Below, in pieces: positions 1-35,738 of a stretch of DNA of 35,738 nucleotides; position 1 is the stretch's first letter; each line of letters begins with the position of its first letter. The position numbers and the translations under genes were made by a program. The stretch is from Luteolibacter sp. (GTDB lineage Bacteria > Verrucomicrobiota > Verrucomicrobiia > Verrucomicrobiales > Akkermansiaceae). The stretch is taken from positions 1 through 35,738 of the forward strand of contig JAJTHK010000016.1 in assembly GCA_021298895.1 (NCBI GenBank), written 5' to 3'. A model generated the notes under the pieces. That model did no database searches. It was given only the letters and a program-made list of their open reading frames with translations, and was not told the origin of the DNA.

Positions 1-318
1 GCAAATGGTGACACCCTTGAGGGCGAAGTTCTCGGTATTGATAATGAAATGATCAAGATCAAGACTCCCTTCACTGAGGTTATTTTTCCCGTTCATCGCA
101 TCAAAAACCTTGCCCTTAAAAAGAGCGATTATTCAGAAGCGATTCGTCGCAAAGGAGATGTGAGAGGCCATTTAGCTGATGGATCTATTTTAGTCTTCGA
201 GTTAAAGGACGTGATTGATGGCAAAATCATTGGATTAAGCCAAAACTTTGGAAATGCCCAATTCGATCAGTCGGCTTTCAAACGGATCGAGTTCAATATC
301 TATCCCAAATACAAATAA
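1..318 (+). CDS. Unknown protein, C-terminal part only
   Basis: The reading frame is open from the first base of the window, so the true start lies upstream and only the last 105 residues are visible. There is an internal ATG at 49, but the preceding 16 codons read as good protein (alternating Gly/Asp turns and hydrophobic strands), so 49 is probably not the start. The visible part looks like an all-beta repeat of the type 'NGDTLEGEVLGID ... IKIKTPFTEVIFPVHRI', with a second copy around HLADGSILVFELKDVIDGKI. This suggests small beta-barrel or sandwich repeats that end in a short extension. I do not recognise a family with certainty and assign no function. It ends 11 bases before hrpA and could be co-transcribed with it. 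Confidence 0.6.
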   Translation, partial: ANGDTLEGEVLGIDNEMIKIKTPFTEVIFPVHRIKNLALKKSDYSEAIRRKGDVRGHLADGSILVFELKDVIDGKIIGLSQNFGNAQFDQSAFKRIEFNIYPKYK

Positions 319-329
319 AATCCGCACCG

Positions 330-3300
330 ATGAGCTTTTCGGGGGAGTGGAATTATGCGACGGATCTGCCAGTGGTGGGAAAACGCCGCGAGTTAATTCA
401 TGCAATACGTAACCATCAGGTCGTGGTGGTCGTTTCTGACACTGGCTCCGGCAAGACCACTCAGTTGCCAAAGATGGTCGCGGAGGCTCTGGAAAATTCA
501 AAATTCAAATCTCAAATTTCAAATAAGAAGAAACTGATCGGGTGCACTCAGCCTAGGCGGATTGCGGCAGTGTCGGTGGCAAAGCGGGTTGCGGACGAGC
601 TTTCGGTGCCGCTTGGCGGTTTTGTGGGCTATCAGGTGCGCTTTGATGATACCACTTCTAGCGAGACGCGTATCAAATTCATGACCGATGGCATCCTGCT
701 TGCTGAGACCCAGGGTGATAGAAATCTCAATCGTTACGATGCACTGATTCTAGATGAAGCACATGAACGATCGCTCAATATCGATTTCCTTCTGGGATAT
801 CTCAAACAATTATTAGAACGCCGACCCGAGATGAAACTGGTCATCTCTTCCGCCACGCTCGATGCCGGTGCGTTTGCAGAATTTTTCGGTGCGGATACTC
901 CCGTCATCGAAGCTGAGGGAAGAATGTTTCCCGTAGCTGAGTTTTTCTTGCCTGGGAATGATGATGAAGAAATCGCAGCACATGTCGGAAGAGGCGTGGA
1001 TTATTTGAGCGACATCGATCCCAACGGCGACGTCCTGATCTTTCTGCCAGGTGAACGCGAGATCCGTGAAGCAACGGAGTTGTTGGAAGGACGCAATTAT
1101 CGAAACACCGAAGTCTTACCATTGTTCGCTAGGCTAGGTATGAGCGAGCAGCAACGGATTTTCCAACCCGGAAAGAAACGTCGCTTGGTGCTGGCCACGA
1201 ACGTGGCGGAAACCTCCCTGACGATTCCGCGCATCGCGTGTGTTATCGATTCCGGATTAGCGCGAGTTAGCCGCTGGAGTCCCGCTCGTGGAGTGCAGCG
1301 CTTGCAGATCGAACCGGTCAGTCAAGCTAGTGCACGCCAGCGCAAAGGTCGCTGCGGTCGGGTGCAGGATGGAATTTGTCTCCGACTTTATGAGGAAGAC
1401 GATTTGTTAGATCGCTCGGAATTCACCGATCCTGAAATCCGCCGCAGTTCACTAGCAGGAGTGATTCTGCGAATGAAAGCGCTCGGCCTTCCGGAAATTA
1501 CCGACTTTCCATTCATTGATCCGCCCAACCCAAAAGCCATATCTGAAGGCTACCGCGCCCTGCGTGAGGTCGGTGCGCTAGATCATGAAAAACGCCTCAC
1601 CGACGTCGGTCGTGAACTGGCGAAGTTGCCGGTCGATCCAAGGATGGGACGGATGTTGATCGAAGCGAAACACGAACGTTGCGAATCCGAAGTGACCATC
1701 ATCGTCGCCGGACTCGAAACCAGCGATCCACGCGAGCGTCCCACTGATAAAAAACGCGAGGCCGATGCCGCTCATGCGCAATGGAATGATCCCGACAGCG
1801 ATTTCATCGCGCTCCTGAATCTCTGGCGCGATGTCTCCAAGTTTTACGACGGTCACAAATGGAAGTGGAATCAACTGCGGAAATATTGCGGCAAACATTT
1901 CCTCAATGCGAAGCGCGTGACGGAGTGGGGAAATGTCGTTGAGGAGCTTGCTGAAATTTCAAATTTCAAATTTCAAGTTTCAAAAAAGAATGATGACTAC
2001 GGTGCGATTCATCGTTCGCTGCTTGCTGGCGCACCACGGCAGTTTGGGCTTTGGGATAAGGAAAACAAAGCTTACCGCAGTGCTTCAGGTGGATTTTTTG
2101 CGGTGTTTCCTGGATCGGGATTGTTTGGTTTGAAGAAACGCAACGAATGGTTGATGGGGCTAGAACTCGTCGAGACCACTCGCTTGTGGGCAAGGCGTGT
2201 CGCGATGATAGAACCGGAATGGGTCGAGACTGTGGCTCCGCATCTCTGCCGCAGTCGCTATGGCGAAGCTCATTGGGATGAAAAACAAGGAGCCGTATAT
2301 GGCAATGAAACCGTGATCTGCGGCGGACTGCATGTCGTCGAGGGTCGACGCGTTCACTACGGTCGGGTCGATCAAAAAGCCGCGCACGAGGTATTTCTCC
2401 GCGAAGGAATTCTCGGCGGGGGGCTTCGACGTAAAACCCGTTTTCTCGATCACATGGAAGCCATGCGAGAAGAAATCAAAGGGATTGAAGATAAGTTACG
2501 CCGACCCGGGATGTTGTGGAGTGAAGATGCGGTGGTGCGGTTTTTCGCAGCAAGAATACCCGAAGATATTTCCACAGCGGCATCCTTTCATAAATGGCGT
2601 GAGCAAAACGAAGATTCTCTCATGCTCGGGATGGCCGATGTGGTATGGGAAGATTTGATAGGATTAGAACAATTTCCAGATGCCTTGAAATACGAAGGCG
2701 AAGAATATCCAGTCTACTATCATTGTGCACCAGGTGAACGCGATGACGGTGTCACGATAGGTGTGCACGTCGATCAACTACCCAGTATGCCCGTATGGTT
2801 GCCGGAGTGGGGAGTCGATGGAAATCTTGAACAACGCGCGGAGTTTCTCATGCGCGGTTTGCCGAAAGATTACCGTAAATTATGCCAACCTATTTCAGAT
2901 ACCGCTGCTAGTTTCGCAGAGTTATGGTCGGACGCACCCAAGGAAAAGGGCATACGCGAAACCCTCTCCGAGCACATTCGCGAACGCAACGGCGCACAAA
3001 TCCCGGCTTCGGAATTCGATCTGAAAAAACTTCCCGAGGAGTTGATCACGAAAATCTGGGTATGCGATGACGAAGGCGAAGAGCTCGCCATGGGAGCCGA
3101 TGTCGCGCAGCTGAAACTCCAGCTCGCCGATCGAATGCGCGCACGCTTCGAAGCCGCTGCCACCGCCGATATCGAGCGACGCGGCATGAGCGCTTGGGAT
3201 GGCGAGAGTTTGCCCGAACAAGTCATGACCGCCGGTGGACCGGCATTTCCTGCTTTGGTGGATGAGGGTAAAACCGTCGGTGTGCGGGCCTTTACCAACC

Positions 3301-3998
3301 TTCACGAAGCCCGCGAATCCCACCGACGCGGCGGCGCGCGCTTGCTGCTGCTAGGGGCCGATCGTGAGGTCGACTACCTACGCAAAAAGTTTCCTCTTGG
3401 ATTGTTAGGAAAAGTCGAAATGCCACGGCTTGGGATAGAACTCGATGAATTACTGCTGCTCACTGCCGAGGGGGTGGTCAGGGGTGAATTTCCACGCAGT
3501 CCTCAAAACTTCGCCAAAGCCCACGAGAACGCCAAAGGCAAATGGTTCGATGCCGCGACCCAAATCGGACAAGCCCTCGATGAAATCGTCACTGCCGAGC
3601 GCACAGTTCGCACATGGATCACCTCGCATCAAGGGGATCGCAATTTCGGCGAAATCGCCACCGACCTCGACCAACAACTCTCCTGGCTCATGCGCGAGGG
3701 TTTCGTGTGGAAAACCGGGTTCCAACATTTCATCGATCTCCCCAGAAGATTCCGCGCCATTCGTTCCCGCCTCGGTCGCATCGAAAGTTTACCCCTTGTC
3801 AAAGACCTTGAAAAAATGAACCTCATCAGCTCGCTGTGGAATAAGTGGTACAAGCGCTGGACATCCAATCCTAACAATCCCGCACTATGGGAAATCGGCT
3901 GGTTACTAGAAGAATGGCGAATCCAAACGTTTGCGCCTGATGTGGAACTGAAAGCCAAAACCTCAGAGAAAATCATTAAGACGAAGATGGGGGAATAA
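330..3998 (+). CDS. hrpA: ATP-dependent RNA helicase HrpA (DEAH box)
   Basis: This is a 1222-residue DEAH-box RNA helicase of the HrpA family (E. coli HrpA is about 1300 residues). It is a cytosolic enzyme that uses NTP hydrolysis to remodel RNA or RNP, and is linked in E. coli to mRNA processing and ribosome rescue. Visible motifs are Walker A GSGKTT (residues 39-44), TQPRR motif Ia (about 73-77), DEAH (142-145), SAT (174-176) and the motif VI region QRKGRCGR (about 337-344). These are followed by the HA2/OB-fold region and a long C-terminal DUF3418-type domain. Two short lysine/serine/asparagine-rich stretches (residues 56-67 and 543-553) are encoded by copies of a dispersed AAATTTC-type DNA repeat and look like in-frame insertions. 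A REP-type inverted repeat begins at the base after the stop codon. The start at 330 has no strong Shine-Dalgarno sequence but fits the family N-terminus. Confidence 0.95.
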   Translation: MSFSGEWNYATDLPVVGKRRELIHAIRNHQVVVVVSDTGSGKTTQLPKMVAEALENSKFKSQISNKKKLIGCTQPRRIAAVSVAKRVADELSVPLGGFVGYQVRFDDTTSSETRIKFMTDGILLAETQGDRNLNRYDALILDEAHERSLNIDFLLGYLKQLLERRPEMKLVISSATLDAGAFAEFFGADTPVIEAEGRMFPVAEFFLPGNDDEEIAAHVGRGVDYLSDIDPNGDVLIFLPGEREIREATELLEGRNYRNTEVLPLFARLGMSEQQRIFQPGKKRRLVLATNVAETSLTIPRIACVIDSGLARVSRWSPARGVQRLQIEPVSQASARQRKGRCGRVQDGICLRLYEEDDLLDRSEFTDPEIRRSSLAGVILRMKALGLPEITDFPFIDPPNPKAISEGYRALREVGALDHEKRLTDVGRELAKLPVDPRMGRMLIEAKHERCESEVTIIVAGLETSDPRERPTDKKREADAAHAQWNDPDSDFIALLNLWRDVSKFYDGHKWKWNQLRKYCGKHFLNAKRVTEWGNVVEELAEISNFKFQVSKKNDDYGAIHRSLLAGAPRQFGLWDKENKAYRSASGGFFAVFPGSGLFGLKKRNEWLMGLELVETTRLWARRVAMIEPEWVETVAPHLCRSRYGEAHWDEKQGAVYGNETVICGGLHVVEGRRVHYGRVDQKAAHEVFLREGILGGGLRRKTRFLDHMEAMREEIKGIEDKLRRPGMLWSEDAVVRFFAARIPEDISTAASFHKWREQNEDSLMLGMADVVWEDLIGLEQFPDALKYEGEEYPVYYHCAPGERDDGVTIGVHVDQLPSMPVWLPEWGVDGNLEQRAEFLMRGLPKDYRKLCQPISDTAASFAELWSDAPKEKGIRETLSEHIRERNGAQIPASEFDLKKLPEELITKIWVCDDEGEELAMGADVAQLKLQLADRMRARFEAAATADIERRGMSAWDGESLPEQVMTAGGPAFPALVDEGKTVGVRAFTNLHEARESHRRGGARLLLLGADREVDYLRKKFPLGLLGKVEMPRLGIELDELLLLTAEGVVRGEFPRSPQNFAKAHENAKGKWFDAATQIGQALDEIVTAERTVRTWITSHQGDRNFGEIATDLDQQLSWLMREGFVWKTGFQHFIDLPRRFRAIRSRLGRIESLPLVKDLEKMNLISSLWNKWYKRWTSNPNNPALWEIGWLLEEWRIQTFAPDVELKAKTSEKIIKTKMGE
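491..530 (+). repeat. AAATTTC-type repeat copy inside hrpA (copy 1)
   Basis: This A/T-rich stretch has an 8-9 base period (units like AAATTCA, AAATCTC, AAATTTC) and encodes hrpA residues 56-67. It lies between the Walker A motif and the TQPRR motif, where helicases of this family normally have a short loop. It matches the intergenic repeat at 10111-10146 and the second hrpA copy at 1953-1992. Confidence 0.7.
1953..1992 (+). repeat. AAATTTC-type repeat copy inside hrpA (copy 2)
   Basis: Second in-frame copy of the AAATTTC-type repeat, encoding residues ISNFKFQVS (543-551). Aligned to copy 1 (SKFKSQIS), the repeat is read in exactly the same codon phase. It sits in a linker just before the conserved YGAIHRSLLAG segment. 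Confidence 0.7.
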
Positions 3999-4113
3999 CG
4001 TGGCGGCGGATTGCATCCGCCATGCCAATCATCTTTTAATTATATTTTCTAGATAATATAGATCATGATTAAAATTTGATATTTTGGCATGGCGGTTGAA
4101 AACCGCCGCCACG
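3999..4113. repeat. REP-like inverted doublet with covarying hairpins
   Basis: Two 30-bp arms (3999-4028 and 4084-4113) are inverted copies of each other with three mismatches, separated by 55 bp of AT-rich DNA. Each arm contains its own hairpin with a 7-bp stem and 3-base loop: GGCGGAT-TGC-ATCCGCC on the left and GGCGGTT-GAA-AACCGCC on the right. The A/T difference in the stem is compensated on the other side. The element begins at the base after the hrpA stop codon. The layout resembles REP/BIME elements; bidirectional termination is also possible. Confidence 0.75.
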
Positions 4114-4115
4114 GT

Positions 4116-4303
4116 TTAAAACCTCCACTCCATCCCTGCGTAAACAGATCTCCCATCTCCAGGAAGGAATTGGCGTTGATCAACTCCACCGGCGTTGTCT
4201 ACGACGCCATGGGTGGCGCTGTAGATTTCATCGGTTAGATTTTTTGCTTCGATGAACCATGAGAAGCCGTCGCTGACGTGTCGTTCGAATTTAAGGTAAA
4301 TTC
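4116..4303 (-). pseudogene. Remnant of a second TonB-dependent receptor (C-terminus only)
   Basis: Reading the minus strand from about 4303 down to a TAA at 4116-4118 gives some 60 residues that closely match the last residues of the intact receptor at 5643-7727. Both contain KNLTDEIYSATHG, VVDNAGGVDQRQFLPGDG and end in GMEW(K/R)F. Differences are conservative (for example F to Y, K to R), so this looks like the tail of a diverged paralogue rather than a recent copy. No start codon or upstream receptor sequence is present. The homology stops next to a hairpin at 4307-4340, which may mark the deletion or insertion junction. It lies downstream of the cytochrome gene, implying that the locus once held two receptor genes. 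Confidence 0.85.
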
Positions 4304-4306
4304 TAG

Positions 4307-4340
4307 GACAGACCAGCGATCAGGTGATGACTGGTCTGTC
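4307..4340. repeat. Hairpin at the broken end of the receptor remnant
   Basis: Perfect 10-bp arms GACAGACCAG (4307-4316) and CTGGTCTGTC (4331-4340) with a 14-base loop. It sits where similarity to the TonB receptor ends. No T-run follows on either strand, so a Rho-independent terminator is not well supported. It may be a junction or remnant of whatever truncated the gene. Confidence 0.6.
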
Positions 4341-4369
4341 TGTTAACATAATTTATCAATCCGACGTCA

Positions 4370-4825
4370 TTATTTTCCGAGTTCGGCGGCTGTGTAGGGT
4401 GTTTTTTTAGTTACTGTTTCATCACGGACTTTTTTGACTTGTTCCGCACTGACGGCAGGCAGGTCGTTGGTCCATGAAGTGTTAACATAGCTGAGAACAT
4501 CAGCTATTTCTTGGTCAGTAAGTGCAGGCATGACGGCAGGCATGACTTGCGCGTAATCAACTCCATTCACTTTGATGGGACCTTGGAGTCCTTTGAGAAT
4601 GATTTTGATCGCTATCGTCGGATCTTTTGTAAGCCAGTCAGAGCCATCGAGGGGAGGGAAGACACTTGGGATGCCCTTGCCGGTCGGTTGATGACAAGCA
4701 ATACAAGTGCGATTATAGATCGCTTCGCCGCGTTTGAATGCCTCGGGATCAACTTTGTTTGTTTTTTCCTGAGCTTTGGCAGTGATCAGAAGAGCTGAGA
4801 ATAAGATAAGAGTATGTAATTTCAT
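4370..4825 (-). CDS. Monohaem cytochrome c, exported
   Basis: A 151-residue exported electron carrier. The first 18 residues form a signal peptide (MKLHTLILFSALLITAKA, cleavage near AKA-QE). The haem attachment motif CIACH is at residues 41-45, and a distal axial Met is likely in the VMPAVMPALTDQEI segment, which is typical of class I cytochrome c domains such as those of cbb3/CcoP or dehydrogenase partners. The tail after the cytochrome domain is short and charged. It lies 8 bases after the PepSY gene on the same strand and downstream of a TonB receptor, so it is probably the last gene of an uptake operon. It may supply or take electrons in periplasmic metal reduction. That role is inferred from context only. 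Confidence 0.9.
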   Translation of the reverse strand: MKLHTLILFSALLITAKAQEKTNKVDPEAFKRGEAIYNRTCIACHQPTGKGIPSVFPPLDGSDWLTKDPTIAIKIILKGLQGPIKVNGVDYAQVMPAVMPALTDQEIADVLSYVNTSWTNDLPAVSAEQVKKVRDETVTKKTPYTAAELGK

Positions 4826-4833
4826 GATTTTGG

Positions 4834-5529
4834 TTACTTGGAAATAGGTTTTGATTTTTTTGGTCTTGTTAGAAAGAAGAGAGCGATTCCCAATATTGAA
4901 ATAAGGAATGCTGCTCCGGTAAGCGTGGTTAATGTCCAGTCACGGACGTTTTTATTAGGGATGAATCCCAGTTTGTGGAAGTTGGTGAAGATTCTGGCCT
5001 CGAATTGCTTTTGATCATCGGTGTGGCGGGTAACTGAACCGGTCATGGTTGAAACGTAAACCCGTGTTCCTTTGCCGTCCTTCTGATCGAAGCGATAGAC
5101 GGGTAGAATACGGAATATATTGATGTATTCGTTGTTATATTCCGTAAGGTAATCGCTTTTTGAAATGTCATTGGAGCCTAGGAAACCGGAAGCGATTTCC
5201 TTTGCGAAAATCGCATCTGCATCCGGATTTACCTGACCGTTTGTCGCATCAATGTAGATGAACCCACGCTGTGTGAATGCCTGATAGTAAGGCTTTCCAG
5301 CGATGTTCCGAATATTCACCGCGATCGGTGGTTGATCGGGAAATGCTTCTGCGGGAGTGACTTTGATCGCAGCAAGGTCAAGAGGGGCGCTAGTGGGACG
5401 TGTTGCTGGCGGCGGGGCTTGGGTGCGTGTCATCACCACGTGAATCACACCGCTTCCGGAGGCCATCAGAATGCTGATGGAAAAGATTAGGCCGAGATAG
5501 CGGTGTAGTTTTCTGATAAGTCGTTTCAT
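4834..5529 (-). CDS. PepSY-associated membrane protein
   Basis: A 231-residue inner-membrane protein. It has an N-terminal transmembrane segment (about residues 13-33) preceded by KRLIRKLHRYLG, the charged start typical of PepSY-associated proteins, then a periplasmic PepSY-like domain, and a C-terminal transmembrane helix (about 199-221) ending in a KK-rich cytosolic tail. Full-length PepSY_TM proteins of siderophore loci have four helices, so this is the short two-helix form. It is placed between a TonB receptor and a cytochrome c on the same strand. In other bacteria this combination is often linked to reduction or release of iron or another metal from its carrier. The substrate cannot be told from the sequence. 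Confidence 0.85.
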   Translation of the reverse strand: MKRLIRKLHRYLGLIFSISILMASGSGVIHVVMTRTQAPPPATRPTSAPLDLAAIKVTPAEAFPDQPPIAVNIRNIAGKPYYQAFTQRGFIYIDATNGQVNPDADAIFAKEIASGFLGSNDISKSDYLTEYNNEYINIFRILPVYRFDQKDGKGTRVYVSTMTGSVTRHTDDQKQFEARIFTNFHKLGFIPNKNVRDWTLTTLTGAAFLISILGIALFFLTRPKKSKPISK

Positions 5530-5553
5530 ACTATATATTTGGTTTGATTGAAT

Positions 5554-5633
5554 GAGGGGCTACGCATGGTAGCCCCTCGATTTGGTGTGAAGTGGGCAGC
5601 TCCCGACTTATCGGGGTAAACAGCATGCCGCCC
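5554..5633. repeat. Two hairpins between the TonB receptor and PepSY genes
   Basis: The first hairpin has perfect 10-bp arms (GAGGGGCTAC 5554-5563, GTAGCCCCTC 5569-5578) and a 5-base loop. The second, at 5593-5633, has an inner stem CCCGA/TCGGG (5602-5606, 5611-5615) enclosed by a weaker outer pairing of GGGCAGC with GC-rich sequence near 5623-5632. Neither is followed by a clear T-run in the direction of transcription. They may attenuate or stabilise the receptor-PepSY transcript, or be REP-like repeats. Confidence 0.6.
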
Positions 5634-5642
5634 CTCCTTGAG

Positions 5643-7727
5643 TTAGAATTTCCATTCCATACCCATGAATACAGATCGACCATCTCCGGGCAGGAATTGT
5701 CGTTGATCTACACCACCGGCGTTATCTACGACGCCGTGGGTGGCACTGTAGATTTCGTCAGTTAGGTTTTTCACTTCAACAAACCATGAGAAACCGTTGG
5801 TGACGCGTCGGCCGAACTTGAAGCCGAGGAGTGCATACGGATCTGCGGCAAAAGTGTTGCGGTGGTCGATGAAGGATTTGACGGGAACCCATTCGAAGGT
5901 GGGGCCGATGTAGTAGCCTTGTTCGTTTTCCCAGAGCAGTTCGCCGCGCACGAGGTGAGGTGGAAGGCCTGCGATTTTATTATCTCCATAGGTTAGATCG
6001 TTATCGAATTTGAAATTTCCGTAGGTATAGGCGCTGCGGAAGACGAATCGGTTTGCAGGAGTTACATCGTTCCATGCGTTGCCTGCCAGATCAATCTCGG
6101 TTCCGAGTTCGATACCGTAGTGGATTGTGTCGTCGGCATTTCGGGTGGTGGAGACAAGGGTGAGGGGATCGGTGATGGTGAGAAGTTCGTCCTTTACCAT
6201 GGAGTAGAAAAACGTGGCATCCCATTTCGCGAAGGAGCGGGTGCCGCGACTGCCGAGTTCAAGGGTGTTAGCGGTTTGTGCGTCGCGAGCGATGTTCGCG
6301 GTGACCGCTTCCGAAAACGAAGGTGGCTCGAAGCTGCGTGAAATACCCATAAAATATTGGATGTCATTGAGTTCATGCATCAAGCCGAGGCTTGGGGCGA
6401 TGTTGGTGAAGGAATCGTCGTAAGTAGTCAATGCACCCGGAGCAGGCGGGGTGTAGAACGGCGGAACGGCAACAGGATTGGAGAAATCTCTGTCATTTTC
6501 ACGAGTGGAATAGGCGGCGGAGAGGGCAGCTGTTAGACTTAACTCATCCGTGAGATGATGGCGATTCTCAAAAAATGCCTCAAGGTTTGTGGCCGTCTGG
6601 TCGTCGCGATTTCGCAGGGCACCGCGGCTGCCTGCCGTATTTAAAAATACCGCGTTGTTGGTATTTCCGTAAGTGAATGAGAGACCCGATCTGAATTCAT
6701 TTTCACGTCCGGCGAGTTCGCTGTTGTTGGAAAAGTTGATTCCGGTAGCGAGATCATTGGAGAGTTGATCAATCACACCAGCGAATGGCGTGATCGGGTG
6801 ATCCAGATCCTTGTAAGTCCATGCGGAGTAGAAATCCCAGGTATTGTCCCCATCACGCAGGGTGGTTTTGTTGGCGACGCGGAACAGCTCGAAATCGCGG
6901 CGGTTATCGAAGTTCACGGCACCGAAAATCGAGTTATCTGCCTGGCGTGGATTGGCTTCGAGTTCGGCTTTGGTTAGTGAACCAGGAAGTTCGGAATCGG
7001 TATGGATCGCAGCCACATAAAACCGGGTTTCCAAATCCTCGCGGAGTTGGATTCCGAAGTTGGAAAACAAGCGTTGGGCGGATTGCTCGGCGTGATCACG
7101 AAAGCCGCTTTGCGAGGCGTGTGAGAGCGAGTAATAAAGATCTTTCGATCCCTCTGTGTATCCGCCTGCGAGACGGGTGCGGAGGTAGTCGTATGAACCG
7201 GCTTCGATCCTCGCCGAGAATCCAGGTGCGGATCGACCAGTGTGAGAGAGGTAATCGATGGCTCCACCCAAAGTGGTCGAGCCACGCGATAACGCATTTC
7301 CACCACGCCAGATGTTGATATGAGATGCGGCGATGGGATCGATGGCTTGCATATCGAATCCGCCATCGGCGAGATTCAGGGGAATGCCGTCCTGCATGAC
7401 GCGGATGCCGCGACCATGAAACGTGCGTTGCAAACCGGAACCACGGATCGAAATGCGTGCCTCGTCGGAACCGAAGCGCGATTGGGCGACGACACCGGGT
7501 GAAAGCGCAAACGTATCGGCAAAAGTCGAAGTTCGACCTGTTAGAAAACGTTCTGCATCGATAGTTTCCGTGCCGCCGGGTATTTTCGCGAGATCAAGTC
7601 GATCCTGTTCGAGGGTGGCTTGGGTGAGAGTGGGTGAGGTGCTGGCTTTGACAATGGTTTCGTCAAGGTTTTCAGGTGCCGCTAGGGCGATAGATGATGA
7701 TAATATGATAAATAAAAATGGTTTCAT
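5643..7727 (-). CDS. TonB-dependent outer-membrane receptor
   Basis: A 694-residue outer-membrane active transporter. It starts with a signal peptide (MKPFLFIILSSSIALAA). A likely TonB-box region (DETIVKAS) follows, then a plug domain with the typical ISIRGSG, VMQDGIPL and GGNALSRGSTTLGGAID segments (about residues 90-160), and a 22-strand barrel ending in Phe (EWKF), the usual outer-membrane C-terminal signature. The order is receptor, PepSY, cytochrome c on one strand, with the CHLC protein and dapF upstream. The ligand is unknown; a siderophore or metal complex is the most likely guess from neighbours. A degraded second receptor tail is found at 4116-4303. Confidence 0.93.
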   Translation of the reverse strand: MKPFLFIILSSSIALAAPENLDETIVKASTSPTLTQATLEQDRLDLAKIPGGTETIDAERFLTGRTSTFADTFALSPGVVAQSRFGSDEARISIRGSGLQRTFHGRGIRVMQDGIPLNLADGGFDMQAIDPIAASHINIWRGGNALSRGSTTLGGAIDYLSHTGRSAPGFSARIEAGSYDYLRTRLAGGYTEGSKDLYYSLSHASQSGFRDHAEQSAQRLFSNFGIQLREDLETRFYVAAIHTDSELPGSLTKAELEANPRQADNSIFGAVNFDNRRDFELFRVANKTTLRDGDNTWDFYSAWTYKDLDHPITPFAGVIDQLSNDLATGINFSNNSELAGRENEFRSGLSFTYGNTNNAVFLNTAGSRGALRNRDDQTATNLEAFFENRHHLTDELSLTAALSAAYSTRENDRDFSNPVAVPPFYTPPAPGALTTYDDSFTNIAPSLGLMHELNDIQYFMGISRSFEPPSFSEAVTANIARDAQTANTLELGSRGTRSFAKWDATFFYSMVKDELLTITDPLTLVSTTRNADDTIHYGIELGTEIDLAGNAWNDVTPANRFVFRSAYTYGNFKFDNDLTYGDNKIAGLPPHLVRGELLWENEQGYYIGPTFEWVPVKSFIDHRNTFAADPYALLGFKFGRRVTNGFSWFVEVKNLTDEIYSATHGVVDNAGGVDQRQFLPGDGRSVFMGMEWKF

Positions 7728-7764
7728 TGAATGAGATAATAAAGTTTGGAAAGAATCTGGTGGG

Positions 7765-7875
7765 GGTAGGGTGCCATCGCCGAGGGCACCGCATGGAATG
7801 AGGAGTCAAAGGATTCCTCAAAAAGAATCGAATACGATTCGCTAGGCGCGGCGCCCTCGGCGATGGCACCTTACC
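7765..7875. repeat. ATCGCCGAG-loop repeat, inverted doublet
   Basis: The left unit (7765-7800) forms GGTGCC-ATCGCCGAG-GGCACC. The right unit (7845-7875), read on the minus strand, forms GGTGCC-ATCGCCGAG-GGCGCC with one G-T wobble. The space between holds small hairpins, including GAATCG-AATA-CGATTC. Each unit starts with GGTA(A/G)G. A third unit is at 9167-9202, and a related one with a longer stem is at 20094-20120. The doublet lies in the gap between the receptor and the CHLC gene. Confidence 0.75.
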
Positions 7876-7901
7876 TTTGCGTATGGATTATCAGATCAGC
7901 T

Positions 7902-8297
7902 CTACGCCCTCGGAGGCGGAGCTAGTGGGCCGTTTGCGGCGCGGTCATGCGCATCAGCAAGGGCTGGGAAATCGATGGGTGGGAGAGGGGAGGAAAAGGG
8001 ATCGTTCAGGCCGACCAAAGTTGGTGCGAAAAAATCCTGAAATAGTTTCTGGGAAAGCTGAACAGGTTCGGGACTTTCTTTTTCTGAATCAGAAGATTTC
8101 GCCTCGCTGATCTTTTCGCAAAGATGGCAGGGCTTTTCACCGCTAAAAGTATCGACGACCGCTTCGGAAATGGATGTCTCCTGAGAGTAGGTGACCAACA
8201 TGTTCGCCCATGCATAGAGCTGCACCACGGAGTAGGGTCCACCGACCATGTGGATACAGCCGAGGACGACGAGCAGGTATTGGAAGATACGTTTCAG
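7902..8297 (-). CDS. Small CHLC-motif membrane protein, probable CTG start
   Basis: From the ATG at 8247-8249 the protein has 115 residues, but the frame stays open upstream and adds a convincing N-terminus: KRIFQYLLVVLGCIHMVGG, a positive end followed by a hydrophobic helix. No ATG, GTG or TTG is available there. The CTG at 8295-8297, 14 bases after the dapF stop, is the likely start, giving 131 residues. The rest contains CHLCEKI, a compact Cys/His motif, and a Pro-rich C-terminus. The size, the single helix and the C-H-L-C motif recall DUF2946-type proteins found near metal-related TonB receptors, but I cannot confirm membership. It lies upstream of the TonB receptor on the same strand. 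Alternative: the shorter ATG version is the real one. Confidence 0.65.
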   Translation of the reverse strand: MKRIFQYLLVVLGCIHMVGGPYSVVQLYAWANMLVTYSQETSISEAVVDTFSGEKPCHLCEKISEAKSSDSEKESPEPVQLSQKLFQDFFAPTLVGLNDPFSSPLPPIDFPALADAHDRAANGPLAPPPRA

Positions 8298-8311
8298 GTT
8301 AAGGAAATGTG

Positions 8312-9133
8312 TTAGATTTCGATTTCGCCTTCGAACACGAAATCGGCGGGTCCAGTGAGGGTGACGTTTTTGAAAGATTGATCGCCGGTTTTCTCAAAAC
8401 CGATGGTCAGGGTATCGCCGCCTTCGACATCGACCATGATGGGCGATTCTGCACCAGTAAGCAGATGATACACGAGCGCAGAAGCGACCATACCGGTACC
8501 GCAGGCAAGAGTCTCATCTTCGACTCCGCGCTCGTAGGTGCGGATGGCGATATGATTTGGAGAAATGACTTTTGCGAAATTTGCGTTGGTTCCGCTTGGC
8601 GCGAAGTGTGAATGATAACGCGTGGCACGACCTACATTGAAGACATCGGTGTTTTCCAAATCTTCCACAAAGCTAACGACATGAGGCACACCAGTATTGA
8701 GGAAATGCAGCACACCTGCAAAGCCATCAACTTTCGCAGGAGTATTGAGTTCGAGAGATTTCGGTTCCGACATCGCGATACGGACTTCGTCACCAACGAT
8801 TTCAGCGGTGAGCGTTCCTGCGATGGTTTCGAAAGAAACGCTGGAAGGAAGTTCTTCGTCTTCGTTGCCAAGATGAGCGGTAAAGAATCCAAAACAACGC
8901 GCGCCATTGCCGCACATTTCAGCTTCGCCGCCATCGGCGTTATAGTAGCGGAATTTGTAGTCGGCTCCTTTTTCGGCTGGCTCGACAGCAAGCAAACCAT
9001 CGGCACCAATCCCGCGATGACGATCACAGAGAGCGGCAATGGTATCATCGTCGAGTGATATCGAAAGATCGCGATTGTCGATAACAATGAAATCGTTACC
9101 GGCGCCATTCATTTTGTAGAAGTGTAAAAGCAT
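8312..9133 (-). CDS. dapF: Diaminopimelate epimerase
   Basis: A 273-residue cytosolic enzyme that converts LL- to meso-diaminopimelate for lysine and peptidoglycan synthesis, without a cofactor. The two catalytic cysteines are visible: Cys74 in MCGNGARC and Cys211 in ETLACGTG. The N-terminus (FYKMNGAGNDFIVID) matches the family and supports the start at 9133. The length is normal for DapF. The stop lies 14 bases before the likely CTG start of the CHLC protein, so the two may be translationally linked. Upstream is an intergenic stretch built of dispersed repeats. Confidence 0.97.
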   Translation of the reverse strand: MLLHFYKMNGAGNDFIVIDNRDLSISLDDDTIAALCDRHRGIGADGLLAVEPAEKGADYKFRYYNADGGEAEMCGNGARCFGFFTAHLGNEDEELPSSVSFETIAGTLTAEIVGDEVRIAMSEPKSLELNTPAKVDGFAGVLHFLNTGVPHVVSFVEDLENTDVFNVGRATRYHSHFAPSGTNANFAKVISPNHIAIRTYERGVEDETLACGTGMVASALVYHLLTGAESPIMVDVEGGDTLTIGFEKTGDQSFKNVTLTGPADFVFEGEIEI

Positions 9134-9140
9134 AAGAAGA

Positions 9141-9166
9141 GTGAATGATGAATAGTGAAGAGTGAA
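9141..9166 (+). repeat. Single arm of the TTCACTCTTCACCA-type repeat
   Basis: A stretch of GTGAATGATGAATAGTGAAG type with short-period degenerate units, matching the left arm at 32279-32304 and the reverse complement of 32397-32460. No matching inverted arm is found nearby. It directly joins the ATCGCCGAG-loop unit at 9167. Confidence 0.65.
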
Positions 9167-9202
9167 GGTAGGGCGCTATCGCCGAGAGCGCCGCATGGAA
9201 TG
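9167..9202 (+). repeat. ATCGCCGAG-loop repeat, single unit
   Basis: Nearly identical to 7765-7800 but with stem GGCGCT/AGCGCC instead of GGTGCC/GGCACC. Both stem differences (T-A to C-G and C-G to T-A) keep pairing, while the nine-base loop ATCGCCGAG is unchanged. It is followed by the same GCATGGAATG tail. Confidence 0.75.
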
Positions 9203-9277
9203 AAGAGTGATTTGTGAAACTGCTGATGAAGTATAAGCGCTGAGGACTATAATCAAGAGCAAGAAAGCCTTTTTATC

Positions 9278-9312
9278 TAGTTTCTGGATTCTGGCCTCTA
9301 CGCTCTACGCTC
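9278..9312 (+). repeat. Single arm of the CTGGATTCTG-type repeat
   Basis: The sequence TAGTTTCTGGATTCTGGCCT and the CTACGCTCTACGCTCT that follows resemble the right arm of the inverted repeat at 25842-25873. It runs into the 3' end of trpA. No opposite arm is seen nearby. Confidence 0.5.
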
Positions 9313-10096
9313 TCACCGCCTCAATCAACGGCTTGGCAAAATCCCTGACGGCCTGGGCTGGATTGGAGAGGTTTTCCTCGATGCGTTTGACGATAGCGGA
9401 ACCAACGATCACGCCGTCGGCGGATTTTGCGACGAGGGCGGCTTGTTCTGGATTGGAAATTCCAAATCCGACACAGACGGGGACTTTGCTGTGCTGTTTG
9501 ATGGCGGCGACCTGAGCTGGAATCGTGGCGGCTGGAGCAGAATGTCCGCCAGTGACTCCGCTGCGGGATAGCGCGTAAATGAAACCCTCGGCTTTTTCGG
9601 CGAGCATTTTGATCCGATCCGGTGGAGTCGATGGTGCGATCAGGCGGATGTGGGAGAGGGACTTATTTTCCGCAAGCTCGGCGGAGAGTTCAGCCTCATC
9701 CGGAGGAAGGTCTAACAATAAAATCCCATCCGCGCCGGCTGCAGCCGCGTCTTTTTGGAAACGCGAAAAGCCATAGGTGAAAATCGGGTTCAAATATGTG
9801 AAGAGAACGATAGGGGTGTTGTTGTTCTTTTCTCGAAACGCTTTAATCAAGTCCAGCGTCCGTGCCGTAGTCATGCCTGCTTTCAAAGCACGATCCGCTG
9901 CCATCTGGTTGACGATACCATCGGCCAAAGGATCGGAGAACGGCAACCCAAGTTCAATCACATCGGCCCCGATATCCGCCAATGTATGCATTACCTCCAA
10001 AGAAAGTTCAAACGAAGGATCGCCAGCCGCCACATAGGCAATGAAGGCTTTTTGATTCTGTTTTTTGAGAGTGGCAAACGTATGGTCGAGGCGCAT
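9305..10096 (-). CDS. trpA: Tryptophan synthase alpha subunit
   Basis: A 263-residue TIM-barrel subunit that cleaves indole-3-glycerol phosphate to indole and glyceraldehyde-3-phosphate, normally in an alpha2beta2 complex with TrpB. Catalytic residues are visible as Glu48 in DVIELGLPFSDP and Asp59 in PLADG. The phosphate-binding end SGVTGGHSA and VGFGISNPEQA are also present. Length is normal. No trpB is next to it. In this window trpE and trpG lie 20 kb away, so tryptophan genes are dispersed. The gene is flanked on both sides by intergenic repeats, so it is probably transcribed alone or with an unseen signal. Confidence 0.96.
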   Translation of the reverse strand: MRLDHTFATLKKQNQKAFIAYVAAGDPSFELSLEVMHTLADIGADVIELGLPFSDPLADGIVNQMAADRALKAGMTTARTLDLIKAFREKNNNTPIVLFTYLNPIFTYGFSRFQKDAAAAGADGILLLDLPPDEAELSAELAENKSLSHIRLIAPSTPPDRIKMLAEKAEGFIYALSRSGVTGGHSAPAATIPAQVAAIKQHSKVPVCVGFGISNPEQAALVAKSADGVIVGSAIVKRIEENLSNPAQAVRDFAKPLIEAVRA

Positions 10097-10110
10097 GCGC
10101 AGAAGCTAAG

Positions 10111-10298
10111 CTTCAAATTCCAAATTCCAAATCTCAAATTTCAATTATGAAGAATTAAACGGAGGGAGCGGAGGTGCGGAGAAAACGGAGAAAGACTCTA
10201 AATACTACTTGGAAATGAGGTAATTGGTGGGGAGCTATTCAAGAATTACTAATTTGAAATTAACCTCCGTTTTCTCCGCGCCTCAGTTGTCTCCGTTT
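10111..10298. repeat. Nested inverted repeats: AAATTCC type and ACGGAG type
   Basis: The outer left part (10111-10146) is the AAATTCC/AAATTTC repeat with an 8-9 base period. A short inverted match AATTTGAAAT lies at 10251-10260. The inner or adjacent pair is a G/A-rich arm at 10158-10196 (units like ACGGAG, GCGGAG) and its inverted counterpart at 10262-10298 (CTCCGTTTTCTCCGCG and similar). The loop is AT-rich. The region fills the gap between trpA and the S10 carboxypeptidase gene. Confidence 0.75.
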
Positions 10299-10330
10299 TT
10301 AAATACGCCTGAAACACCCAGAGGCTCTCT

Positions 10331-11851
10331 CTATTTCAAAAACTCCACCAGATCTTTACGTGATTTCTTGAGGTCGGCGGGGTTGGTGTAGAACATGTGT
10401 CCTGCGTCGTAGTAGGTGTATGTGATTTGTTTCAGGAGTGCAGGGGATGTGCCTGTTACTTGGCGTAAGGAGTAGGACACACCTTCTGGCGGTGTCGCGA
10501 GATCGGTATGGGCACCCATCACAAGCACCTTCAATTTTGGGTTGTCTCGTAAGGCGGTTGCGAGACCATTGGTGAGGTTCACGATGCGATTGTCCGATCC
10601 GTATTTCCAAGGATGCACTCCCGATGTCAAAATTTCGTAGGGCTGGTCTTCTTTCCAACCGAGTTCGTCGCCGAGATAAGTTAGCATCGCTGTCGAAAAT
10701 GCCTGATAGGCCAGAGAATATGAGGGATCATATTCAGCCGTTGCCAAAGTAGGGTCGGTGACATCCCATGCGACTCGTGAATCGAAGCGACCAATCACTT
10801 TTCCTTCAGCTCTTAATAGTTCAGCACGAAACGTATTCGAATCCATGGCGAGATGATGTTTTTTCCATAAATCTGCAGAGATCCCGGTCATTTCCGCCAA
10901 TTTGCTAGCTACTTTATCGAATTCATCCGGCTTGATTTCGTTGCCCTTCAACAAGGCGAGAGCATAATCTCCATAAGCAAATTCTTTAGCTGCTTGATAG
11001 ACTGCATCGCGTTCGCCTTTGATTTTTCCATGATGCAGAGCGGTGGTTGCCATAGTTGGCAGAAAAACCTGATATGATAGATGACTGCCTTGTGATGACA
11101 CCAGAGTCCGATAGTCTAACAAAGATGAAAGCAGAATGACGCCGTTCAAACTCATGCCATAGCGATCTTGTAAATGATCCGCCAAACCTGCTGCACGAAC
11201 GCCGCCGTAGGATTCGCCACAGAGATATTTTGGCGAACTCCAACGCTTGTTGTTGGTGATCCACATCCGGATAAAATCACCCACGGATTCAATATCTTCA
11301 TTCAATCCATGAAATTCCTTTTCCTCGGTCTTACCTTCAGCACGACTGTAACCAGTTGTCACAGGATCGATGAAGACCAGATCACAAACATCCAAAATGC
11401 TTTGATCATTATCAATCAAACGAGCAGGGGGCGTGACGGGCTGAGTACCATCGCCGGGTAAATCCAACCTGCGAGGTCCTAAGATCCCGAGATGCAACCA
11501 CACTGCAGACGATCCAGGACCACCATTAAATGCAAACATGACGGGTCGCTTGGAAACGTCTCCAGCTTTATCAAGTGTGTAGCTGGTATAGAAAATCGAT
11601 GCTCGGGGTTCGCCTTTTTTGTTCTTCAAAACCATCTTTCCAACGGTCGAAACGTAATCGACATTCTTCCCATTAATCTTAACGGAGCGTTTTTTCTGGA
11701 TGGGTTCCACCGATTTTTCCTCAGCAACAGGAGCCTTTTTTTCTTCAGTGGCCGACTTTTTGTCATCTGTAGTCGGCTTTTCTTGAGCATGAACTGGCGC
11801 CGAAATAAGGATCAGCAAGGGGATAATCGTTTTGAGTGAGGATGGAATCAT
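10331..11851 (-). CDS. Serine carboxypeptidase, S10 family, exported
   Basis: A 506-residue peptidase predicted to act outside the cytoplasm. The signal peptide (residues 1-22, ending HAQ) is followed by a Lys/Glu/Asp-rich linker to about residue 55. The S10 fold is shown by FNGGPGSSAVWLHLG (oxyanion region, 108-122), the nucleophile motif GESYGG with Ser214, the Asp motif in GAHTDLATPP and the catalytic His in DAGHMFY near the C-terminus. These enzymes remove C-terminal residues from peptides. It is transcribed away from the GNAT gene at 11968 and has no clear operon partner. Related bacterial enzymes are common in protein-degrading heterotrophs. Confidence 0.93.
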   Translation of the reverse strand: MIPSSLKTIIPLLILISAPVHAQEKPTTDDKKSATEEKKAPVAEEKSVEPIQKKRSVKINGKNVDYVSTVGKMVLKNKKGEPRASIFYTSYTLDKAGDVSKRPVMFAFNGGPGSSAVWLHLGILGPRRLDLPGDGTQPVTPPARLIDNDQSILDVCDLVFIDPVTTGYSRAEGKTEEKEFHGLNEDIESVGDFIRMWITNNKRWSSPKYLCGESYGGVRAAGLADHLQDRYGMSLNGVILLSSLLDYRTLVSSQGSHLSYQVFLPTMATTALHHGKIKGERDAVYQAAKEFAYGDYALALLKGNEIKPDEFDKVASKLAEMTGISADLWKKHHLAMDSNTFRAELLRAEGKVIGRFDSRVAWDVTDPTLATAEYDPSYSLAYQAFSTAMLTYLGDELGWKEDQPYEILTSGVHPWKYGSDNRIVNLTNGLATALRDNPKLKVLVMGAHTDLATPPEGVSYSLRQVTGTSPALLKQITYTYYDAGHMFYTNPADLKKSRKDLVEFLK

Positions 11852-11967
11852 ATGGGAAAGTTCGTTGAATCATCGACGGTTTTTGAATTCTGCAAAGAGG
11901 GAAAATTTCAAATCTGCACGGTTTTGAATCGATCACCACAGCAAAACTTATCTAAATATCGACCGCG

Positions 11968-12582
11968 ATGATCGAATGCACCGGACTCAATGGAAGCGAA
12001 GCAAAGGACGTTCTCGAACACTTGGCCGAACTCCGCTGTAGGGTTTTTCGTGAATATCCGTATCTTTACGACGGTGATTTAGCCTACGAACGCGATTATT
12101 TATCGCACTACACACACTCAGATAACGCCTTTTTGGTGATCGCCAAAATGGATGATCAAATCATCGGCGTATCAAGTTGCATACCGCTAGTGGAGGCTGA
12201 TCCAGCTTTTCAGGAGCCATTTCGTGCAGCGGGTTACGATTTGGAAAAAATTGGCTATTTTGGTGAATCGGTGCTTTTACCAGAATTTCGGGGTCAAGGT
12301 GTTGGGCATCGATTTTTTGATCTTCGCGAGCAATGGGCGCTCAAACACCATTTCACGATCACCACGTTTTGTTCGGTGATCCGTCCCGTTGATCATCCAG
12401 CTCGTCCAGAGGATTATCGTCCACACGACGCATTCTGGAATAAACGCGGCTACATTCGCCACGATGATCTTATCTCTAATCTCGATTGGCCCGAGGTCTC
12501 TGAAGCCAACAACTCACCAAATCACGACGTCGCCACAGATACCTCACATAAGCTCGTTTTCTGGCTTAAATCGACATCCTGA
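11968..12582 (+). CDS. GNAT-family N-acetyltransferase
   Basis: A 204-residue acyltransferase of the GNAT fold. The acetyl-CoA binding loop is visible as LPEFRGQGVGHRFF (about residues 104-117), in the R/Q-x-x-G-x-G form, preceded by the strand IGVSSCIPLV. The acceptor substrate is unknown. The protein is somewhat longer than a minimal GNAT because of a C-terminal segment with WNKRGYIRHDDLISNLDW that closes the fold. It is divergent from the S10 peptidase gene with 116 bases between them. No operon partner is evident on the plus strand. Confidence 0.85.
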   Translation: MIECTGLNGSEAKDVLEHLAELRCRVFREYPYLYDGDLAYERDYLSHYTHSDNAFLVIAKMDDQIIGVSSCIPLVEADPAFQEPFRAAGYDLEKIGYFGESVLLPEFRGQGVGHRFFDLREQWALKHHFTITTFCSVIRPVDHPARPEDYRPHDAFWNKRGYIRHDDLISNLDWPEVSEANNSPNHDVATDTSHKLVFWLKSTS

Positions 12583-12747
12583 CCATTCGGGGCTGAAATA
12601 TAGTCAACTTGTTACAATATATGTAATGCCAAATTGTTAAATCCACAAGCAATCCAGAGCCATTACCCCCTGCAATAGAGATCAAAATTCTGCAGTTATC
12701 TGAAAAAATGAGTCGCATGAATCGAAAAGTCTGATTAAGTAACGGCT

Positions 12748-14139
12748 ATGGTTTCTCAAGAATCAGAGGATAAGAAATACTGGATGCAGCAAGCCATGAG
12801 GCTATCTCGTCGTATCAACCTGGCATGGTTCTTGGATGGATTCGCAGGTCCACTGCTCATTGCTGCGGTGATCGGTTCGGTATTGGTTTTAGGTGTTCGT
12901 CGTGAACTCCCTGAGCTTCATTCAGCGATACTCAGTGGTTCTCTTGCTGCCCTTTTTCTTATAATGGGATTAATTATCTTCATCAGAGCTCGTAAACGTT
13001 TTGAGTCGCCGGATCAGGCATTGGTTCGGATTGAAGCTTCCCAGAAGATGAATTCGGCGCTTTCTGCAGCTTCTGCAGGCATTTTACCATGGCCAGAACG
13101 TCCAAAAAACCTCTCAGAATCGCTTACTTGGCACCTCCCAAAAACACTTACCCCCCCTGCTACCGCCTTGATTTTACTGGCTATTGGCCTTCTGATTCCG
13201 ATTAAGCCAAAGCCGATTGAAACCAATACATCCCGTGAGCCACAGACATGGTCACAGCTCGATTCTCAGCTGGAAAAGCTCTCTGAGGACGCAATGGTTG
13301 ATGAAACATACCTAGAGGATATGAGGGAGCGACTCGACCAGCTCCGTGCCCAGGAGGAAGAACAATGGTTCAGCCACGCATCGCTCGAGGCCACTGACAG
13401 CTTAAAAGAAGCCCATGAGTCGAGCCTTCAAGACATCCAACAGGACCTTTCAGAGGCCTCAGAAGCCATGCAGGAGCTTACCGATGCCGCAAAAGACCTT
13501 AATTCTGAACAAAAACAGAAGCTCGCCGAACAATTTGAAGATGCCTTACAAGGCTTGCAAAACGGTGCAATGAAGCCAAATGAGCAGCTTTTGAATCAGC
13601 TTTCCCAGCTCGATCCGAAGGATATGGGTAATCTCAACAAAGAGCAAATCGAGCAGCTCAAGCAAAACATGGAGAAACTCAAGGAATCGCTGGATCAAGC
13701 TGGCGAGGGCGGTCAGGGAGAAGATTGGGCTGATCAGCTTTTAGGCGATGGCGGCGAGGGCGAAAACGGTGAAAAAGGCGAAGGTCAATGCCCCAACGGC
13801 GGCGCCTGCCCTCATGGAGAGGACTGTCAGGGGGAATGCCAAGGCAATGGTCCAGGTAACGGTGGGATTAATCGCGGTCCAGGCCATGATCCTAACGTCC
13901 TCAGAAAGCCAAAAGATCCTTTAGGTGTCGGCGATATGACCGCTTTAGAAGCCAAAGACCTATCCCGCGCGCTACCTGGGGATTTACTGCAACTCCAAGA
14001 CGGAAAACATACGGTTAAAAAAGATCCTAGCACTCTGTCTGCTGGTGGACAGGCAGCCAAAGGTGCTGGTGGTGATCGCGTTTGGAAAGAATCGCTCAAT
14101 CCTGACGAACAACGTGCTCTTAAAAGCTACTTCGAGTAA
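12748..14139 (+). CDS. Membrane protein with coiled coil and Gly/Cys-rich tail, function unknown
   Basis: This 463-residue protein is not confidently recognised. Three hydrophobic helices are visible at about residues 31-50, 60-79 and 136-152. With a cytosolic N-terminus this puts the rest in the periplasm. Residues 165-330 are a long Glu/Gln/Leu-rich coiled coil. Then comes a Gly/Glu-rich linker and a short Cys cluster, C348-x5-C354-x5-C360-x3-C364 with a His, inside QCPNGGACPHGEDCQGEC; the visible rest of the chain has no cysteine. The tail (PLGVGDMTALEAKDLSRALPGDLLQLQDGKHTV) has the look of a conserved module, ending ESLNPDEQRALKSYFE. It resembles large membrane proteins found with MoxR/DUF58-type operons in PVC bacteria, but none of those partners is nearby. 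It ends 2 bases from the convergent ABC gene. Confidence 0.8.
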   Translation: MVSQESEDKKYWMQQAMRLSRRINLAWFLDGFAGPLLIAAVIGSVLVLGVRRELPELHSAILSGSLAALFLIMGLIIFIRARKRFESPDQALVRIEASQKMNSALSAASAGILPWPERPKNLSESLTWHLPKTLTPPATALILLAIGLLIPIKPKPIETNTSREPQTWSQLDSQLEKLSEDAMVDETYLEDMRERLDQLRAQEEEQWFSHASLEATDSLKEAHESSLQDIQQDLSEASEAMQELTDAAKDLNSEQKQKLAEQFEDALQGLQNGAMKPNEQLLNQLSQLDPKDMGNLNKEQIEQLKQNMEKLKESLDQAGEGGQGEDWADQLLGDGGEGENGEKGEGQCPNGGACPHGEDCQGECQGNGPGNGGINRGPGHDPNVLRKPKDPLGVGDMTALEAKDLSRALPGDLLQLQDGKHTVKKDPSTLSAGGQAAKGAGGDRVWKESLNPDEQRALKSYFE

Positions 14140-14141
14140 GG

Positions 14142-14831
14142 CTAATTCACCTTCCCATCCTTGATTACCAAGGTCCGATCTCCCACCTTTGCTAGCTCCT
14201 GATCGTGCGTTACAACAATTAGCGTAACTCTATGTTCATTAGCAAGTTGTAAGAGTATTTCCATGATTTCTTTACTCGTTCTAGAGTCTAGATTTCCGGT
14301 CGGTTCATCAGCAAAAAGCACCGTCGGCTGATTCACAATCGCTCTGGCAATTGCCACCCGTTGCTGTTCACCACCTGACAATTCAGCTGGTAAGTGATCG
14401 GCCCTATCTTTCAGCCCGACCCGATCCAAAGCAGCCAATGCCGCCTCGGTGTGGTTCAGTCCTGAAATCGCTCCAGGCACGGAGACGTTCTCCAAGGCCG
14501 TTAATTCTGGCAATAAATGGTAATTCTGGAACACATATCCAATCGAGCGATTCCGAAAGGCCGCCTGCTGCCTACGGCCAAGTTGATAAATGTCAGTGCC
14601 GGCGATATGGACGCTCCCTCTTTCTGGGCTCTCAAGTCCGGCCAAGGTGTAAAGCAACGTGGTCTTCCCTGCACCGCTGGGACCACAGAGAAACACTTTC
14701 TCCCCTTTGTGGATTTTAAGATCTATCCCATGCAGAACCTCGATCGACTTTTTCCCGATCCGATAGCTCCTATGCAGATCCCTCGTTTCTATCATCACTT
14801 CGCTCACGCAGACAGCTTGCCCCGCATCCAT
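14142..14831 (-). CDS. ABC transporter ATP-binding protein, LolD/MacB type
   Basis: A 229-residue nucleotide-binding subunit. Walker A GPSGAGKTT (50-58), Q-loop in YVFQNYHLLPELT, signature LSGGEQQRVAIARA, Walker B VLFADEPT and the H-loop VVTHD are all present. The LPELTALENV segment and overall length are typical of the LolD/FtsE/MacB group, which partners with FtsX-like permeases to move lipoproteins or other substrates from the inner membrane. No permease gene is adjacent, so the substrate is not clear. The ATG at 14831 is used here. A GTG or ATG 9-12 codons further in (before MIETRDLH) would also fit the family N-terminus. Its stop almost touches the convergent 463-residue gene. Confidence 0.9.
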   Translation of the reverse strand: MDAGQAVCVSEVMIETRDLHRSYRIGKKSIEVLHGIDLKIHKGEKVFLCGPSGAGKTTLLYTLAGLESPERGSVHIAGTDIYQLGRRQQAAFRNRSIGYVFQNYHLLPELTALENVSVPGAISGLNHTEAALAALDRVGLKDRADHLPAELSGGEQQRVAIARAIVNQPTVLFADEPTGNLDSRTSKEIMEILLQLANEHRVTLIVVTHDQELAKVGDRTLVIKDGKVN

Positions 14832-14880
14832 GCCACCTGTCCACTATTCTCCTCGATGAGCGTCCCTAAATTTTTCACAA

Positions 14881-15021
14881 AATTTACAATCTTTGTCCCA
14901 GCTGGGACAAAGATTGTAAAATCGGTTGATCATGAGGGGTTGACTAAAATTACAATCCTTGTCGTGGCCGTGACAAAGATTGTAAAATTGGTGGGGATAG
15001 AGGGGTTAGGAATTTAAGATC
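14881..15021. repeat. 65-bp tandem repeat with palindromes between divergent genes
   Basis: Unit 1 carries a perfect 38-bp palindrome with no loop (14883-14920, half-site TTTACAATCTTTGTCCCAG). Unit 2 carries an imperfect version with 14-bp arms, one mismatch and an 8-base centre (14950-14963, 14972-14985). Palindrome centres are 66 bp apart. After each palindrome comes a GGGGTT block, and a third, broken unit start (AATTTAAGATC, 15011-15021) runs into the TTG start of the ArgA-like gene. It may be an operator pair for one or both divergent genes, or a dispersed palindromic element. Confidence 0.8.
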
Positions 15022-15022
15022 A

Positions 15023-16141
15023 TTGAAGTTTTCAATTTGGAAATCTCTAGATACGTTCTTTTGCGTGGTTGAGAAAAGTGATTTGCGTGCTGTGCTTCAA
15101 TATATTCCCCAGTTCCGGGGAAAGGTGTTTTGCGTCCTTATCGAAGCTGATTTGCTGCCCGAGCCTGCGGTTGCTGAAACCTTGCTGGATCTGGCTGTTT
15201 TGGAAGACCTTGGAGTGAAGCTTGTGCTCGGTGTTCTGGGTGGCGATCTCAAAGATCTCTATGATTGGACCTTGGAATGCGAAATCATGGCCGCTCGGGT
15301 GACTCACCCTATTACAGACGAACTTGCTGTGAAAGAGGTGAATGATATCCTCAATCGTGGTCAGTCCGCGATTATCGATGCTTCGGGCATAGGCCCGCTC
15401 GATCCTGAGGTGGTTGATTTCGCAAAACGGATAGGAGTTTCAAAAGTCATCGCACTTTTGCAACAAAGTATCTTGGTGAACGGTCAACCCGCTCACGCTA
15501 TTAGCGCGGCGGATGTTCCCAAAGTTTTGAAATCGGAGCAGGTTGAGGGTCGGGATCTGTTAATCGCAGCAGCCAATGCCTGCAATCTCGGTGTGCCGCG
15601 GGTGCATGTCTTGAACGGACGTCAGCAAGGAGTTTTGGTTGATGAGCTTTTCTCTAACGAAGGTGTTGGCACCATGGTGCACGCCGATAGTTATCGGGTC
15701 ATCCGCAAGCTTCGGGACGAAGATATTCCAGAACTGTTAGGAATGATAGGTCGTGTGGTGCGGCGCACTAAGCTCATCGCTCGCACTTACGAAGATATTC
15801 AAGCACGTATCGATGATTACCACGTGATGTCTATCGACGATAACGTTGTCGGTTGCGTTGCCTTGCATGAATATCCAGCGGAAAACTGCGCTGAAGTTGC
15901 TTGTTTATATGTAAAACAAGCTCACGAGGGACGTGGCTATGGTGTTGAACTCGTGGCGCATGCCGAAGGTTTAGCCAAAGAGAAAGGCATTCCACGTGTG
16001 TTTGCATTGACCAATCGCGCTGCGGATTTTTTCATACGTACAAAATACGTGCAAACTGATCTCGATGCCTTACCAGAAAGGCGCCGCGAGCAGTTTATTG
16101 CGAGTGGGCGGGATTCTTTGGTCTTTGAGAAGTTGCTCTAA
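15023..16141 (+). CDS. N-acetylglutamate synthase-like protein (amino-acid kinase fold + GNAT)
   Basis: A 372-residue two-domain protein resembling ArgA. The N-terminal half (to about 220) matches the amino-acid kinase-like domain, with LRAVLQYIPQFRGKVF at the start and HVLNGRQQGVLVDELFSNEGVGTMV at its end, a segment characteristic of N-acetylglutamate synthases. The C-terminal GNAT domain has ACLYVKQAHEGRGYGVELVAHAE (acetyl-CoA loop) and VFALTNRAADFF. E. coli ArgA has 443 residues, so the kinase-like domain is shorter here. It would make N-acetylglutamate, the first step of arginine synthesis, in the cytosol. The start is TTG at 15023, with no ATG nearby; an in-frame GTG near 15065 is an alternative. 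Upstream palindromes (14881-15021) may regulate it. Confidence 0.8.
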   Translation: MKFSIWKSLDTFFCVVEKSDLRAVLQYIPQFRGKVFCVLIEADLLPEPAVAETLLDLAVLEDLGVKLVLGVLGGDLKDLYDWTLECEIMAARVTHPITDELAVKEVNDILNRGQSAIIDASGIGPLDPEVVDFAKRIGVSKVIALLQQSILVNGQPAHAISAADVPKVLKSEQVEGRDLLIAAANACNLGVPRVHVLNGRQQGVLVDELFSNEGVGTMVHADSYRVIRKLRDEDIPELLGMIGRVVRRTKLIARTYEDIQARIDDYHVMSIDDNVVGCVALHEYPAENCAEVACLYVKQAHEGRGYGVELVAHAEGLAKEKGIPRVFALTNRAADFFIRTKYVQTDLDALPERRREQFIASGRDSLVFEKLL

Positions 16142-16215
16142 AAAGAAATAAGTCTTATAGGTCTCATAGGCATTATTTTCATTGCAGCGGCTGCTTTCAA
16201 AGGCAGGATTAAACT

Positions 16216-17613
16216 ATGAAACTCAAATTTTGTGGCGCGGCAGGCACCACCACCGGTTCTCAGCATTTACTTGAAATCAATGGTAAGCGCATCTTGCTTG
16301 ATTGCGGGCTCTATCAGGGACATCGCAAAGATGCTTACGAGATCAACTGCTCCTTTCCGCACTTCGATCCTAAATCGATCGATATCGTCGTCCTCTCTCA
16401 TGCTCACATCGATCATAGCGGCAATCTTCCGAATCTGGTTCGCTTAGGTTTCAAAGGTAACATTTTTTCTACTGATGCCACTAGGGATCTTTGTCAGATT
16501 ATGTTGCGAGATTGTGCGAACATTCAGGAAAGCGATATCAAATGGCTCAATAAACATCGCCAACGTGAAGGTCAACCTGATGCGTTTCCGCTGTATACGG
16601 AACAAGACGCAGAAAAATGCCTCCGCCAGTTTATTACTCTCTCTTACGACAGACCGCTTCATATTACTGATGGAGTTGAACTAACCTTTGTCGATGCCGG
16701 ACATATTCTCGGATCAGCTCAGGTTGTTTTAGATATCGAAGATAAGAGTGACGGCAAAAAGAAACGTTTCTTGTTTTCAGGAGATGTCGGACGAGGAGGA
16801 AATGAAGTGTTGCGTGATCCAGTAGCGGTGAAAGATGTTGATTATTTACTCATGGAATCCACCTACGGCGGCCGTGAACACGAAGCTCCTCCGGGTTTTG
16901 ATGAACATTTCTTCAAGGTGATTCATCAAGCGATCAATCGTAGAGGGAAAATTCTCATTCCATCCTTCGCGGTAGAGCGGACGCAGCAACTGCTTTATGT
17001 TCTCAACGAAATGTTTGTATCAAAAAAAATTCCTCCAATTCCTGTTTTTGTGGATAGTCCTCTGGCTGTAAGCGCAACAGAGATTTACAAACTTCATCCT
17101 GATGCGTTTAATGAAAAGGTTTATGAGGCTTTGTTTGAAAAACAAAATCCGTTTGGGTTTGAGGATCTAACACTCGTTCGTTCGGTAAAGGGTTCGAAAG
17201 CACTCAACGATCTAGAAGGCACTGCGATCATTATCTCTGCTTCTGGAATGTGTGAGGCGGGTCGGATTCTTCATCATCTTCGCAATAACATCACAAATCC
17301 CAAGACCACTGTTCTTTTCGTCGGTTACTGTGCAGAGGGCACTTTAGGACGTAGGATTCGTGACGGGGTCAAACAGGTCAATATCCTTGGCGAGTCCTTC
17401 CACGTGAATGCGCACATCGAAATCGTCGATTCTTTCTCGGGTCATGCGGATCATTCGGAGTTGGTTGATTATTTCAACCGGATCGAGGGACCTAAAGCAC
17501 AAACCTGGCTCGTCCACGGCGAGCCCGAGGGAGCTCAGGCCTTGCAAGCGGCATTACAACATAATGGTAAAGTCATCAACGTCGCAAAACTGGCGGACGA
17601 AGTGGAGATTTAA
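16216..17613 (+). CDS. MBL-fold RNA-processing-type hydrolase (beta-CASP, RMMBL)
   Basis: A 465-residue metallo-beta-lactamase-fold protein of the beta-CASP group (relatives are archaeal/bacterial CPSF-like nucleases). The zinc motif HAHIDHSG is at residues 62-69, further ligands are expected in VDAGHILGSA and FSGDVGRGG, the beta-CASP part includes SFAVERTQQLLYVL and ASGMCEAGRILHHL, and the C-terminal RMMBL motif is in SFSGHADHSELVDYF. These proteins cut RNA; a bacterial role in RNA turnover or maturation is an inference. An AGGCAGGA sequence about 8 bases upstream supports the start at 16216. The next gene follows closely on the same strand. Confidence 0.92.
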   Translation: MKLKFCGAAGTTTGSQHLLEINGKRILLDCGLYQGHRKDAYEINCSFPHFDPKSIDIVVLSHAHIDHSGNLPNLVRLGFKGNIFSTDATRDLCQIMLRDCANIQESDIKWLNKHRQREGQPDAFPLYTEQDAEKCLRQFITLSYDRPLHITDGVELTFVDAGHILGSAQVVLDIEDKSDGKKKRFLFSGDVGRGGNEVLRDPVAVKDVDYLLMESTYGGREHEAPPGFDEHFFKVIHQAINRRGKILIPSFAVERTQQLLYVLNEMFVSKKIPPIPVFVDSPLAVSATEIYKLHPDAFNEKVYEALFEKQNPFGFEDLTLVRSVKGSKALNDLEGTAIIISASGMCEAGRILHHLRNNITNPKTTVLFVGYCAEGTLGRRIRDGVKQVNILGESFHVNAHIEIVDSFSGHADHSELVDYFNRIEGPKAQTWLVHGEPEGAQALQAALQHNGKVINVAKLADEVEI

Positions 17614-17659
17614 TATTTTGTGGATTGAAAGCTCGGTGCTGAGTCGCTGTAGTGCGTTC

Positions 17660-19918
17660 GTGAAATTTCATCTACTTCCCATCATCCTGCTTTATCCACT
17701 GACTTTGAACGCACAGAATAAGGTCGTTCCGGGTGCGACTGAAGACTCGCCGTCCAAAGCACATTACTTTACTTGGATCAACAACACCAACGAAGGTCCG
17801 ACGGCCGAGCAGACCAAGATCAACCTCGAGTTTTTTCAATGGTTGAAAGATGAATACGGAATGACTTTGGACATTTACGCCTTCGATGCAGGGGCGATTG
17901 ATGCACCGAATTATTACGGCTCACAGGAAACTAGAAAATTCAAAGGACAGTTTCCTGATGGTTTTGGACCGTTTGCAAAACAAGCCAAAGGTTTTGGAGG
18001 TAGGTTGGGTGTTTGGCTTGGCCCAGATGGTTTTGGAAACACTCCGGAAGAAGAAAAGGCACGTATCGATTTTCTCGCATCACTTGGTAAGGATCATAAT
18101 TTCCAACTTTTCAAAATGGATGCGGTGTGCGGACAACTCCGTGATGACAAGCAAGATGCCTTCATACACTTGATGACCGAAGTCCGCAAACACGCCCCTG
18201 ATCTGATCTTACTAAACCATCGTTTGAACCTCGGTGAAGGTGTGGAGCATGCCACGACTTTCCTCTGGGAAGGTGCGGAAACCTACATTGATGTCCACAT
18301 GGCGAACGCAACGACGGCCACCCACAACCGCGCAGCCGCGCTTTCTCGTGGACTTCCTCCAGAACTCAAGCGCCTTGCAGAGGATCATGGTGTCTGTCTT
18401 TCCTCATGCCTCGATTTCTGGGAAGATGATCTCATCCTGCAAGGTTTCAATCGCTCGATGATTCTCGCACCTCAGCTTTATGGCAGCCCGTGGTTCTTGC
18501 GTGATGACGAATACGCGAAGCTTGCCCGCATTTTCAACATCCACCGCCAATACCGCGACATCCTAACCAAAGGCATCGTTCTTCCAGAAACCTACGGTAA
18601 AAATGCCGTTTCCCGTGGCAATGATAAAACCCGTTTGATCACTCTTCGTAATCTAACATGGGAGCCGATCACTTATAAAATCGCCCTCGATTCCACCATT
18701 GGGCTCAACAGCAAAGACAAACGTGAAGTCCGCCTGCTCCATCCATACGAAGAGATTCTCGGCAAGGGACTTGCCGCCAGTGGCTCAGTCGAAGTCACGG
18801 TTCACCCTTTCCGTGCGGTTCTTGTTCTTGTTAGCACTGATAAAATCACCGAACCCTCTCTGGAAAAAGGCGCCTATCAAGTCGTTAAGAACGTCCGGGG
18901 CAAACCCTTCGTGATCGACAGGTTGACTCCGATTGCCCTGAAACAGCCATGGCACAGAAAACTTGCAGATCTAAAACCAGCCCCCCTTCCAGCGGATTGG
19001 GAAGGTCTTTATGAAACCACCATGTTTTCGGCCGATAATAACGCGCTCGAACTTCGCAGTTTGAAACGCTCGGGTGAAACCCAAATCCCCGCTGTGAAAA
19101 ATGCGCGCCAAGTTTTCCTCGATCAACCTCTAATGAAATCCCGCGCGCTATCCGATCAGTTTATGTTCGATGGTGATCCTTCAACGGTGTTTGATGCAGT
19201 TGTTAGAAATAAAGACATCCGCATCGCAACCGGATGTTTGCGTATAGATTTCTCCAAACCCCAAACTTTCGATCGCATTGCGATCCATACCCAAGCTTTG
19301 GATAGCACACTCATCAACAATGAGCTTTTCGGTGCGCAGTTTAGTAAAGATCTCATCACATGGACTAAGTCGGATGAAGCGATCATCGAAGGCAATACCT
19401 TGAACATTTATCCACCTGTTGGAGAATGGCGTTATTTCCGCATGCAGACTGCACCGGAACGCATCGCCGAATTTGAGGCATGGAACGGCAAAACCCTGTT
19501 GGCACGAGATGGCTGGAGAGGAAATAATCTTTTCGCTCACCCCGTGGCTGTACCTGTGGAAACCACGTGGTCGGCGAAGGTGAAAATTGACGAGATTACC
19601 CCTACCTCCTATCTCTGTGTCGCGGTCGAAGGCAAACATGGGATTGAAGGTTGTTATGCCGCCTTGCGTGTCGGCGATCGTTTGGTCGGAGCTCCTGAGC
19701 GTGCTGCTTCCTATCCTACCAATGCTTGGGAATATCCCGTCCGTAACCGCGATGCTGGCTACACCTATTTCATCCCACTGGATAAATCCATGCTCAATCA
19801 AGAACTCGAAGTTGTCCTCCTCGGTATGAAAGGCGGAGGTAAAGAACTCCAACCTACCGTCTGGATTACTGCAAGGGATCTGCCGTTTATGAGAGAGCGA
19901 GTGACGGTTAAAAAATAA
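17660..19918 (+). CDS. Secreted alpha-galactosidase-like glycoside hydrolase
   Basis: About 752 residues. The frame is open upstream into the MBL gene, but the GTG at 17660 gives a clean signal peptide (KFHLLPIILLYPLTLNA-QN), so I chose it; TTG 17618 and GTG 17636 are alternatives. The catalytic part looks like a GH27/GH36-type TIM barrel: LDIYAFDAGAID, GGRLGVWLGPDG, FKMDAVCG with candidate nucleophile Asp154, and FLWEGAETYIDVH with a possible acid/base. A beta-sandwich domain follows. Residues around DGDPSTVFDAV and RIDFSKPQTFDRIAI suggest an F5/8-type (discoidin) carbohydrate-binding module. It probably trims galactosides or related sugars outside the cytoplasm. The exact family and substrate are not certain. 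Confidence 0.78.
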   Translation: MKFHLLPIILLYPLTLNAQNKVVPGATEDSPSKAHYFTWINNTNEGPTAEQTKINLEFFQWLKDEYGMTLDIYAFDAGAIDAPNYYGSQETRKFKGQFPDGFGPFAKQAKGFGGRLGVWLGPDGFGNTPEEEKARIDFLASLGKDHNFQLFKMDAVCGQLRDDKQDAFIHLMTEVRKHAPDLILLNHRLNLGEGVEHATTFLWEGAETYIDVHMANATTATHNRAAALSRGLPPELKRLAEDHGVCLSSCLDFWEDDLILQGFNRSMILAPQLYGSPWFLRDDEYAKLARIFNIHRQYRDILTKGIVLPETYGKNAVSRGNDKTRLITLRNLTWEPITYKIALDSTIGLNSKDKREVRLLHPYEEILGKGLAASGSVEVTVHPFRAVLVLVSTDKITEPSLEKGAYQVVKNVRGKPFVIDRLTPIALKQPWHRKLADLKPAPLPADWEGLYETTMFSADNNALELRSLKRSGETQIPAVKNARQVFLDQPLMKSRALSDQFMFDGDPSTVFDAVVRNKDIRIATGCLRIDFSKPQTFDRIAIHTQALDSTLINNELFGAQFSKDLITWTKSDEAIIEGNTLNIYPPVGEWRYFRMQTAPERIAEFEAWNGKTLLARDGWRGNNLFAHPVAVPVETTWSAKVKIDEITPTSYLCVAVEGKHGIEGCYAALRVGDRLVGAPERAASYPTNAWEYPVRNRDAGYTYFIPLDKSMLNQELEVVLLGMKGGGKELQPTVWITARDLPFMRERVTVKK

Positions 19919-19942
19919 ATAAACCCAACAGAAAAAACCACC

Positions 19943-20092
19943 ATGCCCATCGGATTGCCAGAAATCATCATGATACTGATTTTGTTGAGTGTTCTCACGA
20001 TTCCAGTGCTCATCGGCATTGGAGTTGTTTGGTATTTAAACTCTAAGAAGAATCCCCCAGAACTTCCTCAATCTAACTCTGAAAACTCATAA
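19943..20092 (+). CDS. 49-residue single-helix membrane peptide
   Basis: ATG at 19943 and TAA at 20090-20092 frame a 49-residue peptide: a short N-terminus (MPIGLPEI), one long hydrophobic helix (about residues 8-32), then YLNSKKNPPELPQSNSENS as a charged, probably cytosolic tail. It lies 24 bases after the hydrolase gene on the same strand. The composition and clean helix make it believable as a gene. It could be a remnant or homologue of Sec/Tat-type small membrane proteins, but no family motif is visible. A repeat unit begins 2 bases after its stop. Confidence 0.55.
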   Translation: MPIGLPEIIMILILLSVLTIPVLIGIGVVWYLNSKKNPPELPQSNSENS

Positions 20093-20093
20093 A

Positions 20094-20120
20094 GGTAGGG
20101 TCGGCGTGCCATCGCCGACC
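20094..20120 (+). repeat. Variant GGTAGGG hairpin related to the ATCGCCGA family
   Basis: Starts with GGTAGGG like the units at 7765 and 9167 and forms GGTCGGCG-TGCCAT-CGCCGACC, an 8-bp perfect stem. It shares GCCATCGCCGA with the other units, but pairs it differently. It directly follows the 49-residue peptide gene. Confidence 0.6.
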
Positions 20121-20128
20121 GTGACTCA

Positions 20129-20241
20129 GGCAGGGACTTTTATCCCTAAAAGTCCATATCTTGAAGCGGTTGTTATCCTGACGAGCTTATTCCGTAGTTC
20201 AGCGTGATAGATATGGACGTCTAAGGATAGACGTCCCTGCC
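20129..20241. repeat. REP-like inverted doublet with covarying 9-bp stems
   Basis: The 32-bp arms 20129-20160 and 20210-20241 are inverted copies. Each holds a hairpin with a 9-bp stem and 4-base loop: GGACTTTTA-TCCC-TAAAAGTCC on the left and GGACGTCTA-AGGA-TAGACGTCC on the right. Two stem pairs differ between the arms and both changes preserve pairing. The right arm ends 1 base before the cobA-hemD stop codon, so the element sits between two convergent genes and could act as a bidirectional terminator or mRNA 3' end. Confidence 0.8.
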
Positions 20242-20242
20242 C

Positions 20243-21751
20243 TTACTTCCTGAAATAATTCTCAATCGCTTTCACTAAGCCTGGGATATCGTGCTGGGCG
20301 GCTTCTACTGCTGGCTTATGATCTAACGATTTCAGGGTCTCCGATGTCACTGGGCCGATGCTTGCGGCGACGCAGTTATCTGGCCATGGAAGATCGAGGG
20401 CGAAGAAATGTTCTGCTGTGGATGATGAAGTGAAGGTCACCATGTCCGCTCCTTCTTCGATAAATTTTGCTTGGGCACCCGTCGGATCGTCTTTTTCAGG
20501 AACCGTGCGATACGCGATGCATTCATCAACGATAGCACCGAGATTCATCAGGCCGTCATAGATGACATCACGTGACTCAGCAGCTTTGATCCAGAGCACC
20601 GTTTGGTTCTCGATGTTGATTTCTTTAAATGCCTCTAACAAACCTTCGGCGACGAATTTCTTCGGTAGTAAATCGACCCCGATCCGGTATTCGCGGATTT
20701 TTGCGGCGGTGCCTGGCCCAATGGCGGCGATCTTTGGATTACCCAAACTCCGTGCGTCGTCGTAGGTGGCGAAAAACGCATCGAAGAATTTCTCTACCCC
20801 GTTCGGGCTAGTGAAAATCAACCAATCGTATTCGTGTGCATGAGTGACGCCTTCCGCAAATCCCTCGCGGTCTTCGGGGAGTTCGATGCGTATCGTTGGC
20901 AGTTCGATCACATCTGCGCCGAGGTTTTGGAGACGTTTACTCAAATCCCCCGCTTGCTCGCGGGTTCGGGTCACGACGATTTTCTTTCCAAACAAGGGAC
21001 GTTTTTCAAACCAATTGATTTTCGCGCGCTCTCTAACAACATTTCCGATCACTGCCACTGCAGGCGATGAAAAGCCAGCCTTCTCGGCGATGTCAGCGAT
21101 CGTTTCGAGCGTGCCTTCGATGGTCCATTGCGATCCAGTGGTTGCCCAACGCACGAGTGCGATTGGTGTGTCGGCTGCAGCTCCGTGCTCGATGAATGAC
21201 GTTGTGATTTCACGCAAACGCGCGACGCCCATCAGGAAAACTTTTGTGCCTGGAGCTTTGGCGAGCTGGGCGTAATCGATGGATGTGTAGCCTTTGGTCG
21301 GATCCTCGTGACCCGTGAAAATCGTGAGCTGTGTGTTGTGATCGCGATGCGTTACCGGAATGCCCGCATAAGCCGGGCCAGCGATGGATGAGCTGATTCC
21401 TGGAACGATTTCAAACGCCACGCCTGCATCTGCAAGCTCTGCTGCTTCTTCACCACCGCGGGCGAAAATCATCGGGTCGCCACCTTTTAAACGTGTGACG
21501 ATTTTTCCAGCCTTCGTGAAATCGACAATGATCTGGTTGATCTGATCTTGTGGCACCGCGTGATCTTTCGCGCGTTTTCCGACATAGATTTTTTCGCAGC
21601 CAGGTTTGGTCCAACGAAGTAACTCGGGACTGCTGAGCGCATCGTAAACGAGCACATCTGCGATTTCGATGCACTCCTTTGCGCGAAGAGTTACAAGACC
21701 GAGGTCGCCGGGCCCGGCACCGACTAGATAGCAAATTCCTGTGGATGTCAT
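20243..21751 (-). CDS. cobA-hemD: Fused uroporphyrinogen-III C-methyltransferase / uroporphyrinogen-III synthase
   Basis: A 502-residue fusion of two tetrapyrrole enzymes. Residues 1-250 are the SAM-dependent SUMT (CobA) domain with VGAGPGDLGLVT (9-20), RLKGGDPMIFARGGEEA and the VPGISSSIAGPAYAGIPVTHRD segment. It makes precorrin-2 for sirohaem or cobalamin. From about 255 (KKIVVTRTREQAGDLSKRL) to the end is HemD, which cyclises hydroxymethylbilane to uroporphyrinogen III. Such fusions are known in several bacterial groups. It overlaps hemC by 4 bases (ATGA), so the preceding enzyme and this one are made together and the product of HemC can pass straight to HemD. The stop abuts a REP-like doublet. 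Confidence 0.95.
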   Translation of the reverse strand: MTSTGICYLVGAGPGDLGLVTLRAKECIEIADVLVYDALSSPELLRWTKPGCEKIYVGKRAKDHAVPQDQINQIIVDFTKAGKIVTRLKGGDPMIFARGGEEAAELADAGVAFEIVPGISSSIAGPAYAGIPVTHRDHNTQLTIFTGHEDPTKGYTSIDYAQLAKAPGTKVFLMGVARLREITTSFIEHGAAADTPIALVRWATTGSQWTIEGTLETIADIAEKAGFSSPAVAVIGNVVRERAKINWFEKRPLFGKKIVVTRTREQAGDLSKRLQNLGADVIELPTIRIELPEDREGFAEGVTHAHEYDWLIFTSPNGVEKFFDAFFATYDDARSLGNPKIAAIGPGTAAKIREYRIGVDLLPKKFVAEGLLEAFKEINIENQTVLWIKAAESRDVIYDGLMNLGAIVDECIAYRTVPEKDDPTGAQAKFIEEGADMVTFTSSSTAEHFFALDLPWPDNCVAASIGPVTSETLKSLDHKPAVEAAQHDIPGLVKAIENYFRK

Positions 21752-22701
21752 TTGAGAGATTGGAAGAGTTTGAGAGCTGCTTGGATGGGATCGGAGTCCG
21801 TGGCGGAACCGATTTTAGGTTTCCCGCCGGTTTCTGGAAACACGCGGGCGTGAAGATGAATTTGTGAGTCTGTTAGATGAGAATAGACGCCGACCGGTGT
21901 GTGGCAGCCACCATCGAGCAAACGGAGGAACTCGCGCTCCGCGGTGATCTTGATCCACGTTTCGGCATGGCCAATTGATCGTGCGATATCAAGTGAGCGA
22001 GCATCGCCTTTGCGGATTTCCAAACCAATCGCCCCCTGCCCTGCGGCTGGGAAAAAGATGTCCTCTGCAAGCCGCGTGCAAAACACCGGCGCCGATGCAG
22101 CGACGATCTCCTCATCGCTTTCAGGAAATTCCGAGATGAAACCCAACCTCACCAAGCCCGCCTCGGCGAGTAGGATCGCATCGTAGTCGTCGCCTTGGGC
22201 GAGCTTTTCAATCCGGGTCGGAACGTTTCCGCGTAAATCCACCAGCACTAGATCCGGACGGAGAAATTCGATCTGTTTTGCGCGTCGCACACTGCTGGTG
22301 CCGACTTTTGCTCCTGCTTTCAAAGCTGACAACCCGCCCGCTTGTTTGGTCAGCAATACATCGCGAACTGGAGCCCGCTCCAAGGTCGCGGCTAATTCGA
22401 ATCGATCATCGATGACAGTTGGCATGTCTTTCAAACTGTGCACCGCTATATCCACCGAACCATCAGCCAGCGCCTCTTCGAGCTCTTTGATGAACACGCC
22501 TTTATCAAACGTGCCCTCGGCTTTGGCGACATTGGCGAGTGAAACATCCGTCCGACGATCGCCCGTGGTTTTGATGATCTGGCGGCTGATCGATATTTCC
22601 GAAAATTTGGCGGACAACAAGCCTTCCGTGGTGGTTGCCTGCACCAAAGCCAGTTCACTGCCCCGGGTGCCAATGATGATTTCTGTGCCTGATCTACTCA
22701 T
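21748..22701 (-). CDS. hemC: Hydroxymethylbilane synthase (porphobilinogen deaminase)
   Basis: A 317-residue cytosolic enzyme that joins four porphobilinogens into hydroxymethylbilane. Family signatures are GTRGSELALVQ (11-21), HSLKDMPT (88-95, catalytic Asp92), GTSSVRRAKQ (134-143), VDLRGNVPTRIEKL and the dipyrromethane cofactor Cys266 in LDGGCHTPVGVY. Length is normal. The start at 22701 fits the family N-terminus. It is the first gene of a two-gene unit with cobA-hemD, overlapping it by 4 bases. The 658 bases upstream hold no clear gene, and the promoter should be there. Confidence 0.97.
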   Translation of the reverse strand: MSRSGTEIIIGTRGSELALVQATTTEGLLSAKFSEISISRQIIKTTGDRRTDVSLANVAKAEGTFDKGVFIKELEEALADGSVDIAVHSLKDMPTVIDDRFELAATLERAPVRDVLLTKQAGGLSALKAGAKVGTSSVRRAKQIEFLRPDLVLVDLRGNVPTRIEKLAQGDDYDAILLAEAGLVRLGFISEFPESDEEIVAASAPVFCTRLAEDIFFPAAGQGAIGLEIRKGDARSLDIARSIGHAETWIKITAEREFLRLLDGGCHTPVGVYSHLTDSQIHLHARVFPETGGKPKIGSATDSDPIQAALKLFQSLK

Positions 22702-23359
22702 GAATTCGCGCTGCGCGCCCTCTCCATGCCGTTGGGAAGGGTTTGTTGCAAGGCTAAGTAATCTTAAAACAGCACTTAAAACTGCGGTTTAGGGTAGTTC
22801 TGGGCTATTCGTTAAACGATGACAGGTCATTTCCCGATTTTCGCTTCGTTTGTAAGCTATTTCGCTGCTTCCCGCTCTCCCATAGCGAGTGCGTTCGACG
22901 TAATGCCTCACGAGGTTTGGGTTGTTCGTAAAAATGGTTTCCGTTTTAGGCATATTCTGGATCCCTTCCCTTATTATTTGGGGTCAGTCGCGATGGATTC
23001 TCTAGCTTGTTAGTCCATAGGTTCATCGAGGGCAAACAAGACCCTGGTTAGAGATCCGCCGAGGCATGTGGTAGAGTTCACTCGTTTGACTTCGCCAAGG
23101 TTACAAAAGACTACTCATTGACGATTGAACATTGTTGATTGGGGCTGCGCTTCACTCCGCCTTAGCGGTAGGGACTTCGTCAGATTATTTTAGGTTCGCC
23201 AGCACTCACACTGCTTTGTGGATTTTTGATCTATATCCGCTAGAATTGTACCCTTTTGGGTAATTTCCCGATTGGAAAACTTCTTGCAAACCGAGCCCAA
23301 GCACCATAATTCGACTATCCCATCGTTTTTGACGGAGTGGGTTTTAAAACGAGATTCTT
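22702..23359. other. 658-base gap between hemC and the PTS IIA gene, no convincing gene
   Basis: This divergent intergenic region is the longest gene-free stretch. One possible 64-codon frame (22819-23013) has no family resemblance or ribosome site and is not called. A repeat arm of the GATTGACGATTGA type lies at 23116-23144. I see no tRNA, RNase P, tmRNA or SRP signature. Promoters for hemC and the PTS gene must lie here, but no -35/-10 pair is convincing. Confidence 0.5.
23116..23144 (+). repeat. Single arm of the ATTGACGATTGA-type repeat
   Basis: CATTGACGATTGAACATTG with a following TTGATTGGGG matches, in reverse complement, the left arm at 31394-31429 and, directly, the right arm at 31485-31512. 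There is no opposite arm nearby. Confidence 0.6.
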
Positions 23360-23848
23360 ATGAAGTTAGGCAAACTGCTCGATACTGATCGCATCCTTCT
23401 GGATATGAAAGCGACTGAGCATTTGCCTGCCATTATTGAACTTGTGGACTTACTGACCGAGCGTGGAGACATTCCGAAAAGCAGCTATGACGAGACCTTG
23501 AAAGCTCTCGAAGAACGCGAAGCACTGATCAGCACAGGCATCGGCTCTGGCGTTGCGATCCCACATACGTTCTCTGATGCTATCGATAAAGTTGTTGCGA
23601 TTTTCGGTCGATCCAAAGAAGGAATCAACTTCCAGGCGCTTGATGATGCCCCTGTTCATTTAATCATTTTATTCATTGTTCCAAGCAAAGACTACCAACT
23701 TCATCTCCGTACCCTCGCTGCGATCGCGAAAATGTTGACCAACTGCGAGGTTCGCCGCCGACTCGCCGCCGCCGCCACCCGCGACGAGATCTTGGAGATT
23801 CTGGATCCCAAGCCCGTCAGAACAGGTGCCGACAAAGAGCCTTGCTGA
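23360..23848 (+). CDS. PTS IIA-type phosphotransfer protein (EIIA-Ntr/fructose type)
   Basis: A 162-residue cytosolic protein with the PTS EIIA type 2 fold. The phosphorylated His is His69 in GSGVAIPHTFSDAI. The segments LISTGIGSGVAIPH and VHLIILFIVPSKDYQLHLRTLAAIAKML are characteristic of the PtsN/fructose IIA group. No sugar permease (IIB/IIC) is adjacent, which argues for a regulatory PtsN-like role rather than sugar uptake; this is an inference. The protein ends with a short hydrophilic tail. It is followed by an inverted repeat and then argS. Confidence 0.88.
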   Translation: MKLGKLLDTDRILLDMKATEHLPAIIELVDLLTERGDIPKSSYDETLKALEEREALISTGIGSGVAIPHTFSDAIDKVVAIFGRSKEGINFQALDDAPVHLIILFIVPSKDYQLHLRTLAAIAKMLTNCEVRRRLAAAATRDEILEILDPKPVRTGADKEPC

Positions 23849-23910
23849 AATAGATCCAACGATCTTACCTATTTCCAGCCAGCTTCCTCATCAGCTTAGA
23901 TTTATAAATC

Positions 23911-24004
23911 GAACCGCGGATGGACGCAGATGGACACGGATAAAATATAGATTTTTAAAATTCTCTCCCATCTGCGTTCATCCGCGTCCATCTGCGGTTC
24001 AAAT
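23911..24004. repeat. Inverted repeat with GGATGGACGCA-type tandem arms
   Basis: The left arm (23911-23945) and inverted right arm (23967-24004) each consist of about three degenerate 11-12 base units (GCGGATGGACGC type). The 21-base middle is AT-rich. The arms match at most positions but the units vary (GCGGAT or GCAGAT, GGAC or GAAC). It lies between the PTS IIA gene and argS and ends about 30 bases before the argS start. Confidence 0.85.
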
Positions 24005-24033
24005 TTCTTCATATTCTTGTTCAGTTTTTCCCC

Positions 24034-25779
24034 ATGACCCTCCTTCAAAATCTCGAATCCCGCCTATCTAAAGCCCTTGAAACGGTTTTAGGTGAACCGA
24101 CCCAACCCAATCTCATGACCGCAGCCGATCTCCGTTTCGGCGATTACCAGAGCAACTCCGCGATGGTTCTAGCGAAGCGGATGAAGACCAATCCGCGTGC
24201 TCTTGCTGAGCAAATCCTCGCTGCGGTCGATATCAATGGGCTAGCCACGGCAAAAATCGATGGCCCGGGTTTCATCAATTTCACCATCCTCCCAGAAGCC
24301 TACGCGGCCCATGCGGAAAGTTTGCTGAAGGATCCCCGTCTTGGCACGCCTGAGATTGGAAAAGGCAAACGCATCGTGGTGGATTTCTCCGCACCCAATG
24401 TCGCCAAGCCCATGCACGTCGGGCATATCCGCTCGACGATTATTGGCGATTCTCTTGTCCGCATCGCACGTTACCTGGGTTTTGAGGTCATAGCCGACAA
24501 CCATATCGGTGATTGGGGCACTCAGTTCGGGATGATTCTGCATGGTTGGAAAACCCGCTTGAATCACGAGGCGCTCGCACAAGATCCGATCAAAGAACTC
24601 GTCCGTGTGTATCGCGAAGTGAACTCCGCCACCAAAGACGATCCTGCGGTTCTGGAAACCTGCAAAAACGAACTGGTGAAACTTCAAGCCGGAGATCCCG
24701 AAAACCTCGCCATCTGGCAACAATGCATCGATGTTTCAAAATTCGGGCTTCAGAAAATTTACGATCGCTTGGATGTAAAATTCGATCACTGGCTGGGCGA
24801 AAGTTTCTACAACGACATGCTCGCGGGCTTGGTGGATGAGTTTCTCGAAAAAGGTCTCGCCCGTGAAAGCAATGGCGCGGTCTGCATTTTTTCCGACGAA
24901 ACCAAAGACCCCAGCCAAGACCCGTTCAAAGTCTACCGGGAGGACGGCTGGACTGATAACCCTGCCATTATCCGCAAGGCCGATGGCGGATTTCTCTACG
25001 CCACCACCGACCTCGCCACTATCCAATACCGCATCGATACCTGGAATGCCGATCAGGTTTGGTATGTCGTCGGAGTCCCGCAACAACTCCATTTCCGTCA
25101 GCTTTTTGAAGCCGCACAACGCTGGGGAAAAACCGGCGATTTCCGCCACATCTCCTTCGGTTCCATTCTCGGTGAGGACAGAAAACTCATGAAAACCCGC
25201 TCCGGAGATAGCGTCGGCCTGACCGATGTGCTCGAAGAAGCGGTCGAACGCGCCGCAGCAGCCATCGCCGAAAAGAACCCAGAACTCCAAGGCAAAGAAG
25301 CCGAAGAGGTCGCCGAAATCGTGGGGATCGGCGCGGTTAAATTTGCTGAACTTTCCCAGAATCGGCTTACTGATTACGTGTTTGCATGGGATCGGATGCT
25401 GGCTCTCCAAGGGGATACCGCGCCTTATCTTCAGTATTCGAGTGTCCGGATTCGTTCCATTTTCCGGAAACTAGAGGGTGAATTCGATGCTACCAAAGTT
25501 GCTATCCAGTTAGAAAAATCCGAGGAAATCCACCTCGCCCGTCTCCTTGCGCGTTTTGGCGAGGTTTTGCCCATGGTGATCGAGGATTACCGCCCCAACC
25601 TGCTGGCTAACTACTTGTTAGAGCTTGCCCGCGCTTTCCACTCCTATTTCGAGGCATGCCCCGTCTTGAAATCCGAGGAACCCCTCAAATCCAGCCGACT
25701 CGCCCTCTGCAAGCTCACCTCCACCATCCTAGAACAAGGCTTAGGCCTCCTTGGCATCCGCTGCCCAGAACGCATGTGA
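24034..25779 (+). CDS. argS: Arginyl-tRNA synthetase
   Basis: A 581-residue class I synthetase that charges tRNA-Arg. The HIGH-type motif is HVGH at 128-131 (VAKPMHVGHIRST). The KMSKS region is degenerate as LMKTRSGDSV near residue 386, as in many ArgRS. The N-terminal Add-1 domain (MTLLQNLESRLSKALETVL) and the C-terminal anticodon-binding domain ending LLGIRCPERM are both present, and the length is normal. The ATG at 24034 fits the family start. It is flanked by tandem-arm inverted repeats on both sides. Confidence 0.97.
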   Translation: MTLLQNLESRLSKALETVLGEPTQPNLMTAADLRFGDYQSNSAMVLAKRMKTNPRALAEQILAAVDINGLATAKIDGPGFINFTILPEAYAAHAESLLKDPRLGTPEIGKGKRIVVDFSAPNVAKPMHVGHIRSTIIGDSLVRIARYLGFEVIADNHIGDWGTQFGMILHGWKTRLNHEALAQDPIKELVRVYREVNSATKDDPAVLETCKNELVKLQAGDPENLAIWQQCIDVSKFGLQKIYDRLDVKFDHWLGESFYNDMLAGLVDEFLEKGLARESNGAVCIFSDETKDPSQDPFKVYREDGWTDNPAIIRKADGGFLYATTDLATIQYRIDTWNADQVWYVVGVPQQLHFRQLFEAAQRWGKTGDFRHISFGSILGEDRKLMKTRSGDSVGLTDVLEEAVERAAAAIAEKNPELQGKEAEEVAEIVGIGAVKFAELSQNRLTDYVFAWDRMLALQGDTAPYLQYSSVRIRSIFRKLEGEFDATKVAIQLEKSEEIHLARLLARFGEVLPMVIEDYRPNLLANYLLELARAFHSYFEACPVLKSEEPLKSSRLALCKLTSTILEQGLGLLGIRCPERM

Positions 25780-25784
25780 AGATT

Positions 25785-25873
25785 TAGATGCCAGAGGCAA
25801 GAAGCCAGATACCAGAGATAGTGTAGCTTTTTCAATTTCCATCTGGTCTCTGGATTCTGACCTCTTGCATCTA
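25785..25873. repeat. Inverted repeat with CCAGAG/CTGGAT-type arms
   Basis: The left arm 25785-25820 (TAGATGCCAGAGGCAAGAAG and on) pairs imperfectly with the right arm 25842-25873 (TCTGGTCTCTGGATTCTGAC and on) around a T-rich loop. The arms are built of short CCAGA-type units. It lies 5 bases after the argS stop. A related single arm is at 9278-9312. Confidence 0.8.
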
Positions 25874-25916
25874 GTTTAAGATTGCACTTTTGTAAGCACA
25901 TATAAAAGATACTGGA

Positions 25917-27596
25917 ATGTTCCCCTTTTACGTCATTGGACACAAAAATCCCGATACCGATGCGGTTTGTTCTGCAATCGGGCACGCTGCGTTGCTTCGT
26001 GCCAGTGGTGATGAACCCAATGCGATTGCGGCACGATGTGGCGATGTTTCACAACGGACCAAATGGGTTTTAGAAAAAGCGGGCTTTGAAGCTCCTGAGC
26101 TTTTGACTGACGCGCGTACCACTGCCGGCATGATCTGCAGACGCAAGGTCATTTCCGTGCGCCCTTCCGATACTTTCTTAGTCGCCTATACTCGGATGCT
26201 AGATGCATCAATCCGTTGCGTGCCTGTCATCAATGACGATGGCACGGTCGCTGGAATGCTACAATACATCAACCTGCTCAAACTTCTCCTTCCTGCGAAT
26301 ACCGAGGGCATCAGCGTCCGGACCGTTCACGCCTCGCTCAACAACCTCGCCAAGACTCTTGATGCAGAGAGTCTTGGTGCCACGATTTGCGATCAAGACG
26401 CAGAGGAAGATCTCATCCTTCTCGTCGGTGCGTCTTCACAAGACACGGTCAAAATTCGTCTCGATCAAGCGATTGCTGATGGCAATATCGGAAATTTCCT
26501 CGTGATCTGCGGAGACCGACCCATCGTCCAACGTCTTGCGATTGAGTCGGGTGCACGTGCTTTGTTGGTGACTGGACAAAATGCCGTGTCGAATGAAATC
26601 AAAGATTACGCCATTTCCAAAGGCACGGTCGTTCTGCGTTGCCGTCAGGACACCGCCAGTGCGAGCACTCTCATTCGCTGCTCACGCACGGTCCGCCACG
26701 TGATGGAAAGCAAGTTCATCTCAGTAAACGCCAAAGAACCCGTTTCCAAGATCCGCAAGGCGCTCGTCTCTGTTGATCAAGACCTGTTTCCTGTCATGGA
26801 AGCGGGTGCGGATGGAATGATAGGCGTTATCGCCAAGTCTGACCTCGTCGATCCACCTAAACTTCGCTTCGCCCTCGTTGATCACAACGAATACGCACAA
26901 GCCGTCACCGGCATCGAAGAAGCGACGATCACCGAAGTCATTGATCACCACCGTTTATCCGGCGATCTTGTTTCGCGCGAACCGATTCGTTACCTCAACG
27001 AACCTGTCGGCTCAACCTGTACCCTAGTCGCTCGTAAATTTTTCCACAGGGATCTAATCCCTGCACCCGGAGTCGCGCTCTGCCTCTGCGGCGGGATCGT
27101 CTCCGATACCTTGTGTCTAACATCTCCAACCACCACAGCGCTCGATAAAAAAATGCTGACTTGGCTCAGTGGAATCGCAAAAGTCGATGCTAAAGAATTT
27201 GCCGAGGAGTTTTTCGCGGTTGGTTCACTCATAGCAAACGGCACCGCCGCGGAAATCATCCACACCGATCGCAAAGAATTCAACGAACAAGGCATGTTCA
27301 TCAGCGTCTCTCAAGTCGAAGAACGTGATCTTCACGGCTTCAAGGCTCGTCGCGAAGAGTTAGAAAAAGCCCTACGTGATCTCCAGTTCGAAAAAGGCTA
27401 TAACATTGCGGTTCTTGTCGTGACTGATGTTGCGCTACTTAAGAGTATGGTGCTGGCCGTAGGTCCGGAAAAAATCATCGCCTCTCTACCTTTCAGCCGA
27501 ATTGATGACACCCTCTACTCAGCTCCGGGTGTCGTTTCCAGAAAACGCCAGATATTCCCCGCCATCTGCGATGCGATTGAGCATGGCAGTAGGTAG
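25917..27596 (+). CDS. ppaC: Family II (Mn-dependent) inorganic pyrophosphatase with CBS and DRTGG domains
   Basis: A 559-residue CBS-type family II pyrophosphatase (plain family II enzymes have about 310). Metal ligands appear in VIGHKNPDTDAV (His9, Asp13, Asp15), LVDHNEY (about 320) and VIDHHR (about 342-347). Inserted between are a CBS domain (about 75-120), a DRTGG domain (about 125-245) and a second CBS domain (about 262-312). The C-terminal DHHA2 domain (about 430-555) includes SFSR-like LPFSRIDD. Related enzymes are inhibited or activated by adenine nucleotides through the CBS pair. It hydrolyses pyrophosphate in the cytosol. Its 3' end converges on the 429-residue gene across a hairpin repeat. 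Confidence 0.95.
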   Translation: MFPFYVIGHKNPDTDAVCSAIGHAALLRASGDEPNAIAARCGDVSQRTKWVLEKAGFEAPELLTDARTTAGMICRRKVISVRPSDTFLVAYTRMLDASIRCVPVINDDGTVAGMLQYINLLKLLLPANTEGISVRTVHASLNNLAKTLDAESLGATICDQDAEEDLILLVGASSQDTVKIRLDQAIADGNIGNFLVICGDRPIVQRLAIESGARALLVTGQNAVSNEIKDYAISKGTVVLRCRQDTASASTLIRCSRTVRHVMESKFISVNAKEPVSKIRKALVSVDQDLFPVMEAGADGMIGVIAKSDLVDPPKLRFALVDHNEYAQAVTGIEEATITEVIDHHRLSGDLVSREPIRYLNEPVGSTCTLVARKFFHRDLIPAPGVALCLCGGIVSDTLCLTSPTTTALDKKMLTWLSGIAKVDAKEFAEEFFAVGSLIANGTAAEIIHTDRKEFNEQGMFISVSQVEERDLHGFKARREELEKALRDLQFEKGYNIAVLVVTDVALLKSMVLAVGPEKIIASLPFSRIDDTLYSAPGVVSRKRQIFPAICDAIEHGSR

Positions 27597-27672
27597 GAAG
27601 AGTTCTTGGTTCTTAGTTGAGCTTCGCGCTGCATTTTTCTGCTAACTAGGAACAAGGAGCTAGGAACTAGAA
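27597..27672. repeat. Inverted repeat with TTCTTGGTTCTTAG-type arms between convergent genes
   Basis: The left arm 27597-27622 and right arm 27641-27672 are imperfect inverted copies made of TTGGTTCTTAG / CTAGGAACAAGG units, with a short T-rich middle. It fills the gap between convergent ppaC and the 429-residue gene, overlapping the latter's stop codon region. In this place it could end both transcripts. Confidence 0.8.
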
Positions 27673-28956
27673 AACCTCCCCCACCACACACGGCACAAGG
27701 ATACCATCGCTCATGCCGTGGATTTTTTTCTTATCTGCTGGGACTAAAGTCGCCAAGCATCCGCCAAAGGTGGTTTCGCCCTGCTTATCGGTGAAGAAAT
27801 AAGGACACAACCTCGCTCTGACCTCTAACATTTTTACTTCACCGTCCTCTGTGTATATTGGATGCATGAAGCGTCTACCTTCGTGAAATTCTTGCATCAG
27901 CCAAGGTTGCTCTCCGAATTGTGAAAGTGCGTATCCAATTTTTTCTTGCCACTCCGCGGCTGGTAAATCATGCCCGATAAACACTCCACGAGAACCCCAG
28001 GCGGTTTCGTGAAAGCCACTGATTTTTAAAACCAGCTGACGGTCTTTTTGAGAAAACTCTCCGACCTCAGCCCATGAATGCGCGTTGAGCCGCGGCAGCG
28101 CCGCATGTGGCGGCAGAGGCTCTGGATCCATGACCCAACCGAACGGAATCCATTCCCGTAATCTGCGCAGATGGTTTCCACGCAGGGCTTGTTCCCAGAT
28201 TTTCTTCAGAGCTGGCGACCAGAACAAGGCGAGCCAGAGCTTGTCCTCCAGATGAGCTTTAAAGGGCGGTGTTATACTGGCTTCGCCTCTAGCCGATTTT
28301 TCCGCGAGATTTCGTGCGTAAGGCATCGACTCCCAATCGAACAATTCAAAAAACCGATACATCTCTTTTCCGCATTCTTCGTATTCCTCGGCGTTTTCAA
28401 CTTTCCAATCCGCACCTAACTGCTCTGCCAGCCAAGTCATCTCGGCTCGATAATCCATCGCTTCGTCCGAAACCAAAATATCCCCACCTTCAGGCATCAG
28501 CTTTCGAAATCCATCGATCATCCCATTCGCACCACCCAACACCTCGTAACCTGCCTCTGCATATGTTTTGGAAAGCCAAGCAGTAATCCCCATTCCGCCC
28601 GGCACGCTATCGAGCTCGGAGAGGGCGAAATGTCCTTTCGCTAGAATCAGATCAGGACGGATCACTCGGGGAAATTGATCCACCATCCCGGGAGCACGTT
28701 GCAACGCGGCCAGCCAATCGGGCTTACCTTCATCTAACAACTCCGCCAACCACGAGTCGATATTACCTGTCGCAGAGCGGCGATAAAGGATATCGCAGGC
28801 TTGTTGGAATTTCGCCAGTGGATGACCCATAGCCATCATTTCCTTGGCCTCCGCTGCACTCAGCTTCAGCGGCTCAGGCGACCATTGCCAGTTCCCGCCA
28901 CCAAACAACCCACCTTCCGGCAGGTTTTTCCTCAAATCATTCAATGCAATCGCCAC
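27667..28956 (-). CDS. Protein of unknown function, possible ATP-grasp fold
   Basis: A 429-residue cytosolic-looking protein without signal peptide or membrane helices. I do not recognise a named family. The C-terminal part (VLKISGFHETAWGSRGVFIGHD, WLMQEFHEGRRFMHPIYTEDGEVKMLEVRARL) resembles an ATP-grasp ligase nucleotide pocket: a Lys in a glycine-containing loop, the QEF strand end and a later Arg-rich strand. The N-terminal region with GGMGITAWLSKTYAEAGYEVLGG suggests a substrate-binding domain like those of glutathionylspermidine-type or circularly permuted ATP-grasp enzymes. The substrate is unknown. It faces ppaC convergently and trpE divergently, with no partner in an operon. Confidence 0.75.
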   Translation of the reverse strand: MAIALNDLRKNLPEGGLFGGGNWQWSPEPLKLSAAEAKEMMAMGHPLAKFQQACDILYRRSATGNIDSWLAELLDEGKPDWLAALQRAPGMVDQFPRVIRPDLILAKGHFALSELDSVPGGMGITAWLSKTYAEAGYEVLGGANGMIDGFRKLMPEGGDILVSDEAMDYRAEMTWLAEQLGADWKVENAEEYEECGKEMYRFFELFDWESMPYARNLAEKSARGEASITPPFKAHLEDKLWLALFWSPALKKIWEQALRGNHLRRLREWIPFGWVMDPEPLPPHAALPRLNAHSWAEVGEFSQKDRQLVLKISGFHETAWGSRGVFIGHDLPAAEWQEKIGYALSQFGEQPWLMQEFHEGRRFMHPIYTEDGEVKMLEVRARLCPYFFTDKQGETTFGGCLATLVPADKKKIHGMSDGILVPCVVGEVF

Positions 28957-29028
28957 GCCCCAACTTCAGCCTAGGAAAGGATTTTTGCAAGTCGGCTCTG
29001 AAAATCGTAGGGTTAAGGGTTTGCTTTC

Positions 29029-29166
29029 AACGCGGAGGCGCAGAGGTCGCAGAGGGTCGCAGAGCTTTTAAATTATAGTCTAAATTTTATATGATTATTC
29101 ATTATACGGGTAAAGGCTTCATCAGTCTGGCTCTGCGTCCCTCTGCGACCTCTGCGCCTCTGCGGT
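29029..29166. repeat. Inverted repeat with GCAGAGGTC-type tandem arms
   Basis: Left arm 29029-29065 (GCGCAGAGGTCGCAGAGGGT type, roughly 10-base units) and inverted right arm 29129-29166 (CTCTGCGACCTCTGCGCCTC type) enclose 63 bp of AT-rich DNA. It fills most of the 291-base gap between the divergent 429-residue gene and trpE, so here it is in a promoter region rather than at a 3' end. No other feature is seen in this gap. Confidence 0.85.
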
Positions 29167-29247
29167 AAAAAGAAACCCCAACTGCCCAAATTAAACCCAA
29201 ATGCTCACCATTGACCTCCGGCCCGTTTTCGTCTCATTCTCCCACCC

Positions 29248-30747
29248 GTGAGTCTGTATCTTGTCGAGCCATCTCTGGAAGCCTTTGAATCGTTTTCTAA
29301 AAAAGGAAACGTGGTTCCAGTCTATACTCAGCTTGCGGCCGATTTCGAGACTCCTCTCTCCGCTTACCTGAAAATCCGCGATGCGAAGCATTCTTTCCTT
29401 CTAGAATCGGCGGAGGCCACGGATAAGGGTGGGCGCTGGTCGATTATTGGATCTGGGCCAAAACGGATTTTCACGGCCTACGGCAAAGAAATCACCATCA
29501 CAGAAGGCAGCAAGTCACATAAGATCACCGCACCTGATGATGTGCTCGCCGCACTTGAGCGCGAGATGAAACCCTTCCACCCCGTTTCCAATCCAGCTCT
29601 CCCTCCTTTTTCCGGCGGCATGGTCGGCTACCTCGCCTATGATGCGGTGCGTCAGTTCGAACCAACTCTCGGCGATTCGCCACCGGATTCCCTAGGCATT
29701 CCTGATGCCTTGTTCATGCTCGCTGATACTCTGCTAGTTTTCGATCACCGCCTGCGCCGTTTGCAGATCATCGCAAACGCATTTCTCGATGAACATCCAT
29801 CACCCGCAGATGCTTATGCAGAAGCATCGGGACGCATCGCGGCCATCATCGAAATCCTCGACCGCCCACTTCATGTACCCGCACTGAATGGTTTGGTAAA
29901 AATCATTGACGAACCCGCTGTTTCTAACACCACGCAAGCCGAATACGAACAAATGGTGCGCGATGGCAAAGAATTCATTAAAGCCGGAGATATCTTCCAA
30001 TTCGTCCCCAGCCAACGTTTCACCACTGACTTCGACCAATGCCCGGTCGATCTCTACCGCGCCCTCCGCCACGTTAACCCATCACCTTACATGTTTGTGT
30101 TAGAAATGGGCGACTTCGCGCTCGTCGGTTCCTCACCGGAAGTACACGTCCGTTCCATCCATGGCCGCATCGACATCCGCCCGATTGCCGGCACACGTTG
30201 GAGAGGAAAAACCCAGGAAGAAGATGATGCGTTAGCAGCTGAACTTTTAAACGATCCTAAAGAACGTGCAGAACACCTCATGTTGGTTGATCTCGCTCGC
30301 AACGATGTGGGTCGTATCGCAAAACATGGTAAAGTTAAAGTCGACGATTTTATGATCATCGAGCGTTACAGCCATGTCATGCACATCGTTTCTAATGTCA
30401 CTGGCGAGCTCGATCCATCACATACCGCCTACGATGTTCTGCGTGCAACTTTCCCTGCCGGAACGGTTTCCGGTGCGCCCAAAATCCGCGCGATGCAGAT
30501 CATCAACTCGCTCGAAAAAAACAAACGCTGTGCGTATGCGGGAGCGGTGGGTTACTTCGGGTTCGATGGTTCACATGATTCCTGCATCACCCTACGCACT
30601 TGTCTCCTGAAGGACGGTAAAGCCCACGTCCAAGCTGGCGCGGGAGTCGTTGCCGATTCCGATCCGACCTACGAGTATAACGAGACCGTCAATAAATCCA
30701 AAGCCCTCCTCCGCGCCATCGCCCTAGCAAAAACATTAAAGGCGTAA
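29248..30747 (+). CDS. trpE: Anthranilate synthase component I
   Basis: A 499-residue chorismate-utilising subunit that makes anthranilate from chorismate using ammonia delivered by TrpG. It starts at GTG 29248. The N-terminal domain carries the tryptophan feedback site region (LLESAEATDKGGRWSIIG). The catalytic chorismate-binding domain has IAGTRWRGKTQEEDDALAAELL, the AGTVSGAPKIRAMQII segment and QAGAGVVADSDPTYEYNETVNK. Length is normal. trpG begins 50 bases downstream, so they likely form an operon. No leader peptide with Trp codons or attenuator is visible upstream; instead there is a tandem-arm inverted repeat. Confidence 0.97.
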   Translation: MSLYLVEPSLEAFESFSKKGNVVPVYTQLAADFETPLSAYLKIRDAKHSFLLESAEATDKGGRWSIIGSGPKRIFTAYGKEITITEGSKSHKITAPDDVLAALEREMKPFHPVSNPALPPFSGGMVGYLAYDAVRQFEPTLGDSPPDSLGIPDALFMLADTLLVFDHRLRRLQIIANAFLDEHPSPADAYAEASGRIAAIIEILDRPLHVPALNGLVKIIDEPAVSNTTQAEYEQMVRDGKEFIKAGDIFQFVPSQRFTTDFDQCPVDLYRALRHVNPSPYMFVLEMGDFALVGSSPEVHVRSIHGRIDIRPIAGTRWRGKTQEEDDALAAELLNDPKERAEHLMLVDLARNDVGRIAKHGKVKVDDFMIIERYSHVMHIVSNVTGELDPSHTAYDVLRATFPAGTVSGAPKIRAMQIINSLEKNKRCAYAGAVGYFGFDGSHDSCITLRTCLLKDGKAHVQAGAGVVADSDPTYEYNETVNKSKALLRAIALAKTLKA

Positions 30748-30797
30748 TGCACCCTCTATCTTGAGGTTTAAAATTTAAAGTTATAAGTTTTCAACAC

Positions 30798-31361
30798 ATG
30801 TTACTCATCCTCGATAACTACGATTCCTTCACCTACAATCTCGTCCAATATTTCGGCGAACTAGGCGTTGAGATGAAAATTTTCCGAAACGATGTCATCA
30901 CGGTGGATGACGTAAAAAAACTCGCGCCCGAAAAAATTTGCATCTCACCCGGCCCGTGCACACCAAACGAGGCAGGCATTTCTCTCGAACTCATTCGCCA
31001 GCTAGGCCCCAGCACTCCTATTCTTGGTGTATGTCTTGGCCATCAATCGATTGGCCAAGTCTACGGAGGCGAAGTTGTCCGCGCGGATCGTTTGATGCAT
31101 GGCAAAACTTCCCCCATTTACCACAATGGCAGCAGCGTGTTCGCTGGCTTACCCAATCCTTTCGAAGCCACTCGCTATCACTCCCTTATCGTCAAACGCG
31201 AGACTTTACCTGATTGCCTTGAAATCACCGCATGGACTGCAGAAAACGAAATCATGGGACTGCGCCACAAAGATTATCCCGTCCACGGTGTACAGTTCCA
31301 CCCCGAATCCATACTCACCGAGAACGGCAAGCAGATGTTAGAAACGTTTTTAAAGCTGTAG
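30798..31361 (+). CDS. trpG: Anthranilate synthase component II (glutamine amidotransferase)
   Basis: A 187-residue class I glutamine amidotransferase. The nucleophile is Cys79 in [12 protein letters not shown], and the His-Glu pair is in [11 protein letters not shown] near the C-terminus. The [12 protein letters not shown] oxyanion segment (about 49-60) is typical of TrpG/PabA. It releases ammonia for TrpE, and may also serve 4-amino-4-deoxychorismate synthesis if no separate PabA exists. Length is normal. It follows trpE by 50 bases with an A/T-rich spacer and is followed by an inverted repeat. Confidence 0.96.
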
Positions 31362-31393
31362 CGGCGATCTTCGGTCTCCGTCTTAGACAAATC

Positions 31394-31512
31394 AAAAATC
31401 CGATATCAACAATCATCAATCGTCAATCTACCTGAGCTTAGACAGAGCTAGCAATCATCCGTCAGATCGTTCGGTTTGATTTACGAATGACGATTGATGA
31501 TTGTAGATCTGC
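31394..31512. repeat. Inverted repeat with CAATCATCAATCGTCAATC-type arms
   Basis: The left arm 31394-31429 (units ATCA/ATCG of 7-8 bases) pairs with the right arm 31485-31512 (GACGATTGATGATTG type). The middle contains another short copy, CAATCATCCGTCAGATCG (31452-31469). It lies between trpG and rsmE and reaches to 17 bases before the rsmE ATG. Confidence 0.8.
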
Positions 31513-31528
31513 AAGAATTCACCTATTA

Positions 31529-32242
31529 ATGTCTCGTTTTTATCTACCTCCCAACGCTTGGACCGAAACGCCTTTCCTTCAAGGCGACGAAGCAAAGCAC
31601 CTCGCCCAAGTGCTTCGCATCCAAACCGGCGCAACGATCACGGTCTTCGATGGTCTTGGGAATTTTGCAGAAGCTCGAGTGCTTTCCGTTTCCAAACAAC
31701 GGGTCGATCTCATGCTAGAGCTTACCCAATCGAAACCGAATTCTCTTCCTCAAATTACGCTTGTTCAAGCCATCCCCAAAGGAAAAAACATGGATTGGAT
31801 CGTACAAAAAGCAGTCGAGCTTGGAGTCTCAAAAATCCAACCGATTGTGACTCACAATACCATCGTTTCACCCGGCGATGAGAAAGCAGAGAAATGGCGC
31901 CGAACCGCACTGGAAGCATGTAAACAATGCGCCCAATTCACGATTCCCGTCATCGAAGATCCCATGACATTCGATGCATGGCTGAAATCCCCTGATCGAT
32001 CGGAGCTGAAAATCATCGCCTCACTTGCCGAATACCCACAAAATTTCCGTGAAACCCTTGCCGCTCATCCAAAAATCGAAACGATATCTATATTAGTAGG
32101 ACCCGAGGGTGATTTTACCCCCCATGAAACACAAGCAGCTCTCACAGTTGGCTATATCCCCGTCACCCTAGGAGACCTTGTCCTCCGGGTCGAAACCGCC
32201 ACCCTATTCTGCCTCTCCGCGGTGCGCTTTCATTACCTTTGA
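31529..32242 (+). CDS. rsmE: 16S rRNA m3U1498 methyltransferase
   Basis: A 237-residue SPOUT-class methyltransferase that methylates N3 of U1498 in 16S rRNA. The start at 31529 (MSRFYLPPNAWTET) fits the family; a longer frame from 31487 would read through a repeat arm and is unlikely. The N-terminal PUA-like part includes GDEAKHLAQVLRIQTG. The SPOUT part has PKGKNMDWIVQKAVELGVSKIQP, the SAM-binding knot VGPEGDFTPHE and LGDLVLRVETA. Length is normal. It is flanked by two different tandem-arm repeats. Confidence 0.95.
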   Translation: MSRFYLPPNAWTETPFLQGDEAKHLAQVLRIQTGATITVFDGLGNFAEARVLSVSKQRVDLMLELTQSKPNSLPQITLVQAIPKGKNMDWIVQKAVELGVSKIQPIVTHNTIVSPGDEKAEKWRRTALEACKQCAQFTIPVIEDPMTFDAWLKSPDRSELKIIASLAEYPQNFRETLAAHPKIETISILVGPEGDFTPHETQAALTVGYIPVTLGDLVLRVETATLFCLSAVRFHYL

Positions 32243-32278
32243 AAAAGCAAATATTCACTTCAAAATCACGTCGTAAAA

Positions 32279-32460
32279 GTGAATGGTGAAGAGTGAAGAG
32301 TGAAAAAATTCAAGATACTATCAATGTTTATTCCTCTATATCTCCTTGGTTTTAAACAAGCTATGTGAGACCCTGCCTGATTTTATCAGCCAGCTCTTCT
32401 TCGCTCTTCACCATTCACTCTTCACCATTCACTCTTCACCATTCACTCTTCACCATTCAG
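32279..32460. repeat. Inverted repeat with 14-bp TTCACTCTTCACCA units
   Basis: Left arm 32279-32304 (GTGAATGGTGAAGAGTGAAG and on). The right arm (32397-32460) is the reverse complement expanded to about four copies of a 14-base unit, TTCACTCTTCACCA, which are almost identical to each other. Between them are 92 bases, mostly AT-rich. The right arm is much longer than the left, which looks like recent expansion. It lies between rsmE and panD. A single arm of this family is at 9141-9166. Confidence 0.88.
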
Positions 32461-32512
32461 ACCCTCTTTCCCCTTGACCGTATACCTTCCACGGTGTTCG
32501 TTCCCCACACAA

Positions 32513-32887
32513 ATGTCTGGCCAATCACCAACATCCAAACTTTGGGTCCGCGAGGTTCTGAAATCAAAACTCCACCGTGCCATCATCACCGAGGCCGATG
32601 TGGATTATGAGGGCAGTATTGAAATACCCCGCGACCTCATGGACGCTGCTGATTTATGGCCTGGTGAAAAAGTCCTCGTTGCATCCATCACCACGGGTGC
32701 TCGCCTTGAAACCTACGTCCTCGAAGGCCCTCCACGAACTGGTAAAATCCTCATCAACGGCGGCGCTGCCCACCTGATCAAGAAAGGCGAACGTGTTGCT
32801 ATCATGGCTTTTGGTTACTCAGATACCCCAATCAAACCAAAGAATCTACTTCTTGGCGATGATAACGAGATTTTGCAGGAACGATAA
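32513..32887 (+). CDS. panD: Aspartate 1-decarboxylase
   Basis: A 124-residue pyruvoyl enzyme that makes beta-alanine from aspartate for pantothenate and CoA. The precursor self-cleaves at Gly34-Ser35 in DYEGSIEI to form the pyruvoyl group. Family segments LKSKLHRAIITEADVDYEGS, DAADLWPGEKVLVASITTGARLETY and INGGAAHLIKKGERVAIMAFG are all visible. The chosen ATG at 32513 leaves about 10 extra residues before the conserved start; a longer frame from 32474 is possible but adds unconserved sequence. The coding region starts about 50 bases after the 14-bp repeat array. Confidence 0.95.
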   Translation: MSGQSPTSKLWVREVLKSKLHRAIITEADVDYEGSIEIPRDLMDAADLWPGEKVLVASITTGARLETYVLEGPPRTGKILINGGAAHLIKKGERVAIMAFGYSDTPIKPKNLLLGDDNEILQER

Positions 32888-32900
32888 ATATCTCTATTAA

Positions 32901-32920
32901 AAAGTTGGGGGCCACCTCGC
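32901..32920 (-). repeat. Short sequence resembling an insertion-sequence end
   Basis: On the minus strand it reads GCGAGGTGGCCCCCAACTTT. It matches 13 of 14 bases with the possible insertion-sequence end at 35600 (GAGSTGGCCCCCAA), in the opposite orientation. No transposase is near, and panD ends only 13 bases away, so at most it is a remnant. Confidence 0.3.
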
Positions 32921-33091
32921 TGAGTTGGCCGTGATTCTGAGAGGATGGCGTTAAATGGAGATCACACGTCTGAGAGATGAATCGCACTCTAGATTTTTAA
33001 TGGGGCGACATGAGGGGGCGACTCTAACCCCAGCAAATTTCTCCAATCTTTCTCCTTTCCACCGGCAAAAACTCGCTTAGTAGTAATCCAG

Positions 33092-33715
33092 ATGAAAAAC
33101 ATCTATCTAACAGATATCGAAGTGATGGGAAAACTCGCAAGAGTTCAATTCTCCAACACGCTGCCCGGCCCTAAACCCATTTCACTTATTGGAACGCTTA
33201 GTCTTGATGGCCAAACCAACCTGGCTCCGTTCTCCACAGTCACCCACCTCGGCTCGAATCCAGCTCTGATCGGCTTGGTCTCTCGCCCAGATATGGTGGA
33301 CCGACACACACTCTCCAACATCCTCGAAACCCGTTGTTACACGATCAATCACGTCCATTCCGGAATCCTCGATCAGGCACATCATTGTTCAGCGCGATAC
33401 CCACGCGAGACTTCCGAGTTCACCGCCACCGGCTTGACTCCTCACTTCGAACCCGGGATCGCCGCTCCCTTCGTGGCCGAGTCGCGGTTCCGCTTCGCAC
33501 TCGATCTGGTCGAAACGATTCCGATCAACGCGAACGACACGATCCTCATCGTCGGTAAAGTTCGATTGGTGCAGCTCCCGGAAGAACATCTCGCAGCCGA
33601 TGGCTCGGTCGATCTCACTGCCATCGGTTCACTGGCCTCCACAGCTCTCGATACCTATTTTGAACTCAGCCAGCCAACACGCCTACCCTACGCAAAAGCC
33701 AAGAATACCCTGTAA
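33092..33715 (+). CDS. Flavin reductase-like domain protein
   Basis: A 207-residue flavin-binding protein of the flavin reductase/FMN-binding split barrel group. Visible segments are ISLIGTLSLDGQTNLAPFSTVTHLGSNPALIGLVSRPD, which fits the FMN-binding core (GTL...DG..N.AP.S..), and RCYTINHV. The region DQAHHCSARYPRETSEF is usual for this family. It probably reduces or binds FMN using NAD(P)H, but a partner is not known. The stop is 11 bases before the photolyase start on the same strand, so the two are likely co-transcribed. A role in supplying reduced flavin to the photolyase is an attractive but untested idea. Confidence 0.85.
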   Translation: MKNIYLTDIEVMGKLARVQFSNTLPGPKPISLIGTLSLDGQTNLAPFSTVTHLGSNPALIGLVSRPDMVDRHTLSNILETRCYTINHVHSGILDQAHHCSARYPRETSEFTATGLTPHFEPGIAAPFVAESRFRFALDLVETIPINANDTILIVGKVRLVQLPEEHLAADGSVDLTAIGSLASTALDTYFELSQPTRLPYAKAKNTL

Positions 33716-33726
33716 CCCGCCGCCCT

Positions 33727-35196
33727 ATGTCATCTGCCACGCTCATTTTTCCTCATCAGCTTTTTGAGAATCATCCCGCTCTGGCAAAAGGAAGACCCAT
33801 CTATCTAGCCGAAGATCCATTGATGTTCGGAAACGATCCTCATCATCTGGTCGCTTTTCACAAACAAAAACTCGTCCTGCACCGTGCATCGATGCAGGCC
33901 TACGCGGAAGAACTTCGTGCGCAAGGGTATGAGGTGATCGTCATTCCTCACACTCTTGATTACCGCAATAATCTCCCCAAAAAACTAACTGAAATCCACC
34001 TCGCCTATCCGCACGATTTCATTCTCGAAAAACGATTGGATACCTTCGCAAAAGCGCGCGGAGTTTCAATCCACATGCATCCATCGCCCGCGTTTCTCTC
34101 TCCACCGGAGTTTCTCGAAGAACATATCGCCCGCCGTAAAAAACCGTTCATGGCTTCTTTTTATCAAGCACAGCGAAAACGCATGCGGATTCTCATCGAT
34201 GCCGATGGCAACCCGACCGGAGGTCAATGGTCATTTGATGAAGACAATCGCAAAAAACTTCCCAAAACATTCACCCCACCCTTCGCGCCGAAAACCCCGC
34301 ACAACCCCCACGTCATAGCCGCGATTACACACATCGAAACCCATTTTCCTAACAACCTGGGAAACACCAAGACCTTTCGCTACCCCGTCACCCGCGACGA
34401 TGCCAAAGCTTGGCTAAAAACTTTTATCAAAGAACGCTTCCAAGACTTCGGCATCTACGAAGACGCCATCTCCACCGAACACGCTTTCATCAATCACTCG
34501 GTCCTAACACCGATGCTGAACATCGGATTGCTGACGCCTCAGGAAATCGTCGATGCCGCGGTCGCGCATCAGGATCATGTTCCACTCAACTCCCTCGAAG
34601 GATTCATCCGCCAAATCATCGGTTGGCGGGAGTTTATGCATGGAGTCTACCTCCATCGTGGCACGGAAATCCGGAATCTCAATTTTTTCGGGCACACTCG
34701 ACCCATCCCGAAATCTTTCTACGACGCCACCACCGACATTCCTCCCATCGACCGCATTATCCGCCAGCTTCACGACGAAGCCTACTGCCACCACATTGAG
34801 CGACTCATGATACTTGGAAATTTCATGCTTCTGTGCCGATTCGATCCCAACCAAGTCTACAAATGGTTCATGGAACTTTTTATCGACGCCTACGATTGGG
34901 TCATGGTTCCCAATGTCTACGGCATGTCTCAGTTCGCAGATGGCGGAACCTTCACCACCAAACCCTACATTTCCGGATCAAATTACGTCCTGAAAATGTC
35001 CGATGAAACCAAAGGCCCATGGACTGAAATCTGGGATGCCTTGTTCTGGACCTTTGTAGGTGATCATCAAGAACTCTTCTTAAAAAATCCACGCTCATCC
35101 ATGATGGCGAGGAATTGGCAGAAATTTTCTGAAGTGAAGAGACAAAAGCTGTATGAAATTGCTGAGGAATTTCTCAGTCGAATGGAAAAGGATTAA
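33727..35196 (+). CDS. Cryptochrome/photolyase family protein, PhrB-like
   Basis: A 489-residue protein of the bacterial FeS-type cryptochrome/photolyase group (PhrB-like (6-4) photolyases), FAD-dependent and light-driven. The start TLIFPHQLFENHPAL gives the Rossmann-like antenna domain. Family segments EGFIRQIIGWREFMHGVYL, HHIERLMILGNFMLL, FIDAYDWVMVPNVYGMSQFADGG and TTKPYISGSNYVLKMSD form the FAD domain. Members of this group normally use four Cys to hold a 4Fe-4S cluster. This protein has only two Cys in total (in YCHHIER and LLCRFDP), so such a cluster cannot be bound in the usual way. It follows a flavin reductase gene by 11 bases. Confidence 0.92.
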   Translation: MSSATLIFPHQLFENHPALAKGRPIYLAEDPLMFGNDPHHLVAFHKQKLVLHRASMQAYAEELRAQGYEVIVIPHTLDYRNNLPKKLTEIHLAYPHDFILEKRLDTFAKARGVSIHMHPSPAFLSPPEFLEEHIARRKKPFMASFYQAQRKRMRILIDADGNPTGGQWSFDEDNRKKLPKTFTPPFAPKTPHNPHVIAAITHIETHFPNNLGNTKTFRYPVTRDDAKAWLKTFIKERFQDFGIYEDAISTEHAFINHSVLTPMLNIGLLTPQEIVDAAVAHQDHVPLNSLEGFIRQIIGWREFMHGVYLHRGTEIRNLNFFGHTRPIPKSFYDATTDIPPIDRIIRQLHDEAYCHHIERLMILGNFMLLCRFDPNQVYKWFMELFIDAYDWVMVPNVYGMSQFADGGTFTTKPYISGSNYVLKMSDETKGPWTEIWDALFWTFVGDHQELFLKNPRSSMMARNWQKFSEVKRQKLYEIAEEFLSRMEKD

Positions 35197-35226
35197 CCGC
35201 AAGGATCGCAAAGAGCACAAAGAAAG
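35195..35226 (+). repeat. Single arm of the AACCGCAAGGATCGCAAAG-type repeat
   Basis: Short-period units (GCAAGGATC, GCAAAGAGC, ACAAAG) begin at the last two bases of the photolyase stop codon. An inverted partner arm is not in the window. It precedes the GxxExxY gene by about 110 bases. Confidence 0.6.
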
Positions 35227-35338
35227 TTGGGAATCGAAACCCTTAGAGTTTTTGCATTTTGTGAGGGTAAATAATACCAACGATTTTTTACTTTCAAATT
35301 TATGTAAAATCTCAACCCCTTTTCATCCCCTCTAACAA

Positions 35339-35602
35339 ATGAAAGACATCAATTCTCTTTATAATCTGATAAGACAAACCTCCTACGACATTCACGTTTA
35401 TCATGGGCACGGGCATCTGGAAAAAGTCTATGAGAACGCTTTAGCCCATCGGCTCCACAAACAAGGCTTAATTGTCGAACAACAGGCACCTATAAAAGTC
35501 TACGACGAAGACGACACGTTGATAGGAGATTACTTTGCAGATATACTCGTTGATAATCATTTAATCCTCGAATTAAAGACAGCTAAAAACCTATGCATGT
35601 GA
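35339..35602 (+). CDS. GxxExxY-type nuclease-like protein, C-terminally truncated
   Basis: An 87-residue product; family members have about 125 residues. The name-giving motif is GHLEKVY, and the segment IGDYFADILVDNHLILELKTAK has the D...ExK pattern of PD-(D/E)xK nuclease folds. The normal C-terminal third (the part after ELKA, with EAQ and LNYL-type helices) is missing. The sequence loses its similarity at NLCM and the stop TGA is the first three bases of a sequence resembling an insertion-sequence end (35600 on). I read it as a gene cut by insertion. Cellular role is unknown for the family. Confidence 0.8.
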   Translation: MKDINSLYNLIRQTSYDIHVYHGHGHLEKVYENALAHRLHKQGLIVEQQAPIKVYDEDDTLIGDYFADILVDNHLILELKTAKNLCM

Positions 35603-35738
35603 GCTGGCCCCCAAAGTCCGGCCACTGATTGGCTAAACTAAGCTTTGGTGCTTGGATGCGTGAGATGGGTAGTAGATCATGGATAATAGATCAAGGATGG
35701 AGTTGGTGAGGGACTCGAAAATGGGAAGCTGAAGCGGA
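35600..35738. mobile_element. Possible left end of an IS3-type insertion sequence
   Basis: TGAGCTGGCCCCCAAAGTCC has the look of the terminal inverted repeat of IS3-family elements (TG start, GGCCCCCAAA). It begins exactly where the GxxExxY gene is cut. No transposase frame is established before the window ends; one short frame (GEGLENGKLKR, near 35702-35737) faintly resembles the end of an OrfA, but stop codons precede it. The sequence 35668-35700 consists of short-period GATCATGGATAATAGATCAA-type units, another repeat arm of the tandem type. Confidence 0.3.

Follow-up and report, generated by a model that had tools for sequence, protein, structure and literature searches.

Tandem arrays of heptanucleotides are a known class of bacterial repeat (PMC4679880, where Mrazek 2007 is cited for them; PMC4692102). 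The GGGAATC heptamers of Xanthomonas and the GGGGA(C/T)T heptamers of Nostoc form, like the arrays described here, tandem arrays that are mostly intergenic and whose 7-bp units have four conserved positions in a row, and those of Xanthomonas also resemble the present arrays in their frequent inverted pairs and in the conservation of their places between related species (83%) (PMC4692102). However, a Xanthomonas or Nostoc genome has a single unit, which is G-rich and could form G-quadruplexes (PMC4692102), whereas the present arrays have many units per genome, no G-tracts, a CTCTTC border, positions in internal protein loops and an exchange of units between sister species. The TAACTGA repeats of marine Beggiatoaceae are likewise heptads with stops in all frames of one strand, the other alone being translatable, and some copies lie in ORFs; they differ in having one unit, in lying mostly just upstream of start codons, in having coding copies mainly at protein ends, and in showing one inverted case (PMC4679880).

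Repeat DNA within coding regions has been described in other forms. The Rickettsia palindromic elements lie in frame in many unrelated proteins as well as between genes, as do the present arrays, but are palindromes of ~100-150 bp, whereas the arrays in hrpA described below are ~30 bp, form no hairpin and have a unit that varies between species (PMC10969869, PMC3733652). In Opitutus terrae, also a verrucomicrobium, small repeats occur within genes for the kinds of protein that also carry the present arrays, namely twice in uvrA and in DNA ligase and RNA helicase genes, but these REPs are GTAG-tagged short palindromes tied to RAYT transposases and do not form heptad arrays (PMC3733652). The GTAG/CGTC-tagged palindromes of the REP/RAYT system are not a feature of the present arrays, none of which lies beside seven RAYT places. 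The PARCEL repeats are tandem, show dyad symmetry, are translated and spread, but their repeat unit is 25 residues long and lies in ORFs of no assigned function, which are often targeted to the membrane, and they are not 7-bp arrays in core enzymes (PMC2996958). Our literature search found nothing on the present repeat in Verrucomicrobiota, and no report of several heptad families that share a border, occupy internal loops of core enzymes and are exchanged between sister species.

The stretch analysed here (the window; 35,738 nucleotides, contig C97) belongs to the 2.76-Mb, 190-contig genome of a lake bacterium of the genus Luteolibacter (G000), which among named sequences matches Akkermansiaceae/Verrucomicrobiota MAGs most closely. 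The hrpA gene (330..3998, + strand) encodes the DEAH-box RNA helicase HrpA of 1222 aa (TIGR01967, E=0, 1177 bits over 7-1220; our ORF calling procedure missed its first codons). Two heptad arrays lie within it on the + strand. Site 1 (493..524) reads AAAATTC AAAATTC AAATCTC AAATTTC AAAT, with the predicted peptide NSKFKSQISN, and site 2 (1954..1984) reads AAATTTC three times followed by AAGTTTC and AAA, with the predicted peptide EISNFKFQVSK. A third array occupies the interval between trpA and a peptidase gene (10112..10144, + strand). Tandem Repeats Finder (TRF) reported all three as AAATTTC arrays of period 7 (493-524, 4.6 copies; 1954-1984, 4.4 copies; 10114-10144, 4.4 copies), and their scores against a CAAATTY profile were 26, 28 and 33, respectively, compared with a maximum of 16 when the window was shuffled 40 times under a Markov model. 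When periods of 4-24 were scanned, only 7 and 14 were enriched in the window. Each array is followed on the + strand by a candidate copy of a GAAGAG (CTCTTC) border. At site 1, it is the diverged AAGAAG (525..530; judged from the sequence and motif statistics), with GGAAGAGG in relatives; at site 2, it is the degenerate AAAGAAT (1985..1991), which is weak in the window itself and reads GGAAGAGG in L175 and L183; and beside the intergenic array, it is the diverged GAAGAA (10149..10154). These results confirm the statements of a preliminary description of this DNA that hrpA contains two blocks akin to the intergenic array, and that they encode the peptides it gave.

The preliminary description also placed both blocks in linkers, and this agrees with an AlphaFold model of HrpA residues 1-760 (mean pLDDT 82), in which sites 1 and 2 form low-confidence loops at 56-68 and 545-556, the latter between two helices. 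In contrast, the identical codon phase that it had offered as evidence is uninformative. Because a 7-bp repeat passes through all three codon phases in every 21 bases, (AAATTTC)n encodes KFQISNF in every frame, rotated only, and a shared phase is automatic for period 7 and no sign of an insertion rule. The opposite strand, (GAAATTT)n, contains TGA in every frame. The peptide match and the single orientation therefore follow from the DNA, and no insertion rule is needed.

The HrpA orthologues (30 aligned loci and further genome contigs) were compared site by site, with clades I and II defined by a five-protein tree. The insert at site 1 is absent in clade II and the outgroups, which have a linker of the GDDGGRIGC type, and the clade I species sampled all have extra residues there. 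CAAATTT-type arrays were found at site 1 in G000, G021, L154, L155, L175 and L183. In G016, whose HrpA is 92% identical, the same site reads GCCAGAG GTCAGAA TCCAGAG ACCAGAC (CAGANNN units), and this unit change is accompanied by a length change of 6 bases. The units are of the ATCAGGG type in G004 and of the TTAAACT type in L181, and in G005, CCAGAG arrays form an inverted pair in frame. Since the site 1 arrays of G000 and G021 are mostly identical letter by letter, CAAATTT is likely the older unit at this site, and the other units would be replacements.

At site 2, a CAAATTT-type array was found in G000, G016, L155, L164, L170, L175, L181 and L183, with the GAAGAG border intact in several of these species, and CAGA-type heptads were found in L163 and G004. 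Clade II has a linker without repeat at this place, of similar or greater length, and the preliminary statement that the repeat "entered" hrpA twice therefore suits site 1, which gained its insert in comparison with the sister clade, better than site 2. A recent double insertion is at odds with the sharing of the site 1 array with G021, L154, L155, L175 and L183, and of the site 2 array with G016 and six further loci. Distant HrpA homologues lack both peptides, and the same peptides encoded by unrelated DNA were not found among them. The proposed likeness to the Rickettsia palindromic elements holds only in idea and not in structure, since neither copy in hrpA folds into a hairpin (fold z +1.3 for site 1 and +0.6 for site 2). 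What the preliminary description missed is the exchange of heptad units between sister species at one site.

Such exchanges were also seen elsewhere. Between the same flanks, the trpA-peptidase interval holds CAAATTT heptads in G000 and TTTAAAC heptads in G016, and at L080:2319-2406, six AGAGTCC units in G000 correspond to six AGAGCAC units in G016, all units being altered alike. At a site near residue 1044 of UvrA, seven species have arrays of exactly 60 bases with differing units, and an eighth, G021, has an array with a longer spacer. Over all sites, 30 pairs of arrays were equal in length but different in unit, and 25 of them kept the register, compared with 4.6 expected, although 20 of the 30 come from the one UvrA site and are non-independent. 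Units were also exchanged between species at a site in PurL. A 157-bp mosaic array (L076:18970-19126) passes from GTTCTTA-type to AAATTTG heptads with the 7-bp register retained; the G016 interval is short. A clear empty site with target duplication was not seen in 29 syntenic comparisons between G000 and G016, in which the flanks are diverged.

Heptad arrays of several units lie within UvrA, a UvrA paralogue, PurL (FGAM synthase), MutS, LigA, a U32 peptidase and, in G016, LeuRS (assigned by Pfam and NCBIfam), so that arrays are in frame in proteins as unrelated as HrpA, UvrA, PurL, LigA, MutS and LeuRS. They encode peptides of ~10-15 residues with a 7-residue cycle. The arrays are dispersed and mainly intergenic, with 17 of 120 inside called ORFs. 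For CAAATTT, 41 separate arrays with at most one mismatch were found genome-wide, and 11 of them lie in open frames of at least 200 codons. Two of the 11 are in HrpA and one each in PurL, LigA and the U32 protein, all five in the stop-free orientation; the remaining six are candidate coding copies only. A CAAATTT array in LeuRS is kept in five species, including G004 with 60% G+C. The preliminary view that the repeat is dispersed and also occurs in other proteins is thus borne out by PurL, LigA and the U32 peptidase in G000 and by LeuRS in relatives, the confirmed cases being on the stop-free strand.

In species that had not been used to find the sites, period-7 DNA (score threshold 10) was present in 49 of 111 orthologous stretches from 12 linkers of five proteins, compared with 1.6% of random stretches taken from the same genes away from the array sites; other periods gave 0-1. 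At the UvrA site marked by GT(L/I)PW, the unit is AATCAAA in G000, CAAATCT in G016 and G022, CACTGAT in G021, CACTTCT in G004 and CTGAAAC in G005, and G001 and G015 have inverted CAGTGAT...CACTGAT pairs. Whole inverted pairs are in frame in HrpA of G005 and in UvrA of G001, G015 and G004, with fold z values of -3.4 (G005) and -6.3 (G001).

In-frame insertions of other kinds were also noticed. In LeuRS of G016 (L199:1438-4671, +), a REP-associated tyrosine transposase domain (NF047646, 79.9 bits) with inverted REP borders lies in frame in the editing region. This insertion is also present in G014 and G017; the site holds a REP pair alone in G001, a different palindrome in G022, and nothing in G004, G021, G015 and G009. 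The same transposase family (NF047646) is in frame and without stop codons in IspG (GcpE) of G000 (L142:13934-16438, +) and in the MetH activation domain of G000 (L092:2189-5602, -). A Kinase-PolyVal domain (PF18762), which has stand-alone relatives elsewhere, is in frame at residues ~182-440 of LigA (L091:737-3661, +; E 4e-9) and in PurL of G022 (L236; E 1e-31), with similar inserts in G002 and G017.

Between genes, the arrays are often paired. The window contains an inverted pair of AATCNNN heptad arms that forms a hairpin (31389..31508; arms 31389-31428 and 31478-31508; fold z -4.3), a second with TTCACTC-type arms (32279..32459; arms 32279-32304 and 32398-32459; TRF and inverted-pair search), and a third of AACTAGG/AACCAAG-type heptads (GTTCTTGGTTCTTAGTT ... 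AACTAGGAAC...; 27602..27673), whose right array (27644-27673) was found by score and whose left arm was read from the sequence. Arrays of GTGAANN-type heptads (9142..9167; found by score, with no array in the corresponding G016 interval) and of mixed CTCTNNN/TCTGG units (9276..9313; score and G016 comparison) are also present. Same-family arrays at most 150 bp apart were inverted in 18 cases and direct in one. Of six inverted pairs that were folded, L074:6155-6256 gave the best structure, a near-perfect ~37-bp stem enclosing a 17-base loop (z -11.3); z was -2.2 to -5.8 for the remaining five. Other repeats of the window include another dispersed palindrome type beside the intergenic array (10180-10310; inverted CGGAGG...GGAGAAAACGGAG / CTCCGTTTTCTCCGCGCCTC) and a 14-base repeat close to where the contig ends, which may be a pair of linked heptads (35665-35698; ATGGATAATAGATC, 2.4 copies by TRF).

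Arrays of several unit families share the CTCTTC border at their loop-side end. When arrays that themselves contain CTCTTC were left out, 23 of the 224 flanks had the motif pointing at the array from no more than 14 bases away, compared with ~1.1 expected (P 2e-22), and the reverse orientation was found twice; the trend in G016 was alike (4 vs 0.2). Mismatches between units spare four adjacent positions and gather in the other three (149 vs 530; phase-permuted null 198, minimum 176), and no common family has a GGG tract in its consensus unit. NNYCANN on one strand accounts for 61% of units, compared with 41% in shuffled sequences and at most 59% in 500 shuffles, a modest excess among non-independent units, and one universal NNYCANN unit was rejected on this basis. 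A terminator role was also rejected: arrays lie in 32 of 122 tandem, 5 of 21 divergent and 5 of 20 convergent intergenic regions, without convergent or tandem preference. RAYT transposases were rejected as likely movers of the arrays, the seven RAYT places inspected having other palindromes and no adjoining heptad arrays.

Period 7 and its multiples dominate the sampled G000 DNA, and Markov sequence yields 0. Because the main G000 sample was drawn mostly from contigs with CAAATTT matches, array densities in it are overestimated; eight G000 contigs chosen regardless of matches held 3 arrays in 93 kb. CAAATYY arrays are scattered through the phylum (27 of 289 genomes), which rules out restriction of the array family to the genus.

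These results suggest that the hrpA blocks are, as we consider probable, coding members of genus-wide degenerate 7-bp arrays that are rewritten in register at old, tolerated sites. Against this reading stands the possibility that mobile palindromic elements whose arms consist of heptads enter the same permissive loops again and again, as the Rickettsia palindromic elements do, and that differing units are separate gains and losses. The common border of the inverted pairs, the whole pairs in frame in HrpA of G005 and in UvrA of G001, G015 and G004, and the exact 24-base copies at distant places speak for such elements. However, at UvrA 1044, length and register are kept despite the unit change among eight species (seven of equal length), the 29 syntenic comparisons, with their diverged flanks, gave no clear empty site with target duplication, and a transposase linked to the arrays was not found, the inspected RAYT copies adjoining other palindromes. 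We therefore regard repeated insertion as rather unlikely. Ordinary period-7 replication slippage, which would create new arrays in linkers that are AT-rich or under loose constraint, their units being alike by chance, is less probable still. Heptanucleotide repeats are over-represented in many bacteria, for which polymerase slippage has been proposed (PMC4679880), and pure arrays of at least six equal units are present here. Slippage at separate sites would not be expected to produce a border motif independent of the unit family, inverted pairing, or exact 24-mers of unlike heptads common to distant arrays, nor does it agree with mismatches that spare four adjacent unit positions.

That SNFKFQIS is a selected protein motif, the likeness of the DNA being secondary, seems very improbable. 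The retention of the LeuRS CAAATTT array in five species, even in the 60% G+C genome of G004, is in its favour, but sister species hold unrelated peptides at the HrpA, PurL and UvrA sites, the same DNA also lies between genes with a period of 7, no multiple of 3, and the same peptide from unrelated codons was not found in distant relatives. Chance or an assembly artefact is the least credible explanation. The genomes used are mostly metagenome assemblies, but shuffles scored at most 16 compared with the observed 26-33, and assemblies made independently have arrays at the same sites. G004, a single contig of 4.39 Mb, has the same pattern, making assembly error an unlikely explanation.

Many intergenic arrays are paired as opposite arms of one hairpin, whose loop side carries GAAGAG...CTCTTC, and in proteins, as the comparison of species shows, the arrays persist mostly as single arms and sometimes as whole inverted pairs, in the stop-free orientation and in flexible linkers that tolerate them. 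The pattern observed is that a resident array stays where it is, often with length and 7-bp register unchanged, while its units are swapped together for another heptad variant. In the proposed mechanism, the rewriting would proceed by template switching, or by ectopic gene conversion, among arrays or hairpin arms that match in part, with 7-bp slippage as a possible added contributor, and selection would hold the net length at a multiple of three. The function of the peptide would not be needed, the linkers being tolerated places and the peptides presumably without function. Rewriting in register is preferred over fresh insertion because of the kept length and register and the in-register mosaics. 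Conversely, the whole inverted pairs in UvrA and HrpA of relatives and the shared 24-mers indicate that copying between places also occurs, and that pure in-place rewriting is insufficient. More tentatively, and with some doubt, one dedicated process that uses a conserved 4-base anchor at 7-base spacing beside the CTCTTC core may rewrite arrays in register genome-wide and change the loops of essential enzymes within the genus, as a DNA-repeat-driven concerted evolution of protein linkers.

Seven is a preferred length for long bacterial repeat units, and the orthologous sites in a dozen related genomes offer a way to measure the process behind it. Linker differences in the helicases, UvrA, PurL and LeuRS of such bacteria call for caution, as they can be repeat DNA and not adaptation. 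Heptad arrays are also a source of new protein loop sequence besides point mutation of the gene.
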